From: a filamentous cyanobacterium CCT1
GTDB taxonomy: Bacteria; Cyanobacteriota; Cyanobacteriia; Phormidesmidales; Phormidesmidaceae
NCBI GenBank assembly: GCA_003017855.1
Contig: PYER01000005.1
Coordinates: 1-64,000 of the forward strand
DNA length: 64,000 nucleotides
Reading direction: 5' to 3'
The position numbers and the translations under genes are program-made. Below the pieces are notes generated by a model that was not told the origin of the DNA, made no database searches, and saw only the letters and a program-made list of their open reading frames with translations. Shown here piece by piece: positions 1-64,000 of the stretch. The stretch's first letter is position 1. Every line of letters starts with the position of its first letter.

Positions 1-2249
1 GGTGGGGGTGGGGCGCTAAACTCAGCCTCGTCCATACGCAGGCTTTCGGCTTCGGCCTTGAGCTGCTGAAAATAGTCGCTTTGGGTAATCGCCGCCACTT
101 CCTGCGTACGCTTGGCATGGTCGATTTCAATCTTGAGCTCGTCGACCTGGCGCTTGAGGGCTTCTTCGGCCAGCTTACGCTTGGTCACGTCTTCGACAAT
201 GCCTTCGTAGTAGAGCAGCTCGCCGTTGGCGCTGCGCACCGCCCGTACGCTTTCTGACAGCCACATGATGTCGCCATCTTTGCGGTAGGCCTGGTACTCG
301 TAGCCGGTAATTTCACCGTCGGTATCCACCTGCTGCATGAGCTGCTGGCGACGTTCGGCATCGACATAGATCTGGCTGCTGATTTCGGTGACAGCAGCCA
401 TCATAGCCTCAGGCGAGTCGTAGCCGTGGATGCGCGCCATAGCAGGGTTGACGCTGAGAAAGTGGCCCGAGGGCGTCGATTGAAAAATGCCCTCCAAGGC
501 GTTCTCAAAAATGCTGCGGTACTTTTCTTCAGTCAGCCGCAGCGTGTCTTCGGCCTGCTTGCGGGCGGTGATATCGGCCATGGCGCTGAGCACCGTCGCT
601 TCGCCGTTAAAGGTCAGGGGTTGAAATGAGGCCGTTACCCAAAAGGGGCTGCCGTCGGCCCGTTTGCCCTGCAGTTCGTAGTGCTGAATTGACTTGCCCT
701 CGGTCAGCGGGCCAAGCAGGGTCTGGTGCTCGGCCCGATCAAAGTAAAAGTCTTCAATGGAGCGATTCAGCAGGTCTTGGTCGGTGTGGCCAAAGGTTTT
801 GCTGGCCGTGGCGTTGGCGTAGAGAATCAGGCCATCGGACAGCCGCCAGATCAGCACGGGTACCGGGGTGGCCTCCGCAATGAGCTGCTGGGCCAGGTAC
901 ATCACCCGCTGGTCGCGGAGCCGCTTTTTCTCTAAGTAAGCGGTAATTTTGGCCCGCAGCAGTACCGGCTTAAAGGGCTTGGAGAGGTAGTCTTCGGCCC
1001 CCATTTCAATGCAGCGCACCACGTTATCGATCTCATCGAGGGACGAAATCATGATTACCGGAATCGCGTGCAGCGTGGGATGCTGCTTGAGGTGACCAAG
1101 CACCTCGTACCCGTTCATCTCGGGCATGATCAAGTCGAGCAAGATCAGGTCGTAGGGGCTGCTTTGCAGCATCTCTAATGCCTGACGGCCATTGGCGGCA
1201 ACCGCTACGGTGTAGCCCTGGTGCTCAAGCTGACGCGACAGCAAGTCGCGGTTGGTCTCGTTGTCATCGACGATGAGAATGTTGCCCCCCTGGAGGCTTA
1301 GCTCGTCGACGGGGCTGTGGTTGAGCGCTCGAATGGTGGTTTCGGCTTCTCGAAAGAGGCTGTATGCCGTGGTGCCATCGAGCCGTAGATCGGCGGTTTC
1401 CGTTCCGCTGGCGTCAATGAGCTGCAGCTGCTGCCGCGACAGGTTGACGATGTCGTTGACCATACCCAGCAGCCGTTGAGCGGCTTTGTGAATGCGATCG
1501 AGGTCGGGCACGATCTCGGGGGAGGCTTCTTCGAGCAGCATTTCGCAGTAGCCAATCACGGTGCTGAGAGGAGTCAGCATCTCAAGCCGAATGGTGGCCC
1601 CAAAGGAGTTGATGTCGCGAGGGGACTGGCTCACCTCCAGCTGAGTGGGGTCGAGAATGACATTGGCCAGCGCCAGGAGCTGGGTGCCGCAGGTGTAGAT
1701 TTTCTGCAGGTCGTCCCCCAGTGACGCGTCGGGCTGCCCCTTGATCTGGTCGAGCAGCATTTCGCTGTAGCCAATGATGGCGTTCATGGGGGTGCACAGC
1801 TCGTGGCGCAGATGGCCGAGCAACGCCCGCTGCACTCTGCTGTCCTGCGGCAGGCTGTTGGCGTCCTGGGGTTGGGGGGGCTGGGCGCTGGCCAGCAGGC
1901 GCTCAATTTTTTCGAGCAGCTGAGGTAGGTCAACGGGTTTGGTGTCGTACTCGTCGCAGCCCGCCTCGAAGGCCCGGTCGCGATCGCTCTGCATCGCGTG
2001 GGCAGTGAGGGCAATGATGGGAATGTGCTGGGTATGCGGGTTGGCCTTGATTTGTCGAGTCGCTTCGTAGCCGTCGATCACCGGCAGGTCAATGTCCATC
2101 AGCACCAGGTTGGGGCGTTCTGAGAGAGCTTTAGAAACACCATCGGCACCGTCGATCGCGATCGCCACCTCGTAGCCTTTGCGCAGCAGACGACGAGACA
2201 GCATATCTCGATTGACCTCGTTATCTTCGACTAGCAGCAGTTTGGGCAT
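1..2249 (-). CDS. Multidomain response regulator, REC-HisKA-like x2-REC-PAS-PAS (3' end beyond window)
   Basis: Minus-strand reading frame open from the ATG at 2249 to the window edge, so the C-terminus is missing. Visible order: REC (phosphoacceptor D52 in LVLMDIDLP, K104), a HisKA-like helix pair with H149 in RHELCTPMNAI, a second HisKA-like segment near 215-275 where the His position is Leu (RLEMLTPLS), a second REC (D372 in LILLDLIMP), then two PAS domains and a coiled coil. No HATPase_c N or G boxes are visible between the HisKA-like segments and REC2, so this is probably a phosphotransfer or scaffold protein, not a kinase. It starts 60 bp after the stop of the hybrid kinase at 2310 on the same strand, and is probably cotranscribed with it. 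A GGDEF, cyclase or kinase output beyond the edge cannot be excluded. Confidence 0.85.
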   Translation of the reverse strand, partial: MPKLLLVEDNEVNRDMLSRRLLRKGYEVAIAIDGADGVSKALSERPNLVLMDIDLPVIDGYEATRQIKANPHTQHIPIIALTAHAMQSDRDRAFEAGCDEYDTKPVDLPQLLEKIERLLASAQPPQPQDANSLPQDSRVQRALLGHLRHELCTPMNAIIGYSEMLLDQIKGQPDASLGDDLQKIYTCGTQLLALANVILDPTQLEVSQSPRDINSFGATIRLEMLTPLSTVIGYCEMLLEEASPEIVPDLDRIHKAAQRLLGMVNDIVNLSRQQLQLIDASGTETADLRLDGTTAYSLFREAETTIRALNHSPVDELSLQGGNILIVDDNETNRDLLSRQLEHQGYTVAVAANGRQALEMLQSSPYDLILLDLIMPEMNGYEVLGHLKQHPTLHAIPVIMISSLDEIDNVVRCIEMGAEDYLSKPFKPVLLRAKITAYLEKKRLRDQRVMYLAQQLIAEATPVPVLIWRLSDGLILYANATASKTFGHTDQDLLNRSIEDFYFDRAEHQTLLGPLTEGKSIQHYELQGKRADGSPFWVTASFQPLTFNGEATVLSAMADITARKQAEDTLRLTEEKYRSIFENALEGIFQSTPSGHFLSVNPAMARIHGYDSPEAMMAAVTEISSQIYVDAERRQQLMQQVDTDGEITGYEYQAYRKDGDIMWLSESVRAVRSANGELLYYEGIVEDVTKRKLAEEALKRQVDELKIEIDHAKRTQEVAAITQSDYFQQLKAEAESLRMDEAEFSAPPP

Positions 2250-2309
2250 GGGGGCAGCAACAATTACAAGAGTGCATGGGCATGGCCAAGGGGCTGTTGG
2301 GCAAGGGCA

Positions 2310-4868
2310 CTAGGGTGTGGCACGACCGTGCCGTGAAACCGCTGCCGAGGCCAGATCGCTAATTTCGTTGAGCAAGGCCTGGCGATCAAAGGAACCCTTC
2401 TGGTAAATGCGCTCAATCTGGCCATCGAGGCGACGGCGATCGTCGGGGGTGAGGTCTTTGGCGGTGAGTACCAGCACCGGAATGTCGCGCCACTGGGGCT
2501 GGCGGCGCAGCTCGTCGAGAAACTCAAAGCCATCCATCTCGGGCATCATCAGATCGAGCAAAATAATCCCTGGTGTCTGGGTTTGCATCAGATCTAGGGC
2601 AGTGCGACCGTTTTCGGCTTCTAACACCTGCCAGCCCGCTTTGATGAGCTGGCGACGCATCATTTCCCGGTTTTCGGTGTTGTCTTCGATCACCATGACT
2701 GAGGTCAGGTCGGTCTCGGTGCTGTACTTGTGCAGCAGCTCGGTGAGGCGATCGTAGTCGATGGGCTTGAGCAAGTAGTCAGAGGCCCCCAGGGCATAGC
2801 CCAGATTTTTGTCGTCAACCATCGTCACCATGACGACGGGAATAGTAGCCAGCTCGGGGTCGGCCTTAAGCTCGGTCAGCACTGTCCAGCCGTCGATGCT
2901 GGGCATCATAACATCGAGCACAATCACATCGGGGCGGTGGCTTCGAGCCAGCTGCAACCCGTCTAGGCCGCTGCCCGCCCCCAAGACGTTGAAGCCTTCG
3001 CGGGTTAAAAAGCGCTGCATCAGGTCTTGCACCGATGGGTCGTCGTCGATCACCAGAATGGTGCTGGCGGTTGGAATATGCTCGGTGGGTGCGATCGCGC
3101 TGGTCTCGGTGATCGCACCCTGAACCGGTTCCGCCTTCCCATCCAGCCTGAAATCGGGCACCCGCTCGGGTAGCTGAAGGCTAAACGTAGTGCCCTGGCC
3201 AGCGGCGCTGGTCACGCTGATCTCCCCGCCCATCATCTCGCAGAACTTTTTGGTAATCACCAGCCCCAGACCCGTGCCCCCGTACCTGCGAGTCGTAGAC
3301 GAATCGGCCTGGGTGAACGACTGAAACAGCTTGGCCTGCTGCTCTGGGGTCATGCCAATGCCGGTGTCAGCAACCCGAAAGGCGATCGCCGCCTCTGCCT
3401 CGGTAGCTGCTCCAGCGTCTATCGGCTCTACGGTAAGGGTAATCGTACCGTTTTCGGTAAACTTGCTGGCGTTGCTGAGCAGGTTAAACAGGCACTGGCG
3501 CAGCTTAGTGATGTCGGCATGCATGGTGTCGATGCCGTCGGCGCAGTACACCACCAGGGTGTTGCGGTTTTTGTCGATCAGCGGGCGAATGGTGTCGGCA
3601 ATTTCAGCCACCATTGGAGCTATTTCAAAGGTTTCTAAATACAGCTCCATCTTGCCCGACTCTACTTTAGAGAGGTCAAGAATGTTGTTAATTAGCCCCA
3701 GCAGGTGGCGGCCGGCCCCGTGAATTTTTTGCACGTCGGCAATCAGCACACCCTGGCCTAGGTCGCTCAGCTCTTCCTTCAGCATTTCGCTGTAGCCAAT
3801 AATGGCGTTGAGGGGGGTGCGCAGCTCGTGGCTCATGTTAGCCAAAAACTGGCTCTTGGTCTGGTTAGCCGCCTCGGCCTCGGCGCGCGCACGCTCGGCT
3901 GCTTCGGTGGTTTCAGCCAGCTGCGCGGTGCGTTCTTCCACCGCCTGGCTCAGGTTTTGCTCACGGGCGGCGACCTCGTGGGCCATCACCTGAAAGGCCC
4001 GCGCCAGCTGCCCCGGTTCGTCGGCCCGACGGGCGACTGCGGTCATGGGCGCAGCATCGAACTCGCTGACCTGTTCGGCGGTCATGGTGCCTGAGCTAAC
4101 CCGCTGCGCGATCGCCGTCAGCTGGTTAATGGGCTGAATAACCGTGCGCTTGAGCAGGGCATTGAGCAATAATCCCAGGGCCGCAAAGATGGTGGCAAAG
4201 ATACCTATGACCAGAAATAGGTATTGCCGGCCCTGCCTAAATACGGCGTCTGCGGGTACATAGATAGTTTGGGCGGCAACGATCTCATTCATCTGCCAGC
4301 CAAAACCACCTTGACTGCCAAAACTGGCCAACTGGCTCTTTGGCGCAGCCTCCGGAGTGCTGTGACATTCAAGGCAGCTTGCTTTTGTAATGGCCAGCGG
4401 TCGGGCAATGTAGAACAGGTTTTCGCCGTCGCGAGCGCGATACCCTGACAGCTTAGCCAGCTCGGGCTGGGCTCTAAACTGCTCAACCAGGCCCGTTTCA
4501 AAATCGTCAGCCTGGTCGCGAGGGTTGGTGGGGTTGAGGGTGGCTTCTTTGTAGAAAAAGCTTTGATAGTCGGGGTGACTGCGAAACTCTTCAAAGACTT
4601 CTGTGGCCGCGTAGGCCGGCACCGTTTCGCTAATAAATTCTGGACTGGTAGCCAGCTGAGCGGCTAGCAGGGGGCGAATGTTGTCGCTGGTATAGGTTCT
4701 GACCGAGTTCATGGTCTGGGTTAGCATTTCGGCTTTGGCTGTCACCTCTCCCTCGGCCTTGCGCTGCATAGCAGCCGATAGGGTAAGGCCGCTAATCACC
4801 ACACCCGCCAAAAACACCAGGGTGAGCAGTAGGGTAAATTTGGTGCCTAACCTCAATTTCCTGATCAT
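2310..4868 (-). CDS. Hybrid histidine kinase with c-type haem (Tll0287/DUF3365-like) sensor
   Basis: About 852 residues from the ATG at 4868, chosen because [15 protein letters not shown] leads straight into the first membrane helix; a longer frame to 5003 adds an unlikely 45-residue tail. Order: TM helix (8-30), extracytoplasmic Tll0287-like domain with the haem-c motif CLECH at about 165-169, second TM helix (213-240), HAMP, coiled coil, HisKA ([12 protein letters not shown]), HATPase_c (N box [25 protein letters not shown]), then two REC domains with intact Asp ([16 protein letters not shown]). It should autophosphorylate in response to a redox, gas or light cue read at the haem, and pass phosphate to its own REC domains or to the downstream REC protein. 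The ligand is inferred only from the motif. Confidence 0.92.
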
Positions 4869-5423
4869 GGGAAGCTGTGCTAAAGAAGGAATAGTGGAAC
4901 GAAGCAAGCCTGTCGCCCAACCCGCATCCCAGTTTTCAGTCCAGCCCTTCACCAGAACGGCGTAAAAAAACACCGTACGCAGCCTGCATAAAACACAGGA
5001 CAAAAAGCCTATTCTTAAGTATTACTTAAGGCGCTTTCCTGGCAATGCTTAGATGTGGACTAACCGAACTGCAATTCTTTCAACAAAGAAAGATTTAACT
5101 GCGTCTTTAGATCTACAGTGGAAACCCCATTGGTCTAGATATTAGTCTTGAAAACCTTGAAAAAGAGTATCTTGAGTCACAGAATTTTGTTTTTGATAGT
5201 AGTATCAAAGATATTTTATATGAAATTACATATTAACCATAGAAAATTGCCTATCGAAAAGTCTGCTTTGCATCAAGCTATTTTCGTGTGAGCCAAAATG
5301 CAATGGGCACAGCTTTTTGACCAATGTTTCGAGCGGTAGTCTGCCATCGGCCAAGGGATATTTGTGCCAGTGATATACCGAGGTTCACCGCTCAGAATGG
5401 TGCTGCGCCTGATACAGGCTGGG
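4869..5423. other. AT-rich intergenic region
   Basis: 555 bp between the hybrid kinase start and the antiporter stop. It is clearly more AT-rich than the flanking genes, especially 5040-5300. No intact gene is convincing. Two short frames that join by one frameshift (5053-5236) look coding-like and are listed separately. The kinase promoter should lie at the left end of this region on the minus strand, but I cannot place it. Confidence 0.6.
5053..5236 (+). pseudogene. Possible frameshifted AT-rich small gene remnant
   Basis: An ATG at 5053 opens 30 codons ending in TAG. The next frame, open from 5111 to the TAA at 5234-5236, continues with a hydrophilic, helix-like peptide containing GLDISLENLEKEYLES. 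A single frameshift near 5110-5145 would join them into a protein of about 60 residues. Base composition is unlike the neighbours, which suggests foreign origin or decay. No family was recognised and chance is a real alternative. Confidence 0.2.
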
Positions 5424-7175
5424 TCATCCTTTACCCACCTGGTGCACCGGGCGAATGCTGCGGTAGCGATCTTGACGAATCCACTCCAGCACAGACTGTA
5501 TTTCGAGTGACTTTTCGCCCAGGGTGTTGAGCAGGTGCGAGCCTAGCTCCAGGGCGGCCTCAAACTCAGGCTGCACCACTTCTCTAGCCCCTAGCTGAGT
5601 GAGAATGTCGATTTCCTCGTTGTTGTGCGATCGCGCAATGATATCCAAATCTGGGGCCTTGGCCAGGGCTCGCTGCAGGAGCAGGCGAGTGGTGGTGGGG
5701 TCGGGCAGGGTAATGGCCAGGGCTTTGGCGGTCTCCAGGCAGGTTTTTTCGAGCACCAGTTCGCTGTCGGCATCGCCGTAGACGTAGGGAATTTGCACCA
5801 GGGGGGCATGGCGGTTGCGCAGGCGCTGAATGGCCGTTTCGCTGTTCTCAATCACCAGGACCGGGTAGCCGCGGCTGAGTAAGACGTTCACCAGCACTTC
5901 GCCCACGCGGCCATAGCCTGCCACAATCACGTGATCGCGTATGTCGACGGGTACCGACAGCAGTCTGGGTTCCTCATTGCGGTTGAGGTAGTCTTTGAGC
6001 ACGGGCAGCGCGTGCAGCCAGTCAGCCACCCTGGGGGCCAGGTTAATCCACAGGGGAGTGAGCATAAGCGAAATGGCGATCGTACCCAGCAGCAGTGAGT
6101 AGCGCTGCTCGGTAATCAGCCCCAGCTCTAGCCCCATCAGGGCCAGCACAAAGGAAAATTCACCGATTTGGTTGAGCCCAAAGCTAGCTTTTACCGCTGT
6201 TTTGAGCGAATAGCCAAACCCCAGCACAATGGGCAAAATAATCAGCGCCTTGCCCACCATAATCAGCGCCACCAGCTCCAGAATGCGGCCCAGGTCATCA
6301 ATGACCAAATTGGGGTCGATCAGCATGCCGATGGAGGCAAAAAATAGGCAGGCAAAGGTGTCGCGCAGGGGCAAAATTTTGCCCAGAGCCTGGTCTGCAT
6401 AGTCGATTTCAGAGATCATCAACCCGGCGACAAAGGCCCCCATCGCGATGGAGAGGCCCAAAATAGAGGTGACCCAGGCAATGCCCAGGCAAAGGGCGAC
6501 CACGGTGAGCAAAAACAGCTCGCTGCTCTCGGTGGCGGCAATGTGCTGAATCAGCTGGGGCACCACCCAACGACCCAGGGCGATCGCCCCCGCCAAAAAT
6601 AGGCCAAACTTGAGCGCCGCGATCGCCAGGGCTGGCCCCAGGGCATCGGGCTGGTTGAGCACCGGCAGCACCGCCAGTATAAGGCCCAGGGCAATATCCT
6701 GAGCAATCAGCAGACCTAGCATCACCTGACCGTGTACTGTGGCGGTTTCACCGCGATCGGTTAGGGGCTTGAGCACCACCGCCGTTGACGACAGCGACAG
6801 CACCAGCCCCAGAAAAATGCCCTGTAGCGGCGAGTTGGCCGTTCCTGAAAGCAGCGACACCGAGCATACCAGCAGCGTAGTCAGCCCAATTTGCAGCAGA
6901 CTGCCCCGGAGCGCGATCGCCCGCACCCGCTTCAGCTCAGACAGCGAAAACTCAACCCCCAGGGCGAACAGCAAAAAGGCAATGCCCACCTCCGCCAGCG
7001 CCTGAATTTGCTCTACATCGGTCTGTAGCCCCAGCCCAAAGGGTCCAATGATCAGTCCGGTAATCAGATAGCCCAGCAGTGCCGGCTGTTTGAGGCGGTG
7101 GGCAATATAGCCACCAATGGCAGAGCACCCCAGGGCCAGGGTGAGATCGAGGACAAAGTTGGGTTCAGCGGTCAT
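5424..7175 (-). CDS. Kef-type monovalent cation/proton antiporter (CPA2) with RCK/TrkA-N domain
   Basis: 583 residues from the ATG at 7175 (MTAEPNFVLDL), preferred over a start at 7235 that adds 20 atypical residues. The first ~390 residues are about a dozen hydrophobic helices typical of CPA2 exchangers, including GYLITGLIIGPFGLG and FALGVEFSLSELKR. A Rossmann-type RCK_N domain follows (DHVIVAGYGRVGEVLVNVL), ending near residue 560. The protein sits in the plasma or thylakoid membrane and exchanges K+ or Na+ for H+, gated by nucleotide binding to the RCK domain. Whether it prefers K+ or Na+ cannot be told from sequence. It is probably transcribed alone. Confidence 0.92.
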   Translation of the reverse strand: MTAEPNFVLDLTLALGCSAIGGYIAHRLKQPALLGYLITGLIIGPFGLGLQTDVEQIQALAEVGIAFLLFALGVEFSLSELKRVRAIALRGSLLQIGLTTLLVCSVSLLSGTANSPLQGIFLGLVLSLSSTAVVLKPLTDRGETATVHGQVMLGLLIAQDIALGLILAVLPVLNQPDALGPALAIAALKFGLFLAGAIALGRWVVPQLIQHIAATESSELFLLTVVALCLGIAWVTSILGLSIAMGAFVAGLMISEIDYADQALGKILPLRDTFACLFFASIGMLIDPNLVIDDLGRILELVALIMVGKALIILPIVLGFGYSLKTAVKASFGLNQIGEFSFVLALMGLELGLITEQRYSLLLGTIAISLMLTPLWINLAPRVADWLHALPVLKDYLNRNEEPRLLSVPVDIRDHVIVAGYGRVGEVLVNVLLSRGYPVLVIENSETAIQRLRNRHAPLVQIPYVYGDADSELVLEKTCLETAKALAITLPDPTTTRLLLQRALAKAPDLDIIARSHNNEEIDILTQLGAREVVQPEFEAALELGSHLLNTLGEKSLEIQSVLEWIRQDRYRSIRPVHQVGKG

Positions 7176-7519
7176 ACAAGGGCACGATAGGGCAGGAAAA
7201 ACAGGGTTTACAAAGCCCCCTGCACCAGTAGACACAGGGGGCTAAAAGCAGGCGGGAAAAGCTGTCGGGTCGCTCAGGGCCTTGCGTTACCCGACTTGAC
7301 GAGCCAGCTGAAAGAATGAGCAAAAGGCTCAACTTCTATTGTCACTAATAAATGGTGAGTGCGCTATCAACTTCCGACTTCCCTGGCCGATGAGACAGGC
7401 AGAGTGCCTTGCTTTCCGACAAGCAACCCGGCTGCTGTTGAGTGCCCGCTGCTAGCCCACCACTTAGAACAGCGTTGTCTCGAACTTGGCTGGGTAGGCC
7501 GATCGCACACCTAGATCAA
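7176..7519. other. Intergenic region without a recognised gene
   Basis: 344 bp between the antiporter start and the stop of the Uma2 gene, both on the minus strand. It must carry the antiporter promoter near 7180-7250. I see no RNA gene, strong hairpin with a T run, or convincing small ORF. Confidence 0.5.
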
Positions 7520-8212
7520 TCACAAATCTGGCTCAAGCCCTGCTGCGCGAAGTTGTTCAGCCAATCTCTCGGCTCGCTCTCGTTCTTGATTAGCTCGCAG
7601 CTGCTCCTGGTCAGCCCGCTGCCGTTCTTGCTCTAGCTGCTGCCCCAGTTCACTGTAGGTCAAAAATCGCTGGCCATCGGGGCGGTAAATTTCTAGCTCT
7701 GCATCGGTCATTTGAAAGCGAATCTGCAACCGAGGGCTAACCCACCCGTTCGTCTCTTCAATGACTTGCATGTCTGTTTCCCCACGCTGGAGGCCGGTTA
7801 GCTCCAGCTTGTCGGGGTCATAGATGTAGTATTCTTCGATGCCGTAGCGATCGTAAAAGTTGAGCTTGCGCAGCATTTCACCAAAGCGGTTGCCCGGCGA
7901 CAAAATTTCAAACACTACCTGGGGCGCAATGCTGCCCTCCTGCCACTGGCGGTAAGACCCTCTATCTCCCTTGGGACGACCGAAGACAACCATGACATCA
8001 GGAGCCTGACGAAGCGTGTTGTCGCCCTCAACGGGGTACCAGAGCAAATCCCCAGCGACAAACACGTCGGCCTGGTCGACAAACAGCAGTTCCAAATTTT
8101 CTTTGATCACCACAATCCAGCGGAACTGCTTGGTATTGTCGGCCATGGGTTGCCCATCGCTGTCGGGGTAGTTGACTGTGACTGAGGCGTCGGGCTGAAG
8201 CTGCTGAACCAT
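7520..8212 (-). CDS. Uma2 family putative endonuclease (DUF820) with C-terminal coiled coil
   Basis: 230 residues from the ATG at 8212; relatives of this subtype usually begin shortly before the conserved YPDSDGQPMADNT segment, so the longer frame to 8302 is unlikely. The core has the PD-(D/E)XK-like layout of DUF820: an acidic pair in QAPDVMVVFGRP and VVFEILSPGNR with the following K in MLRKLNFY. From about residue 180 the chain becomes Gln/Glu/Arg-rich (QLEQERQRADQEQLRANQE), a predicted coiled coil. These proteins form large paralogous families in cyanobacteria; their substrate is unknown and nuclease activity is inferred from the fold. Confidence 0.88.
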   Translation of the reverse strand: MVQQLQPDASVTVNYPDSDGQPMADNTKQFRWIVVIKENLELLFVDQADVFVAGDLLWYPVEGDNTLRQAPDVMVVFGRPKGDRGSYRQWQEGSIAPQVVFEILSPGNRFGEMLRKLNFYDRYGIEEYYIYDPDKLELTGLQRGETDMQVIEETNGWVSPRLQIRFQMTDAELEIYRPDGQRFLTYSELGQQLEQERQRADQEQLRANQERERAERLAEQLRAAGLEPDL

Positions 8213-8322
8213 AGTGACAATGCCGTGCAGGCCTAGGCTTTTATTGTAGCTCTCGTCCTTGACGCCAATTTCAGACGCGGTTAGGATGCTGTTGTTGTGC
8301 AATTCTGCGCTATCACCATTTA

Positions 8323-8406
8323 ATGTTGTCTTTGCAGCTATCCCTCGCCCCTCACTTCAGCCTGCTACTAGGGCTGGGGCTGCTGCTGCGCCTTGGGCGC
8401 AACTAA
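8323..8406 (+). CDS. Leucine-rich mini-ORF upstream of leuA, possible attenuator leader peptide
   Basis: An ATG at 8323 opens 27 codons ending in TAA at 8404-8406. Twelve of the 27 residues are Leu, with runs HFSLLLGLGLLLRLGRN. It lies 237 bp before leuA on the same strand. Leu-codon-rich leaders control leu genes by attenuation in enterobacteria and are known upstream of leuA in actinobacteria. Against it: no clear Shine-Dalgarno, and no hairpin followed by a T run before leuA. It could instead be a tiny membrane peptide or chance in Leu-codon-rich DNA. Confidence 0.3.
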   Translation: MLSLQLSLAPHFSLLLGLGLLLRLGRN

Positions 8407-8559
8407 TTCTTTAAAACAAAGGCGGAATGCCCTGAATAGTTCGACTCCTTTAGTTACAAGTTGCCCCTGGCTTTGACTATGGCTTAGGAGTTTGCTGCGT
8501 TATTTAAGCGCTGGTGCATCAAGCTCTGCCGCGATCGCACCCCCACCTTGTTTTGCCCT

Positions 8560-8584
8560 GTAGGGTGGGCACTGCCCACCATTC
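8560..8584 (+). repeat. 25-bp palindromic dispersed repeat, copy 1
   Basis: The core GGTGGGCACTGCCCACC (8564-8580) can fold into a tight hairpin. The whole element recurs inverted at 12888-12912 with two changed central bases. Both copies lie in intergenic DNA beside Uma2 genes. This type of GTAGGGTGGGC repeat is common between genes in filamentous cyanobacteria. Confidence 0.75.
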
Positions 8585-8643
8585 CAGTCAGGTGATGAGA
8601 AATCACCCAAGTATTGCTATCTAAAAAGTGAGAAATTCTCCCC

Positions 8644-10344
8644 ATGTTGACCAACCCCGCTGAAAAGTATCGTCCCTTTGCGCCGATCGCACTGCCCGAC
8701 CGCACCTGGCCCAGCCAGGTGATTACCAAGCCCCCAATCTGGCTCAGCACCGACCTGCGCGACGGCAACCAGGCGCTGATCGAACCGATGTCGGTGGAGC
8801 AAAAGCTGCGCATGTTCGAGCTGCTGGTCGAAATCGGCTTTAAAGAAATTGAAGTGGCCTTTCCCTCTGCTTCAGAAACCGACTTTAACTTTGTGCGCCG
8901 ATTGATCGACGAGAATCGGGTGCCCGACGATGTGGAAATTCAGGTGCTGACCCAGGCGCGGGAAGACTTGATTCGCCGCACATTTGAGTCGTTGGCGGGG
9001 GCAAAGCGGGCGATCGTGCATGTCTACAACGCCACGGCCCCGGTGTTTCGGCGGGTGGTGTTTCGCCACGATCCAGCGGAGACGATCGCGCTGGCGGTCA
9101 ATGCCGCAACGCTGATTCGCAATCTGGCGGCGGAGCGGCCCGAAACCCAGTGGCGTTTTCAGTATTCGCCAGAGGTGTTTTCGCAGACTGAGCTGGAGTT
9201 TGCCCGCGATATCTGCAATGCGGTGCTGGAGGTGTGGCAGCCGACGCCCGATCGCAAAGCGATCATCAACCTGCCCGCCACGGTGGAAAGCGCTACCCCC
9301 AACGTATTTGCCGACCAGGTGGAGTGGATGCACCGCCACCTGGCCTACCGCGACAGCGTGGACTTGAGCGTGCACAACCACAACGACCGGGGCTGCGCAA
9401 TCGCCGCCGCCGAGCTGGGCCAGATGGCCGGGGCCGATCGCGTCGAGGGCTGCCTGTTTGGCAACGGCGAACGCACCGGCAATGTCGATATCGTCACCCT
9501 GGCGCTGAATCTCTACACCCAGGGCATTCACCCCGGCCTCGATTTTTCGCGCATTAATGAGGTGGCTCGCGTGGTCGAAGACTGCACCCAGCTACCCATT
9601 CATCCCCGCCATCCCTATGTGGGCGACCTGGTGTTTACGGCGTTTTCGGGCTCTCACCAGGATGCGATTCGCAAGGGCTTTGGCGCCCGCAACCCCGACA
9701 ACCTGTGGGATATGCCCTACCTGCCCCTCGACCCGGCTGATCTGGGTCGATCCTACGAGTCGGTGGTGCGCGTCAACAGCCAGTCGGGCAAGGGCGGCAT
9801 TGCCTTTTTGCTGGAGCGCGACTACAACCTCAGCCTGCCCCGCCGTTTGCAGATTGAGTTTAGCCAGGTGGTGCAGCGAACGATGGATGCCACGGGCAAG
9901 GAGATGACCGCGCCGATGCTGTGGGACTTGTTTGAGCAGGAGTATCTGCGGGCGAATACCCCCTTTAAGTATGTGACCCATCACTGGCGCGATGACGAAA
10001 GCCCAGCCACCATTTCCACAACCTTGGAATGTCGCGATCGCGTGCTGACCCGTGCAGGCCACGGCAACGGCCCCATCGATGCGTTTGTGGATGCGCTCGA
10101 TCTGCAGATTCGCGTGCACAGCTATGAGGAGCGGGCGATCGGCCACGGTAGCGATGCCGATGCGATCGCCCTGATCGAAATTGCCGCCGACTGGTTGGAG
10201 GGCACCATTCACGGCGTGGGCATTCACAGCAGCATTGTCACGGCTTCGCTGCTGGCGGTACTCAGCGCCGTCAATCGAGGGCTGGCCACGCTAACGCCGA
10301 CGCAGCGGCAGATGGTACTGCATGGGCCGCAACCCGTTCTTTAA
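8644..10344 (+). CDS. leuA: 2-isopropylmalate synthase (long LeuA form)
   Basis: 566 residues. It condenses acetyl-CoA with 2-oxoisovalerate, the first committed step to leucine. The TIM-barrel start has the metal and catalytic motif [16 protein letters not shown] near residue 35, with HNHNDRG and GNGERTGN further on. The C-terminal ~130 residues form the allosteric dimer domain where leucine feedback acts. The order and length match the long LeuA class typical of actinobacteria more than the ~520-residue E. coli type. An ATG start at 8644 fits the family N-terminus. The upstream 430 bp hold a Leu-rich mini-ORF, a palindromic repeat and a short GGTGAT/ATCACC hairpin (8591-8607), which may be regulatory. 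Confidence 0.95.
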
Positions 10345-10393
10345 GCCAGCAGGGCGAATGCTGATGGCTAAAGCATCGGTACGGTAGGGCTAA

Positions 10394-10458
10394 AAACCCG
10401 GTTTCTTCATTGCCGCTCTAATGGCATACCGACGCGTTAGCTGAGAAACCGGGTTTCT
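10394..10458. repeat. Inverted repeat pair, 13-bp arms
   Basis: AAACCCGGTTTCT (10394-10406) is repeated in inverse as AGAAACCGGGTTT (10444-10456), with 37 bp between. Each arm is itself almost palindromic. It sits between the convergent leuA and GAF genes and may act as a bidirectional transcription end or be a copy of a dispersed cyanobacterial repeat. There is no long T run on either side. Confidence 0.7.
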
Positions 10459-10482
10459 ATGGCTGCGATAGCTAACTGCTAG

Positions 10483-11085
10483 CTAGTGCTGAGCAGCTAG
10501 GGTTGGAAACTGCTCATGGTGGGCCTCGACGTAGGTCATGGCGACGGGCGTGAGCCAGGCTACGGCCTGTTCAATCAGCTGGCGATCGCCCTGGCTCCAA
10601 TCTCGCGGTCGATCAAAAACGCAGGCCTGCAAAATGCCCCAGAGCTTTTGCTCCAGGCACAGGTGGGCGTGAATCAATGCCCGATGGCCAAAGGTTTGGC
10701 GCTCAAATTCTCGGTTTAATACTTCAGGACCAGCCGTTTCGACATCCTCAACAAAAATACTGGGCTGAGTATTAAGGGCCGCCGCAAACATGGGATCGGC
10801 CTTGGGTAAATCAGACGCTTCTAATTTCCAGGTCGGGTCGTAGACGATGGGAATTGACTCCTGCTTTCGCCAGCAGACGGGCACCCGCCCTACCTGAAAA
10901 TCGGGCGATCGCAGGTATAAAAAGACGCGATCGCACTGTAGCTGCTGCCCTAAAACGGCTAGAATTTCTGTCATAACTGGCGTCGTATTCTGCCCCTGAG
11001 CCAGTACTTCAGAAAATTGGCATACTAATAATTCAATCCGATCAAGAGTCCTTCTGTTAGTGTCATGGGCTTGAAAATGAGCCAT
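10483..11085 (-). CDS. GAF domain protein
   Basis: 200 residues, nearly all one GAF domain: an N-terminal helix (RRTLDRIELLVCQFSEVL), then VLGQQLQCDRVFLYLRSPDF, and the closing HAHLCLEQKLWGILQACVFD segment. GAF domains bind small ligands or bilins. No output domain is attached, so it may act as a partner protein. I see no CxH-type bilin-attachment motif at the usual place, although LIHAHLCLEQKLWG resembles the end of cyanobacteriochrome-type GAF domains. It is convergent with leuA and probably monocistronic. Confidence 0.8.
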   Translation of the reverse strand: MAHFQAHDTNRRTLDRIELLVCQFSEVLAQGQNTTPVMTEILAVLGQQLQCDRVFLYLRSPDFQVGRVPVCWRKQESIPIVYDPTWKLEASDLPKADPMFAAALNTQPSIFVEDVETAGPEVLNREFERQTFGHRALIHAHLCLEQKLWGILQACVFDRPRDWSQGDRQLIEQAVAWLTPVAMTYVEAHHEQFPTLAAQH

Positions 11086-11360
11086 AGCTGTCCGTTGTGA
11101 TTACTTCCACACCTTAAAGCCAAAGTCAGTCGTCTACCCCTGCCGGGCTTATGGTTTGGCTCTCACCCTTTAGGCACAAATGATCTCTTCCTAAAAGAAG
11201 AAAACAGCTTAGGTGAGAGGCAGGAATCTTGATAACCAGCGAAGATATACCCTTGGAACGATGAGGCTGTCCTGGGGGTTACTTAATGTGTCCACTAGGT
11301 AGAAGCAGCGGGCAATGCATCTGCTGGCCTGCTATTTCTGGCTGTTAGGTAATTCATTAG

Positions 11361-11729
11361 GTGATTATGATGAAAGCGTTTTTTGGATCTCTCAAGAAAG
11401 TGCTGCGCAGCATCCACTGGAAGCAGTTTGCAGTGGCCTGCTCCGCAGTAATTATTCTGTTGACTACCAGTGTTGACGCCAAACAAAGCGCTAGTCGGCA
11501 AGCCCGCTCTAACAGTGAGATCCCGCCTGCTGGAGACGTTGGTCGTCCTCGCACGATGAACCAGTGGCAGGCTGAAAACGAAGCCCTGGAAGGGCAGCCT
11601 GGTGAAAAACTGAAGCGGATTGCTGAAGAGTCTGCCGACGCGGTTAAAAATATGGCGGAAATCTATCCTCAAAACGCTAAGACCCTGACCCCTGGGGTCG
11701 ACAACGGCAGGCTGCCGACCGACGATTAG
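11361..11729 (+). CDS. Small secreted or membrane-anchored protein of unknown function
   Basis: 122 residues, or 119 from the second in-frame ATG (MKAFFGSLKK). A basic N-terminus precedes one hydrophobic helix (FAVACSAVIILLTTSVDA, about 23-40) that may be a signal peptide cleaved after DA. The mature part is hydrophilic with a predicted helix (GEKLKRIAEESADAVKNMA), followed by a loop ending in DNGRLPTDD. I did not recognise a family; the layout resembles small stress-linked exported proteins of cyanobacteria. A terminator-like hairpin follows at 11756-11799, which supports a separate transcription unit. Confidence 0.6.
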   Translation: MIMMKAFFGSLKKVLRSIHWKQFAVACSAVIILLTTSVDAKQSASRQARSNSEIPPAGDVGRPRTMNQWQAENEALEGQPGEKLKRIAEESADAVKNMAEIYPQNAKTLTPGVDNGRLPTDD

Positions 11730-11755
11730 TAGATTGCTTTGAGCAAGAGCGATAT

Positions 11756-11799
11756 GGCTCCGCTAAAGCTGTTGATGCTTAGCGGAGCCTTTTGCTTTT
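11756..11799 (+). terminator. Rho-independent terminator-like hairpin
   Basis: GGCTCCGCTA (11756-11765) pairs with TAGCGGAGCC (11780-11789) across a 14-nt loop and is followed by a T-rich tract TTTTGCTTTT. It lies 27 bp after the stop of the small exported protein gene. Confidence 0.8.
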
Positions 11800-11868
11800 G
11801 CCATACAGACTGACAAAGCGTCTTAGACGAAATCCGATTGGAAAATCCCGTTTCACAATCAACTCTGT

Positions 11869-11892
11869 AGGGGCTTAGCATGCTAAGCCCCT
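11869..11892. promoter_or_regulatory. 24-bp perfect palindrome
   Basis: AGGGGCTTAGCA is followed at once by its exact reverse complement, with no loop. There is no T run on the plus strand. It stands 115 bp before the DUF2945 gene. A dimeric-regulator binding site or a cruciform repeat are both possible. Confidence 0.6.
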
Positions 11893-11945
11893 GCAAATTG
11901 GGGCCGTTCACTCAGAGTTTGGTATTACGGGATCGAATGAATTTG

Positions 11946-11981
11946 CGATCGCGGCAATAGACTCGTGATAAGCCGCGATCG
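11946..11981 (+). promoter_or_regulatory. HIP1-containing hairpin upstream of DUF2945 gene
   Basis: CGATCGCGGC (11946-11955) pairs with GCCGCGATCG (11972-11981) over a 16-nt loop, 25 bp before the next start codon. The stem incorporates a HIP1 octamer. It would fold in the 5' leader if transcription starts upstream of it. Confidence 0.5.
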
Positions 11982-12006
11982 AGTACGTTGAAATTAGGTA
12001 ACTGCA

Positions 12007-12219
12007 ATGGCACAAAATTTTAAGAAAGGGGACAAAGTCTCCTGGAATACATCTCAGGGCAAGACCGTCGGTAAGGTCGTGAAAAAGCTAACTTCTCACA
12101 CTGAAATTAAGGATCATACCGTCGCTGCATCCGACGATGACCCCCAATACCTAGTAGAAAGCGATAAAACTGGCAGTCAAGCCGCCCACAAGCCGAGCGC
12201 TTTGACCAAAGAAGATTAG
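12007..12219 (+). CDS. DUF2945 (HVA1/Tudor-like) small protein
   Basis: 70 residues, starting MAQNFKKGDKVSWNTSQGKT. The family is a small SH3/Tudor-like beta barrel of unknown role, found in bacteria and fungi. The conserved GDKVSWNTSQGKTVGKVV, HTVAASDDDPQYLVES and KTGSQAAHK segments are all present and the length is normal. It is soluble. Its stop at 12217-12219 lies one base from the convergent Uma2 gene stop. Two palindromic elements precede it. Confidence 0.88.
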   Translation: MAQNFKKGDKVSWNTSQGKTVGKVVKKLTSHTEIKDHTVAASDDDPQYLVESDKTGSQAAHKPSALTKED

Positions 12220-12220
12220 C

Positions 12221-12853
12221 CTAGATAATTTGATTGGTTAACCACTGGCGAAATTGTTTTACTAAGCTATTTTCGCCAATGGTTGACTGTAGGCCTAGAA
12301 ACCGCTCGATGTCGTTAGCTGTCAGCGGTGGCAGCGCCAAACTGGTAAGACTGACAACGTAGCCTTCACCTTGCAACGCATAAATCGTTAGGTTTTCGCC
12401 ATCGAATCGCCAAAGCTCTGGAATGCGCAGCACCGAGTAAATTGCTAATCGATTTAGTGAGCTGCTGGTGATATCAATTTCTACGGCTAGGTCTGGAGGT
12501 GGGTACTGGGCTAAATTAATTTGCCCCACGCCGCGCACCTGAGCTTCGTGCTGAATGTAGTAGTACTGGTCGGGTTCTAGCCCTTTGGCAATGTCTTCTC
12601 TATCGCACGTTCGCGACCCCAGGCTGCGAATTTCTAAACCCAGTTCTTCGGTTGCGGCTTCAATCAGTCGGCCCAGCAGCTTTTTGTAGGTTTCGTGCGG
12701 GTCGAGCGGCATTCTAATTTCTAAAGTGCCTAAATCATAGGTCAGGCGCAGGGCCGGCTCTTGTTCAAAATCGCTCACAAGTGAGCGGTAGGTCTGCCAG
12801 CTAATGTTCTGTAAGATAACGCGATCGGGGCTTTGAATCAGGGTGGCAGTCAT
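12221..12853 (-). CDS. Uma2 family putative endonuclease (DUF820)
   Basis: 210 residues from the ATG at 12853 (MTATLIQSPDRVILQNIS). The longer frame to 12907 begins inside a dispersed repeat and is rejected. The usual DUF820 elements are visible: YDLGTLEIRMPLDPHE, PDLAVEIDITSSSLNRLAIY as the probable acidic active-site strand, and VLRIPELWRFD. No coiled-coil tail follows, unlike the other Uma2 gene at 7520. Function is unknown; the PD-(D/E)XK fold is a family inference. Confidence 0.88.
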   Translation of the reverse strand: MTATLIQSPDRVILQNISWQTYRSLVSDFEQEPALRLTYDLGTLEIRMPLDPHETYKKLLGRLIEAATEELGLEIRSLGSRTCDREDIAKGLEPDQYYYIQHEAQVRGVGQINLAQYPPPDLAVEIDITSSSLNRLAIYSVLRIPELWRFDGENLTIYALQGEGYVVSLTSLALPPLTANDIERFLGLQSTIGENSLVKQFRQWLTNQII

Positions 12854-12887
12854 GGAGACGCCTAAGTTAGAAGATAGTGGCTTGAGT

Positions 12888-12912
12888 GAATGGTGGGCGT
12901 TGCCCACCCTAC
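12888..12912 (-). repeat. 25-bp palindromic dispersed repeat, copy 2
   Basis: Inverse copy of the element at 8560-8584, differing in two central bases (core GGTGGGCGTTGCCCACC on the plus strand). It lies in the leader of the Uma2 gene. Confidence 0.75.
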
Positions 12913-12992
12913 GCGGTAGCTGCCTTTCATCATAACCACTTAGCTCTCGAACCCGTGATAGCGGGAAGTTGGCTAAGCATATTGCGACGTAT

Positions 12993-13051
12993 AAAAAAAC
13001 AGAGTTCTTAAGGAGTAGCCGTTAGTTTGGCGCTCTCGCAGAAGAACTCTG
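12993..13051 (-). terminator. Rho-independent terminator of the ccmK operon
   Basis: On the minus strand CAGAGTTCTT (from 13051) pairs with AAGAACTCTG (to 13000), a perfect 10-bp stem with a 32-nt loop, followed by seven T (plus-strand A run 12993-12999). It begins 24 bp after the ccmK4 stop. Confidence 0.85.
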
Positions 13052-13074
13052 AGAGTTGAGGTGTAGGTAGTGTC

Positions 13075-13422
13075 TTAGCGACCGGTGGAGCCGGGCAGAA
13101 TGGGCTGTTCGACAGCCTGGCGGTAAATTTCGGTCTCTTCGTTAAAGTCAATGGGCAGCACAGCGACCACGTTTTCGTGGGGGCGAGGGATGATTACCCA
13201 GGTTTCGAGAATGCCGCCGGGGGTGTTTTCGGCGGCTTCTACTCCAGCAGCCATAGCGGCCTTAACTTCGGAGACATCGCCGCGAATGTTGATGGCGAAG
13301 CGGGCGCTACCGGCCCGAATGTAGCCAATGAGCGTAACGCGTCCTGCTTTTACCATCGCATCTGCGGCGGCTAGCACCGGGGGAAACCCTCTGGTTTCGA
13401 GCGACCCGACGGCCTGTGGCAT
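13075..13422 (-). CDS. ccmK4: Carboxysome shell protein, CcmK4 type (BMC-H)
   Basis: 115 residues, one bacterial microcompartment domain that forms hexamers tiling the carboxysome facets. It starts MPQAVGSLETRGFPPVLAAA; the pore loop is R36-A37-G38-S39 (YIRAGSARF) and the shell-edge motif ITRPHEN-like segment reads IPRPHENVVAVLPI. These match CcmK4 more than CcmK1/2. The start at 13422 has AGGAG 9 bases upstream. It follows ccmK3 by 135 bp on the same strand and ends before a strong terminator, so the pair is one operon. A short tail EQPILPGSTGR replaces the longer C-terminus of other CcmK. Confidence 0.93.
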   Translation of the reverse strand: MPQAVGSLETRGFPPVLAAADAMVKAGRVTLIGYIRAGSARFAINIRGDVSEVKAAMAAGVEAAENTPGGILETWVIIPRPHENVVAVLPIDFNEETEIYRQAVEQPILPGSTGR

Positions 13423-13557
13423 GGTTGTACTCCTGGGAAAGTTCTGTGGGTAAAAAATTCAACCTTCATTGTACGGGCCAGCGGTATCAACCTAGCCGTG
13501 TCGAATTATTAAAGACTGTGGGAGGGTTGTAATAGTAGAACTTATAGCTGGAATAAC

Positions 13558-13869
13558 CTACACCCGGAAGGGCTCAGAGGCGGGAGTAAAGCCAATGGGC
13601 AAGATCGCATCGATGTTGTCGGTGGGGTTGGGGATAATGACGTGGGTAGTGACTTCGGCCAGGTTGGGGCAGGCGTTGGCGGCGACGAGGCCTGCTTCTA
13701 TGGCTCGCTTGACTTCGGCGACCAGGCCGCGTACCACCACAAACTGCCGCCCGCTCTCGGAGCGATCTTGCACTGAAATGGTGACGTTGCCCGCTTTGAC
13801 CATGGCATCGGCAGCGGCCAACACCGCCGGAAAGGTTTGGGTTTCAATGACGCCGACTGCGATCGCCAT
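13558..13869 (-). CDS. ccmK3: Carboxysome shell protein, CcmK3 type (BMC-H)
   Basis: 103 residues from the ATG at 13869 (MAIAVGVIETQTFPAV), which has AAGGAG 7 bases upstream; the longer frame to 14043 is not needed. The BMC fold is complete but the pore region reads SVQDRSESGRQF, without the K/R-x-G-S pore seen in CcmK1/2/4, as known for CcmK3. The second half has IPNPTDNIDAILPIGF in place of RPHEN. CcmK3 is reported to need CcmK4 to assemble mixed hexamers that tune shell permeability, in line with the gene pair here. Satellite ccmK3-ccmK4 loci away from the main ccm operon are usual in beta-cyanobacteria. Confidence 0.92.
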   Translation of the reverse strand: MAIAVGVIETQTFPAVLAAADAMVKAGNVTISVQDRSESGRQFVVVRGLVAEVKRAIEAGLVAANACPNLAEVTTHVIIPNPTDNIDAILPIGFTPASEPFRV

Positions 13870-14043
13870 AAAGTACTCCTTGGATACTGTGTAGCTGTGA
13901 GCGAGACTACCAATTGATTGGAGCTGCTCTGCGTATAGGCTTGATCCCCCAAATTTTCGCTGTAGCAGATCCATTACGTACCTCCCTTTACAAGGGGGCA
14001 GGGGGGATCTCTTTAAAGCGGCAAAGGGAATCTCAGCTCTCAA

Positions 14044-14631
14044 TCATACCTTGATGCCGCTGGGTTCTCCGGCGGTGGCAATAATGCGATCGCAGCCCGA
14101 CTCTGGCTTGGCCCAGTCGCAGTGACAATCTTTGGGGTCGCCCCAGCATAGGCTGAGGTAGAGTTCGTCGCGGGTGGCGGCCAACTCGGCCCATTCGCTG
14201 GCGGCAATGCGTTCTTCTACCTGCGCTAGGGTGGTGGGCTGGGGCTGGTTTCCGGCCATCCACAGGCGCAGGCCAACGATAGACTCTCGCCAAAACGCCA
14301 GCATGGTGGGGCGAGCCGCCACCAGCGCCGCTTTGTCAGCGGGGATCGCAATTAGCTGAGGGTGCAACTCAGGGACGCGCAGGCTGCGGCCCGCGAACCG
14401 GCAATTGTGCCAAACCAGCCCCGAAACCCCGTGCTGGCGCTGATAGTCGTGAATTTGGGCGCGAAAGTCTTGAATCGCAAAAACTTTACTGAGCTTGTCG
14501 GCCCCGATCGCCTTAGAGATCACCGGATTGTTGAGGCGCTCAGCGGAGGATAGCACCACTCGCTCGCCCTTCCAGCTAGCGCGCAGTTCCTGATCGAGAA
14601 AGTCCAGGAGTTGTTCGGTGGTGTAACTCAT
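14044..14631 (-). CDS. Conserved-looking protein of unknown function upstream of ccmK3
   Basis: 195 residues, soluble, no signal peptide. The start is MSYTTEQLLDFLDQELRASW, then a mixed helix/strand body (GLVWHNCRFAGRSLRVPELH) and near the C-terminus (about 160-182) four Cys within about 20 residues, starting CWGDPKDCHCDW, which could bind a metal or an Fe-S cluster. No family was recognised. It lies 174 bp upstream of ccmK3 on the same strand and may share its transcript, but a role in carboxysomes is only suggested by position. Confidence 0.7.
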   Translation of the reverse strand: MSYTTEQLLDFLDQELRASWKGERVVLSSAERLNNPVISKAIGADKLSKVFAIQDFRAQIHDYQRQHGVSGLVWHNCRFAGRSLRVPELHPQLIAIPADKAALVAARPTMLAFWRESIVGLRLWMAGNQPQPTTLAQVEERIAASEWAELAATRDELYLSLCWGDPKDCHCDWAKPESGCDRIIATAGEPSGIKV

Positions 14632-14673
14632 GGGCCTATCTTATCAAGCTCAGCCGGGGAGTTTTGTGCCGAG

Positions 14674-15615
14674 CTATAGTTTCCCAAGCCGTTCTGTCAA
14701 AAGAGCATAGATGCCCTCAGCATCGGCGGTTTCGATCACGGTGGCGTTGGCGGGAGTGGTCGGAGATGGGTAGGCGTTGGCGACCGTACGACCCAGGCAA
14801 AGCGTCCCTTCGGTTTCAACCGCCAGCCGCATGGGCCTCCCCGTAAAGAGATCGGGGCGCAGCAGGTAGGCGATCACGCAGGGGTCGTGCAGGGGAGGCG
14901 CGGCTAAATTGTGGCGATCGCAGTCGATCTGGCCGTAGGGGCGCAGCAGTTCGGCGGCGGCTTTGCCCACTGGGGTGCCAAGGTTTTCCAGGGCCGCCAG
15001 GCGATCGGGCGTTGTCAATACCTGATGGGTCACATCCAGCCCCAGCATGGTCAGGGGTAACCCCGCGTCAATTACCACCTTTGCCGCGTGGGGGTCGACA
15101 TAGAGGTTGAACTCAGCGGCGGGGGTAATATTGCCTGGTCCTAGCGCTCCACCCATCATCACCACTTGGTCGATGCCACGGGCGATCGCGGGGCACTGAA
15201 TCAGCGCTACGGCCAGGTTAGTGAGCGGGCCGAGGGTGGCCAGGGTGATAGGGGTTTTAGCGGTGGTGAGCTGCTCAACTAAAAAAGCGACGGCGTGCTG
15301 AGTTTGCAGCGGCATGGTCGGTTCGGGTAGCCACCCCTCCCCCAGCCCGGTGCTGCCGTGGATGTCTTCGGCGGTAACGAGCGATCGCAGCAGGGGGCGA
15401 GGGCAGCCCGCAAATACGGGTACATCGGTGCGCTGGGCCAGGTGGCAAATGCGGCAAGCATTGGCTGCCGTCAGAGCCAGGGGCACATTGCCCGCCACGG
15501 TGGTAACGCCCAGCAGGTCAAACTCGGCGGGGCTGGCAAAGGCCAGGAGTAGGGCGATCGCATCGTCAACCCCAGGGTCGCAGTCAATAATCAACGGTTT
15601 TGGGGGCATCGTCAT
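14674..15615 (-). CDS. Inosine-uridine preferring nucleoside hydrolase family protein
   Basis: 313 residues. It hydrolyses the N-glycosidic bond of ribonucleosides, releasing base and ribose, for salvage. The calcium-binding signature IDCDPGVDDAIALLLAF stands near residue 10, with MMGGAL, EFNLYVDPHAAKVV and the closing LHDPCVIAYLL Asp also present. Length fits the family. It may start at the second Met (MPPKPLIIDC). It is divergent from the SLH lipoprotein gene and 43 bp upstream of the Cys-rich gene. Base preference cannot be assigned. Confidence 0.92.
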   Translation of the reverse strand: MTMPPKPLIIDCDPGVDDAIALLLAFASPAEFDLLGVTTVAGNVPLALTAANACRICHLAQRTDVPVFAGCPRPLLRSLVTAEDIHGSTGLGEGWLPEPTMPLQTQHAVAFLVEQLTTAKTPITLATLGPLTNLAVALIQCPAIARGIDQVVMMGGALGPGNITPAAEFNLYVDPHAAKVVIDAGLPLTMLGLDVTHQVLTTPDRLAALENLGTPVGKAAAELLRPYGQIDCDRHNLAAPPLHDPCVIAYLLRPDLFTGRPMRLAVETEGTLCLGRTVANAYPSPTTPANATVIETADAEGIYALLTERLGKL

Positions 15616-15755
15616 TCCTAAAGGTCTTAACAGTCACGCACTACGATGTTCGGTAATTGCGATTTGAGCTGGCACAGCCCGGCCAGCAGGAGCCAGGAGG
15701 GCTGCTCTAAAATGGTGTCTGTCTCCATCTGTGCCCCAAGTTAAGAGGTTGTCCC

Positions 15756-16736
15756 TTGTCTGCTGCGTTTCGTCTCAAAGCTTTTATAGTATCTGGGCTG
15801 AGCCTGCTGCTGGTCACCGGCTGTGCGGGCAGCTCGCTGCAGCAATCCCTAGAGGCCGATCCGCAGCTGCAAGATCGGCCTGTCTTTAGTGAAGACAGCC
15901 CCGAATCTACGCCAACCTCTGAAACCGCTGATGCAGCCGAAGAACCTGACCCCATAGCCTCTACCCCTAGCACTAACGGCACTGGGGAAATAGGCTCCAC
16001 CCCCCGGGGCGGCACTACAGCCCGGCTGGAGGAAGTCCCCGACGATCTGCGTCCCTACGTGCAAGACTGGCTGGCCCTGGGAATAGTCGATGACCAAAAC
16101 GGCGGCAACGCAGCCGCTAACGCTGAATTTGAGCCCAATCAGCCGATTACCCGCGGCGAATTTGCCCACTGGCTACTCGCTGCCAACAACGAGTTTTACG
16201 CCGATGTACCGGCCAAGCGCATTCGCTCCGCCACCGGCAGCGCCTCTCCGACCTTTCAGGATGTGCCTGCATCCCATCCCTACTTCGCCGCTATTCAGGG
16301 GTTAGCAGAAGCGGGCATTATTCCCAGCGCCAAAACCGGCAACGCTACCGCCGTCACCTTTCGGCCCGACGCGCCCCTTACCCGCGAAACCCTGGTGCTG
16401 TGGAAAGCGCCCCTGGACTCTCGCACCACGCTACCCACCGCCACTACAGAGGCCGTCACCACCGCCTGGGGCTTTCAAGATACCGCCAAAATTGAACCGC
16501 TGGCCCTGCGGGCGGTACTGGCCGATCACCAAACCGGCGACTTTGCTAACATTCGCCGCGCCTTTGGCTATACGACTCTGTTTCAGCCTCAAAAAGGCGT
16601 TACCCAGGCAGAAGCCGCCGCCGCCCTCTGGCGCTTTGGCAATCAAACTGAAGGTATTTCAGCGGAAGATCTGCGTAGACAGCCTGCCTCCCAATCAAGT
16701 TCCTCAGAATCTGGAAATTCTACAAACTCTCTTTGA
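15756..16736 (+). CDS. SLH-domain lipoprotein
   Basis: 326 residues from a TTG start at 15756. The N-terminus has a lipoprotein signal with lipobox LVTGC (Cys about residue 23). An acidic, Ser/Thr/Pro-rich linker follows (about 30-90). Then come S-layer homology motifs: LRPYVQDWLALGIVDD with PNQPITRGEFAHWLLAAN, FQDVPASHPYFAAIQGLAEAG with FRPDAPLTRETLV, and a weaker third set (GVTQAEAAAALWRFG). The tail is Ser-rich. Such proteins bind peptidoglycan-linked polymers and sit at the cell envelope. It is divergent from the nucleoside hydrolase gene. Confidence 0.88.
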   Translation: MSAAFRLKAFIVSGLSLLLVTGCAGSSLQQSLEADPQLQDRPVFSEDSPESTPTSETADAAEEPDPIASTPSTNGTGEIGSTPRGGTTARLEEVPDDLRPYVQDWLALGIVDDQNGGNAAANAEFEPNQPITRGEFAHWLLAANNEFYADVPAKRIRSATGSASPTFQDVPASHPYFAAIQGLAEAGIIPSAKTGNATAVTFRPDAPLTRETLVLWKAPLDSRTTLPTATTEAVTTAWGFQDTAKIEPLALRAVLADHQTGDFANIRRAFGYTTLFQPQKGVTQAEAAAALWRFGNQTEGISAEDLRRQPASQSSSSESGNSTNSL

Positions 16737-16811
16737 ATCCCTTTAGATTCTGGTTCCATTTTCCCAGGCTCCTTTCTCCGTAACTCACCAACTATCCCCC
16801 GATCTGCCGTC

Positions 16812-17132
16812 TCACTGTCCACCCAGTAGCGACATCCCCATTCCAATAAACGCCAGCACTCCCGCCACAATCATGATGACGGCGGGCATGGCTTTGCGGG
16901 TTTGCATCCAGCGGCGAATAAAAACTACGACCAAAGCCGCAGTTACCCCCATGGCCAGACCGGCTCCAGAGGGAACACCGGCCTGCCATAGCCAGGCGCC
17001 AAACAGCAGCAGGGCAGCACTGAACAGTCCGCTAATCAACGACACCTGGCTACGGGCCTGGGCATAGCCAATCAGGCCGCCGATCGCAGAGAGGGCGGCG
17101 TAGGCGATCGCATACAGGGCTCCAGTGGGCAT
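16812..17132 (-). CDS. TMEM14 family small membrane protein
   Basis: 106 residues, four hydrophobic helices: an N-terminal one with LSAIGGLIGYAQARSQVSL, LFSAALLLFGAWLW, GAGLAMGVTAALVVVFI and AVIMIVAGVLAFIGMGMSLL. The GYAQARS-like and RRWMQTRKAMPA segments are the family marks of TMEM14/UPF0136, shared with plant chloroplast FAX fatty-acid exporters. Its cargo in cyanobacteria is not established. It is convergent with the SLH gene. Confidence 0.9.
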   Translation of the reverse strand: MPTGALYAIAYAALSAIGGLIGYAQARSQVSLISGLFSAALLLFGAWLWQAGVPSGAGLAMGVTAALVVVFIRRWMQTRKAMPAVIMIVAGVLAFIGMGMSLLGGQ

Positions 17133-17671
17133 AGCAGCTTGCAGAGTCAGAACATCATCAAGCTAGCGGGATTTTTGCGGCGGCACAACTCAACAGCGTG
17201 CCGGTCAAGTTACTTTACAGCGGCTGCGATCGCGGCGAACAGGTCTTTTACACAGCTAATTTTGTCATAGGCAACACATTTTTGGGTCAGTACCTGACAG
17301 CTTGCCAACCATTTGGGAACCAGCGCTGCTAGATTTTAGTCAGTTTTCATGGCATCCTCCGAAGGGTGGAGATGTGCTAAATTTCCCTGGTAAGATATTT
17401 ATAAAGAGAATATAAAGATGAGAATCGTCTCATGATCCTGTCAGAACGACCATGCTAGGTTCCCTATAAGTCATAGAGCGCTTGCAACTCTCTGCAAGCA
17501 TTGAAAAACAGCACTTCCTGACGTCATCTGTCATTTTCCAAGTCATGGTCGAAGGAGTTTCGTTTTTCTAAGAGTTACTTTTACAGAGTAGGTTTGGTGC
17601 GCTAGCAAACTTCTTGATTGATTTTCTTCAAGGCATATGTATGTATATGTGTTCTTAGGAATCGCGGGTTC
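17133..17671. other. Long leader/promoter region of the polysaccharide block
   Basis: 539 bp between two divergent genes. The right half is AT-rich with TATAAAGA-type sequences near 17400-17417 and a small inverted repeat ATGAGA/TCTCAT (17418-17433). The transcript of the co-directional block to the right should start here. No ORF or known RNA was recognised. Confidence 0.5.
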
Positions 17672-18694
17672 ATGATTTCCAGTTCAGGCAAGGCATCAGA
17701 GCTTCCCAGTATTTCCGTTATTATTCCTGTCTACAATGGCGGCGAGAGTTTCCGACGGTGCCTCGACAGCTTCAAGCAGTCCAGTCGGCAGCCCGAAGAG
17801 GTCATTGTGGTAGCTGACGGCGACACCGACGGCTCGTGGGAAGTGGCCAAAGAGTTTGGGGCCACGGTTTTTCGCTATGACGCGCCTGGCGGTCCAGCCC
17901 GAGCCCGTAACCAGGGGGCTAAGCTAGCCCACGGAGATATCTTATTTTTTATTGATGCCGATGTCACGGTGAACCGCGACACCATTTTCAGCGTCGAAAA
18001 AGCCTTTCAGCAAGATGTCAATTTAGCGGCGCTGATTGGCTCCTACGACGACCAGCCGGGGGCCGACAACTTTCTGTCGCAGTACAAAAATCTATTTCAC
18101 CACTACACCCACCAGGTGTCCTCCGAGAAGGCTTCGACCTTTTGGGGAGCCTGCGGGGCCATTCGTGCCGATGTCTTTAAGGCCGTGGGCGGGTTTGATG
18201 AGCGCTACCGTAAGCCCTGCGTTGAAGATATTGAACTCGGCTATCGGCTCAAGCGAGATGGGTACACCATCCGCCTGTGCAAACACATTCAGGTCAAGCA
18301 CCTGAAGTGCTGGCAGCCCGTGTCGCTGCTGCGCGCCGAGATTTTTTATCGCGCTCTGCCCTGGACAGAACTCATTTTGAGCCAAAAACAGCCGATGAAT
18401 GACCTCAACCTCGATCGGACTAACCAACTCAGCGTTGTGCTGAGCTTTGTAGCGTTGGGCTGCCTGGTGCTGGGGGTGGTGAATCCCTTTCTGTGGATTG
18501 TGGCGATCGCTACCATGATCGCCCTGTTAGTCATTAACCAGCGGGTTTATCGCTTCTTCTTGCACAAGCGAGGGGTGCTATTTACGCTCAGAGTGATTCC
18601 CTGGCACTGGTTTTACTTTCTCTATGGCGGCGCAGCCTTTGCCTATGGCGTGGTGACCTACCGACTTCGACAATTTTCTACCTTTACAACTTAG
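17672..18694 (+). CDS. Family 2 glycosyltransferase with C-terminal membrane helices
   Basis: 340 residues from the ATG at 17672; the frame is open to 17618 but the GT-A fold begins at SISVIIPVYNGGESF. The nucleotide-binding VVADGDTDGS and the metal-binding DAD in FFIDADVTV are present, followed by GGFDERYRKPCVEDIELGYRL, the usual acceptor-side acidic motif. Two hydrophobic stretches (about 255-290 and 310-330) anchor it in the membrane. It is first in a long co-directional block and probably adds a sugar to a lipid-linked glycan. Donor and acceptor are unknown. Confidence 0.9.
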   Translation: MISSSGKASELPSISVIIPVYNGGESFRRCLDSFKQSSRQPEEVIVVADGDTDGSWEVAKEFGATVFRYDAPGGPARARNQGAKLAHGDILFFIDADVTVNRDTIFSVEKAFQQDVNLAALIGSYDDQPGADNFLSQYKNLFHHYTHQVSSEKASTFWGACGAIRADVFKAVGGFDERYRKPCVEDIELGYRLKRDGYTIRLCKHIQVKHLKCWQPVSLLRAEIFYRALPWTELILSQKQPMNDLNLDRTNQLSVVLSFVALGCLVLGVVNPFLWIVAIATMIALLVINQRVYRFFLHKRGVLFTLRVIPWHWFYFLYGGAAFAYGVVTYRLRQFSTFTT

Positions 18695-18758
18695 TCGTTC
18701 GTCGCCATTCAGCTAGCGTTGGATTCGTGCAGCTATCCTAGATTTTGGAGTTAAATTA

Positions 18759-20246
18759 ATGCAGACTTTACCCGTAGTTATTATTGGTGGCGGCCCAGCT
18801 GGCCTGACCGCAGGTTACGAGCTGATGAAGCACGGCAAAAAGTCGGTTGTATTAGAAAAAGCCGATAAAGTAGGCGGCATTTCTCGCACTGAAACCTACA
18901 AAGGCTACCGCTTCGACATTGGTGGCCACCGCTTCTTTACCAAGGTTGGCGAAGTCCAGGCGGTCTGGAAAGAGATTTTAGGCGACGACTTCATTCAGAC
19001 GCCGCGGCTGTCGCGGATTTACTACGACAACAAGTTTTATGACTACCCGCTGTCGCTAGCCAAAACGCTAAAAAACCTTGGCCCTGTGACCAGCGCGCTG
19101 ATTTTGTTTAGCTACCTCAAGGCCAAGGGCCATAAGTACCTAAATCCCGACTTCGAAGCTGAAACCTTTGAGGAATGGGTGATTGACTGCTTTGGCGAGC
19201 GGCTCTACCGCATTTTCTTCAAGACTTATACCGAGAAGGTTTGGGGTATTCCCTGCAGCCAGATTCGGGCCGACTGGGCGGCTCAAAGAATTCAAAACAT
19301 GTCGCTCAAGCAGGCGGTAATCAACGCTGTTTTTGGTAGCCAAAACGCCAAGAGTCTGATTAAAAAGTTTGACTACCCTCGCCTTGGCCCCGGCATGATG
19401 TGGGAGCGCTGCCAGGAACTGCTCGACCGCCATGGCTCGCCGGTACACTTGAATACCGAGGTGGTAAGGGTTGAGCGCGAAGGCAGCCATATTACCAAAG
19501 TGGTGGCGAAAAAAGGCGACCTGACCTTTGATCTTGTGGGCGAACATTTTATCAACTCCATGCCCATTGCCCTGCTGGTCAATCGACTCGATCCATTGCC
19601 TCCGGATGAGGTGCTGGCAGCGGCTCGGGGATTGAAGTACCGCGACTTCTTAATTGTGTCGCTGATTGTCAACAATCCTGACCTCTTTCCTGATAACTGG
19701 CTGTACATTCACAGCCCAGAGTTTAAGGTGGGACGCATTCAAAACTTTAAGAACTGGAGCCCAGAAATGGTGCCCGACGCCAGCAAAACCTGCCTGGGCA
19801 TGGAGTATTTTTGCAGCGAAGGAGATGACCTCTGGGAAATGCCCAACGAGAAGCTGATTGAGCTGGCCTCTGAGGAAATTACCCGCCTGGGCCTGGGCGT
19901 TAGACCACAGGATGTAGAAGATGGCTGCGTCATTCGCCAGTACAAAGCCTACCCGGTGTACGACGGCGAGTACCGCAAGCATTTGAAGGTGCTCGAGGAC
20001 TACATTAAAACCTTTGACAACCTGCAAACGGTGGGCCGCAACGGCATGCACCGCTACAACAATCAGGACCACTCCATGCTGTCGGCTCTGCTAGCAGCCA
20101 AAAATATCGTGGGCGAAAACCACGATATTTGGAATATCAACGTTGAGCGCTCGTACCACGAGAACTTTACCGATCAGGAGTGGTCGAAGCTCAAGCAGGG
20201 TGGTGAACCTGTACCTACCGGGCGATCGCTGTCCCAAGCCGCTTAG
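18759..20246 (+). CDS. FAD-dependent oxidoreductase, UDP-galactopyranose mutase-like
   Basis: 495 residues. An N-terminal Rossmann site IIGGGPAGLTAGYEL binds FAD, followed by GGISRTETYKGYRFDIGGH, a mark shared by UDP-galactopyranose mutases, protoporphyrinogen oxidase-like proteins and amine oxidases. The middle (YTEKVWGIPCSQIRADWAAQRI) and the C-terminal HRYNNQDHSMLSALLAAKN fit the cyanobacterial glycan-cluster subgroup. A role in converting a nucleotide sugar, such as pyranose to furanose, is inferred from neighbours. Canonical UGM is shorter (~380 residues), so activity is uncertain. It is 64 bp after the first glycosyltransferase. Confidence 0.85.
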   Translation: MQTLPVVIIGGGPAGLTAGYELMKHGKKSVVLEKADKVGGISRTETYKGYRFDIGGHRFFTKVGEVQAVWKEILGDDFIQTPRLSRIYYDNKFYDYPLSLAKTLKNLGPVTSALILFSYLKAKGHKYLNPDFEAETFEEWVIDCFGERLYRIFFKTYTEKVWGIPCSQIRADWAAQRIQNMSLKQAVINAVFGSQNAKSLIKKFDYPRLGPGMMWERCQELLDRHGSPVHLNTEVVRVEREGSHITKVVAKKGDLTFDLVGEHFINSMPIALLVNRLDPLPPDEVLAAARGLKYRDFLIVSLIVNNPDLFPDNWLYIHSPEFKVGRIQNFKNWSPEMVPDASKTCLGMEYFCSEGDDLWEMPNEKLIELASEEITRLGLGVRPQDVEDGCVIRQYKAYPVYDGEYRKHLKVLEDYIKTFDNLQTVGRNGMHRYNNQDHSMLSALLAAKNIVGENHDIWNINVERSYHENFTDQEWSKLKQGGEPVPTGRSLSQAA

Positions 20247-20266
20247 GAAACCCCTGAGGAAGCGCT

Positions 20267-21190
20267 ATGCACGGGTCTGAAGCTCCATTTATGTCAGTGG
20301 TGATTCCGGTCTTTAACGATGCGGAACGGCTGCGGCTGTGTTTGGCGGCCTTAGCCCAGCAAACCTATGCGCGATCGCGCTTCGAAGTCATCGTGGTCGA
20401 CAACGGCTCTGATGATTTTCATCTCGTTAAAGATCTAGTGGCTGGTTACGACAATGCCACCCTCGCCGTAGAGCCCCTGCCTGGTTCCTACGCGGCGCGT
20501 AACCGGGGGCTGGGGCTGGCCAAGGGAGAGGCGATCGCCTTTACCGATGCCGACTGCATTCCGGCCGCAGACTGGCTGGAGCGTGGCGTGGCGCGGCTGC
20601 GCCAGGACCCCAACTGTGGTCAGGTGGTGGGGCGAATCAACTTGTTTTTTGTCGATCCCCAGCGGCCGACGGCAGTTGAGCTTTACGAGAGCCTGACGGC
20701 TTTTCCCCAGGAGCGGCTGCTGCGCGAGCAGCACGGTGGCGCCACGGCGAATGTGTTCACCTGGCGGTGGGTGATCGATCGGGTAGGGCCCTTTGACCTA
20801 CAGCTGAAGTCAAACGGCGACCTGGAGTGGGGTCGACGGGTATTTGAAGCTGGATTTCAGCAGATCTACGCCGACGATGTACAGGTCGGGCACCCGGCGC
20901 GGCGATCGCTGGAGGAGTTGTATCGGCGCACGGTGCGACTGGCGGGTGGCCACTACGATGTGCAGCTCAAACAGGCTAAATCGCTAGGGCAGCGCCAGCG
21001 GGTATTTGTGCAGGCTCTGCTGCAAAACCTGGTGCCACCAGTGTTTTTTGTGGTCAATGCCTTTGGCGATGCGCGGCTTAAAAATCCAGTCCAAAAACTT
21101 AAGGTGTCATCGGTGATGGTGATGGTGCGCTACATCAGCTTCTGGGAAACCCTGCGGCTGAAATTTGGCGGAGTATCCAGTCGGAACTGA
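20267..21190 (+). CDS. Family 2 glycosyltransferase
   Basis: 307 residues, soluble or peripheral. GT-A features: SVVIPVFNDAERLRLCLAAL, EVIVVDNGSDD, the AARNRGLGLAKG loop, DADC in AFTDADCIPAADW and DLQLKSNGDLEWGRRVFEAG. A GAGGAAG Shine-Dalgarno stands about 8 bases before the ATG. The previous gene ends 20 bp upstream. Its stop at 21190 lies 13 bp before the preferred start of the next gene. Confidence 0.9.
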   Translation: MHGSEAPFMSVVIPVFNDAERLRLCLAALAQQTYARSRFEVIVVDNGSDDFHLVKDLVAGYDNATLAVEPLPGSYAARNRGLGLAKGEAIAFTDADCIPAADWLERGVARLRQDPNCGQVVGRINLFFVDPQRPTAVELYESLTAFPQERLLREQHGGATANVFTWRWVIDRVGPFDLQLKSNGDLEWGRRVFEAGFQQIYADDVQVGHPARRSLEELYRRTVRLAGGHYDVQLKQAKSLGQRQRVFVQALLQNLVPPVFFVVNAFGDARLKNPVQKLKVSSVMVMVRYISFWETLRLKFGGVSSRN

Positions 21191-21203
21191 ACTAAGGAAA
21201 GTT

Positions 21204-22529
21204 ATGCGCATTGCATTTTTGGTCGCTGATTTTCCGTGTCTATCGGAAACCTTTGTGCTCAATCAAGTAACAGGACTGCTCGATCGCGGCCATGAGGTTG
21301 ATATCTATACCAATCGTGTGGGCGATTGGGCCGTTTCGCACCCCGATGTAGGTCGCTATCGCCTCTGGGAGCGTACCTATCCCATGCCGGAGGTGCCCCA
21401 GAACTATCTCTGGCGGTTAGTGCAGGGTCTATGGGTGGGGCTAAAAGCGAGTTTTCGCGCTCCAGAATTGGTGGTGCGATCGCTCAACCCCTTTGCCCAC
21501 GGCGAGCAGGCGCTCAATCTGTGGCTGCTCTATACGGCAGTAGCGCTGGTGGGTCGGCCCCAGTCCTACGATATTATTCACTGCCAGTTTGGTACTCAGG
21601 GGTATCGGGGGCTGGCCTTCAAACGGCTGCTGCGGCCAACCCCTCGGCTGCTCCTGATGTTTCGCGGCTTTGACATCAGCCGCTACGTGCAGGAAGGGGG
21701 CGATCGCGTTTATCGCCAGCTCTTTCAGCACGTCGATTACTGCCTGGCTAACTGCGATTTTTTTCAGCAGCGTGTCTTGGCCCTGGGCTGGCCAAGCGAT
21801 CGCATTGCCGTTCACTTCTCAGGCCTAGACATCAACAAATTCACGTTTCGATCGCGACAGCTAGAGCCAAATCGGCCCGTTCGTATTGCGACCACAGGCC
21901 GTCTCGTGGAGAAAAAAGGGCTTGAGTTTGCCATTCGGGCCGTAGTTCAGCAGGCTTATCGCTATCCAAACCTGACTTATACCATCATCGGGGATGGCCC
22001 CCTGCGCGCTGCTCTGCAACAGCTAATTGTCGATTTGCGGGCTGACTCATACATTCACCTGGTGGGTTGGAAAAATGAGGCCGAAATCGTCGACATTCTT
22101 GACACATGCCACCTGTTTGTCGCCCCCAGCATTACCGCTGCCGATGGCAACCAGGATGCCCCCATCAATGTCTTGAAGGAGGCAATGGCCATGGGTCTGC
22201 CGGTGCTAAGCACCTACCACGGCGGCATTCCCGAGCTAGTGGAAGATGGCGTATCAGGGTTTTTGGTTCCTGAGCGCGACGCTGATGCTCTGGCTGAACG
22301 CCTGGGCTATCTACTTGACCATCCAGAGCGATGGCCCGAACTCGGTCTGGCCGGGCGGCAGTTTGTAGAGCGTCACTTTGATATGCAAATGCTCAACGAC
22401 CGACTGGTGCAGGTGTACGATCGGCTGCTGGCTCCGGTCAATCGATCGGGGCCTCGCTCCAGCGAGCGTACCCCTCTATCTACCCCCTCGCTACCCTCAT
22501 TTATGCGTCCTGCCTCGGTAGAGAAATAG
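21204..22529 (+). CDS. Family 4 glycosyltransferase (GT-B)
   Basis: 441 residues from the ATG at 21204 (MRIAFLVADFPCLSETFVL), preceded by AAGGAA; a start at 21165 would overlap the previous gene and adds no domain. The N-terminal Rossmann half includes DIIHCQFGTQGYRG and MFRGFDISRY. The C-terminal half has the GT4 hallmarks TTGRLVEKKGLEFAI, IIGDGPLR and the E-x7-E region INVLKEAMAMGLPVL. It retains stereochemistry when moving a sugar from a nucleotide donor. The last ~25 residues are a low-complexity Ser/Pro tail. Substrate unknown. Confidence 0.92.
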   Translation: MRIAFLVADFPCLSETFVLNQVTGLLDRGHEVDIYTNRVGDWAVSHPDVGRYRLWERTYPMPEVPQNYLWRLVQGLWVGLKASFRAPELVVRSLNPFAHGEQALNLWLLYTAVALVGRPQSYDIIHCQFGTQGYRGLAFKRLLRPTPRLLLMFRGFDISRYVQEGGDRVYRQLFQHVDYCLANCDFFQQRVLALGWPSDRIAVHFSGLDINKFTFRSRQLEPNRPVRIATTGRLVEKKGLEFAIRAVVQQAYRYPNLTYTIIGDGPLRAALQQLIVDLRADSYIHLVGWKNEAEIVDILDTCHLFVAPSITAADGNQDAPINVLKEAMAMGLPVLSTYHGGIPELVEDGVSGFLVPERDADALAERLGYLLDHPERWPELGLAGRQFVERHFDMQMLNDRLVQVYDRLLAPVNRSGPRSSERTPLSTPSLPSFMRPASVEK

Positions 22530-22538
22530 GAGTAACCC

Positions 22539-23534
22539 ATGACTGAACCTCTTGTCACCCTTGTTGTTGTACCCCGCGAGCGGTTTAGCTACGCTCAAAC
22601 CTCGCTGGAGAGCATTTATGCCAATACGCGGATTCCTTTTAATTTGGTGTATGTAGACGGCAATTCGCCCCGTAAGCTACGCCGCTACCTCGAAGAACAG
22701 GCCCTAGACAAGGGCTTTAAGCTGATATGCACCAAGCACTACCTCTACCCCAACCAGGCCCGTAACTTGGGTCTGCAAGCCGTCGACACTAAGTACCTGG
22801 TGTTTGTCGACAACGATGTGGTGGTGTCGCCGGGCTGGCTAGAGGCGCTGGTCACCTGTGCTGAGGAGACTGACGCAGCAGTTGTCGGTCCGCTGATGTG
22901 CCAGCATGAGCCTATCCACGCTGAGGTGCACTTCGCCGGAGGTGAATCCCACGTGTGGGTCGACAAGCTGGGCCGTCGCCGTCTGCGAGAAAAAATGTTT
23001 CACCAGGGCAAAACGGTAGACGAAATTCGACCCAGCCTCGCTCGCATCCCAACTGAATTAGCCGAGTTTCACTGCGTGCTGGTGCGGCGATTGCTGTTTG
23101 ATCAGATTGGCCCCCTTGACGAGGCCATGCTCAACACTAAAGAGCACCTCGACTTTTGCATGTCAGTGCGCGAAGCAGGCCACACCGTCTATTTTGAACC
23201 TGCCTCGCTAGTGACCTATGTACCCGGCCCGCCTCAGGAATGGGCTGATGTGCACTACTACATGCTGCGCTGGAGCAATCGCTGGACTATGGAGAGTCTC
23301 CACCGCCTGCGCGACAAGTGGAACTTGGCCGAGGATGGCTACTTCAAAACCAAATACAAAAAATTGGGCTGGCGACGCTACGGCACCCTCATCTATCCCT
23401 TTACCCAAAAACTTACCTTTGGAGCAGGCAGCCACCTGCTGGCGCGGGCGATTGCTAAAACTGAGCATGGTCTCAACCGCTACCTTACCCATCGGCACCG
23501 CGCTTCTGGAGCCGATACCAACAACTATTCCTAG
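22539..23534 (+). CDS. Family 2 glycosyltransferase
   Basis: 331 residues with an AGGAG ribosome site just before the ATG. It begins with VTLVVVPRERFSYAQTSLES, a less usual GT2 opening without the IPVYN motif, but the nucleotide-binding YVDGNSPRK, NQARNLGLQAVDTKYLVFVDND and the acidic LNTKEHLDFCMSVREAG segments are clear. The latter part is basic and rich in aromatic residues. Nine bases separate it from the GT4 gene, so it is cotranscribed. Confidence 0.88.
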   Translation: MTEPLVTLVVVPRERFSYAQTSLESIYANTRIPFNLVYVDGNSPRKLRRYLEEQALDKGFKLICTKHYLYPNQARNLGLQAVDTKYLVFVDNDVVVSPGWLEALVTCAEETDAAVVGPLMCQHEPIHAEVHFAGGESHVWVDKLGRRRLREKMFHQGKTVDEIRPSLARIPTELAEFHCVLVRRLLFDQIGPLDEAMLNTKEHLDFCMSVREAGHTVYFEPASLVTYVPGPPQEWADVHYYMLRWSNRWTMESLHRLRDKWNLAEDGYFKTKYKKLGWRRYGTLIYPFTQKLTFGAGSHLLARAIAKTEHGLNRYLTHRHRASGADTNNYS

Positions 23535-23587
23535 GGTTTAAGGTCTCAGGGTTAAGGATTCTCCAAGCCTAGCCAAACGCTTCGATC

Positions 23588-24454
23588 GTGAATGGAGTTG
23601 CCGAGTTAATGCCGCCCGAATTTGTTTACACCCCCGACAGTCTGCTGCGTCGCCCCCGGTTTTTGCTGTGGACGATGTGGCGCGACTTGCTGGCCTCTCG
23701 CGAGCTGGCCTGGCGGCTGATGGTGCGCGACATTAGCGCCCAGTACCGGCAAGCTGCCCTAGGCATAGCCTGGGCCTTTATTCCACCAGTGGCAATGGCC
23801 GTAGGCTTTACCCTGGCCAAAGATGCCAACGTCTTCACCGTCGGTGAAACTGATATACCCTACCCAGCCTTTGTCATGTTTAATACGGCCCTGTGGCAGA
23901 CCTTTGTGGATGCCGCCACCGGGCCGGTGCAGGCAGTGATCATAGCAAAGCCTATGCTGGCGCGGGTTAACTTTCCGCGCGAGGCCATCATCTTGGCCAA
24001 GCTGGGGGAAGTGGGCTTTAACTTTGGCATCAAGCTGATTTTGATTGTGGGGCTGTTTTTGTTCTTTCGGGTGCCAGTGAGCTGGACGGTGATTTTGGCT
24101 CCAGTGGCGCTCATACACCTGGTGCTGCTGGGCACGCTGGTCGGCATTTTGCTGGCCCCCATTGGCGTGCTCTATCAGGATGTGTCGAAGAGCCTAAACA
24201 TGATTATGGGTTTCTGGTTATTTTTGACGCCGGTCATCTACCCCGTGCCTACCGAGGGAGCCTTTGGCATGCTGGTGTCCCTCAACCCGGTGGCACCGCT
24301 GCTGGTAACCACTCGTGAGCTGGCCACCACCGGAGTGCTGACTGAGGCGGTCAGCTTTTGGGTGGTAAGCGGGCTAACGCTGCTGGGCCTGCTGCTTACC
24401 TGGATTGGGTTTCGCATTGCCATGCCCTACGTGGTTGAGAGGGTAACGTCATGA
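23588..24454 (+). CDS. ABC transporter permease, polysaccharide export (Wzm-like)
   Basis: 288 residues from a GTG at 23588; an ATG at 23609 (MPPEFVYTPDSLLRRP) is equally possible. ABC-2 membrane fold with about six helices; the amphipathic start ELAWRLMVRDISAQYRQAALGIAWAF is typical of O-antigen/teichoic acid exporters, as are FPREAIILAKLGEVGFNF and FWLFLTPVIYPV. It pairs with the ATPase gene, whose ATG overlaps its stop as ATGA. Together they flip a lipid-linked glycan across the plasma membrane. Confidence 0.93.
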   Translation: MNGVAELMPPEFVYTPDSLLRRPRFLLWTMWRDLLASRELAWRLMVRDISAQYRQAALGIAWAFIPPVAMAVGFTLAKDANVFTVGETDIPYPAFVMFNTALWQTFVDAATGPVQAVIIAKPMLARVNFPREAIILAKLGEVGFNFGIKLILIVGLFLFFRVPVSWTVILAPVALIHLVLLGTLVGILLAPIGVLYQDVSKSLNMIMGFWLFLTPVIYPVPTEGAFGMLVSLNPVAPLLVTTRELATTGVLTEAVSFWVVSGLTLLGLLLTWIGFRIAMPYVVERVTS

Positions 24455-25788
24455 CAATACGGCTCAATACTGAATCCCTAACGGAATCGTTTATGGCAAC
24501 TCCTGAACCCGATAGTCAGCCCGTGATTTCGGTGGAGGGGGTATCGAAGAAATTTTGCCGCGACCTGAGGCGATCGCTTTTCTACGGCGTGCGCGATATT
24601 GCTGCAGACCTGACCGGGGGCAGACCCCACAGCGATCGCCTCAGGCCCCAGGAGTTTTGGGCGTTGAAAGACATCAGCTTTCAGCTGCATCGGGGGCAGG
24701 CGGTGGGGCTGGTGGGCAGCAACGGGGCAGGCAAAAGCACCCTGCTGCGCATCATCAGCGGCCTGATCAAACCCGACACGGGGCGAGTGCGGGTACGCGG
24801 TCGGCTGGCCCCGCTGATTGCGCTGGGAGCAGGCTTCAATCCCATTCTGACCGGGCGAGAAAATATCTACGCCAACATGTCTATTTTGGGCCTCACCACC
24901 CAGCAGATTAAGCAGCGCTTTCATGAGGTTGTCGAGTTTGCCGAAATTGAAGATGCTATCGACGCCCCTGTGCAGACCTACAGCTCGGGGATGGCGGCGC
25001 GGCTAGGGTTTGCCTGTGCCATCTACACCGAGCCCAATATTCTGCTGATTGATGAGGTGCTGGCGGTAGGCGACGCCCGCTTTAAGGCCAAGTGCTACCG
25101 CCGCCTCTACGAACTGCGCCAGCGGGGAGTGGCCTTCATTTTGGTCAACCACAACTCCCAGGCCATTCTGAATATTTGCGATCAGGCCATCTACCTGACC
25201 AGGGGAGCGCTGGTGACCCAGGGTGAGGTGAATGCGGTTGTTGACCACTACGAGCGCGATTTATTTCTCAACAGCATCGAGCGCTCCGAAAACCGTATGG
25301 TCTTTCCTCCCAAAGCCGCTGCCGAGAGCAACGGTATCGACTTTCGCGACCTGTTCTTCCGCGACGGCGATGGGCAGCTCACTCAAACCCTGTCGACAGG
25401 TGAGCCTGTCAGTCTATGCGCCACCTGCGAGGCCCACGATAGCTATAGCGGGGTAGCTCTCGACCTTCGCATTGCCAAGGTAGGCGGCATTGAAAGCGCG
25501 GGCTATGTTTTGTCGCTGCGGGGGCAAAACGACGATACCTTCTTCCATCTGTCGCCGGGGCTGGCAGAAATTCGGCTCCAGCTGCCCTACCTAGGTCTGG
25601 TACCAGGGGTATACAGCGCTCAGATTCGCCTGCGCAAGGACGCGGTTTACACCTTTGATGTGGTTGAGTCATTTCGCTTTACCGTGACCTCTCGGCAAAA
25701 CGTCAATAAGTGTCAGTTTTATCAGCCGCACAGCTGGGCGCTGGTGCCGGTGGTAACGCCCGTATCTGCCAGGCAGCCGCTTCCCTAG
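24451..25788 (+). CDS. ABC transporter ATP-binding protein with C-terminal glycan-recognition domain (Wzt-like)
   Basis: 445 residues; the ATG at 24451 overlaps the permease stop, favouring translational coupling, though MATPEPDSQPV at 24493 could also start. Walker A GSNGAGKST, signature YSSGMAARL, Walker B ILLIDEVLAVGD and H-loop VNHNS are intact. From about residue 285 there is an extra beta-rich domain (LSTGEPVSLCATCEAHD to FRFTVTSRQNV) like the Wzt C-terminal domain that recognises a terminal modification of the glycan. This suggests a chain-end-capped polymer. Confidence 0.94.
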   Translation: MTIRLNTESLTESFMATPEPDSQPVISVEGVSKKFCRDLRRSLFYGVRDIAADLTGGRPHSDRLRPQEFWALKDISFQLHRGQAVGLVGSNGAGKSTLLRIISGLIKPDTGRVRVRGRLAPLIALGAGFNPILTGRENIYANMSILGLTTQQIKQRFHEVVEFAEIEDAIDAPVQTYSSGMAARLGFACAIYTEPNILLIDEVLAVGDARFKAKCYRRLYELRQRGVAFILVNHNSQAILNICDQAIYLTRGALVTQGEVNAVVDHYERDLFLNSIERSENRMVFPPKAAAESNGIDFRDLFFRDGDGQLTQTLSTGEPVSLCATCEAHDSYSGVALDLRIAKVGGIESAGYVLSLRGQNDDTFFHLSPGLAEIRLQLPYLGLVPGVYSAQIRLRKDAVYTFDVVESFRFTVTSRQNVNKCQFYQPHSWALVPVVTPVSARQPLP

Positions 25789-25844
25789 GGCTGGGCAGCT
25801 AGTTTGAGGCAATTTTAGGCAGGATTAGATAGAAGGGTTAGACC

Positions 25845-26765
25845 ATGCAACCTCAGCTCAGCGTTATTATTCCGACCCACAACCGGCCTCATCTGCTGCC
25901 CCTGGCGGTGCGCAGTGCCCTGCAGCAAACCTACGCCGACCTGGAGGTAGTAATAGTCGATGACGCCTCTAACCCGCCCGTACAGTTGCCAGCCGATCCA
26001 CGCGTGCGAGTGATTCGCGTGGATCCAGGACGGGGTGGGGCGGGTGCACGGAATGTAGGGACCGAGGCGGCGCGCGGCCGCTGGGTTACGTACCTCGACG
26101 ACGACGACGTGCTGCTGCCTCACATGGCGGCGGTTTCCATGGCGGCCCTGGAGGCGGCCCCAAAGACTGCCTCTCCAGTGGGGATATTGTCAGGTATCAA
26201 CAAAGTGAATGAGCATGGCGAGGTGCTGTTGACCCGTCTGCCCCCTACCCGCCGCCCTAAGGGGGGCCACTTCTTTTTAGAAGATCCCGAACCGGGGCGA
26301 TCGCCCCACACCAAGCAGACCCTGGTGGTGGAGCGCGAGGTGGTGCTGGCCATTGGCGGCTGGGATGAAACCTTTCGATCGCGGGTGCATTCAGAGTTCT
26401 TTTTGCGGCTCAATCCGGCCTGCACGTTGATTGGTTTGCCCACGGTGACCTATCACCTGTTGACCCACACGGGCACGCGGGTGTCGGGCAACCCCAAGCT
26501 GCGCCAGGAGAGCTTTAACCGGCTGATTGAAAAGCATCGGGCCGCCTTTGAGGCCCATCCCAAAATGTTTGCGGAGTTTGTCTATAAGCACGCTAAAACC
26601 TCCTTTGAGATGGGCCAAACGGCTGCGGCATTGACCCACTGGCTCTGGGCGCTGCGGCTGCACCCTCGACATATTGGTGCGATCGCCGTCTACGCCGCGA
26701 TTGACCAGATTAAGCAGAGTCTGCGGCGGGTAGCGATACCGACCAGGGCTTTACCGCCCGCCTAG
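25845..26765 (+). CDS. Family 2 glycosyltransferase
   Basis: 306 residues. GT-A fold: SVIIPTHNRPHLLPLAVRSA, VVIVDDASNPP, GARNVGTEAARGRWVTYLDDDD. The C-terminal half is helical (ERGVARLRQ-type acceptor region replaced by FNRLIEKHRAAFEAHPKMFA), reminiscent of small TPR-like extensions in GT2 enzymes. It lies 56 bp after the exporter ATPase on the same strand. Sugar unknown. Confidence 0.88.
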   Translation: MQPQLSVIIPTHNRPHLLPLAVRSALQQTYADLEVVIVDDASNPPVQLPADPRVRVIRVDPGRGGAGARNVGTEAARGRWVTYLDDDDVLLPHMAAVSMAALEAAPKTASPVGILSGINKVNEHGEVLLTRLPPTRRPKGGHFFLEDPEPGRSPHTKQTLVVEREVVLAIGGWDETFRSRVHSEFFLRLNPACTLIGLPTVTYHLLTHTGTRVSGNPKLRQESFNRLIEKHRAAFEAHPKMFAEFVYKHAKTSFEMGQTAAALTHWLWALRLHPRHIGAIAVYAAIDQIKQSLRRVAIPTRALPPA

Positions 26766-26802
26766 GGCAGCGCCAATCGACGCCGGTGATTCACTAAAGG
26801 AC

Positions 26803-28386
26803 ATGCTTATGATTACCGATATTCTTGACCTGGGCGAACAGACCACCCTGCGCGGACAGGTGGTCGTGGTGGGTTCCGGCATTGCCGGGGCCGAGGTGGC
26901 CACCCATCTGGCCCGTAACGGGCGCGATGTGGTGCTGCTGGAGAGCGGTCGCGATCGCTTTGACCCCGCCATTCAGGCCCTCAATGACGTGGTGTTTTTG
27001 GCCAAGCGCCACCGCGAGCTCGACCCCGACTCCTACTATCACCGCTATCTGCCCCCCGAGCTGCGGGGCGTGAGCCGAGTGCGGCAGTTTGGCGGCACTA
27101 GCAATGTGTGGACGGGCAAGTGGAAGTATCTGCAACCCTCCGACTTTGAGCCTCGCCCTTGGGTGCCTAACAGCGGCTGGCCGATCGCCTTTGACGAGCT
27201 GCTTGAGCACTATCGCTCCGCCGCTGCAGACTACGGCTTTGGTGACCTGGAGGCCGAGGCCCAGCGGGCTGAAATCGTGGCGCTGCGATCGACCCTGGCG
27301 ACCCACGGCCTAAAAATGAGCAGCTTTTACTGGGAGAAAACCCCCACCCGCACCGCCAAGCGCTTTGGTGACGAAATGCGCCGGTCCACCAACCTGCGAG
27401 TCATTTTAGGGGCTACCGTGACCGAGCTGCGCCTGGATGAGGCCCACCGCCAAGTGACCACGGTGCGCTGCCGATCGCTGGAAGGACGCGAACTAAACGT
27501 GGAGGCCGACGCGATCGTGCTGGCCACCGGAGCGCTGGAGGCGGCTCGCATTTTATTAGCCAGCGATCGACAGCTGCCCGGCGGCCTGGGCAACGGCCAT
27601 GACCTGGTGGGGCGGTTCTACACTGACCACCCCAAGCACCACACGGGCACGCTGCGCCCCGGCCCGCTCGCCCGTCGGTACGCGAGCGAGCTGCAGTACG
27701 CCCCCAAGCCCCGGTTTTGCATCTGCTTTGCCCTCGACGACGCTACCCAGCAGGCCCATCAGCTGCTAGAGCACGTGCTCTACCTAAAGCCCATCTACGA
27801 AACCCGTTGGGATAGCCTGGGGCGGCTGGTGCGCGGGCGACCGGCTTGTCGAGATGGCAACGGCGCGATCGCCAGCTACCGAGTCAAGTTTGTCACCGAG
27901 CAGGTGCCCCATACCAACAGTCGCATTACTCTAGCCACCGAGCTAGACCACCTGGGCCAGCGCAAAACAGCGCTCGACTGGCGCTTTACCGAGCAGGATT
28001 ACCGCTCAACCGAGAAAATTTTGGATCTGCTGACCCAGCGCTTTGCTGAGGCGGGCCTGGGCCACTTTGACTTTGGCGACGAGTTGCCTACCCTAGACAA
28101 TATGACCGATGCTGCCCACCAGATGGGCACAACCCGGATGGCCCACCGTCCTGAGGAAGGAGTCGTAGACACCGACTGCCGCGTGTTTGGTACCGATAAC
28201 CTTTACGTGGCTAGTTCGGCGGTGTTTCCTACCGGGCCATCGTACTCGCCTACTTTTACTATTTTGGCCCTAGCTCGTCGGCTGGGGCAGCACCTGCTGC
28301 AAACTACCCCTCCGACCTCGGGCAGTCTTCAGTTAAAGTCGGTAACCGACGATGCCACAACACCCTTAGCCAGCACCCCTAGTTAG
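26803..28386 (+). CDS. GMC-family FAD oxidoreductase
   Basis: 527 residues; an ATG at 26809 has the better spaced AAAGGA site. FAD Rossmann motif VVVGSGIAGAEVATHLARNG near residue 22, the GMC-type RVRQFGGTSNVWTGKW substrate segment near 95, VLATGALEAARILLAS, and the C-terminal GMC_oxred_C domain with HQMGTTRM and the FAD-contacting NLYVASSAVFPTGPSYSPTF. The family oxidises alcohols, including sugars and sterols. In this glycosyltransferase block a sugar or glycolipid substrate is likely but not shown. Confidence 0.9.
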   Translation: MLMITDILDLGEQTTLRGQVVVVGSGIAGAEVATHLARNGRDVVLLESGRDRFDPAIQALNDVVFLAKRHRELDPDSYYHRYLPPELRGVSRVRQFGGTSNVWTGKWKYLQPSDFEPRPWVPNSGWPIAFDELLEHYRSAAADYGFGDLEAEAQRAEIVALRSTLATHGLKMSSFYWEKTPTRTAKRFGDEMRRSTNLRVILGATVTELRLDEAHRQVTTVRCRSLEGRELNVEADAIVLATGALEAARILLASDRQLPGGLGNGHDLVGRFYTDHPKHHTGTLRPGPLARRYASELQYAPKPRFCICFALDDATQQAHQLLEHVLYLKPIYETRWDSLGRLVRGRPACRDGNGAIASYRVKFVTEQVPHTNSRITLATELDHLGQRKTALDWRFTEQDYRSTEKILDLLTQRFAEAGLGHFDFGDELPTLDNMTDAAHQMGTTRMAHRPEEGVVDTDCRVFGTDNLYVASSAVFPTGPSYSPTFTILALARRLGQHLLQTTPPTSGSLQLKSVTDDATTPLASTPS

Positions 28387-28438
28387 CCAGAGCCCAGCAC
28401 CGTTTGCCCGTCTCTACCGCGATCTACTCACCCCGATC

Positions 28439-29386
28439 ATGAACTCCTCGAATCCTCTGTTCTCCGTTGTAATTCCTACCTATAACCGACCCGATCGCCT
28501 GGCGAGCTGCCTGCAAAGCCTGACTCAGCTGAGCTATCCCCGCGATCGCTTCGAGGTAATTGTGGTTGACGACGGCAGCAGCCCGCCCATTGCTCCAACG
28601 GCAGAGCCCTTTAAATCGAGCCTCAACCTCACGCTGCTGCGTCAGGAGAACAGCGGTCCCGCCTGCGCTCGCAACACGGGAGCAGCCCAGGCCCAGGGGC
28701 AGTACCTGGTGTTTACCGACGACGACTGTCAGCCCTACCCCGACTGGCTCACGGCGCTGGAGACGGCGCTACAGCAGCAGCCCACAGCGCTGGTGGGCGG
28801 CTACACCGTAAATGCCCTGCCTGAAAACCTGTTTTCAACCGCCAGCCAGCTCCTGATCGACTACCTGTACGACTACTACAACAGTCGTCAGGCGCCCAGC
28901 TTTTTTGCCTCCAACAACTTTGCGATGGCCGCTGAGCAGTTCCGCTTGAGCGGCGGGTTCGACACCTCCTTTCCGCTAGCGGCGGGGGAAGACCGGGAGT
29001 TTTGCGATCGCTGGCTGCAGCTGGGGCTACCCCTGGCCTATGCGCCTGCAGCTAGAGTCAGGCACACCCATCACCTGTCGCTGCGGCGATTCTGGCGACA
29101 GCACTTTAACTATGGTCGGGGAGCCTACTGCTTTCACCAGGTTAGATCTCGCCGGGCCGAAGAGCAGGTGAAGGTAGAGCCACTGCAGTTTTACTGGCAG
29201 CTGCTCACCTACCCTCTCTCGCGACGACCTCAGCATCAGACTGCCCAGTATCGGGTTCCCAAAATTCAGGCCATGATGTTGTCGGGGCTGCTATTTTTAT
29301 CTCAAGTGGCTAACGTGGCCGGATTTTTTTGGGAGCGCAGTCAGCAGAAGACTACGGCTACCCCAACTCCGGCGGCTCCCTGCTAG
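28439..29386 (+). CDS. Family 2 glycosyltransferase
   Basis: 315 residues. SVVIPTYNRPDRLASCLQSL, VIVVDDGSSPP, ARNTGAAQAQGQYLVFTDDDC and AAGEDREFCDRWLQLG mark the GT-A fold with DDD metal site. The part after residue 200 (HHLSLRRFWRQHFNYGRGA) is a common extension in such clusters, and a hydrophobic segment near 280-295 may dip into the membrane. It lies 52 bp after the GMC gene. Donor sugar unknown. Confidence 0.9.
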   Translation: MNSSNPLFSVVIPTYNRPDRLASCLQSLTQLSYPRDRFEVIVVDDGSSPPIAPTAEPFKSSLNLTLLRQENSGPACARNTGAAQAQGQYLVFTDDDCQPYPDWLTALETALQQQPTALVGGYTVNALPENLFSTASQLLIDYLYDYYNSRQAPSFFASNNFAMAAEQFRLSGGFDTSFPLAAGEDREFCDRWLQLGLPLAYAPAARVRHTHHLSLRRFWRQHFNYGRGAYCFHQVRSRRAEEQVKVEPLQFYWQLLTYPLSRRPQHQTAQYRVPKIQAMMLSGLLFLSQVANVAGFFWERSQQKTTATPTPAAPC

Positions 29387-29470
29387 CCTGCAGCTAAGGT
29401 TTTCAACGAGCCTTAGCCCTGATTTAACGCCTGCTGCTGTTTCGCTTGAGTTTAGGGATCTTTTTCCATT

Positions 29471-30676
29471 ATGAAACTGCAATCCTTCAGCCATTCCCAG
29501 CAAAAGATTTTGTTTCTTTGCGGCATCACCGCGATCTATCTGGCGATCGTGGCCTGGCTCGATTTTTTGCAGGGTCCGCCCTATTGGGATGAAGTCAATT
29601 TTTGGAAGTCGAGCCTGACCTTTAGCGATAGCCTGCTGCCGTCGCTCTCTGATCTGCGGGAGTATCACAGCTTAAACACTCCTCTGCCCTTCATGATTTT
29701 TGGTTTTTTAGAGTACCTGTTCAACCAGGGCATGGTGACGGGGCGATTGCTCAATTTAATTTTGTCTCTGGGCATTGTGGCCATCATTGGCTGGCCCAGC
29801 AGGCAAAAGGGCGGTCGGGCCATCTTATGTTTGATTGGGCTATTTTTGTGCCCGTATTTTTTGTTTCTAAGCGGTCGGCTTTACACCGAAATGGTCGCCT
29901 GTACCTGGGTGCTGCTGGGGTTGGTGGCCTACGTGCGCGATCGCCATTGGGTGAGCTGCCTGGCCTTTGTGCTGGCGATTTCGTCACGACAGTACATGCT
30001 GGCGTTTCCGATGGCGATCGCCACCTACGAGTTTTTAGCGATCGCCAACCAGTATCGCCAGGGGCAGCCCGTGAGTCCGCGACAGCACCAGCGATGGCTA
30101 GCCCCGGCCCTGGCCTCTCTGTCCTTCCTGGGCTGGATTGCGCTGTTTGACGGGCTCGCTCCCTCCAGTGCGATCGTCTCCCACGCCCCTGAAGTTCAAC
30201 AGAGCACTCTGGCCCTGACCCCTGGCGGCATAGTCAACTTTCTAGCCTTTGTTGGCGCCTATATTGTCATTCCAGAGTGGCTGCTGTTTCGCCCCGCCCA
30301 TCCTCTAGAATCTCTGCGTAAAAATCAGAAAAAATGGCTGCTGATTGCGATCGGTCTGCTCGTTTTTTGCCTCATCTTTCCGCCCCTGGACACCCCCTAC
30401 GGCAACATGGGCAAAGTTGCAGAACTATTGCCTTTCTACGCCTTGAACCTGGTTATGTACTATGGTTTGGCCCTGCTCACCTGCCTGCGCTTTTCTAAGC
30501 CAGACCTGCTGTTTTGGATCGTGGCCTTCAATGCCCTGATCATGATGAAAGCGATCCCCTGGGATCGCTACGTGCTGCCGCTAGTGGTTGCCTTCTGGTA
30601 TCTCAAATCTATCCATTATCCCGAACAATCCACCGCTGATGCGCCTCAGGCCAATGCCGAAACCCAGCTGACCTAG
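29471..30676 (+). CDS. Multi-pass membrane protein, GT-C glycosyltransferase-like
   Basis: 401 residues with about ten hydrophobic helices. After the first helix comes a loop with the acidic motif PPYWDEVNFWKS (Asp-Glu near residue 43), the position where ArnT/GT39/GT83-type transferases hold the catalytic Asp. A later conserved-looking loop is GRLYTEMVACTWVLLGLVAY with RDRHWVS. Such enzymes use polyprenyl-phosphate sugars on the periplasmic side. The family assignment is by layout only. It closes the co-directional block, 84 bp after the last GT2 gene. Confidence 0.75.
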   Translation: MKLQSFSHSQQKILFLCGITAIYLAIVAWLDFLQGPPYWDEVNFWKSSLTFSDSLLPSLSDLREYHSLNTPLPFMIFGFLEYLFNQGMVTGRLLNLILSLGIVAIIGWPSRQKGGRAILCLIGLFLCPYFLFLSGRLYTEMVACTWVLLGLVAYVRDRHWVSCLAFVLAISSRQYMLAFPMAIATYEFLAIANQYRQGQPVSPRQHQRWLAPALASLSFLGWIALFDGLAPSSAIVSHAPEVQQSTLALTPGGIVNFLAFVGAYIVIPEWLLFRPAHPLESLRKNQKKWLLIAIGLLVFCLIFPPLDTPYGNMGKVAELLPFYALNLVMYYGLALLTCLRFSKPDLLFWIVAFNALIMMKAIPWDRYVLPLVVAFWYLKSIHYPEQSTADAPQANAETQLT

Positions 30677-30762
30677 ACATTTACTGTTGTTAAGTAGATC
30701 GGCTGTATCTTGTGTGGGATGCGTCAGGCCCTGCCGTAACCCATCCTCCGGCGGTCTTATGC

Positions 30763-31251
30763 TTAATTTGTCCTACCTGCTTCCCTGGCCCCAGTGGGGA
30801 CCCAGTTCAGCAGTTGCGCAATCTGGCGGCCCAACGTCACTGGATCAAAGGGTTTGGCAATTACCCCCGCTACGCCCATTTGCTCAAAGCGGGCATAGTC
30901 CCGTGCCATAACCTGAGATGTCAGCAGCACGATGGGAATGTGGCAGGTGCTGGGATGAAATCGAAAGGCCGGCACCAGAGCGATTCCCGTTAGCTGCGTC
31001 ACAGAAATTTCCAGCAGGATGACATCCCACCGGGGGCTGGTGTCAAAATCAACGGTGCTGGGGTCACAGCAGGTTGTTACCTGCCAGCCCTCGAACTCCC
31101 TCAGGGCATCCTGGACCAGAACACAAATATCGGGTTCATTATCAATTAGCAGCAGCTGTCGAGGTGTACCCTGGGCAGCAGAAACGTGGCGGCTGGCTAA
31201 GTCAGCATTTGCTGACAGCGGTGATGGGACTTTGATAGCGGAGTTAACCAT
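30763..31251 (-). CDS. Single-domain response regulator with Glu at the phosphoacceptor site
   Basis: 162 residues: an N-terminal ~30-residue tail, then one REC domain. Acidic pocket D37-N38-E39 (LLLIDNEPD), conserved T111 (IVLLTS) and K133 (GVIAKPF) are present, but the position of the phosphorylated Asp is Glu81 (WDVILLEIS); the codon is GAA on the minus strand. Asp-to-Glu changes often mimic the active state, so this may be a phosphorylation-independent regulator or a pseudo-receiver. No output domain. It is convergent with the end of the polysaccharide block. Confidence 0.88.
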   Translation of the reverse strand: MVNSAIKVPSPLSANADLASRHVSAAQGTPRQLLLIDNEPDICVLVQDALREFEGWQVTTCCDPSTVDFDTSPRWDVILLEISVTQLTGIALVPAFRFHPSTCHIPIVLLTSQVMARDYARFEQMGVAGVIAKPFDPVTLGRQIAQLLNWVPTGAREAGRTN

Positions 31252-31624
31252 TATGGATTTTCAGGATTTAACGTCGAAGGATGAGCCTAAGTTACTAGCG
31301 GCTTAAAAATAGCGTTATTTGCCTGTAAACAACTGATTAATCAATATGAGACAGCCTTAACATAATTTAAGAAGCAATTTGGTGTCTACTCAAGATCGCA
31401 AGATATTTCAGCAAGATAAAACTGACATCCTTGAGGTTTGGTGTTTAGCCTGTTTGTAGCTGGTTTTAAGTCTGAGTCGGTCTTGTAATTGGGTCTTGCT
31501 TTGAGTAATTTTGATCGCGAGTGTCGTGACAAATAGTGCTGAAGCTTACCTTTGGGGTCGGTGTCATTTCGTTCTCGCTATGGCGCAAGGTAAGCGCAAA
31601 TCGCAAACTAGGTCTGTGTAACGA
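31252..31624. other. Intergenic region between regulator and STAND pair
   Basis: 373 bp between divergent genes, fairly AT-rich. It should carry promoters for both the response regulator (left) and the STAND operon (right). No hairpin with T run, RNA gene or convincing small ORF is visible. Confidence 0.5.
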
Positions 31625-32959
31625 ATGACCCAAGCTATGAACTCCAGCGATCGCCGCAAGCGGGGCGTCGTGCTGAGCTCCCAGGGCTGGCAGCGACTGC
31701 GAGCCGCTGAGCAGCAGCTGTCGGCCCAGCAAAATAACGCTAACCCCTATACCCTCGACCAGCTGTGTGCGGTTACTGGGCTGAGCGCTAACACCCTGGT
31801 TAAGGCCCGACGGCGGCAAAAGCCGGTTGACCTCACCACCCTAGATACCTACTTTGCAGCCTTTAACCTGGTGCTAACCGCCGACGACTACCTGCTCCCT
31901 GAAGATACCCAGCGGTTCGAGCCCTCCCTTCCGACCCAGCGCGGCCCCCTCAACGGTCCCCTGCCCCTCGACTCGCCGTTTTACATCCACCGGCCTGGGC
32001 TCGAGTCCAGCGGCACTCAGGAGATCTTGACGGCGGGGGCCATGGTTCGCCTCAAAGCCCCTCGCCAGTTTGGCAAAACCTCGCTGATCAATCTCATGCT
32101 GGGCCATGCCCAGGACTATGGTTTGCGGCTGGCGGTGGTCAGCCTGCAGGCGATTGATCGCCGCTGCCTGGGAGATCTCGACCAAACCCTGCGCTGGTTT
32201 TGCGCGGTGGTGGCCCGGGCGCTGGGTCTTCCGAACCAGCTCGATCAGCGGTGGGACGGTCTATTTGGCAGCATCTACAGCTGCACCGACTACTTTGAAA
32301 CCTACCTGCTGCCGGCCTCAGATCAGCCCCTGCTGCTCGTGATCGATGACCTGGATGAGCTGTTCATCTACGACGATGTGGCCACGGACTTTTTGGGCAT
32401 GCTGCGGGCCTGGTACGAGCAGGGCCGCTACGGCACGGAGCAAAACCTCTGGCCACAGCTGCGGCTGGTGATTGCTCACTCGACCGAAGCCTGGATGCCC
32501 CTGAATATTCACCAGTCACCCTTTAACGTCGGATTTTCGATTGAGCTGCCCCCCTTCAGCCTCGACCAGGTGCAGGAACTGGCCCTGCGTTACGGCCTGG
32601 CTCCAGACGAGGGCGAGCTGCTGCAGCTGCTCGATCTGGTCGGAGGGCACCCCTACCTGACCCAGCTCAGCCTGTTTTACCTGGCCCAGCAGCAGTCTCT
32701 GACCGCGATCGCGGAGCAGGCGATCGCCTATGACGGCATCTACAGCAGCCACCTGCGCCACCAGCTGGAAGTGCTCGAAGCTGAAACTGAGCTCAGCGAA
32801 GCGATGGTTCAGGTGGCCACCAGTCCTGACGGAGTGAGGCTGCCGCCCCAGGTCTCTTTTCGCCTGCAGGGGCTGGGGCTGGTACGCTTTAAGCAGCAGC
32901 TCTCGGTGGTCAGCTGCGAGCTGTATCGCCAGTATTTCGCCGCCCTGCTGGAGAATTAG
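31625..32959 (+). CDS. HTH-AAA-like (AAA_35) STAND-type ATPase
   Basis: 444 residues. The N-terminal ~90 residues form a helix-turn-helix like the vWA-MoxR-associated (vMAP) N-terminal HTH: VVLSSQGWQRLRAAEQQL, YTLDQLCAVTGLSANTLVKA, LDTYFAAFNLVLTADDYLLP. Next is an AAA_35-type NTPase with Walker A APRQFGKTS (about 146-154) and Walker B LLLVIDDLDEL (about 235), then a helical region with LLDLVGGHPYLTQL. No WD40 or enzymatic effector is attached. Its stop TAG overlaps the GTG of the next gene. The family is linked to signalling or self/non-self responses in cyanobacteria; function here is unknown. Confidence 0.85.
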   Translation: MTQAMNSSDRRKRGVVLSSQGWQRLRAAEQQLSAQQNNANPYTLDQLCAVTGLSANTLVKARRRQKPVDLTTLDTYFAAFNLVLTADDYLLPEDTQRFEPSLPTQRGPLNGPLPLDSPFYIHRPGLESSGTQEILTAGAMVRLKAPRQFGKTSLINLMLGHAQDYGLRLAVVSLQAIDRRCLGDLDQTLRWFCAVVARALGLPNQLDQRWDGLFGSIYSCTDYFETYLLPASDQPLLLVIDDLDELFIYDDVATDFLGMLRAWYEQGRYGTEQNLWPQLRLVIAHSTEAWMPLNIHQSPFNVGFSIELPPFSLDQVQELALRYGLAPDEGELLQLLDLVGGHPYLTQLSLFYLAQQQSLTAIAEQAIAYDGIYSSHLRHQLEVLEAETELSEAMVQVATSPDGVRLPPQVSFRLQGLGLVRFKQQLSVVSCELYRQYFAALLEN

Positions 32960-35900
32960 TGCTCACCCAGCCGCTCAAGTCGCCCTATCAGGTAGGGGGT
33001 AGCCTGCCGCCTACCGCACTTACCTACGTGCAGCGGCGCGCCGACGCCATGCTCCAGCAGCAGCTGCTGGAGGGCCAGTTTTGCTACGTATTCAACGCAC
33101 GCCAGATGGGCAAGTCGAGTCTGCGGGTGCACACTATGGCAGCCCTGAGCCAACTGGGGGTACACAGTGCAGCGATAGACCTCACTGCGATCGGCAGCCA
33201 GCAAATTACGGTTGACCAGTGGTATGCCGCGATCGCCGCCTCCCTGGTCAGGGGGCTGGCCCTGCCAATTGCCCTGGGCCAGTGGTGGCGCGACCAGGCC
33301 CACCTGCCCCCTGTCGCCCGCCTGGGCGAACTTATCGATCAGGTGGTGCTGCCCAGCCTGGCGGCACCCCTGGTTGTTTTTATTGACGAAATCGACAGCA
33401 TTTTGGGGCTGGCCTTCTCGACCGACGACTTTTTTGCCCTCATCCGCACCTGCTACAACCGCCGCGCCGACAACCCAGCCTATCGGCGGCTGACCTTTGC
33501 TCTGTTTGGGGTCGCTACCCCTGGGGCGCTGGTCGTTGACAAGGCCTGCACCCCCTTCAATATCGGTCAGGCCATCGCGCTAGAGGGCTTTACGCTGGCA
33601 GAAGCCCAACCCCTGGTGACCGCTCTCAAACCCTGGTTCAGCGATCCCCAGCCGGTTCTGGAGAGAGTGCTGTACTGGACCGGAGGGCAACCCTTCCTAA
33701 CCCAGAAACTCTGCCACCTGATCGTCAGCACTGCTACTAGCTCGCTCGACCAAGCTGCCGCCGCCTGGGTTGACGATCTGGTACAGCATTACATCATCGA
33801 GGATTGGGAACTTCACGACGAGCCTGAGCACCTCAAAACTATCCGCGATCGCCTCTGGCACCAGCCCCACCGCCTGGGACAGCGGCTGGGGCTCTACCAG
33901 CAGGTGCTCGACCAGGGGGCGGTAGCGAGTGACAGTTCGCTCGACCTATCTGAACTACTGCTGCTAGGCCTGATCGAGCGTCGGGGCGGCTACCTCCAGG
34001 TCAAGAACCCCATTTACCGGGCGGTGTTTAGCCCTGCCTGGGTGCGGCAGCAGCTCAACGACCTGCGGCCCTATGCCGCTTCCCTCAATGCCTGGGTGGC
34101 CTCGGGCTACACCGACGAGTCGCGGCTGCTGCGGGGTCAGGCCCTGCAAGAAACCCTAACCTGGGCTGAGCACCAGCGCCTCGGTCCCCTCGACTATCGG
34201 TTTTTAGCCGCCAGTCAGGCCCTCGATCAGCGCGAGGCCCTGGCTCGGGTAGAAGCCGATCGCGTGGTCGAGGTTGAGGCCCGACTGGCGGCAGAACACC
34301 AGCGTCGCCTGGAGCAGCAGCGGCACTTAGACCGCCAGCGTCTGCTGCTGGGGGCGGTGACAATTGCCCTGGTGGCGGCTACCAGCTTAGGGTTGGTGGC
34401 CCGTCGCCAGTACCGTCAGGCGACCCAAAACGAAGCCGCCGCCATCGTGCGCAGTGCCGAGGCGCTGCACTCATCCCAGCAGTCGTTTGAAGCGCTGCTG
34501 GAGGCAATTCGAGGCCAGCAGCGGCTGCGGCAGCTGCCAGGGAATAACCCTTCCCTGCAGACTCAGGCTGACGCGATTTTGGAGCGCATTGTGCTGAGCA
34601 TTCATCAGAAAAATCGCCTGACGGGGCATCGGGCGGCGGTGCTGGCTACTAGCTTCAACCCCAATCCAGATTACGCCGGACAACTCGCCACTGCTGGCGT
34701 CGACGCCAACATTCACTTGTGGCAGTCCGACGGTCGGCTGATTGCAACGCTAACGGGTCACCAGGCCACGATCCGCGCCCTGGAGTACAGCCCTGATGGG
34801 CGCTATCTGGCCACCGCTGGTGACGATGGCACCATTCGCCTGTGGACAGCAACCGGTGAGCCAGAGCGTACGATCGCGACCTCTATGGCCTCTATTTGGG
34901 GCCTGGCCTTTAGCCCCGATAGCCAGATGCTGCTGGCCGGGGGCAACGGCGCTCAGGCGGAGCTATTTAACCTGCAAGGCGACTCTGTTGGCCGCTTTCA
35001 ACACCCTGGAGAGGTTACTGGCCTGCGGGCCGTAGCCTACAGCCCGACCGGCAATGCGATCGCCCTGGGTGGCAATAACGCGACCATATCGCTCTGGCAG
35101 CCCGACGGCAAATACCTACATACCCTGAGCGATCACAGCGCCCCGGTACATGCCCTGGCGTTTAGTCCTGGGGGCGATCGCCTCGCCAGCGGCAGCATCG
35201 ACAAGACCGTTCGGCTGTGGAACCATAACGGTACCCTGCTCAAAACTCTGGTGCACCACCAGGCTCCCGTCAAGGGGATCGCCTTCAGCCCTGACGGGCA
35301 GGAGTTTGTCACCGCCAGCTGGGACAAAACTCTCGCCCGATGGAGCGCCAGCGGTACGCTCTTGACCACCCTGGAGGGACATAGCGCCGCCGTCTGGGGC
35401 GTGGCCTACAGTTCCGATGGCGCGACCATTGCCTCCGCCGGGGCCGACAACCAGGTGCTGCTGTGGCAGGCCCAAAATCCCTTTCACCAGAAGCTGAAGG
35501 GCTTGAACAATTTGGCTTTAGGGGCGGTCTTTAGCCCCAATGGGCAAACCCTCGCCACCGCTGGCAGCGATCAATACATCACGCTGCTCTCGACCGAGCT
35601 GGCTACCACAGACCGGCTAGAGGCTCACCGGGCGGGCGTTTCCAACCTGGCCCCCCACCCTACTCAGCCCTGGTTAACCTCCACTAGCGAGGACAAGACT
35701 ATCAATATCTGGGATTTTGAGGGCGGCCTCCTACAGACGATCGCAGGCCACGGCGCCGCCCTGCTGGGGGTAGCCTGGCACCCGGATGGTCAGTCGCTGG
35801 TGGCCGCTAGCGTAACTGGCCAAATCTATCAGCGGCGGGTCAATGGCGCCCTGATAGCGAGCTGGGCGGGGGCTCCAGCGCCCATTTGGGACATTGACTA

Positions 35901-36504
35901 CCATCCCCAGGGCGAGCAGTTTGCCACCGCCAGCAACGACGGCAAACTCAGGCTCTGGAGCCCCACGGGCGAGTTACTGCACAGCCTCGATCACGGGGCG
36001 GCGGTGTGGCGGGTCGCCTACAGCCCTGACAGCCGCTGGATTGCCACCGGCAGCGGCGACAATACCGCTCGGCTGTGGCGACCCGACGGTACCCTGGTGG
36101 CCACGTTAACGGGTCATCGGGCGGCGGTGTGGGGGGTCGCCTTTAGCCCCGACAGTGGCCTGCTGGCCACCGCCAGCATCGACGAGACGGTCAAACTTTG
36201 GAGCCTCGACTGTCCTTCTGGTCAGCTGTGCCCGCCTAGAGCGATATCTCAGCCGATCCCGGCTCTGCTCAATACCCTAAACCAGCACAATTCTGGAGTG
36301 CGCAGCGTTGTCTTCAATCGCGAGGGCACCGTGCTGGCCTCAGTGGGAGACGATGAAACCGTAGTGCTCTGGAACACAGAGTCAATCTTGAGCCTTGATC
36401 CCCTGGCCTATGGCTGCGCCTGGGTGAGCGATTATCTGCGCACTAACAGCGGGGTTGCAGAGCGCGATCGCCGCCTCTGCCAGGGGCTTAAATCCAAGCC
36501 CTAA
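32959..36504 (+). CDS. AAA-like (AAA_35) ATPase with transmembrane segment and 14 WD40 repeats
   Basis: 1181 residues, GTG start sharing one base with the upstream stop (TAGTG). Order: AAA_35 NTPase with Walker A NARQMGKSS (about 48-56) and Walker B LVVFIDEIDSIL (about 135-146); GGQPFLTQKLCHL helical part; a coiled coil (RVEADRVVEVEARLAAEHQR); one hydrophobic helix at about 462-482 (LLLGAVTIALVAATSLGLVA); then WD40 repeats from about 553 to 1143. I count 14 blade ends (IHLWQSDG to VVLWNTES), enough for two seven-bladed propellers. No caspase, TIR or nuclease domain is seen. It probably senses a ligand with the propellers and signals through nucleotide-driven assembly. Confidence 0.9.
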   Translation: MLTQPLKSPYQVGGSLPPTALTYVQRRADAMLQQQLLEGQFCYVFNARQMGKSSLRVHTMAALSQLGVHSAAIDLTAIGSQQITVDQWYAAIAASLVRGLALPIALGQWWRDQAHLPPVARLGELIDQVVLPSLAAPLVVFIDEIDSILGLAFSTDDFFALIRTCYNRRADNPAYRRLTFALFGVATPGALVVDKACTPFNIGQAIALEGFTLAEAQPLVTALKPWFSDPQPVLERVLYWTGGQPFLTQKLCHLIVSTATSSLDQAAAAWVDDLVQHYIIEDWELHDEPEHLKTIRDRLWHQPHRLGQRLGLYQQVLDQGAVASDSSLDLSELLLLGLIERRGGYLQVKNPIYRAVFSPAWVRQQLNDLRPYAASLNAWVASGYTDESRLLRGQALQETLTWAEHQRLGPLDYRFLAASQALDQREALARVEADRVVEVEARLAAEHQRRLEQQRHLDRQRLLLGAVTIALVAATSLGLVARRQYRQATQNEAAAIVRSAEALHSSQQSFEALLEAIRGQQRLRQLPGNNPSLQTQADAILERIVLSIHQKNRLTGHRAAVLATSFNPNPDYAGQLATAGVDANIHLWQSDGRLIATLTGHQATIRALEYSPDGRYLATAGDDGTIRLWTATGEPERTIATSMASIWGLAFSPDSQMLLAGGNGAQAELFNLQGDSVGRFQHPGEVTGLRAVAYSPTGNAIALGGNNATISLWQPDGKYLHTLSDHSAPVHALAFSPGGDRLASGSIDKTVRLWNHNGTLLKTLVHHQAPVKGIAFSPDGQEFVTASWDKTLARWSASGTLLTTLEGHSAAVWGVAYSSDGATIASAGADNQVLLWQAQNPFHQKLKGLNNLALGAVFSPNGQTLATAGSDQYITLLSTELATTDRLEAHRAGVSNLAPHPTQPWLTSTSEDKTINIWDFEGGLLQTIAGHGAALLGVAWHPDGQSLVAASVTGQIYQRRVNGALIASWAGAPAPIWDIDYHPQGEQFATASNDGKLRLWSPTGELLHSLDHGAAVWRVAYSPDSRWIATGSGDNTARLWRPDGTLVATLTGHRAAVWGVAFSPDSGLLATASIDETVKLWSLDCPSGQLCPPRAISQPIPALLNTLNQHNSGVRSVVFNREGTVLASVGDDETVVLWNTESILSLDPLAYGCAWVSDYLRTNSGVAERDRRLCQGLKSKP

Positions 36505-36509
36505 ACGTT

Positions 36510-36547
36510 GTGAGGATGCCAGTAGACCAAGCTACCAGCATCCTCAC
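36510..36547. terminator. Bidirectional terminator-like hairpin
   Basis: GTGAGGATGC (36510-36519) and GCATCCTCAC (36538-36547) are exact inverse repeats with an 18-nt loop that can itself pair (GTAG/CTAC). It lies between the convergent WD40 and psaK genes. There is no strong T run, so it may stop or protect transcripts on both strands. Confidence 0.6.
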
Positions 36548-36576
36548 GCTGACTATTCTGACGCTAGCGATCGACT

Positions 36577-36852
36577 CTAGAGCACACCCAGATTGGCCAG
36601 GCCCAAAATGGCTCCAGCCCCGAGCAGATGACCAAAGCTGGTGGTGCCCAGCAGCGCAGGTAGCCCCATGCCGCCAAAAAATTCAGGGGAGGGCAGCGAC
36701 GGCTTCGCATCGGGAATTTGAATGGTGAACCGACCAATGGCGATCGCCAAAATATTGCAGACAATCATCACAGCGGCCACCTTAGGGCTCCAGGCCGCCG
36801 TGTGGGGAACCGTGGCTAAAAGAGGTAGAAATGCCAATGTACCAGCCTCCAT
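36577..36852 (-). CDS. psaK: Photosystem I subunit PsaK
   Basis: 91 residues, two membrane helices. The family pattern is clear: PHTAAWSPKVAAVMIVCNILAI (first helix), GRFTIQIPDAKPSLP (stromal loop) and GGMGLPALLGTTSFGHLLGAGAI (second helix). PsaK sits at the periphery of photosystem I next to PsaA, binds chlorophyll and helps couple antennae during state transitions. Cyanobacteria often have a constitutive and a high-light copy; which this is cannot be told. It is divergent from the small membrane protein gene at 36997. Confidence 0.95.
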   Translation of the reverse strand: MEAGTLAFLPLLATVPHTAAWSPKVAAVMIVCNILAIAIGRFTIQIPDAKPSLPSPEFFGGMGLPALLGTTSFGHLLGAGAILGLANLGVL

Positions 36853-36996
36853 AAAATGCAGTGGGTCGGCAAGTCACTTGCCTAGGCCTACTTTTCCATG
36901 GCGCCAGGAAATTCTGTCGGCTGCCGTTGCAAGACTTTACAATTAGTAGAGCAAGGCCTGAGCTGGCCGTTAACTCATAAGGTAAAGCTACCTGAT

Positions 36997-37422
36997 ATGG
37001 AACGAGGACTTCTCTGGCTGCCCCTGCTGGCGGTGTTTATCGGCTTGGCCTGGGCCGGCTGGCACGAGTACCAAAAGGTGCAGGCCTACGAAGCCTGGGC
37101 AGCCGAGTTCGATCGCAGCAAGTACGACATTAAGGCCATGCTGGGTCAGCGGGGCGATGATCTGACCTGGGGCCGCCCGACCCGCCAGGGGCCTATCGAC
37201 CTCACCACGCTGTCGCTCCAGGCCATCACCGACCTGCGGCTGGAGATCAACGGCCAGCCCGTGGTCGACGGGGCTCAGCCCGCCAAAGGGAGCGTTGAGC
37301 TGGCTTTGGCGACAGCCAGCGGTGAAACCTACCGAATTCCCTTTACCGACAGCGATTTGGCACTGCGCTGGGAAAAAGCGTTGCATCAATCGCTGCAGGC
37401 GCTAAAATCGGCATCAGCCTAA
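36997..37422 (+). CDS. Hypothetical protein with N-terminal membrane anchor
   Basis: 141 residues from the ATG at 36997, where ERGLLWLPLLAVFIGLAWAGW gives an immediate membrane helix; the frame is open to 36898 but without coding character. The rest is soluble and contains KYDIKAMLGQRGDDLTWG, QAITDLRLEINGQPV and a final amphipathic helix ALRWEKALHQSLQAL. No family recognised. It lies 114 bp before ftsQ on the same strand. Confidence 0.75.
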   Translation: MERGLLWLPLLAVFIGLAWAGWHEYQKVQAYEAWAAEFDRSKYDIKAMLGQRGDDLTWGRPTRQGPIDLTTLSLQAITDLRLEINGQPVVDGAQPAKGSVELALATASGETYRIPFTDSDLALRWEKALHQSLQALKSASA

Positions 37423-37536
37423 AGGCGGTCGGGGTTCGAGGGCAAAATACGCGAGTATAGGCCCCTTACTTATCCCCTGATCCCGCGTTTTGTGGCAGCT
37501 CCGATCGCCGGGCTCTGCTAAGCCCTTCCCCATGCC

Positions 37537-38379
37537 ATGACCCGCGTTTCTCCCCTTTCCCGCGACGAACTCAAGAGCCGCCGCCAGAGCCTCAGGCGAC
37601 GGCGGCGCATTTCTATCAGCCAGGCGCTGTGGCGGTTTTGGGCCCTCTCGGGGCTGACGGCCGCCATTTTTTGGGGTGCTACCCGTCCGGTGTGGCTGAT
37701 CCACAACCCGGCTCAGATCAATGTCAGCGGCAACCATCTGCTCAGCGATGAGGCGGTACAAAACCTGGTGCCGCTTCAGTATCCCCAGGCCCTGATGAAG
37801 GTTGAGCCAGAGCTATTGGCCCGCCAGCTGCGCGATCGCGGCCCCATTGTCAGGGCCGAAGTCACTCGGCAGCTGCTGCCGCCCCGCCTCAACGTCCGAG
37901 TCGAAGAGCGGGTGCCGGTGGCGGTGGTGCTGCCCGTCGGCAACGGCGATCGCAGCGCCGACAATCAGTACCTCCAGGCCGGGCTTCTCGATGCCCACGG
38001 GGCCTGGATGCCCCTCTCCAGCTTTGGCCTTGGCAGCGCCTCACCGCAGTTGCCCACCCTTCAGTTGCGCGGGATTCAGCCCCAGTACCAGCGCTACTGG
38101 CCCCAAATCTACGAAACTATTGTGAGCAGCCCGGTCGCCGTTACCGAGATCGACTGGCACGACCCTAACAACCTGGTGCTAGAAACCGCCCTTGGTACGG
38201 TCTATCTCGGCCCCTACAGCCCAGAGCTAGAGCAGCAGCTGGCCACCCTCGATCGCATGCGCAACCTGCCCAACCAGCTCACCGATACCGAAGTCGCCCG
38301 CATCGATCTGAGCAACCCCGACGCGCCCTCCATAGCCGTAGTTGATACCAAGGCCCCATCGACAGAACCCACCCCCTGA
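37537..38379 (+). CDS. ftsQ: Cell division protein FtsQ/DivIB
   Basis: 280 residues. A very basic cytoplasmic start (SRRQSLRRRRRISISQ), one membrane helix (about 30-50), a POTRA domain (INVSGNHLLSDEAVQNLVPL... VRAEVTRQLLPPRLNVRVEER) and the FtsQ beta domain (VTEIDWHDPNNLVLETALG, RMRNLPNQL) follow in the normal order. FtsQ links the early Z-ring to septal peptidoglycan synthases in the periplasm. It precedes ftsZ, as in many cyanobacteria, with a hairpin-rich 273-bp gap. Confidence 0.93.
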   Translation: MTRVSPLSRDELKSRRQSLRRRRRISISQALWRFWALSGLTAAIFWGATRPVWLIHNPAQINVSGNHLLSDEAVQNLVPLQYPQALMKVEPELLARQLRDRGPIVRAEVTRQLLPPRLNVRVEERVPVAVVLPVGNGDRSADNQYLQAGLLDAHGAWMPLSSFGLGSASPQLPTLQLRGIQPQYQRYWPQIYETIVSSPVAVTEIDWHDPNNLVLETALGTVYLGPYSPELEQQLATLDRMRNLPNQLTDTEVARIDLSNPDAPSIAVVDTKAPSTEPTP

Positions 38380-38425
38380 CCCTCAGCTGCTGAGGGTGTT
38401 GGCCTGATGAAAATCGGCCCTCAGC
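38379..38425 (+). promoter_or_regulatory. Alternative hairpins in the ftsQ-ftsZ gap
   Basis: ACCCTCAGC (38379-38387) and GCTGAGGGT (38389-38397) form a perfect palindrome around one T. GCTGAGGG (38389-38396) can instead pair with CCCTCAGC (38418-38425). The two structures exclude each other. They begin at the ftsQ stop codon and could end, protect or attenuate the transcript before ftsZ. Confidence 0.55.
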
Positions 38426-38652
38426 CCTACGCTGCATCGATCAAAATTGTTTTGGCTCAAAATTGACTCAACATATTTTTGCAGGGGCGTTTATTTTTGG
38501 GGTTTCAGTGGTTAAATCAGTAGTTTAAGACTTGCCAAGGCGATTTGGTTTTTTCCAGCGAAGTACTCTATAGTTGTCTAGAATCAGCCGGGGCTTAGAT
38601 TTCAGGACTTAGGTGCTATCTTCGGTTATCTAGTACGGGTAATTAATATATA

Positions 38653-40002
38653 TTGTCTACGGCCTTAACTTCTATGCTCCCCGACGACCCCCACGGCAAT
38701 GGTGCTGGCCACAGCGGCGCTGACTACGAGGCTTATTTGTCTCACCAGGCAGAATCTGTCCCCTCCGATCCGCGCTCGTCGGCTGATGCTGTGACCGCTT
38801 TCGCTAGCCCGTCTAACCCGTTTAGCCACGGCGAGCGTAACTCCAGTCAACCCCACAATGCCAGAGCTATGCCCGGAGAAACGTACACCAACAACACGGC
38901 TTTGCCCAGTAGCGTCGCCCGCATTAAGGTGATTGGGGTCGGCGGCGGCGGCTGCAACGCCGTCAACCGCATGATTAGCAGTGGCCTGGCCGGCATTGAG
39001 TTTTGGTCGGTTAATACCGACGCCCAGGCCCTCGATACCAACACCATGACCAACAGCCTGCACATTGGTCAGAAGCTGACCCGCGGGCTAGGCGCAGGGG
39101 GCAACCCGGCCATTGGCCAAAAAGCCGCCGAGGAGTCGCGCGAAGAAATTGCCGCCGCCCTGGAAGAGTCCGATCTGGTGTTTATTACGGCCGGCATGGG
39201 TGGCGGTACCGGCACGGGTGCCGCCCCCATCGTGGCTGAAGTGGCTAAGGAAGTGGGAGCGTTGACCGTTGGTGTCGTCACCCGCCCCTTTACCTTTGAG
39301 GGGCGTCGCCGCATGAATCAGGCCGATGAGGGCATCGCTGCACTGCAGGGCCGGGTCGATACGCTCATTATCATCCCCAACGATAAGCTGCTGTCGGTGA
39401 TCTCCGAGCAAACTCCGGTGCAGGAGGCGTTTCGCACCGCTGACGACATTCTGCGCCAAGGGGTGCAGGGCATCTCTGACATTATTACGATCCCCGGTTT
39501 GGTCAACGTCGACTTTGCCGATGTGCGGGCCATTATGGCCGATGCGGGCACGGCCCTGATGGGGATTGGCATGGGGTCGGGCAAGTCACGGGCGCGAGAA
39601 GCGGCGATCGCGGCGATCTCCTCCCCGCTGCTAGAGTCCTCCATCGACGGGGCTTCCGGGGCCGTGTTCAACGTGACCGGTGGCTCCGATCTCACCCTTC
39701 ACGAAGTTAATGCAGCCGCCGAGATCATTTACGAAGGGGTTGACCCCAACGCCAACATCATCTTTGGTGCCGTGATCGACGAGCGCATGCAGGGCGAGGT
39801 GTGCATCACCGTGATTGCTACCGGCTTTAACAATCGGGCTGGCGCACAGCCCGAGCTCGACGTGGCTCGGGTTACCCCCTTCAAGCGCACGCTGTCGGCC
39901 CCGCCGATTACCCCTCCGGCCAGCAGCGGCTCCAGCGGTCTGGGGGCAGGGCTAGATATCCCTGAGTTTTTACAGCGGCGACGCCCTAACAACAACCGCT
40001 AG
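38653..40002 (+). CDS. ftsZ: Cell division GTPase FtsZ
   Basis: 449 residues from a TTG at 38653; the ATG at 38674 ([10 protein letters not shown]) is also possible and neither has a clear ribosome site. An N-terminal extension of about 90 residues precedes the core, as is usual in filamentous cyanobacteria. Tubulin-like motifs: [27 protein letters not shown] (tubulin signature), NTDAQAL, and the T7 loop [11 protein letters not shown]. The C-terminal linker is short and ends with the conserved partner-binding tail [11 protein letters not shown]. It polymerises into the Z-ring. A TAG stop shares bases with a GTG just before thiD. Confidence 0.97.
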
Positions 40003-40004
40003 TG

Positions 40005-40826
40005 ATGTCTACGCCGCCTCCCTGGCCTGCGGCCCTCACCATCGCTGGCTCTGACAGCGGCGGTGGGGCTGGCATTCAGGCTGACTTGCGCACCTTCGCC
40101 TTTCACCTGGTCCACGGCACCAGCGCCCTCACCTGCATCACCGCCCAGAACACATTGGGGGTAACGCGGGTCGATGCGCTGCCGCCCGAGGCCGTCATCG
40201 CTCAAATTGAGGCCGTTACTGCCGACATTGCGGTACAGGCCATCAAAACCGGCATGCTGCTCAACCAGGGCATTATTCAGGTAGTGGCCCAAGCTCTAGA
40301 CGCGCTGCCTCAAACCATTCCTGTGGTTGTCGATCCGGTCATGGTGTCGCGCACCGGGGCCCAGCTGATTGACGATGACGCGATCGCCACTCTCACCCGT
40401 CATCTCATTCCCCAAGCCCACGTGCTCACGCCTAATCGCTATGAGGCTCAGCTACTCAGCGGCTTAGAGATTTCAACGCTGGCGGACATGGAAGCCGCCG
40501 CCCGTCACATTCACCAGCTTGGTCCCCAGGCGGTGCTGGTCAAGGGAGGAGGCATGGCCGCTCAGCTTCGCAGCACCGATGTTTGGTTTGACGGGCATGA
40601 GGTGGTGGTTCTAGCCACAGACGTGGTCGATACTACCCATACCCACGGTACGGGCTGTACACTGTCGGCGGCGATCGCCGCTAACCTGGCTTTGGGCAAA
40701 GCTCCCCTGACCGCCGTTAAAGAAGCCAAAGACTATGTTACCAGCGCCCTCAACCACGCGCTGGCGATCGGCCAAGGTCAGGGCCCCGTCGGTCACTTCT
40801 TCCCGCTGCTGACCGACCACCCGTAG
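40005..40826 (+). CDS. thiD: Hydroxymethylpyrimidine/phosphomethylpyrimidine kinase
   Basis: 273 residues from the ATG at 40005, two bases after the ftsZ stop. It phosphorylates HMP and then HMP-P for thiamine synthesis. Ribokinase-fold motifs: ALTIAGSDSGGGAGIQAD, VVVDPVMVSRTGAQL, LTPNRYEAQLLSG, VLVKGGG and the anion-hole DTTHTHGTGCTLSAAIAA with the catalytic Asp position filled by Thr-Gly-Cys context. No THI-box riboswitch is visible, and the tight spacing suggests read-through from ftsZ. Confidence 0.94.
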   Translation: MSTPPPWPAALTIAGSDSGGGAGIQADLRTFAFHLVHGTSALTCITAQNTLGVTRVDALPPEAVIAQIEAVTADIAVQAIKTGMLLNQGIIQVVAQALDALPQTIPVVVDPVMVSRTGAQLIDDDAIATLTRHLIPQAHVLTPNRYEAQLLSGLEISTLADMEAAARHIHQLGPQAVLVKGGGMAAQLRSTDVWFDGHEVVVLATDVVDTTHTHGTGCTLSAAIAANLALGKAPLTAVKEAKDYVTSALNHALAIGQGQGPVGHFFPLLTDHP

Positions 40827-40873
40827 GGTGCATAACGCTAAGGCGAGGCTCCGCCAACGCGTAGCAATGCACC
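40827..40873. repeat. Palindromic intergenic repeat
   Basis: GGTGCAT (40827-40833) pairs with ATGCACC (40867-40873); inside lie GCTA/TAGC and the near-palindrome GGCGAGGCTCCGCC. This nested form resembles common cyanobacterial intergenic repeats. It separates the convergent thiD gene and the gene ending at 40905 and may end both transcripts. Confidence 0.65.
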
Positions 40874-40904
40874 TCAACGAATCTGCCCATAAACCATCCC
40901 ACCA

Positions 40905-41435
40905 TCACGCAGTCGGCGGCTGTGGCCAGACCGAGTCCCAGTCAGGGCAGTGGCGTTCTTCGTCTGGGCCAAAGGGGTGCATGGCGCACACCAGGGTGTT
41001 GCCGCCGTAGGTCTGACCGCAGAAGTTGCGGCAGCCCACGCAGGCCGGATAGTTTTGCAGCAGCGGCTCTACGGTGCTGTTGATCGGGCTTGAGACTTCC
41101 TCAAACCACTGGTCGATGCCCGATAGGCCGGTCACCAGCGGCCCCAAAATGTCGTCAAGCTGATCGACAACATCATTGACCTGCGTATTGAGCGTCGATC
41201 GCCAGGGCGCTACCACGTGGTTTAGCTCATCCACGATGCGATCGATCTCCGGGTCGATCGCCTCCTGCACCTGCTCTGCCCACTGATCGGTCGTCTGTAT
41301 CAGGGCATCTGAGGCGTGGACCAGCTGCTCAGTAAAGTCATCCAGCCAGCGCTCGGTGTCTTCACTCAGCTGTTGGGTAAAATCCTGTACGGCAGTGCCA
41401 AAGGCATTAAAAAATTGCTTCGACCAGTCATCCAT
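40905..41435 (-). CDS. Protein with helical body and Cys-rich C-terminus, unknown function
   Basis: 176 residues from the ATG at 41435 (MDDWSKQFFNAFG). The first ~125 residues are predicted amphipathic helices rich in Asp, Glu, Gln and Trp (WLDDFTEQLVHASDALIQ), apolipoprotein- or phasin-like. The last ~50 residues hold a Cys-rich motif, CVGCRNFCGQ, followed by VCAMHPFGPDEERHC, likely a metal or Fe-S site. Its start lies 5 bp after the stop of the phasin-like gene, so the two are one operon. No named family. Confidence 0.75.
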   Translation of the reverse strand: MDDWSKQFFNAFGTAVQDFTQQLSEDTERWLDDFTEQLVHASDALIQTTDQWAEQVQEAIDPEIDRIVDELNHVVAPWRSTLNTQVNDVVDQLDDILGPLVTGLSGIDQWFEEVSSPINSTVEPLLQNYPACVGCRNFCGQTYGGNTLVCAMHPFGPDEERHCPDWDSVWPQPPTA

Positions 41436-41439
41436 AGGG

Positions 41440-41814
41440 CTAGTTACTCGACTTACGCTTGAGGTTTTCCAGTTCTTGGCGCAGAGCCGCCACCTGGCTG
41501 CGTAGCGCCTCGGTTTGGGGGTCGACAGCGCCAGGCGTGTCATCATCTAAAATTTCGATGGGTCGCGGCTGCGGCAGATTGTCTGTAGCGTTAGGGCTGC
41601 TAGCTGCCGTATTCTGGGCCCGGTTGACCATATCATTCACGAGGCGCTGAGCCTCTTCGGCGGTAATTTCACCGCGGGCTACCAGCTCATTCACCAGGGT
41701 TTGCGATTGCTCTCGCAAGTCTTTGAAGGTATCGCCCGCCTTTTCTCCAGCGTAGGAGGCTACCCCAACCCCCAAATAAAACGCTTTTTTAACGACGTCT
41801 CCGAAACCAGCCAT
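41440..41814 (-). CDS. Phasin-like small protein
   Basis: 124 residues. The start MAGFGDVVKKAFYLGVGVASYAGEK and the segment LVARGEITAEEAQRLVNDMV match the phasin/PhaI-like family that coats polyhydroxyalkanoate granules or is of unknown use in cyanobacteria lacking PHA. The C-terminus is a coiled coil (QVAALRQELENLKRK). It is followed closely by the Cys-rich gene and starts 150 bp from the 3' end of the SRP RNA gene on the same strand. Confidence 0.8.
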   Translation of the reverse strand: MAGFGDVVKKAFYLGVGVASYAGEKAGDTFKDLREQSQTLVNELVARGEITAEEAQRLVNDMVNRAQNTAASSPNATDNLPQPRPIEILDDDTPGAVDPQTEALRSQVAALRQELENLKRKSSN

Positions 41815-41966
41815 AGCCAGCGGTCTCCTTTTCGCGCTGCAACTGACCTAGCGTATCGGCAGCAGAGCCAGGTTCCCAGGAGCAATGCCGCCCCTATCAT
41901 GGGTGAAACCCGTCGCCATCTCCCGACTAACCTGGGGAGAAGACGCCAAGCGGCCAAAACGCAAAA

Positions 41967-42061
41967 GACCCGGAGTCCACGCCTGTCACAAGCATCCCGT
42001 AATGCTGCTACCTTCCGGTCCTGACATGATTTGGGCGTTGCGACCGCATGGGTCCGAGTCC
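41967..42061 (-). ncRNA. ffs: Signal recognition particle RNA, small bacterial (4.5S) type
   Basis: On the minus strand the conserved SRP tetraloop domain reads GTCAGGACCGGAAGGTAGCA (plus coordinates about 42006-42025), with the GGAA tetraloop and the A-rich internal loop. The flanks GGACTCGGACC (5') and GACTCCGGGTC (3') pair to close the long hairpin, giving about 95 nt. A T run (41963-41966) follows the 3' end, and a TATAGT -10 box lies 6 bases before the 5' end. It forms the SRP with Ffh for membrane targeting. Ends are approximate to a few bases. Confidence 0.95.
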
Positions 42062-42066
42062 TCTTT

Positions 42067-42096
42067 ACTATAACACTCCCCTTCATGACCAACCAA
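42067..42096 (-). promoter_or_regulatory. Probable ffs promoter
   Basis: On the minus strand TATAGT (42072-42067) stands 6 bases before the SRP RNA 5' end, with TTGGTT (42096-42091) 18 bases further upstream as a candidate -35. The -35 lies inside the first codons of the divergent HD gene. Confidence 0.5.
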
Positions 42097-42696
42097 CGGC
42101 TTCAGCAACAAATCGCCTTTGTCGTCGAAATTGATCGCCTCAAGCAGGTCTGGCGCCAAACCCAGCTCATGGATGCCTCGCGCCGCGAAAATAGCGCTGA
42201 GCACTCCTGGCACCTGGCCATGATGGTAATGGTGCTGGCTGAATACGCCCCGCCCGAGGTAGATCTGCAGCGCGCCATGCACCAGGTGTTGATCCACGAC
42301 TTGGTGGAAATTGACGCTGGCGATACCTTTTGTTACGACATCGCTGGCCACGACGACAAAGCCGATCGCGAGCAGCGGGCCGCCGATCGCATTTTTGGAC
42401 TGCTGCCCACCGCTGAGGGCGATGTACAGGGCGAGTCATGCGGCTACCTGCGTCAGCTCTGGGATGAGTTTGAGGCTCAGGCTACCCCCACCGCCCGCTT
42501 TGCCACCGCCCTCGATCGCTTTCAGCCCTTGCTGCACAACTGGCAGACCGGCGGCGGCACCTGGAAGCAGCACGGCATTTGCCGCACTCAGGTGATGCAG
42601 CGAATGGCCCCAGTGGAAACGGGTGCCCCAGAGCTGTGGCCCTTTGTGCTACAGGTGATTGAAGACTGCGTAACTGCCGGTTATTTGCAGCCCTGA
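42085..42696 (+). CDS. HD-domain protein, YfbR/HDDC2-like phosphohydrolase
   Basis: 203 residues from the ATG at 42085; a longer frame from 42031 would run through the SRP RNA and is rejected. HD metal motif: H in AEHSWHLAMM (about residue 37), HD in VLIHDLVEIDAGD (about 75) and a distal Asp in TALDRFQPLL. This pattern is that of 5'-deoxynucleotidases of the YfbR/HDDC2 group. It is divergent from ffs with 23 bp between. Substrate by family only. Confidence 0.88.
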   Translation: MTNQRLQQQIAFVVEIDRLKQVWRQTQLMDASRRENSAEHSWHLAMMVMVLAEYAPPEVDLQRAMHQVLIHDLVEIDAGDTFCYDIAGHDDKADREQRAADRIFGLLPTAEGDVQGESCGYLRQLWDEFEAQATPTARFATALDRFQPLLHNWQTGGGTWKQHGICRTQVMQRMAPVETGAPELWPFVLQVIEDCVTAGYLQP

Positions 42697-42750
42697 AACA
42701 GGGGTGGATTCAACCCACGAGTGCAGGTTTAGGGTGTGTGCGCCCAGGTG

Positions 42751-43887
42751 CTATCCCTCCCCCTGGGTCCGTAGCTCCTGGGCACGCAGGTAAAGCTGCA
42801 CCCACTGAGCCTGAATTTGCCTATTCTTGAGGCCCAGGCGGCGGGCCAAAGCCTCAGTGGGTTGCCCTTCCTTATAGGTGGTTAAAATCGCCTGCTCTTC
42901 GGGAGAAAGGCCCTGCCAGTAGTGATCCCACTGGGTGGGGGTGAGGCCAAAGTTGTGCTCTTGCAGCGAGGTCTTGAGCCAGCCCAGCACCATCGCCGGC
43001 TGCTCGCGCAGGGCAAAGATGCGCACGGCATGGTAGCTGACTTTTTCGCGCAGGCGATAGACCTGCTGCACCGGCATACCCAGGCTTTGGGCAATCTGGT
43101 CTTGGCTCAGCCCTTTCAGGTGTAGCTCTAGCCAGCGGGCGGCGGTGTTGTCGAGGTTGCGGCTGAGGTAGTTGACAAACGAGGTCTTCACCTGGTGCCG
43201 CATACTCTGCTGCTCTAGCTCGTTTTGTTCTTCCTGGTACTGGTTCCAGGCTTCTACATCGAGCAGGCTGAGCGAGTCTTCGCTGTCACCGGGGGCAATT
43301 TCATCAGAGACCAGGCGAATCAGTTCGCCGATTGGCACCTGGGTCATGCCGCCCTTCTGGCTGCGCCGCAGGTAGTTGACAAAGCGATAGATGATCAGGG
43401 GCTGGTTACGGATAGGGCGCAGGCAATATTCTTCGATGCTGGCCAGCATCAGCAGGTTGCGCAGCCGTGAGTTTTGGGTGCAGGTAGCGATCCACTTGAG
43501 CTGCTGGGCCAGGTGGCGATCGCTGCGCATCATCTCCTGTATCACCTCTTGAATCACATCGACCACCGATCGACGGCGATCGCGGCTCAGCGAGATCCAG
43601 GTCTTAATCTTGTTGCGAATTAGAAATAGACTGCTCAGCCGCTTGATCAACCGCTGATAGCCCTGATCGGGGCTAACCCCCCAGTAGCGCTGCTGCAAAA
43701 TGCGATAGCGGTACTCAATCGCCTGCCGTGCGATCGCCAGGTCAGCCTCCGCCAGGTCGGCCAACCGTTCTGGGGACTCCCCCAGCAGCCAGTTGACAAT
43801 GCTCTGACAGACAGACTGAGGCTGATCAGGGAAATCTTCTCGTAAGCGGGATAACCAATCCTCCGCCATGGTGTCTGCCCTGGCCAT
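42751..43887 (-). CDS. HetZ-related protein 2-like regulator
   Basis: 378 residues, or 372 from the second Met (MAEDWLSRL). All-helical and soluble. It matches the cyanobacterial HetZ-related protein 2 pattern: a start of WLSRLREDFPDQPQS type, YRYRILQQRYWGVSPDQGYQRL, ASIEEYCLRPIRNQPLIIYR and a sigma-like helix-turn-helix, KGLSQDQIAQSLGMPVQQVYRLREKV, near 265-290. HetZ itself is a heterocyst regulator, but relatives occur in strains without heterocysts, where the role is unknown. DNA binding is inferred from the HTH. The 3' neighbour is convergent. Confidence 0.8.
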   Translation of the reverse strand: MARADTMAEDWLSRLREDFPDQPQSVCQSIVNWLLGESPERLADLAEADLAIARQAIEYRYRILQQRYWGVSPDQGYQRLIKRLSSLFLIRNKIKTWISLSRDRRRSVVDVIQEVIQEMMRSDRHLAQQLKWIATCTQNSRLRNLLMLASIEEYCLRPIRNQPLIIYRFVNYLRRSQKGGMTQVPIGELIRLVSDEIAPGDSEDSLSLLDVEAWNQYQEEQNELEQQSMRHQVKTSFVNYLSRNLDNTAARWLELHLKGLSQDQIAQSLGMPVQQVYRLREKVSYHAVRIFALREQPAMVLGWLKTSLQEHNFGLTPTQWDHYWQGLSPEEQAILTTYKEGQPTEALARRLGLKNRQIQAQWVQLYLRAQELRTQGEG

Positions 43888-44324
43888 GCCATCAATCCTT
43901 TTCGCGTGTTCTGGGTCGGCTGTAGGCTTATCTTAATATCAGTTCCCTTCAGACTCACGAAATAGGGCAGTTTTTAGCTCAGTTATTCTGCCGAGGGCAT
44001 CACCCATCAAAAGCTTCACGCAAATTTTATGATCGCTGCTCTTCTAGAAAGTTTCTGCGAAGGGCGATTTATTGCGGCCCAATTTATTCTAGTTGGGCTG
44101 ATAGTGATCACATACCTCCGTGTGTACTTATACCTGGAGTGACTGTGATAATCATTACACTAAGTTCATCGCGGCTCCAGTACTATTCAGAGTGGGTTAG
44201 TTCCATTCGGTACTTGTGTTAAAAAAAGCACGAAGTTGCTTAATTTGTTGGGGTATTCACGGTCAGGTCGGTATAAAATTTTTAAACATACTTAGAGCAC
44301 ACGAATTCGTCAACAGGGTCTACC
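43888..44324. other. Intergenic region with promoter-like and Fur-box-like sequence
   Basis: 437 bp between divergent genes, AT-rich. It contains the Fur-box-like site at 44141-44159, and a GTGTAC/TGATCACA-rich stretch near 44103-44130. No ORF or RNA gene is convincing. Confidence 0.5.
44141..44159. promoter_or_regulatory. Fur-box-like site
   Basis: TGATAATCATTA with flanks agrees with the 19-bp Fur consensus at 14 of 19 positions by eye. It is 166 bp before the sugar transferase gene. Chance similarity in AT-rich DNA is possible. Confidence 0.3.
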
Positions 44325-44993
44325 ATGCTATCCCTCCGTCCAGACAGTTCCGGAAATGTCGCCCCAGACATTTCCGTAGCCATTATTCATCCTTCTGCTA
44401 AATGCCTTATTAAGCGATCTATCGATATTTTGGGTGCCCTGGCGGGCCTGGTTATCTTAAGTTTGATTGTAGTGCCGGTGGCGTTAGCCATTAAATTAGA
44501 TAGCCCTGGCCCCATTTTTTATGCTCAGAAGCGCTATGGTCTCCAGGGGCGGCCCTTCACCATTTGGAAGTTTCGATCAATGGTGCAAAATGCCGATCTC
44601 CTCAAGCAGACTGTTTCTAATCAAGCCCAGGGCCTCATTTTCAAAAACGAAAATGATCCTCGCATTACTCGGGTTGGCCGTCTGCTGCGCAAGACCAGCC
44701 TCGACGAGTTTCCACAGTTCTGGAACGTTCTTAAGGGCGACATGAGCCTGGTGGGCACTCGTCCACCTACCGAAGACGAGGTTTCGCGCTACAGTCCCCA
44801 CCACTGGCGACGGCTTGAGGTCAAGCCGGGCATGACCGGGCAGTGGCAGATTAGCGGGCGATCGGCGATCAAAGATTTTGAAGAAATCGTGCACCTCGAC
44901 CTGCAGTACCAGGATGTCTGGTCACCCCTGTACGATTTGCAGGTGATTGTAAAAACCATTACGGTCTTGTTCGATCGCAGGGGGGCTTACTAA
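44325..44993 (+). CDS. Priming sugar transferase (polyprenyl-phosphate sugar-1-phosphate transferase)
   Basis: 222 residues, the C-terminal catalytic half of the WbaP/RfbP family. One N-terminal hydrophobic segment ([22 protein letters not shown], about 30-52), then the conserved [37 protein letters not shown] and [13 protein letters not shown] motifs; the Asp-Glu of LDEFPQ is catalytic in the family. It transfers a sugar phosphate to undecaprenyl phosphate, starting glycan assembly. It stands alone, but could start the glycan made by the block at 17672-30676, which has no such enzyme. Confidence 0.93.
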
Positions 44994-45078
44994 AGCCCTA
45001 GCTCTGGCAACCTCAACGCTTCACCGCTGAGTAAGCCTCTTGGGTAGTCCTTATGGACTAACATGAGGTGACCATGCC

Positions 45079-46227
45079 CTACAAACTGCCAAGGCTATCC
45101 GTATCCGCTGCAATTACCAGATTGTCGCGGTGAACCACGGTATCGGCCCCGCTATAGCCCAAAATCTCAGCAATGTGCTCCGATCGCTGTCCCAGAATGC
45201 GCTGTAGCTCTGAGGCGTTGTAGTTAACAATGCCTCGGGCGATATCGGCCCCGCTGGCGCTGCAGATTACCACCGCATCCTGGGCCTCAAAGTCGCCCTC
45301 AATATGGGTGATACCTGCGGCGAGCAGCGATTTGCCTCCGTTGAGAATGGCCTTGGTAGCCCCCTGGTCGAGATAAAGTCGTCCGGCAGGAGCAAGGCCA
45401 GCGGCAATCCAGCGCTTGCGGGCTGGGCTGGGCTGAGGCCGGGGCGCAAATTGAGTGCCTACGGCTTCTCCAGCCAGGGCTTTGACAACGTTTTGGGGCT
45501 GACGGCCGTCGGTAATGACTGTGCGTACCCCAGCGGTGGTGGCAATTTGGGCCGCCTCTAGCTTGGTCAGCATGCCGCCAGTGCCCCAGGCCGACCCCTG
45601 GCCACCGGCGACCGCCTTGAGAGCCTGAATGTCGGCCAGGCGATCGATCGCAATAATCGGCTCGGCTCCGGGGTTAGAGCGCGGGTCAGCGGAATAGAGG
45701 CGATCGACATCGGTGAGCAGAAATAGCCACTGAGCACCAATCAAACTGGCGACCAGGGCCGATAGGGTATCGTTATCGCCAAACTTGAGTTCCTCTACCG
45801 CCACGGTGTCGTTTTCATTGACGATAGGAATCACTCCCAGCTGCAAAAGCTGGCGAAAGGTGCGGTAGCTGTTGACGTAGCGCGATCGCTGAGCCAAATC
45901 ACTCCGGGTCAGCAGCACCTGGGCAATGGGCTGGTTGAGCGCCGAAAACAGGTCGTCATAAATTCGCATGAGGCGGCCCTGGCCCACGGCAGCTACCGCC
46001 TGCTTCATGGCCAGGGTTTTGGGGCGATCGCTCAGGTGCAGCCGCCTGCAGCCAATGCCCACGGCCCCCGATGACACCAGCACCACCTGGTGCCCCTGCT
46101 GACGGAGCGTACAGAGGGTTTCCACCAGCGCCGCCAGGGTAGAGAGGGCAAACTGGCCCGCCCCGCCGCCGGTCAGGCTAGAGGTACCAATTTTTACCAC
46201 TAAAGTTTGAACTGGGCTCACGGTCAA
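45079..46227 (-). CDS. proB: Glutamate 5-kinase with PUA domain
   Basis: 382 residues. It phosphorylates glutamate, the first step of proline synthesis, and is the point of proline feedback. Amino-acid-kinase motifs: [14 protein letters not shown] near the start, [45 protein letters not shown] and [15 protein letters not shown]. From about residue 285 the PUA domain follows ([20 protein letters not shown]). Length and order are those of E. coli-like ProB. It is on its own; no proA is adjacent. Confidence 0.96.
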
Positions 46228-46573
46228 CCCTCAACCCTCAAAAAGATAGCCCTGGCAGTATAGCAATCCGCCTGCGGCAGGTCGTACCGCCAATTGCCCT
46301 AACTCCTGACCGAGTTGGAGAAGCGAGGATCGGGTGAGCGATCGCGCCCAAAAAAACTTTGGGTGCCAACCCCAAGGTCGACACCCAAAAATAGCTTATT
46401 AAACTAAAGGCCTTTATGAACTGGCCTCTCTTTATGTATTCCTACTATCGCAGCGTTTTTCAGGTATCAAATTAACTCTAATGTTTTCTTTATATTTTCC
46501 TGCGCAAAGTTTCTCGCCTATATGTTGTGGTTTGTAAAGATGTTCGACGTACGTATGCAATACCACCAAGCGT
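46228..46573. other. Intergenic region with a terminator
   Basis: 346 bp between proB and yqeG, both minus. Near the left end is CCTGCGGCAGG (46271-46281), part of a common cyanobacterial repeat type. The terminator at 46350-46389 ends transcripts from the right. The A/T-rich part 46430-46560 holds nothing recognised. Confidence 0.5.
46350..46389 (-). terminator. Rho-independent terminator downstream of yqeG
   Basis: On the minus strand TTTGGGTG (46389-46382) pairs with CACCCAAA (46365-46358), followed by G and seven T. The loop is 16 nt. It lies 185 bp after the yqeG stop. Confidence 0.75.
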
Positions 46574-47083
46574 CTAAAGCGTCACCCCCAGATATTGGGA
46601 GATGATGACCTCAAGGGAGCGCAGGGGGGAGGTGCGCACAACCTGATTGAGGTCAGGCATTGGGCTGACCAAGATTGTGAACAACCCCACTCGGTTGCCA
46701 GCTAGAACATCGGTAAACAGGCGATCGCCCACCATGGCTACCTGATTGGCGGGCAGGTTCATAGCCGCCAGGGCCAGCTTCAGCTTTCGGCCCGAGGGTT
46801 TGCCAGCGCTGGTCAGGTAGGGCACCTCTAGCAGATCTGCAATGCGGCTAATGCGAGGGGCGTTAATGTTGTTGCTCACCAGCCACACCGAGGCTTCGGC
46901 CTTGATGTGGTTCATCCAGCGGGCCAGGTCGGGGTTGGTTTCAGCCTGACGTAGGGGCACCAGGGTATCATCCACGTCTAAAATCAGTCCCTTAAGGCCG
47001 TGGCGGGCCAGTAAATCTGGAGAAATGCTGAGAACGTTTCCCTTCAGAACTAAGTCGGGTTGTAGCAGGCGAGAAAAGGACAT
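46574..47083 (-). CDS. YqeG family HAD-IIIA phosphatase
   Basis: 169 residues from the ATG at 47083 (MSFSRLLQPDLVL), which matches the usual family start; the frame to 47113 adds ten residues. HAD motif I is LILDVDDTLVP, motif II is in VWLVSNN, and motif III/IV is VAMVGDRLFTDVLAGNR. The Asp nucleophile and acid/base Asp are intact. In plants and bacteria YqeG-like enzymes include phosphatidylglycerophosphate phosphatases; this is likely but not certain here. It lies 140 bp downstream of mltG on the same strand. Confidence 0.92.
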   Translation of the reverse strand: MSFSRLLQPDLVLKGNVLSISPDLLARHGLKGLILDVDDTLVPLRQAETNPDLARWMNHIKAEASVWLVSNNINAPRISRIADLLEVPYLTSAGKPSGRKLKLALAAMNLPANQVAMVGDRLFTDVLAGNRVGLFTILVSPMPDLNQVVRTSPLRSLEVIISQYLGVTL

Positions 47084-47223
47084 GGCAAAATCGTAAGCCC
47101 CAAAGGCCAGCATAATCTAGATCGGAGGCCTTTGGACGCAAGGCGCAGGAGGAGCGATCGCAGCCTTCCCACGCCGCCCATGCTTAAGCTAACCCAAACG
47201 ACTAGCTAACCATCCGGCGGCGG

Positions 47224-48285
47224 CTAGTTGTCAATAGCGGCTCGAATCGCATCGCGGGCGGCCTCGTGCTCAGCCAGGGTGCGGCTAAAGACATGGGTGC
47301 CGTCGTAGCGGGCCACAAAGTATAGGTAGTCGGTGCTGGCTGGGGTCAGGGTAGCCTCAAGGCTGGCTTGGCCAGGGCTGGCGATCGGGGTGGGTGGCAG
47401 ACCGGGATTAATATAGGTGTTATAGGGTGAGGGCGTACCCACCTGGGTCCAGGTGAGGGGCTGCTCCTTGGTTTGGGTAATGCCCAGGCCGTACTCGACG
47501 GTGGGGTCGGCCCCCAGGGGCATGTTTTGCTGCAGGCGGTTGGTAAACACCCCAGCAATAATGTCTCGCTCATCGGGAACCACAGATTCTTTCTCAACAA
47601 TGCTGGCGAGTGTAGCCCACTCCAGCAGCGATAGGTCGGTATTCGCCTGCTGGTAGAGCGGTAGTGCCACCGTCTCAAAGCGCTGCAGCATAGCGTCTAC
47701 GACGGCTTCCGGGGTGACGCCTTCCTTTGGTAGCTGGTAGGTATCCGGAAACAAAAATCCCTCCAGATGAGGAACTGTGTCGGGCAGCCAGGGATATTGA
47801 TCCCTGGGAATTTGCTCCGTAGCGGCCAGAAAGGCATCGGCCGAAAAGAGCCCAGCTTCCTGAAAATAGGCGGCCATTTGCCTGCGGTTCCAGCCCTCGG
47901 GGATGGTAAACGAGGTTTGTACCACCTGACCACTGCGAATGGTTTCAGCAATAGTGGTCATAGAGTCGATGGGGCTCAGGGCGTAGGTGCCTGCCTGAAA
48001 CCCCGCTTCGGGGTTTTGCCAGGCCAGCCAGCGCGACCACAGCTTCCAGGCCAACGCCGAACGAATCAGGCCGGCCGCCTCCAGGTCCTGGCCAATCTGC
48101 TGCCCCGGAGTGCCCGGCGGAATCTGAATCTGCACGAGTTGAGCCGCAGTTTCAGCGGTGTTGTCACTCACGGGCCGATTGGCCCAACTCCACCAGGCCC
48201 AGCCCTGCCAGGCTGCTGCCCCTGTAGCAAGGGGCAGCAGCAGGCCCAAAAAACTCCACCGAACCCAGCGTGAACCCTTAGTCAT
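47224..48285 (-). CDS. mltG: Endolytic transglycosylase MltG
   Basis: 353 residues from MTKGSRWVRWSFLG (ATG at 48285; 48294 also possible). One N-terminal membrane helix, a LysM-like part (VQIQIPPGTPGQQIGQDL), and the YceG catalytic fold with LASIVEKESVVPDERDIIAGVFTNRL, where the first Glu is catalytic, plus TYINPGLPPTPIASPG. It cuts nascent peptidoglycan glycan strands at the membrane. It is followed by yqeG, a common order in cyanobacteria. Confidence 0.94.
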   Translation of the reverse strand: MTKGSRWVRWSFLGLLLPLATGAAAWQGWAWWSWANRPVSDNTAETAAQLVQIQIPPGTPGQQIGQDLEAAGLIRSALAWKLWSRWLAWQNPEAGFQAGTYALSPIDSMTTIAETIRSGQVVQTSFTIPEGWNRRQMAAYFQEAGLFSADAFLAATEQIPRDQYPWLPDTVPHLEGFLFPDTYQLPKEGVTPEAVVDAMLQRFETVALPLYQQANTDLSLLEWATLASIVEKESVVPDERDIIAGVFTNRLQQNMPLGADPTVEYGLGITQTKEQPLTWTQVGTPSPYNTYINPGLPPTPIASPGQASLEATLTPASTDYLYFVARYDGTHVFSRTLAEHEAARDAIRAAIDN

Positions 48286-48448
48286 AAGCTGCAATCTGGA
48301 TAATCGTCACCGGGGCCGTCTGTATCATCGTCCATATCTAGACGCCCTTGGAATATTCCAGCTCAAAGATGTTTCCTTTAGCTCACAAACTCGACCCGTT
48401 GGGCCTATTGTCATAAACTTCTGGATTCAGTATCCTGCTGGAACACTC

Positions 48449-49012
48449 TTACTCTAATAGATCAAACAATTTTTCTTCCAGGCTGCCGCGAATCAGCTGG
48501 AACTCTTCGGGGGTCACGACCTCTAGCGTCCCACTGCTGTTGCGGTTGGCAAAAATAAGCAACGGATCGAGTGGGGTACACAGGGTGTATTCTTCGTCTT
48601 CGTAAAAGCAGGTAGCTAAAATTTGAAACTCTTCGGTGAGCGGATTGCCTGTTTCATCGAGTTCATCGAGCTCCAGAGTGAGGCAGTTGTCCTCCTCAGC
48701 GTCGGGTAGCTCCCCAGCGGCGGTCAGCGTAATGGCGGTGCGCTGTAGCATCAGGTTTTGCTCTGCCAGCACAGCCTTGGCCGTTAAGAAAATTTGGTCG
48801 ATATCCTCATCCTCGATATCCATCAAGATATCGTCGTCGTCATCGCCCTGCTGCCAGACAAAAATCTCAATTGGGGCATCGATGGGCAGCAGCAGCAGGT
48901 ATTCGCGGCCATTGAGCTGAAAGCTTTGCTCCACCTGGCAGGGCAAAAACCGCCCGGCATCGTCGGTAAGAACGACGGCTGACTCATCGATGGGTTGGGT
49001 ATTATCCGCCAT
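48449..49012 (-). CDS. DUF3727 family protein
   Basis: 187 residues, acidic, soluble. The N-terminal half (VVLTDDAGRFLPCQVEQSF, REYLLLLPIDAPIEIFVW) and C-terminal half (EFQILATCFYEDEEYTLC, TPLDPLLIFANRN) look like an internal duplication of a small beta unit. Asp/Glu runs occur at DDDDDILMDIEDEDID. The family is restricted to cyanobacteria and plastids and is often found between ruvX and mltG, as here. Its function is unknown. Confidence 0.88.
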   Translation of the reverse strand: MADNTQPIDESAVVLTDDAGRFLPCQVEQSFQLNGREYLLLLPIDAPIEIFVWQQGDDDDDILMDIEDEDIDQIFLTAKAVLAEQNLMLQRTAITLTAAGELPDAEEDNCLTLELDELDETGNPLTEEFQILATCFYEDEEYTLCTPLDPLLIFANRNSSGTLEVVTPEEFQLIRGSLEEKLFDLLE

Positions 49013-49125
49013 GAAGCCACTCTTTTTCTGAATAACCAGGTGCGGACAACAGGGCCGCAGCCCAGCATGAACACTGAACGGTTTTATCAGAATATCCCAT
49101 CCTGTTACGTCTATTGGCGACGAGC

Positions 49126-49551
49126 TCAGGACGAGCGGCGTTCGTCTAGCCAGCGCTGCAAAATAATGGCGGCGGCTTTGCGATCGATCAGGGCTTTTTC
49201 GTGGGCGACAGAATGACCCGCAGCCCGCATCAGCTGCTCAGCTTCCACCGAACTCAGTCGTTCGTCTACATAGATGACGGGCAAACCCAGCGCCTGCTCT
49301 AGCCCGCCAGCTACCTTACGCACCTGGCGGGCCTGGAAGCCTTCTTCGCCATCCATGGTCAGCGGTAGACCCACGACCAGCACCTCGACCCGTCGAGCCG
49401 AGACAATCTGCTGAAGATCGGCGACTAGCTCGGCAAACGATCGCCGCTGTAGGGTCGTTAGCCCGGTGGCGATCAGGCCGGTACCGTCGCAGCCCGCCAC
49501 ACCAATGCGCCTGCGACCAATATCCAACCCCAGAGCGGAAACAGGCGTCAT
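49126..49551 (-). CDS. ruvX: Holliday junction resolvase-like RuvX (YqgF)
   Basis: 141 residues with an RNase H-like fold. LGLDIGRRRIGVAGCDG carries the first catalytic Asp, VEVLVVGLPLTMDGEEG the middle strand, and YVDERLSSVEAEQLM the second acidic site, with the last Asp in KALIDRKAAAIIL. The family acts on Holliday junctions or in rRNA processing; which is not settled for cyanobacteria. It is 28 bp downstream of the GNAT gene and on the same strand as DUF3727. Confidence 0.94.
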   Translation of the reverse strand: MTPVSALGLDIGRRRIGVAGCDGTGLIATGLTTLQRRSFAELVADLQQIVSARRVEVLVVGLPLTMDGEEGFQARQVRKVAGGLEQALGLPVIYVDERLSSVEAEQLMRAAGHSVAHEKALIDRKAAAIILQRWLDERRSS

Positions 49552-49579
49552 AGCGCTGTGGTCATAGAACCGGCAAGGC

Positions 49580-50800
49580 CTAGCGATCGCCCTCGGGGCC
49601 AGGGATATCGTTGCTGCCCTCGGGCTTCTGCGGCCCCAGCACCGGCCAGCGCTCTGCCGACCAGGTCATGCGGCCGGGAATGGGCTTACCAGCGGGCTGT
49701 AGCCCGGTCAACACGTCGGATAGCTGCAGTCCTTCTAGGGATAGGTGGCGAGCCTCGCGCACCTTATGCCAGACCGATCGCGACATCAGCAGCGCATGGG
49801 ACTCAGGAATCGCCTGAATTTGGGTAAAACAGGCCTCGCGCTCGGGCTGGTAGTCGAGGGAGGTCAGCCGCAGAGACTGAGCCGGAAAGGGCTGCAGGAT
49901 TTTGGCCATCTGCGTCATCAGCTCTGGATAGAGCCAGGTGTAGGCCGGATGCACCGTCAGCCCAGCCGTATGGGGCTGCTTGCCGTCGCGGGAAATCGCG
50001 AGCTTAAACTGGCCAATGGCGGCCTTGCGCTGCTGCTCAAAGACGTAGGCGCTAACCGTTTCCACCTGGTTGACCAGGCGATCTGTGGTGGCGCTGACGG
50101 TACTCAGCAACCCTGTCTTGAAATCTTGAATCTGGTGATCAAACACCTGCCGGACCAGGGGCGGCATAGATGCCGTATCGAGCTGGTAGAGCAGCTGGGC
50201 GTCGGCGTTGCTGATGGGCAGCAGGTTGGGCAGATCGGGCTCGCGCTGAGCCAGGGCGGCAATTTGCTCGGGCGGCAGCGCCCAGTAGGTGATCTGGGCC
50301 AGGGGCTGAAACCCATTAAAGCGATAGAGAGCCAGGGCCGATTTGTAGCTGACATCGACTTCTATCATCCAGGTTCTGGCTTCCCATACCGCCTCAAACC
50401 CGTGGCGCAGCAGCCGCGAACCGACATCCATGTAGCCCGAGGTATCTGGAGCGGCGGTGTCGGCCAGAGCGCGGCGGTTAATCACGACCTGTTCAACCCG
50501 CCAGGTGCTGCGAGTTTGGTTAAAGGGGGAGACTTGAATCAGTCCGACCAGGCTTTTTTGGCGCTCAGCGACAAAGGTGGTTTGGCTCTGCTGCTGCACC
50601 GGACGAGGCAGCCAGCTCATCACCTTAAGCGGGCCGTACCACCGCCGCTGAAAGTCAAGCCATGACACCATGGCCTCGGCGGCATCGCGATCGCCGCCAG
50701 CCTCCAGATCGTCTGGCTGCCACTGCTTGAGGTCGTCTAAATCGCGGTACTGCAGTGGCCTCACCGTCAGGGTTGGGCCAGGGGTCATCATCGGTGCCAT
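49580..50800 (-). CDS. GNAT-type N-acetyltransferase-like protein, cyanobacterial
   Basis: 406 residues, about twice the size of a usual GNAT. The first ~200 residues have the acetyltransferase layout: LTVRPLQYRDLDDLKQW, TTFVAERQKSLVGLIQVSPF, RVEQVVINRRALADTAAPDT (probable acetyl-CoA strand), and ALALYRFNGFQPLAQITYW. The second half (DRLVNQVETVSAYVFEQQRKAAIGQ to PFPAQSLRLTSLDYQPE) resembles a second GNAT-like half. The classic QxxGxG/A loop is not evident. Substrate is unknown. It lies directly upstream of ruvX. Confidence 0.8.
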   Translation of the reverse strand: MAPMMTPGPTLTVRPLQYRDLDDLKQWQPDDLEAGGDRDAAEAMVSWLDFQRRWYGPLKVMSWLPRPVQQQSQTTFVAERQKSLVGLIQVSPFNQTRSTWRVEQVVINRRALADTAAPDTSGYMDVGSRLLRHGFEAVWEARTWMIEVDVSYKSALALYRFNGFQPLAQITYWALPPEQIAALAQREPDLPNLLPISNADAQLLYQLDTASMPPLVRQVFDHQIQDFKTGLLSTVSATTDRLVNQVETVSAYVFEQQRKAAIGQFKLAISRDGKQPHTAGLTVHPAYTWLYPELMTQMAKILQPFPAQSLRLTSLDYQPEREACFTQIQAIPESHALLMSRSVWHKVREARHLSLEGLQLSDVLTGLQPAGKPIPGRMTWSAERWPVLGPQKPEGSNDIPGPEGDR

Positions 50801-51079
50801 AGGATCTCAAAGATCTGACCTGTATGCCGTCATCCTAGCCGATTTTCCCAATTTCCACACCGTATCTCCGTCCGGCCGAGCCGCCTCCGCCCGCCTGAAG
50901 AACCGATAACTTTTTCTCGTTTGCAAAGCTTGAGCCAGGGCCGACGCCCTAAAATTCACCGTTTACAAAACTTATGATTTAAGCGACGATTGCAACTATA
51001 GTTATCAACAGCACATGGGCGCAGCGGGCGAGCTAGAGCTGAGCTACAGTAGCCCGACAATCAGTATCTGGGACTTACC

Positions 51080-52000
51080 ATGAGAAATCTTTTAGCCATC
51101 GAGCGGTTTTGCCTGTACGGTCATATCGTCGCTATGGCCTTTGGTCTGGCAGGGTTACTGTGGGTGGTGCCCCACCCTGGCATCCTAGATTACCTGCCGG
51201 CCGGGCAGACGCTATTTCAGTGGAGCATGGCTGGCGGCGGGGTCGGCTACATTTTGCTGGGCACCCTGGCGGTCGCTCTATACGCTTACCGCACCCTGGG
51301 GCTGGGTACTCTGCTGACCTTTGCGATCGCAGCCATCGGTATCTCCGTCACCAGCGAGCTGTTGGGCACCAGCACGGGCTTTCCCTTTGGCCACTACAGC
51401 TATCTCAACGGGCTGGGCTACAAGGTGGCCGGGCTAGTGCCGTTCACGATTCCGCTGTCGTGGTTTTATCTGGGCTTGGCGTCCTTTTTGCTGGCCCGCA
51501 GCGGTCTGGCGGCGGGCGGTGGCCCTGGTCGCTACGGCTGGGCGCGATCGCTAGCAGCCGTGCTGCTGGGCTCTGTGCTGCTTACCTCCTGGGACTTTGT
51601 GCTTGACCCGGCCATGAGCCAGACCGCGCTGCCCTTCTGGTACTGGCACCAGCCCGGCGCTTTCTTCGGCATGCCCTATCAAAACTTTGCTGGCTGGCTG
51701 GGGACAGGAATCGTGTTTATGGGCGTAGCTCTGGGGCTGTGGAAGACTTTCAAGTTTTCTCCCGAGCTGGATCAGGCTCAGCTCACTCTGCCCTTAGTGG
51801 TGTACCTGTCCAACTTTGGCTTTGCACTGGTCATGAGCCTGGCGGCTGGTTTCTATGTTCCTATTGCCCTGGGTATTTTGACGGGGGCACTGCCTGCCGT
51901 GCTGTGTTGGCGCGCGACCGTCCAGGAGAGCCTGGCCAATGTGGCTCAGCCTGCTCAGGTAGTTGAACCCGTGAATTCGGCCAAGGTAGTTTTGAAGTAG
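51080..52000 (+). CDS. cruF: Carotenoid 1',2'-hydratase CruF
   Basis: 306 residues, about eight membrane helices. The segments GISVTSELLGTSTGFPFGHYSY, GYKVAGLVPFTIPLSWF, SWDFVLDPAM and WYWHQPGAFFGMPYQNFAGW are the marks of CruF and bacterioruberin hydratase relatives; the His, Asp and Glu there probably act in water addition. CruF hydrates the psi end of gamma-carotene derivatives on the way to myxol. It is followed by cruG 138 bp downstream. Confidence 0.93.
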   Translation: MRNLLAIERFCLYGHIVAMAFGLAGLLWVVPHPGILDYLPAGQTLFQWSMAGGGVGYILLGTLAVALYAYRTLGLGTLLTFAIAAIGISVTSELLGTSTGFPFGHYSYLNGLGYKVAGLVPFTIPLSWFYLGLASFLLARSGLAAGGGPGRYGWARSLAAVLLGSVLLTSWDFVLDPAMSQTALPFWYWHQPGAFFGMPYQNFAGWLGTGIVFMGVALGLWKTFKFSPELDQAQLTLPLVVYLSNFGFALVMSLAAGFYVPIALGILTGALPAVLCWRATVQESLANVAQPAQVVEPVNSAKVVLK

Positions 52001-52138
52001 CACCGGCCCTCGGTTTTTCAGCAGGGCTGACTATTTTTGACATCGATACGCGTTGATGGCCTATTGGCCGGTGGATGAAGGGCTAATTTTAAGCAGCCAA
52101 TTCATATCCTGTTAGTCTGACTGGTTTGAGGTACTCCC

Positions 52139-53347
52139 TTGCCCGCTGATGTGGCTGCTCCGTTTCCCTGGTTGAGTGCTGTGGCGGTGGTTCTCTTAGT
52201 TGTGCAGGTGCCAATGGTGGCGGTCCTGCTGTCGCGCCTGTTACAAGGCCCTTTTCGCCGCCCGCCCCTGGCTCCAGAACCCCCCACCCTTGAGCAGCTC
52301 GGTAGTGTATCCGTAGTTGTGCCCACCCTCAACGAGGCCCACCGTCTGCGCCCCTGCCTAGAGGGACTCACTCGCCAGAGCTACGAGCTGCGCGAGGTGC
52401 TAGTGGTCGATAGCCGCTCTACCGATGGCACTCAGGCGGTAGTCGAGGCCTACCAGGCTGATGACCCGCGCCTGCGGTTACTGGAAGATGACCCGCTGCC
52501 CCCGGGCTGGGTCGGTCGTCCCTGGGCCTTAGACTACGGCTTTCGCCACACCGCCGCCGCTAGCACCTGGGTTCTGGGCATTGACGCCGATACTCAGCCT
52601 CAGCCCGGCCTGGTAGCCGCCCTTGCCAATGCGATGGAAACCGAAGGCTATGACCTGGTGTCGCTGGCGCCTCGATTTATTCTCAAGTATCCCGGCGAAT
52701 TTTGGCTGCAGCCGGCTCTACTGATGACGCTCGTCTACCGTTTTGGCCCAGCTGGCAGCCCCAGCGGGGCGCCCCAGCGGGTGATGGCTAATGGTCAGTG
52801 CTTTATGGTGCGGCGATCGCTGCTCGAGCAGCTCAATGGGTACCAGTCGGCCTCAAAATCATTTTGTGACGACGTGACCCTGGCCCGTTGTGCCGCTGCC
52901 CAGGGCGCCAAAGTCGGGTTTTGGGATGGTAGTCGCCTACTCAAGGTGCGCATGTATGAGGGCATGGCCGAAACCTGGCGCGAGTGGGGCCGCTCCCTCG
53001 ATCTAAAGGATGCGGCATCCGCGGCTCAAGTGTGGTGGGACTTAGCCTTTTTAGCCCTGGTGCAGGGGCTACCCTGGGTACTGGTGCCGGGGCTGTGGCT
53101 GGTGCAGCAGGGAAGCCCAGCGATCTGGTCGGGGCCATTGCTGCTGCTGTGGGCTATCAACCTGGGCCTGCTGGTCATGCGAGTCGGCATGCAGGCCGCG
53201 GTTGCCTCGGCCTACGACCTGCGCGGGGCACCGGGAGCCTGGGCCTTTTGGCTGTCGCCCCTGGCTGACCCAGTGGCAGTCTTGCGGATTGGTCTGTCTT
53301 CGCTGCGGCGGCCCACCCAGTGGCGAGGGCGACAGTATTCGACCTAG
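52139..53347 (+). CDS. cruG: Carotenoid 2'-O-glycosyltransferase CruG
   Basis: 402 residues from a TTG at 52139. N-terminal helix (VAVVLLVVQVPMVAVLLSRL), then a GT2 fold with VSVVVPTLNEAHRLRPCLEG, VLVVDSRSTDGT, GIDADTQPQPG and FCDDVTLARCAAAQG, and two or three C-terminal helices. It attaches the sugar (fucose, rhamnose or other) to 2'-hydroxymyxol. The cruF-cruG order is that found in other cyanobacteria. Its stop is 25 bp from the convergent CYTH gene. Confidence 0.93.
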   Translation: MPADVAAPFPWLSAVAVVLLVVQVPMVAVLLSRLLQGPFRRPPLAPEPPTLEQLGSVSVVVPTLNEAHRLRPCLEGLTRQSYELREVLVVDSRSTDGTQAVVEAYQADDPRLRLLEDDPLPPGWVGRPWALDYGFRHTAAASTWVLGIDADTQPQPGLVAALANAMETEGYDLVSLAPRFILKYPGEFWLQPALLMTLVYRFGPAGSPSGAPQRVMANGQCFMVRRSLLEQLNGYQSASKSFCDDVTLARCAAAQGAKVGFWDGSRLLKVRMYEGMAETWREWGRSLDLKDAASAAQVWWDLAFLALVQGLPWVLVPGLWLVQQGSPAIWSGPLLLLWAINLGLLVMRVGMQAAVASAYDLRGAPGAWAFWLSPLADPVAVLRIGLSSLRRPTQWRGRQYST

Positions 53348-53371
53348 AGAATACCAATCTGAGAATTCAGC

Positions 53372-53842
53372 TCAGGTACCCCAGGTGCTGTACGGATGAC
53401 GGGCCAGGTTGGAGTTTTGGTAGCGGGGGTCGTAGGTAACCTCTGCCCCCACCCACTCTGGGAGGTCTACGGCTTGGTCGGGGCTGGTCAGCTCTACCTC
53501 GGCCACAATTAGACCCCGATTGTCGCCCCAAAACTCGTCTATTTCCCAAACTACGTCGCCCAGGGGCAGGCGGTAGCGGGTTTTCTCAACTAAGGGAGGG
53601 GTGCAGAGAGTCTCTAGAATGACCTGAGCGTCTTCTACGGGGATGGGGTACTCAAATTCAGGGCGCACCAAGCCGACGGCGGGGCCTTTCAGGGTGAGAT
53701 AGGCGAGATCGCCCACCTGCCTCACTCTCACCGTGCGGGCATCCTGGGTGGGAATGTATCCCTGGCGCATGACCTCGCCTAGCGCGGCGCGACGCCAGCT
53801 GTCGCCTACCACCAAAAACTTCCGCTCAATCTCCTGGCCCAT
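53372..53842 (-). CDS. CYTH domain protein (triphosphate tunnel metalloenzyme)
   Basis: 156 residues, a single CYTH domain. The ExExK signature is E4-I-E6-R-K8 (GQEIERKFLV), with TVRVRQVGDLAYLTLKG, EFEYPIP, KTRYRLPLGDVVWEIDEFWGDNRGL and AEVEL forming the charged tunnel. It hydrolyses inorganic or organic triphosphates. It starts 16 bp after the sds stop on the same strand. Confidence 0.93.
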   Translation of the reverse strand: MGQEIERKFLVVGDSWRRAALGEVMRQGYIPTQDARTVRVRQVGDLAYLTLKGPAVGLVRPEFEYPIPVEDAQVILETLCTPPLVEKTRYRLPLGDVVWEIDEFWGDNRGLIVAEVELTSPDQAVDLPEWVGAEVTYDPRYQNSNLARHPYSTWGT

Positions 53843-53857
53843 GGGTTACAGCCTGCC

Positions 53858-54829
53858 CTAGGAAATGCGTCGCAGCACATAGCTGGTTAGATCTTGCAGC
53901 GCCTGGCGAGCGGCGGAGGGCGGCAGGTGCTCTAGACAGGCGGCGGCCTGACGTGCGTGGTGAGCCGCTAGATCGCGCGATCGACCAATACCGCTACTGC
54001 AGTGTACTAACTCGATCGCCTGATCAAAGTCAGCGGCCTCAGAAAACTCTCGCTCAATCAGGGTGGTCAGAAAGGGATGCTCCGCCATGGCGTAGAGCAC
54101 CGGCGCTGTCAAGTTGCCGCTCTTGAGGTCAGAGCAGGCGGGCTTGCCCAGGACCTCGTCAGAGCTAGTAAAGTCGAGAATGTCATCGACGATCTGAAAG
54201 GCCAAGCCCAGATGGCGTCCGTAGTCATAGAGCTGCTCAATCACCGCTTCGGGCATTTCGCTGAGCACTCCAGCCGCCTTAGCGCTGTTGGCCATTAAGG
54301 AAGCGGTTTTGAAATAGCTTTTGTCTAAATACGCATCAATCGAGAGACTGGTATCAAAGCGGTTTAGCCCCTGCTGAATTTCGCCCTCCGCCAGATCCAT
54401 GATTACCTGAGAGAGCAGCTTGACTACCCGCAGGTTGTCGAGGTTGGCCAGGTACCACGACGACTGAGCAAACAAGAAGTCTCCAGCCAGCACCGCAATG
54501 CGGTTGCCAAAGCTGCTGTGTACGGTCGGTACCCCCCGCCTCAGACTGGCCTCATCGACGACATCGTCATGGACCAGGCTGGCGGTGTGAATCATCTCGG
54601 TGATTTCGGCCAGGCGACGGTGCTTAGCCGTAATATCTTGCCCCGGCAGGGTGGCCTTAGACAACAGCAGCACGATGGCCGGGCGCAACCGCTTGCCTCC
54701 GGCCCCAAACAAGTGTTCTGCCGCCGCCGACAGAATGGGATGCCTCGTCCCAACTAACCCTTTTAGGTTTTGGGTCATTTGGTCAAGGTCGGACTCAACC
54801 GGCGCGAAAAGAGAAGTTACTGAAGTCAT
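53858..54829 (-). CDS. sds: Solanesyl (all-trans polyprenyl) diphosphate synthase
   Basis: 323 residues from the ATG at 54829 (MTSVTSLFAPVESDL), typical of cyanobacterial SDS. Aspartate-rich motifs: HDDVVDEASLRRG (first) and QIVDDILDFTSSDEV (second), with GGKRLRPAIVLLLSKA and the FKTASLMANSAKAAG helix. It makes the C45 side chain of plastoquinone. The next gene upstream on this strand is murI; sds and murI are often adjacent in cyanobacteria, but here 1142 bp lie between. Confidence 0.96.
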   Translation of the reverse strand: MTSVTSLFAPVESDLDQMTQNLKGLVGTRHPILSAAAEHLFGAGGKRLRPAIVLLLSKATLPGQDITAKHRRLAEITEMIHTASLVHDDVVDEASLRRGVPTVHSSFGNRIAVLAGDFLFAQSSWYLANLDNLRVVKLLSQVIMDLAEGEIQQGLNRFDTSLSIDAYLDKSYFKTASLMANSAKAAGVLSEMPEAVIEQLYDYGRHLGLAFQIVDDILDFTSSDEVLGKPACSDLKSGNLTAPVLYAMAEHPFLTTLIEREFSEAADFDQAIELVHCSSGIGRSRDLAAHHARQAAACLEHLPPSAARQALQDLTSYVLRRIS

Positions 54830-55420
54830 GGACCCCGGCAAGAGCGGTAAAGTTACGAATTTTTACATATTCTATCGTCATTCTAAGGCAAGCCCGGGGG
54901 GAGTATTGGCAAAAGCCAGAGCTTTTCTCGGGCTAAAGACCCTAAACTTGGCTCTGGTAGCGGTTTTGCTCTACGGCTAAAACCTTTGTGACGACAGCAT
55001 CATGGCGATTGGTGTCGCGATCGCAGCAGCGCGTGGAGAAGGCCGAGGTCAATCTTGAGGATGGCCTAAATTTATACCCGTTTGAGTTTCAAATTGGCCT
55101 CTCGGCTTGAGAATCACGTGATAGACTGAAATTAAGAATTTCTCAAGACAACAGGCAAGTTCTAGACGGCTACTTTAGCCCGGTTATTGTCTGTTTACTA
55201 CTTTGAGTTGATCTCGGTGCTGGGCGGTTTTCCGCCTGTTTTCTGAGCGCCAGGTCGTTTTTATACGGTTTAAGGGTGAGTTATCTCATCCCAAATAGTC
55301 GTCGGGCAAAATTCCTTCTTAGAGAAGGGGTGGGTTTGCGCATCCTTTTGGCTGCTACTAAACCCAGCTTGCCTACCTCCGTTGCCGGGCTTTATTGCTT
55401 ACTTACTACCTCTGTTGACC
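54830..55420. other. Gap between sds and small ORFs
   Basis: 591 bp. The sds promoter should lie at 54840-54900 on the minus strand. Beyond that I see AT/GC-mixed DNA without a recognised RNA, terminator or protein. A frame from 55276 overlaps the next ORF in another phase and has no family resemblance. Confidence 0.5.
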
Positions 55421-55540
55421 ATGACTTACGCTTCCTCATTATGGGTTATTCCGCTATTGGCGATCGTTTATTTACTGGTGGTCTATGGCGCGCTGCTGCT
55501 AGCGAAATACGCCAGTACCTCGCGCCGCACCGAAAGCTAA
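55421..55540 (+). CDS. Small single-pass membrane protein, 39 aa
   Basis: The ATG at 55421 opens 39 codons. The peptide has one long hydrophobic stretch, LWVIPLLAIVYLLVVYGALL (about 7-26), then LAKYASTSRRTES, a basic tail, the usual pattern of small photosynthetic or respiratory subunits. It is not one of those I can name (not PsaI/J/M, PsbK-type, PetG/L/N by sight). No clear Shine-Dalgarno. Size and hydrophobicity fit a real gene better than chance. Confidence 0.45.
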   Translation: MTYASSLWVIPLLAIVYLLVVYGALLLAKYASTSRRTES

Positions 55541-55592
55541 GCACCAAAGGCTAAACGGTGACGAGTATTCCATCCCTATAAACGTCTCCTTT

Positions 55593-55763
55593 GTGTCGGC
55601 AATTTTGTCCTGCTGGGCCTGCCGCTTCAGAACTTTGGAGCAGGTTGAGCTGGAACTCTTTAAGGCTACTTTGGAACATGCCGTTAATCGTGGCTGCAAT
55701 CCGGATTTCTTTGCTACTGCTACGCCCGGCTCACAAAGCAGGCTAGGGCTCTGTCAAGACTGA
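55593..55763 (+). CDS. Possible small protein, 56 aa
   Basis: A GTG at 55593 opens 56 codons, with RTLEQVELELFKATLEHAV reading as an amphipathic helix, then NRGCNPDFFATATPG. The frame is open further upstream without a start. No ribosome site or family is visible. A perfect 8-bp hairpin (55776-55798) follows 12 bp after the stop, as a terminator would. It may be a remnant of a larger gene. Confidence 0.25.
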   Translation: MSAILSCWACRFRTLEQVELELFKATLEHAVNRGCNPDFFATATPGSQSRLGLCQD

Positions 55764-55775
55764 AATTTAGTGAAG

Positions 55776-55798
55776 AAGGCTATTCTTGGGATAGCCTT
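55776..55798 (+). terminator. Terminator-like hairpin
   Basis: AAGGCTAT (55776-55783) and ATAGCCTT (55791-55798) are exact inverse repeats with a 7-nt loop. No long T run follows, so the call is tentative. Confidence 0.45.
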
Positions 55799-55840
55799 TC
55801 CTATGGTGCACTACTGCGCGTATAGCCCTCTGGGCATGAC

Positions 55841-55872
55841 TGACGCTAGGGCAGAGCTTTGCCTTAGCGTCA
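55841..55872. terminator. Hairpin downstream of murI
   Basis: TGACGCTAGGGC (55841-55852) pairs with GCCTTAGCGTCA (55861-55872) with one mismatch and an 8-nt loop. It is about 100 bp beyond the murI stop on the minus strand and may stop transcripts from either side. Confidence 0.5.
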
Positions 55873-55971
55873 TGAACCCTGCAGCACCCTAATTTTTAGC
55901 GTTGATGCTGTACTAGGGACTGTAACCAAGTGAAGCCTGGGCCATCGTCGGCATTCACCTGATAAAGTTCC

Positions 55972-56817
55972 CTAGCCCTGGGGCTGAACAGCTAGCTCCG
56001 GTAGGCGAACTTGGCTGACTTTGGGCTGATGACCGAGCCACTGTACGGCAAGTCGTTTAAAGTCGACCGCTGACCCGCTGACGTAAAACTCTGTAGACCA
56101 GGCTGGAACACTGCTGCGCAGTCCGAGAGCATCGAGTTCTTGAGCGGCAGCGGCCACCATTGATACAGCCGGGTCAACGTACTGCATCGTGCTGGGCAAA
56201 ATTGACGTCAGCACCGGAGCCAGGTGGGGGTAGTGGGTGCAGCCGTACACTAGCGTGTCGATGTTGGCCGCCATCAGCGATCGCAGGTAGGTGGCAGCAA
56301 TTTGCTGAGCCTGGGGCGTATTGATCTGGTTTTGCTCAACCAGGGGCACAAACTTGGGGCAGCCAACCTCCCACACCTGGCAGGTCGGTGAAATTTCTTG
56401 GATGGCGTTGGTGTAGGCCTGGCTGTTGACGGTTGCCTGGGTGGCAATCACCCCAATACGTTTGCCTCTGAGAGCCGCCGCCTGCGCTCCGGGCCGAATT
56501 AGCCCCAGTACCGGAAACGGAAACTCGCTCTGCACCTGGTCGAGGGCCAAAGCCGAACTGGTGTTGCAGGCCATCATCACCATCTTGACGCCCTGCTCAG
56601 CCATCCAGGTCAAAATTTGGCGCACAAAGTAAAGGATCTCTTCGGGCGATCGCGATCCGTAAGGCAGCCGCGCCGTGTCGCCAAAGTACAGCACCGATTC
56701 ATTGGGAAGCTGTCTATAGATTTCGCGCAACACCGTCAGGCCGCCTACCCCACTGTCAAAAATGCCGATAGGAGCGGGTCTCGTGGTCAGCAGACGGTGG
56801 TTTAGCCCGTAGTTCAT
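55972..56817 (-). CDS. murI: Glutamate racemase
   Basis: 281 residues. It makes D-glutamate for peptidoglycan. GIFDSGVGGLTVLREI carries the conserved Asp near residue 21, LYFGDTARLPYGSRSPEE follows, and the two catalytic Cys are in MMACNTSSALAL (C84) and VYGCTHYPHLAPVL (about 196). The length is normal. ATG at 56817; an initial Met in the range 1-15 is uncertain because GIFDSG begins at 18. It is on the same strand as sds but separated by over 1 kb. Confidence 0.96.
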   Translation of the reverse strand: MNYGLNHRLLTTRPAPIGIFDSGVGGLTVLREIYRQLPNESVLYFGDTARLPYGSRSPEEILYFVRQILTWMAEQGVKMVMMACNTSSALALDQVQSEFPFPVLGLIRPGAQAAALRGKRIGVIATQATVNSQAYTNAIQEISPTCQVWEVGCPKFVPLVEQNQINTPQAQQIAATYLRSLMAANIDTLVYGCTHYPHLAPVLTSILPSTMQYVDPAVSMVAAAAQELDALGLRSSVPAWSTEFYVSGSAVDFKRLAVQWLGHQPKVSQVRLPELAVQPQG

Positions 56818-57436
56818 GGGTACTTATGTCTATATGATGAAAAAATAATCTCACTGAGTCTACCGGGTTTGGGCGACTTTCGGGCGAGTTTTGGGCTGGG
56901 ATTTTGGCACAAGTTTTGGGGCGTATGACCGCGAGCGCCAGCCTCCGACAAAACGTGCTGATGCACAACGCGTCGATACCCGCAGACCAAGCCTGGCAGA
57001 AGGCCAGAGTAAGCCTATAGCGGTTTGTAGTATGGCGTCGCCCCTGCCATAGAGCTGCCATATCGCCGACACACCCCTGTTATATAGTCCCGGTAATTTG
57101 ATATTGAGGGAGTTTACCTAAACTACCCAGGCTGATTGTTTAGGGGTGCGATCGCTGAGTCAGTCGCTCAGGTTCGGTTTTCCCAGGGGGGAAGCCCCAT
57201 TGGGTCAAGCGGTTAGATTTGGCATCATCATCTATATAGACAAAAGTTCTGCCCGATGTGGCCGCTCGAGTCTGATGATTCTGGAACTGACACATCTGAT
57301 GCAGACCGTTGTGCAGGAGCTAGTTACTCTGAACCATGGAAACAAAGGCGAGTCCCTAGCCGTCAAACAGGAAACTACAACTTGTAACACTTTACGCAAC
57401 TCGAAAGTTGTTATATTCTGAAGGAGTAAACTCATA
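56818..57436. other. Long intergenic region upstream of murI
   Basis: 619 bp. The murI promoter is at its left end. At the right end are a CAACT/AGTTG hairpin with CGAA loop (57398-57411 region), TATATT (57412-57417) and AAGGAG (57421-57426), which look like expression signals for the small ORF at 57437. A frame at 57146-57421 has no protein-like composition and was not called. Confidence 0.5.
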
Positions 57437-57544
57437 ATGCCTTCGAGTTTGAGCCTAGGGGTTGACCTCAGCGCTTTGCTCAACGTGCTTTTTATGACTC
57501 GGGCTGTTGGCCTCAGCGCTGGTGCTCTTAGCTGCTTCTCCTAG
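57437..57544 (+). CDS. Hydrophobic small ORF, 35 aa, with strong ribosome site
   Basis: ATG at 57437, ten bases after a good AAGGAG, and TATATT about 20 bases before that. The peptide MPSSLSLGVDLSALLNVLFM continues with TRAVGLSAGALSCFS; moderately hydrophobic, with GVDLSALL and AVGLSAGAL as weak repeats. No family known. The signals make translation plausible; it could be a leader peptide or small membrane protein. Confidence 0.4.
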   Translation: MPSSLSLGVDLSALLNVLFMTRAVGLSAGALSCFS

Positions 57545-57868
57545 AGTCATTGCTCGCTCAGTTGCTTCACCTCGGTAGAGATGCGTTGCAAGTGATTAAT
57601 TTAATCCTGATCTTTAAGGGTCAGCTCAGGAAATTATAGGACGCTGGTTTTAGATGAGTTGGGCACAGATGAGAGATGCAGGGTGCCCGCTCTCGGTTTC
57701 ATCCACCGTTAGCAGATTAGCTCAGTGCTGCGGAGTCGGCCATTCTTTGGGTTTCAGGTATTGAGAACGAGTTCTGTTGGGTCACCATTGCTTCAATTTT
57801 TTGACTTTCAGGTTTCTAGGGTTTCGGTTTCGGCGTATTCGCACTGTCAGTGGAGGAAAGGTTAATTC
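57545..57868. other. Leader region of the sigma factor gene
   Basis: 324 bp without a recognised gene. The last bases carry a strong GGAGGAAAGG ribosome site for the sigma factor. Promoter elements cannot be fixed by eye. Confidence 0.5.
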
Positions 57869-58852
57869 ATGGCTAAGACAAAGACACGCACAATAAAAAG
57901 TAAGCCCCTCTACAGTGCTGACGCTGTAAGAACCTACCTCCATGAGATTGGTCGGGTGCCCCTGCTGACCCACGAAGAAGAAATTATCTTCGGTAAGCAG
58001 GTGCAGTCCTACATGGCGCTGCTAGAGCAAAAGGAAAGCCTGACAGAGTCCTTAGACCACGAGCCCAGCCAGACTGAGTGGGCTGAGGCGGCTGGGCTGA
58101 GCGAAGAGCAGCTTGAGCAGATCGTCCGCCAGGGCGAGCGAGCCAAGCGCAAAATGATTGAGGCCAACCTGCGCCTGGTCGTTGCGATCGCCAAAAAGTA
58201 CCAGAAGCGCAACCTGGAGTTTCTCGATCTGATTCAGGAAGGCACCCTGGGTTTGGAGCGTGGTGTTGAGAAGTTTGACCCCACCAAGGGCTACAAGTTC
58301 TCAACCTATGCTTACTGGTGGATTCGCCAGGCGATTACACGCGCGATCGCCCAGCAGGCGCGCACCATTCGCCTGCCCATTCACATCACCGAAAAGCTCA
58401 ACAAGATCAAGCGGGTGCAGCGCGAGCTGTCTCAGCAGCTGGGCCGCAGCCCCAACGCCAACGAAATTGGTGAAGCCCTGGAGTTGGAGCCCAAGCAAAT
58501 TCGCGAGTTTTTGGTGCTGGCCCGGCAGCCCATTTCTCTGGATGTGCGCATCGGCGACAACCAGGATACCGAGCTGCAAGAGCTGCTTGAAGACGACGGT
58601 ATTTCGCCCGAAACTTTTACGGCTCAAGAGTCGCTCAAGCAGGATATTCGCAACCTGCTGTCTGAGCTTACCCCTCAGCAGAAGGAAGTGATTACCCTCC
58701 GCTACGGTCTCGAAGACGGCAACGAGCTGTCGCTGGCCAAGGTGGGCAACCGCATGAACATCAGCCGAGAACGGGTGCGCCAGCTTGAGCAGCAGGCCCT
58801 CAAGCACCTGCGCCGCCGCAAGGCCACTATGCACGGCTACATCGCTAGCTAA
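57869..58852 (+). CDS. Group 2 RNA polymerase sigma factor (RpoD/SigA family)
   Basis: 327 residues. Region 1.2 ([20 protein letters not shown]), a short non-conserved region, regions 2.1-2.4 ([38 protein letters not shown]... [12 protein letters not shown]), region 3 ([20 protein letters not shown]) and region 4 ([38 protein letters not shown]) are all intact. The absence of the long region 1.1 and the length fit group 2 sigma factors (SigB-SigE) used in stress, light or carbon/nitrogen responses; which member is not certain. GGAGGAAAGG precedes the ATG. Confidence 0.95.
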
Positions 58853-58906
58853 CCGGCTGCGGCTATGTTTGCCCCTCAGCTACGGACGCTCCATGTCCAG
58901 CGCTGG

Positions 58907-58924
58907 GGGGCATTTTTATGCCCC
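58907..58924. terminator. Hairpin downstream of sigma factor gene
   Basis: GGGGCAT (58907-58913) pairs with ATGCCCC (58918-58924) over a TTTT loop, 55 bp after the stop. There is no T run on the 3' side, so the function is tentative. Confidence 0.5.
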
Positions 58925-58980
58925 TGGCTACTGCCATTGCATCTCATACTAAATCCTGCTTAGATACCCCCAATACCTCT

Positions 58981-58999
58981 GGGCGAATGCCATTCGCCC
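58981..58999. repeat. Short palindromic repeat
   Basis: GGGCGAATG C CATTCGCCC is a perfect inverse repeat around one base, followed by CTACAGG. This is a common cyanobacterial intergenic repeat type (GTAGGGGCGAATG family). Confidence 0.65.
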
Positions 59000-59238
59000 C
59001 TACAGGTTGGCCTTTTGGGAATCGGGGGTTTGTGATTCGGATTTGGTATCACACGGAGACAGCTAGAACGCCAGTTCCGTATTCGCTGCCCCTTTAAGGC
59101 TCTGCATTGGAATGCTTGGCGGCTTTGTCTTGTAATATGAGCGGCAGATCCGCAAATCTGGGGTGCCCAGACGGAGCTGGGGCACCAGAATAGGACTGTC
59201 GTTTCGATACTGTACCGTTGCTCTAAACAGGTGCTTAC

Positions 59239-60990
59239 TTAGGCGATTTGACCAACGCTGTAAAGCCAGGTTTCGGCCTGGGTTTGGTTTCGGCCTGAGT
59301 GCTTGGCGCGGTAGAGAGCCTGATCAGCTTTGCTAATCAGATCATTAATGTGGGGCAGCGATGCTAGGGCGTTTGTGTCTGAGTTAGCGGGCCAGCACGA
59401 CATCCCCACACTGGCGGTAATGGAGAGCGGGTCGCTGCCGCTGTCGAAGGGGGTGGCCGCAATCACCTGGCGCAGCCGTTCAGCCCCGCTCCAGGCTTGG
59501 GCCTGGTCGGTCTCGGGCATCATGAGAATAAATTCTTCGCCGCCGTAGCGGGCTAAAATGTCGCTCTGGCGCAGGTTGGATTTAATCCGCAGGGCAATGT
59601 CGCGCAGCACAGCATCGCCCGCCAAGTGGCCGTAGGTGTCGTTAATGACCTTGAAATGGTCAATGTCAATCATGAGCAGGGTGACTGGACGATTGAAGCG
59701 GGCCGATCGCGCCAGTTCCTGGCTGGCTAGCTCAATGAAGTGGCGGCGGTTGTAGACGTGGGTGAGCGAATCGCGCATGGCTAACTCCTCCAGGGCGGTT
59801 TGGGCAGCTTTAATTTCGGTAATGTCTTCGACGGCTCCCTCGTAGTACTGAATGGTGCCGGTGGCATCGGCGATCGCCCTGGCCACCACCCGCACCCACA
59901 GGTTGCGTCCATCCGATCGCAGTAGATTTAGCTCGCAGTCCTTCAGGGTGCCCGCCTGCCCCAGGTAGTCTCGCCAGAGCATGGGCTGAGCCCGATCGGT
60001 TACCGGGCTGCTGGGCTGAATAGGGCTAGCCTGCAAAAGATCTGCGATCGTGTCAAAGCCAAAGATGCTCAGCAACGCCGGGTTGCCATCGAGAGGCCGC
60101 CCCTCGACGCTGAAGCGGCACAGCCCAATCGGGACGTGGTGAATCAGGCTGCGGTAGCGAGATTCTGAGGCTTTAAGCTGGTCAGCCACCTGGCGGGCGG
60201 CGGTAATGTCGTGCAGAAAGGTGACCAGGGCCGGGTGATTGCGAATGTCTACGGAAATGACGTAGATTTCGACCGCCATGATTTCGCCTGTCCGACCCAA
60301 AAGCTGCCCCTCCTCGGGGCCAGAAAATGTCTGGCCCCGGGCGCTTAGATCGTGTTCTGGAGCCAGTGTGACCAGATCGGCAAGGCTCAACGTTTTGAGA
60401 TCCTGGCTGCTGTAGCCGATCCACTGCATTAGACGCGGGTTGCCGTAGACCAGCCGGTTGTCTTGAAAAACAGCCACCCCCACGTTGGCCTGCTCTACGA
60501 TCGATTGAAACAGCAGCAGCGCTGTATCACGGCCCTGCTCCAGCGGATGCGGATAGCTCTGGACAGGCCTGACCGTCGAACCGCCTGCATCGCCAGCGGC
60601 TGAACCAAGGGGTGAGAGAGGTGAATCTAGGCTGTCTCGCAGGCTTTCAGCAGATTCTAGGTGGTGTAGAGCCAGTTCAAAACAGCCCGTCGATTTGTAG
60701 GTTTGAGCTAGCTGGCGATGGCACTCGTAGAGGTCGTTAAGACTGTGCTGCTCCAGGGCAATGGCGATCGCCTGCTGAATGGACGCCACCGACAGCGACG
60801 GTTGCCCCTGCTCCAGGTGGGCGTATCCTAATCGCTGTAGGGCCAGCACCTGGGCCGCAGGATGACAGCTTTGCTGGGCTAAGCGCAGGGCTTGCTCGAA
60901 GGCGGCCAGGGCCTGGGCATAGTTGCCCCGGGCTAAAAAGTCTTCGCCGCTGCTCAGCCAGTTAGCGACTTGGAGGGGAAGTGGAGGCAT
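59239..60990 (-). CDS. Diguanylate cyclase with TPR-like and two PAS domains
   Basis: 583 residues, soluble. Residues about 10-120 are TPR-like helices (GNYAQALAAFEQALRLAQQS, LQRLGYAHLEQGQPSLSVASI). A PAS domain (about 160-275, ANVGVAVFQDNRLVYGNPRL), a second PAS with PAC (about 280-405), then GGDEF from about 415 with DSLTHVYNRRHFIELA, DIDHFKVINDTYGHLAGD and the active site RYGGEEF. The PAS-to-GGDEF junction is usual. It makes cyclic di-GMP in response to a signal sensed by PAS. An RxxD inhibitory site is not obvious. It is convergent with the sigma gene. Confidence 0.94.
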   Translation of the reverse strand: MPPLPLQVANWLSSGEDFLARGNYAQALAAFEQALRLAQQSCHPAAQVLALQRLGYAHLEQGQPSLSVASIQQAIAIALEQHSLNDLYECHRQLAQTYKSTGCFELALHHLESAESLRDSLDSPLSPLGSAAGDAGGSTVRPVQSYPHPLEQGRDTALLLFQSIVEQANVGVAVFQDNRLVYGNPRLMQWIGYSSQDLKTLSLADLVTLAPEHDLSARGQTFSGPEEGQLLGRTGEIMAVEIYVISVDIRNHPALVTFLHDITAARQVADQLKASESRYRSLIHHVPIGLCRFSVEGRPLDGNPALLSIFGFDTIADLLQASPIQPSSPVTDRAQPMLWRDYLGQAGTLKDCELNLLRSDGRNLWVRVVARAIADATGTIQYYEGAVEDITEIKAAQTALEELAMRDSLTHVYNRRHFIELASQELARSARFNRPVTLLMIDIDHFKVINDTYGHLAGDAVLRDIALRIKSNLRQSDILARYGGEEFILMMPETDQAQAWSGAERLRQVIAATPFDSGSDPLSITASVGMSCWPANSDTNALASLPHINDLISKADQALYRAKHSGRNQTQAETWLYSVGQIA

Positions 60991-61057
60991 AGATGGGCGG
61001 ATCGTGGGAGGAGGGGCAGGGGCTAACTACAGGTCTGAACCGAGCGGGTAATGCTGC

Positions 61058-61333
61058 TTAAAATTCACCCGTAACGCGCTTCTCAAACTCCTGGCGGACC
61101 GACTCTGCAATGGCGATCGCCTCAGGGTAGATATCGGCGTGAGATTCTTTGAGCCAGGCAATCAGACGGCTAAACTGAGCATTGCGCAGCTCGAGGTCGG
61201 CTTGAAAAATGGAGGCGGTCGCCATGTGCTGAGCATAGGTAGGCGGGTGACCTTGCCGTACAAACTGGGCCGTCAACGCCACGAGGGCTTCCTTGCGAAC
61301 ATCGGGCTGGCCTGAGGCCATCGGAAATTCCAT
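61058..61333 (-). CDS. Small hypothetical protein
   Basis: 91 residues, or 87 from the second Met (MASGQPDVRKEALV). Soluble, predicted all-helical: VRKEALVALTAQFVRQG, HMATASIFQADLELRNAQFSRLIAW and YPEAIAIAESVRQEFEKRV. It lies 67 bp upstream of the diguanylate cyclase on the same strand and may be cotranscribed. No family was recognised. Confidence 0.6.
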   Translation of the reverse strand: MEFPMASGQPDVRKEALVALTAQFVRQGHPPTYAQHMATASIFQADLELRNAQFSRLIAWLKESHADIYPEAIAIAESVRQEFEKRVTGEF

Positions 61334-61942
61334 GTGCAGTTTCTCCCGGGGGACAACAACTCCTCAGCGGCAACCAGTTCTACCGTCCAAGTCTTTTGCC
61401 TAGCATGCCCACCTGCCAGTGCCCATTCCAATTTGCAAGAAAAAGTAACTCGATACTCGGCGGCGATGCCCTGCCAAACTCCCACAGGCAGCAGGTTTAA
61501 TCAAATGAACGACCAAATGAATGACAGGCGACAGCCCCCTCTGCTGGATCGCTCTAGTGTTGACCTGTCACCTCTGAGTTGGAATGTCTAAACTGGACAG
61601 GGGTTCGAGAAAGTAACTGGTTCAGGTAGTTGCCCAACAGTCGATCGCTTCCACTTTCGACAAGATCCGTTCTACGGCCGCCAGCCTGATTGTCTTGAGA
61701 TCAAGTCCCCACTTCATTGATGACGTGCCAGGTTACAAAACTTCGTGAAAAAGCTGTGGTTGGCTAACAGAGTTGAAGCAAATCAAAAGTTTCTCAAGCC
61801 CGGCCAGCTCCGCCCTTTAGCATGCAGAGAGACATGGCTAATGATTTTTTGGCCCTGGCAGTTAATTCGCAAGTTCTAGGTGCATGTCCTTAACATCGAT
61901 AACGTTCTGCACCTTTCGCAACATCTCCGCAGGAGAGTAGCC
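61334..61942. other. Long leader of the cytochrome oxidase operon
   Basis: 609 bp between divergent genes. The ctaC promoter lies here but I cannot place it. Frames inside (for example from 61334) lack protein-like composition. No RNA family or terminator was recognised. Confidence 0.5.
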
Positions 61943-62974
61943 ATGAAACAAATTCCCGCCCCCTTTTGGACGCTGGTTCTCGGTATCGCAGTCACCCTGA
62001 TAAGTCTGTGGGTGGGGCAAAATCACAATCTGCTGCCGGTGCAGGCCTCAGAGCAGGCACCGCTAGTCGATGACCTCTTTGACGTGATGGTTACCATTGG
62101 TACCGCTCTGTTTATTGTGGTGCAGGGCGCGATCGTCTACTCGCTGATCCGCTTTCGCCAGCGCAAAGGGGATGAAACCGACGGCCCCCCGATCGAGGGC
62201 AACTTGCCCCTAGAGGCGTTCTGGACCGCTATTCCCAGCATCATTGTGGTGGGCCTGGGGCTCTACAGCGTGGTGGTGTTCCAGGAGATGGGCGGTTTTT
62301 CGCCGGGCGGGCACCACGGCCATGGCGCTATGGTCGCGATGGCTCCGCAGCAGTCGGTGATCGATGTGGCCCCGCTGATGGCCCAGATGGGCCCCGGTGA
62401 GAATGTCGATGCCGATGTCTACTCCAAGGCTCAGGTATATGGCTTTGGTGCCAGCCCGCTGCTGCAGCTCAACCAGCCCGACGTAACGGTGAATGTGACC
62501 GGCATGCAGTTCGCCTGGATCTTTCGCTACCCAGATACGGGCATTACCGACGGTGAACTGCACATACCGGTCGGTAAAGACGTTCAGCTCAACATTGAGG
62601 CTCAGGACGTGATTCACTCGTTCTGGGTGCCGCAGTTTCGCCTCAAGCAGGATGCCCTGCCCGGTGAACCCGCCGAGCTGCGCTTTGTCGCCACTCGCGA
62701 GGGTACCTATCCAGTGGTTTGCGCTGAGCTATGTGGCGCGTACCACGGCGGCATGCGCACTCAGGTGATCGTGCATTCGCCTGAAGACTACGCCGACTGG
62801 GTCGCCAGTCGGGTGGCCGAGGTTCAAACCACGACAACAGTGGCTCAGCCCCTCGAAACCGCTACCAGCGCTGAGTACCTGGCTGCCATTGCTCCCGATT
62901 TGGCAAAATCTCCAGTTCAAATTGCTCAGATGGACCACGCCCAGATGGCTCAAGGGGCTGCCCAGAATCCCTAG
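61943..62974 (+). CDS. ctaC: Cytochrome c oxidase subunit II
   Basis: 343 residues from the ATG at 61943, with AGGAG 8 bases upstream; the longer frame to 61880 is rejected. Signal-like first helix (FWTLVLGIAVTLISLWVG), second helix (VTIGTALFIVVQGAIVYSLI), third (EAFWTAIPSIIVVGLGLYSV), then the periplasmic CuA cupredoxin with HSFWVPQFRLKQDALPG and the CuA loop CAELCGAYHGGM. It accepts electrons from plastocyanin or cytochrome c. A His/Met-rich linker (GGHHGHGAMVAM) precedes the cupredoxin. It is followed 84 bp later by ctaD. Confidence 0.96.
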   Translation: MKQIPAPFWTLVLGIAVTLISLWVGQNHNLLPVQASEQAPLVDDLFDVMVTIGTALFIVVQGAIVYSLIRFRQRKGDETDGPPIEGNLPLEAFWTAIPSIIVVGLGLYSVVVFQEMGGFSPGGHHGHGAMVAMAPQQSVIDVAPLMAQMGPGENVDADVYSKAQVYGFGASPLLQLNQPDVTVNVTGMQFAWIFRYPDTGITDGELHIPVGKDVQLNIEAQDVIHSFWVPQFRLKQDALPGEPAELRFVATREGTYPVVCAELCGAYHGGMRTQVIVHSPEDYADWVASRVAEVQTTTTVAQPLETATSAEYLAAIAPDLAKSPVQIAQMDHAQMAQGAAQNP

Positions 62975-63058
62975 CTACGCTTTGGCTGGCGGCTGTCTCT
63001 TCAACCGATTTCTCTGGGTTCGCCACAGTTTTTATAGCCCTTTAGCAAGACCCAATTT

Positions 63059-64000
63059 ATGGCTCAAGCAGATGTTTCCATCAAACCCACGGAGGTTCAG
63101 GGCGGCCACGGCCATCCTGACAAGTGGAAATGGTACGACTACTTCACCTTCAACGTTGATCACAAGGTCATTGGTATTCAGTACCTGGTGACGTCGTTTT
63201 TGTTTTACCTGGCGGGCGGCTTTATGGCGGTGCTGATGCGCACCGAGCTAGCTACCCCCGACTCTGACTTTCTCAGCCCCGATCTCTACAACGCCTTTTT
63301 GACCAACCACGGCACAATCATGATCTTTCTGTGGATTGTGCCAGCGGCGATCGGGGGCTTTGGCAACTTCCTGATTCCGCTGATGATTGGGGCGCGGGAT
63401 ATGGCTTTCCCCAAGCTCAACGCCATTGCTTTTTGGCTCAACCCTCCGGCGGGTGCGGTACTGGCCGCTAGCTTTTTCCTGGGCGGTGGGGCCCAGTCGG
63501 GGTGGACCTCGTACCCGCCCCTGAGCGAGATTACCGCTAACCTGCCTCAAACCCTGTGGTGCGTCGCCCTGGTGATGGTGGGTACCTCTTCCATCTTGGG
63601 TTCGGTGAACTTTTTGGTCACGATCTGGAAGATGCGGATACCCAGCATGAAGTGGGACCAGATGCCGCTGTTTTGCTGGGCCATGGTGGCGACGTCGATT
63701 CTGGCGCTGTTTGCGACTCCGGTGCTGGCGGCAGCGCTGATTTTGCTGACTTTCGACATCAACTTTGGCACCTCGTTCTTTAAGCCCGACGCGGGCGGCA
63801 ACGTGGTGGTGTACCAGCACCTGTTCTGGTTTTACTCGCACCCGGCGGTGTACCTGATGATTTTGCCGATTTTCGGCATTATGTCGGAGGTGATTCCGGT
63901 GCACGCGCGGAAGCCGATTTTTGGCTATAAGGCGATCGCCTACTCGTCTCTAACTATCTGCCTGGTGGGGCTGTTCGTGTGGGTGCACCACATGTTTACC
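63059..64000 (+). CDS. ctaD: Cytochrome c oxidase subunit I (3' end beyond window)
   Basis: 314 codons visible from the ATG at 63059; the rest is outside the window. Haem-copper oxidase features: HKVIGIQYL near residue 36, FLTNHGTIMIFLWIVP (haem a His), GFGNFLIPLMIGARDMAFP, and the CuB/Tyr helix LFWFYSHPAVYLMILPIFGIMSEV (His-Pro-x-Val-Tyr), followed by VWVHHMFT at the edge with the CuB His pair. It is the catalytic core of the aa3-type oxidase that reduces O2 to water and pumps protons. Confidence 0.97.
   Translation, partial: MAQADVSIKPTEVQGGHGHPDKWKWYDYFTFNVDHKVIGIQYLVTSFLFYLAGGFMAVLMRTELATPDSDFLSPDLYNAFLTNHGTIMIFLWIVPAAIGGFGNFLIPLMIGARDMAFPKLNAIAFWLNPPAGAVLAASFFLGGGAQSGWTSYPPLSEITANLPQTLWCVALVMVGTSSILGSVNFLVTIWKMRIPSMKWDQMPLFCWAMVATSILALFATPVLAAALILLTFDINFGTSFFKPDAGGNVVVYQHLFWFYSHPAVYLMILPIFGIMSEVIPVHARKPIFGYKAIAYSSLTICLVGLFVWVHHMFT

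Follow-up and report, generated by a model that had tools for sequence, protein, structure and literature searches.

A candidate leucine-responsive leader-peptide attenuator upstream of long-form leuA in cyanobacteria

The leuL attenuator of the enterobacterial leuABCD operon consists of a Leu-rich leader whose consecutive Leu control codons govern premature termination of transcription. It uses the classical 1:2, 2:3 and 3:4 competing helices, and the operon encodes a short-form LeuA. A different layout has been described for actinobacterial ilvB (Seliverstov et al. 2005, PMC1262725), which is preceded by a short ORF whose runs of branched-chain amino acid codons overlap a candidate terminator hairpin with a U-run behind it; mutations in such codons were reported to be without effect for ilvB of S. 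coelicolor (PMC1262725). Actinobacterial leuA itself can be preceded by the LEU element, in which a pseudoknot fold close to the gene pairs Leu codons with the leuA Shine-Dalgarno box (PMC1262725); one example of the encoded peptide is MRFGLLLLSCRGEGL (PMC8079986). For cyanobacteria, a survey from 2016 noted that there were no reliable data on attenuation (PMC4833913), and no later report was found in the openly licensed literature. Here, we describe an element in front of a cyanobacterial leuA that is of a known kind of switch and apparently the first case reported from cyanobacteria.

The DNA analysed here (the window) is a 64,000-nt stretch from the filamentous cyanobacterium CCT1. It contains a leader ORF at 8323-8406 on the forward strand with the product MLSLQLSLAPHFSLLLGLGLLLRLGRN, whose stop codon at 8406 is separated by 237 nt from the ATG at 8644 of a leuA gene on the same strand. 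A preliminary description of this DNA had reported a mini-ORF of 27 codons with 12 Leu codons, on the leuA strand and 237 bp upstream of the gene, and translation and coordinates confirmed each of these values. Among the 653 ORFs of 20 to 60 amino acids in the window, no other reached 40% Leu, and no other had 7 or more Leu in 11 residues. This Leu content and the conservation described below rule out a chance ORF. The core sequence of the leader occurred only once in its own genome, and the gene upstream of the leader is a divergent Uma2-family gene. Since 12 of 27 codons are Leu codons, an ORF rich in codons for the product lies between a promoter and a biosynthetic gene, as expected for an attenuator.

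The gene at 8644-10344 (forward strand), which we propose to be the regulated gene, encodes a 2-isopropylmalate synthase with the allosteric LeuA_dimer domain. Its product matched NF002991 with 876 bits and TIGR00970 with 778 bits, both above the cut-offs, as well as the domains PF00682, PF22615 and PF08502, and it aligned with LeuA of Mycobacterium tuberculosis (1sr9) with 641 bits. The assignment to the long form, already made in the preliminary description, is thus borne out by the two profiles. The long-form leuA is an extra copy; the same genome also encodes an ordinary cyanobacterial LeuA (contig C224, 22348-23880) that is only 27% identical. There was no Leu-rich ORF in front of the ordinary gene, and the two copies are therefore probably regulated differently.

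A promoter is predicted at 8259-8287 of the forward strand, with TTGACG (8259-8264) and TAGGAT (8282-8287) separated by a 17-nt spacer. Transcription is predicted to start near 8294, which places the leader ATG about 29 nt downstream. This was the sole promoter-like site between 8100 and 8700, and the element was found at the same place in the alignment of the genus. Moreover, a promoter with at least 9 of 12 matches lay upstream of the hairpin called B below in 48 of 55 loci (3.7 expected from shuffled sequences), and in most of these 48 it had the form TTGAC(N)-17/18-TAnnAT and was located 81 to 125 nt before this hairpin. A conserved promoter just upstream of the leader ORF argues against a transcription start downstream of the leader. 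Right after the predicted start, at 8297-8310, there is a small hairpin (GTGCA-ATTC-TGCGC), and the sequence GTGCAA...TGCGC is largely conserved in the genus.

We compared the DNA upstream of leuA at 61 long-LeuA loci, 30 of them from a search of close relatives (including the locus in the window) and 31 further ones, most of which came from an even sample of 388 genomes across the class. The preliminary description had made its proposal depend on the presence of the mini-ORF in close relatives, and it is kept there. Leader and hairpin B were present in 57 of the 59 loci with enough upstream sequence, in about ten families and about 120 to 860 nt upstream of the long leuA. The other four of the 61 were two loci that end at a contig end near leuA, one of which has its missing part, with the leader, on another contig; L055, in which the Leu-rich ORF is kept without the hairpin; and L062, which has the most divergent LeuA (55%) and had no leader in its upstream DNA. 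The peptide usually ends with ...LLGLGLLLRLGRN/K directly before the stop; typical ends are LLGLGLLLRLGRN, ...LGRK, ...LARK, ...LRLAHT, ...LLLLRGRA and ...LLPVGH. In a pattern scan of named genomes, all 20 cyanobacterial matches were leader ORFs, with carriers that include Nodosilinea, Leptolyngbya, Microseira, Phormidium, Kastovskya, Shackletoniella and Tildeniella; leuA lay downstream in 18 of the 20, and in the other 2 the fetched stretch ended first. The four non-cyanobacterial matches were inside unrelated coding genes, three of which belong to one conserved protein family. Also, a covariance model of the leader element (R1) was run on the 388 genomes of the class, and matches of at least 35 bits were found only upstream of long leuA or, in one genome (G290), on a contig whose sequence breaks off at leuA. 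A stray match of 33 bits (G307) was within a membrane-protein gene and was rejected as a false positive in coding sequence. Because strong matches of the model were found only beside long leuA, we also rejected the idea of a general element of leucine or other genes.

Two hairpins lie within the leader ORF. Hairpin A (8358-8376, forward strand; CAGCC at 8358-8362 with GGCTG at 8372-8376) varies freely in sequence but retains its pairing. In an alignment of 62 distinct sequences that had been fitted to the structure, double-sided changes were seen at 5 of its 5 pairs, and its covariation score in this fitted alignment exceeded that of all 500 shuffles. Helix A was not recovered by the consensus fold of an unfitted MAFFT alignment. 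Furthermore, upon synonymous randomisation, the codons of the leader folded better than alternatives that preserve the peptide, with a mean z of -1.2 over 57 non-independent loci. Hairpin B (8387-8401, forward strand; TGCGCC-TTG-GGCGCA) is GC-rich and is the candidate terminator stem. Its 5' arm is within the Leu codon run and starts inside the last CTG of Leu20-22 (CTG CTG CTG, 8380-8388), the putative control codons, which thus abut and enter the hairpin; at least two of the four codons that abut B are Leu codons in 56 of 57 loci. The structure-fitted alignment of 62 distinct sequences contained no double-sided changes in helix B because the fit puts variant stems out of register, and the variants were therefore read directly from the sequences. 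The stem TGCGCC/GGCGCA is replaced by TGCCC/GGGCA in L025, L041, L045/L047 and L050/L057, loci that fall in at least four separate lineages of the LeuA tree. This two-sided change alters the peptide from LRLGR to LPxGH/Q or LPSGQ and keeps the stem.

Directly after the leader stop codon follows a U-rich tract (TTCTTT, 8407-8412, forward strand). A U-tract of at least 5 T in 7 nt and no more than 15 nt from B was found in 36 of 57 loci, compared to 6.7 expected from the same intergenic regions. In the other 21 loci there was no clear U-tract within 15 nt of B, and some of them have a T-run 20 to 40 nt further on. In the window, ACTAA separates B from TTCTTT, and this offset of five nucleotides is a poor spacing for an intrinsic terminator. 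At L037 the element has the form of a canonical terminator, CTGCTGCC-TTAG-GGCAGTAG-ATTTTTTT, whose loop contains the stop codon.

From the comparison of these sequences, the element probably belongs to the transcription attenuators, and we consider it likely that it is a leucine-responsive, ribosome-mediated transcription attenuator of the long-form leuA. Termination, translation, leucine dependence and the sign of regulation are what we infer for the following scheme. Transcription would begin just upstream of the leader ORF, and the last Leu codons of the nascent RNA (CUG CUG CUG) would contribute to the 5' arm of B, after which come the stop codon and the U-rich stretch. If leucyl-tRNA is plentiful, the ribosome would clear the Leu run and be released at UAA, B would form as RNA polymerase transcribes the U-rich stretch, and the transcript would end there. 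If leucyl-tRNA is scarce, the ribosome would stall on the Leu run and mask the 5' arm of B, no hairpin would form and the polymerase would read on into leuA. Leader-peptide attenuation, which the preliminary description knew from no cyanobacterial leuA, is now well supported comparatively by the ORF, its Leu codons, the hairpin, the promoter and the strict linkage to long leuA.

In computed folds, B formed with a probability of 0.97 in the free transcript without a ribosome. With a ribosome taken to cover about 12 nt downstream of the decoded codon (PMC4833913), the computed probability of B was 0 when the A site was on codons 20 to 22, and B was weakened by a ribosome on Leu18. A ribosome on codons 2 to 16 left B free in the computation, the exception being codon 8 in the shortest transcript tested. 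Stalls at the early Leu codons (2, 4, 6 and 8) would therefore leave B able to form, the wrong outcome for a starvation signal. A ribosome that waits at the stop codon also covers B, and thus the outcome would depend on the speed of release relative to the pausing of the polymerase. Since no Rho factor above the family cut-off was found in the genome (27 versus 509 bits), intrinsic termination is expected and Rho-dependent termination was rejected as an unlikely route; a match to Rho_N is uninformative because Synechococcus elongatus matches as well. The variable distance between leader and leuA (about 120 to 860 nt) disfavours a direct control of leuA translation by this leader.

This architecture can be compared with the known systems. 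It shares with enterobacterial leuL the Leu-rich leader peptide, the consecutive Leu codons and, as proposed here, premature termination, but the gene is a long-form leuA and there is no match to an Rfam leader family. With Rfam covariance models, neither the window nor a set of 12 leuA loci (searched at E <= 5) yielded a leader match, and a known Rfam element was therefore discarded. The nearest described layout is that of the ilvB leaders, in which the control codons likewise overlap the hairpin and no antiterminator is needed (PMC1262725), but those leaders precede ilvB, occur in another phylum and have mixed Ile, Val and Leu codons. As with the actinobacterial LEU element, a long-form leuA is preceded by an ORF that contains consecutive Leu codons; in contrast to the LEU element, the cyanobacterial leader is located about 120 to 860 nt upstream, has its own hairpins and U-tract and encodes another peptide. 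The LEU pseudoknot was not found at the locus in the window, where the leader is 237 nt from leuA and the helices are different.

The alignment of regions upstream of leuA, which the preliminary description had suggested, revealed conserved Leu codons and hairpins but no antiterminator common to all families, neither by eye nor in consensus folds of the sequences compared. In the window, a lineage-specific element, AACAAAGGCGGAATGCCCTGAATAG (8415-8439, forward strand), is near-invariant in the genus and in two sister genera, was not present in the more distant families compared and can pair with hairpins B and A (AAGGCG/CGCCTT and GCCCT/AGGGC). A possible third helix, ACTCCT (8444-8449) with AGGAGT (8486-8491), appeared on the forward strand in the consensus fold of 20 related sequences, in the genus of the window only. 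The leader could thus be a more elaborate leucine attenuator in which B serves as a pause helix or an antiterminator and the actual terminator forms further downstream, either at the T-run 20 to 40 nt after B in many relatives or at the genus element AAAGGCG...GCCCTGAATAG. T-runs of at least five cluster 0 to 10 and 20 to 40 nt after B and are absent at 40 to 70 nt, in several loci (for example L031 and L034) the stretch that precedes the second T-run is able to pair with B or the leader, and CGCCTT and AGGGC are possible pairing partners of the genus element. However, these alternative pairings differ from lineage to lineage, the window has no T-run after the genus element, and several pairings would regulate a biosynthetic gene in the wrong direction, and we regard such a design as rather unlikely.

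The pattern of substitutions bears on whether the ORF is read by ribosomes. The start and stop codons do not vary within the genus, and the variable codons among codons 14 to 27 showed only synonymous variation, codon 15 excepted. The pN/pS of codons 14 to 19 was 0.17; codons 20 to 27 had no nonsynonymous change at all and are near-invariant in nucleotides, whereas codons 2 to 13 are nearly free of constraint (0.83). The early Leu codons are kept as well. CTA, which makes up 10% of the Leu codons in the window, is retained at codon 16 in 16 of 16 and at codon 6 in 15 of 16 genus sequences. Across families, gaps within the ORF alignment are 3, 6 or 9 nt. From the frame, the conservation of start and stop and the synonymous changes, we infer that the leader is translated. 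The near-invariant nucleotides of codons 20 to 27 and the covarying helices would also fit a protein-binding or stabilising RNA structure that contains a Leu-rich ORF by accident. This is quite improbable, since start and stop are kept, gaps come in multiples of a codon, codons 14 to 27 change almost only synonymously and the Leu codons are retained where the end of the peptide changes. A functional small protein or a nascent-chain arrest peptide instead of a codon-stalling leader could account for the end LLLRLGR(N/K), conserved in most lineages, and for the early Leu codons. But in several lineages the end has become LPxGH/Q, LPSGQ, LRGRA or LRLAHT with the stem kept, the position of the stop ranges from the hairpin loop to well beyond it, and strong matches to the model occur only beside long leuA, all of which makes such a product highly improbable.

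A second Leu-bearing leader with the motif LRLxxGCQ....WQPDSP (leader 2, as distinct from leader 1 described so far) was observed directly before leuA. A model search detected leader 2 in 29 of the 388 cyanobacterial genomes, near a long leuA wherever the locus was read, and did not detect it in the genus of the window. It is located at 1343-1507 (forward strand) in L022, and equivalents are present in L020, L021, L024, L033, L034, L040, L041, L043, L045, L048, L050, L053-L057, L060 and L061; of the 22 matches read in a motif scan, two were leader 1 itself. In the loci read, leader 2 often has a GGAG ribosome site, and in most of them its stop codon overlaps the start of leuA (ATGCTAA). It contains an 11-bp hairpin that was paired in 95.5% of cells.

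In the tree of LeuA, the 36 cyanobacterial rows formed one clade (100/99) that branched with Burkholderia, Acinetobacter and Cupriavidus, and the actinobacterial proteins formed a separate clade; the outgroups were a small sample of plasmid and chromid records. The closest non-cyanobacterial LeuA borne on a plasmid was that of Burkholderia (63%), and the best actinobacterial one had 57%. The model of leader 1 matched the region upstream of leuA in Acinetobacter (E = 5.8e-4). There, in A. baumannii (L123, 478-562), an ORF encoding MKTNYLFAQPTQARHHLELLMLRLARV, with a hairpin and TAAATTTTTG, ends with LMLRLARV and is accompanied by CTGCGCCTCGCGCGCGTATAAATTTTTG, like leader 1, which suggests an attenuator for long leuA on both sides of the phylum boundary. 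The model of leader 2 matched regions upstream of leuA in Ochrobactrum (E = 4.7e-5; L136, 497-563) and Cupriavidus metallidurans (E = 0.0044; L135, 454-527), in both cases with Leu codons followed by a GC-rich hairpin. These proteobacterial matches are few and their scores modest. The preliminary description had raised the idea that leuA and its leader were acquired jointly from an actinobacterium, and long LeuA is indeed common there and preceded by Leu leaders (PMC1262725, PMC8079986), but the tree and the identities place cyanobacterial LeuA with proteobacterial LeuA, the leader peptides and architecture differ from the LEU element and similar elements lie upstream of proteobacterial leuA, so that an actinobacterial origin is not supported and is very improbable. 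The tree and the proteobacterial leader matches suggest that gene and leader(s) may share a proteobacterium-like source, and leuA may have brought the attenuator(s) along from a proteobacterial relative.

On balance, we lean towards a wider reading, in which this would be the first family of leader-peptide attenuators in cyanobacteria, would have entered the phylum with a proteobacterial-type leuA and in many relatives would act in two stages, leader 1 on transcription and leader 2 on the translation of leuA. If leader 1 is a transcription attenuator, transcription and translation would be functionally coupled on the leuA mRNA in cyanobacteria, and the ribosome would control RNA polymerase in a phylum in which coupling is little studied and in a genome with no Rho above the family cut-off. 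An attenuator would have moved between phyla together with the gene that it controls, and the leucine control of an extra long-form leuA beside the ordinary copy would be explained. A leader kept over about ten families offers a concrete and easily tested case.

The 5' UTR of leuA also contains a palindrome at 8560-8580, GTAGGGTGGGCACTGCCCACC. It is an interspersed repeat and was rejected as the terminator; the exact pattern occurred in 59 copies in the genome, compared to none for the reversed control.
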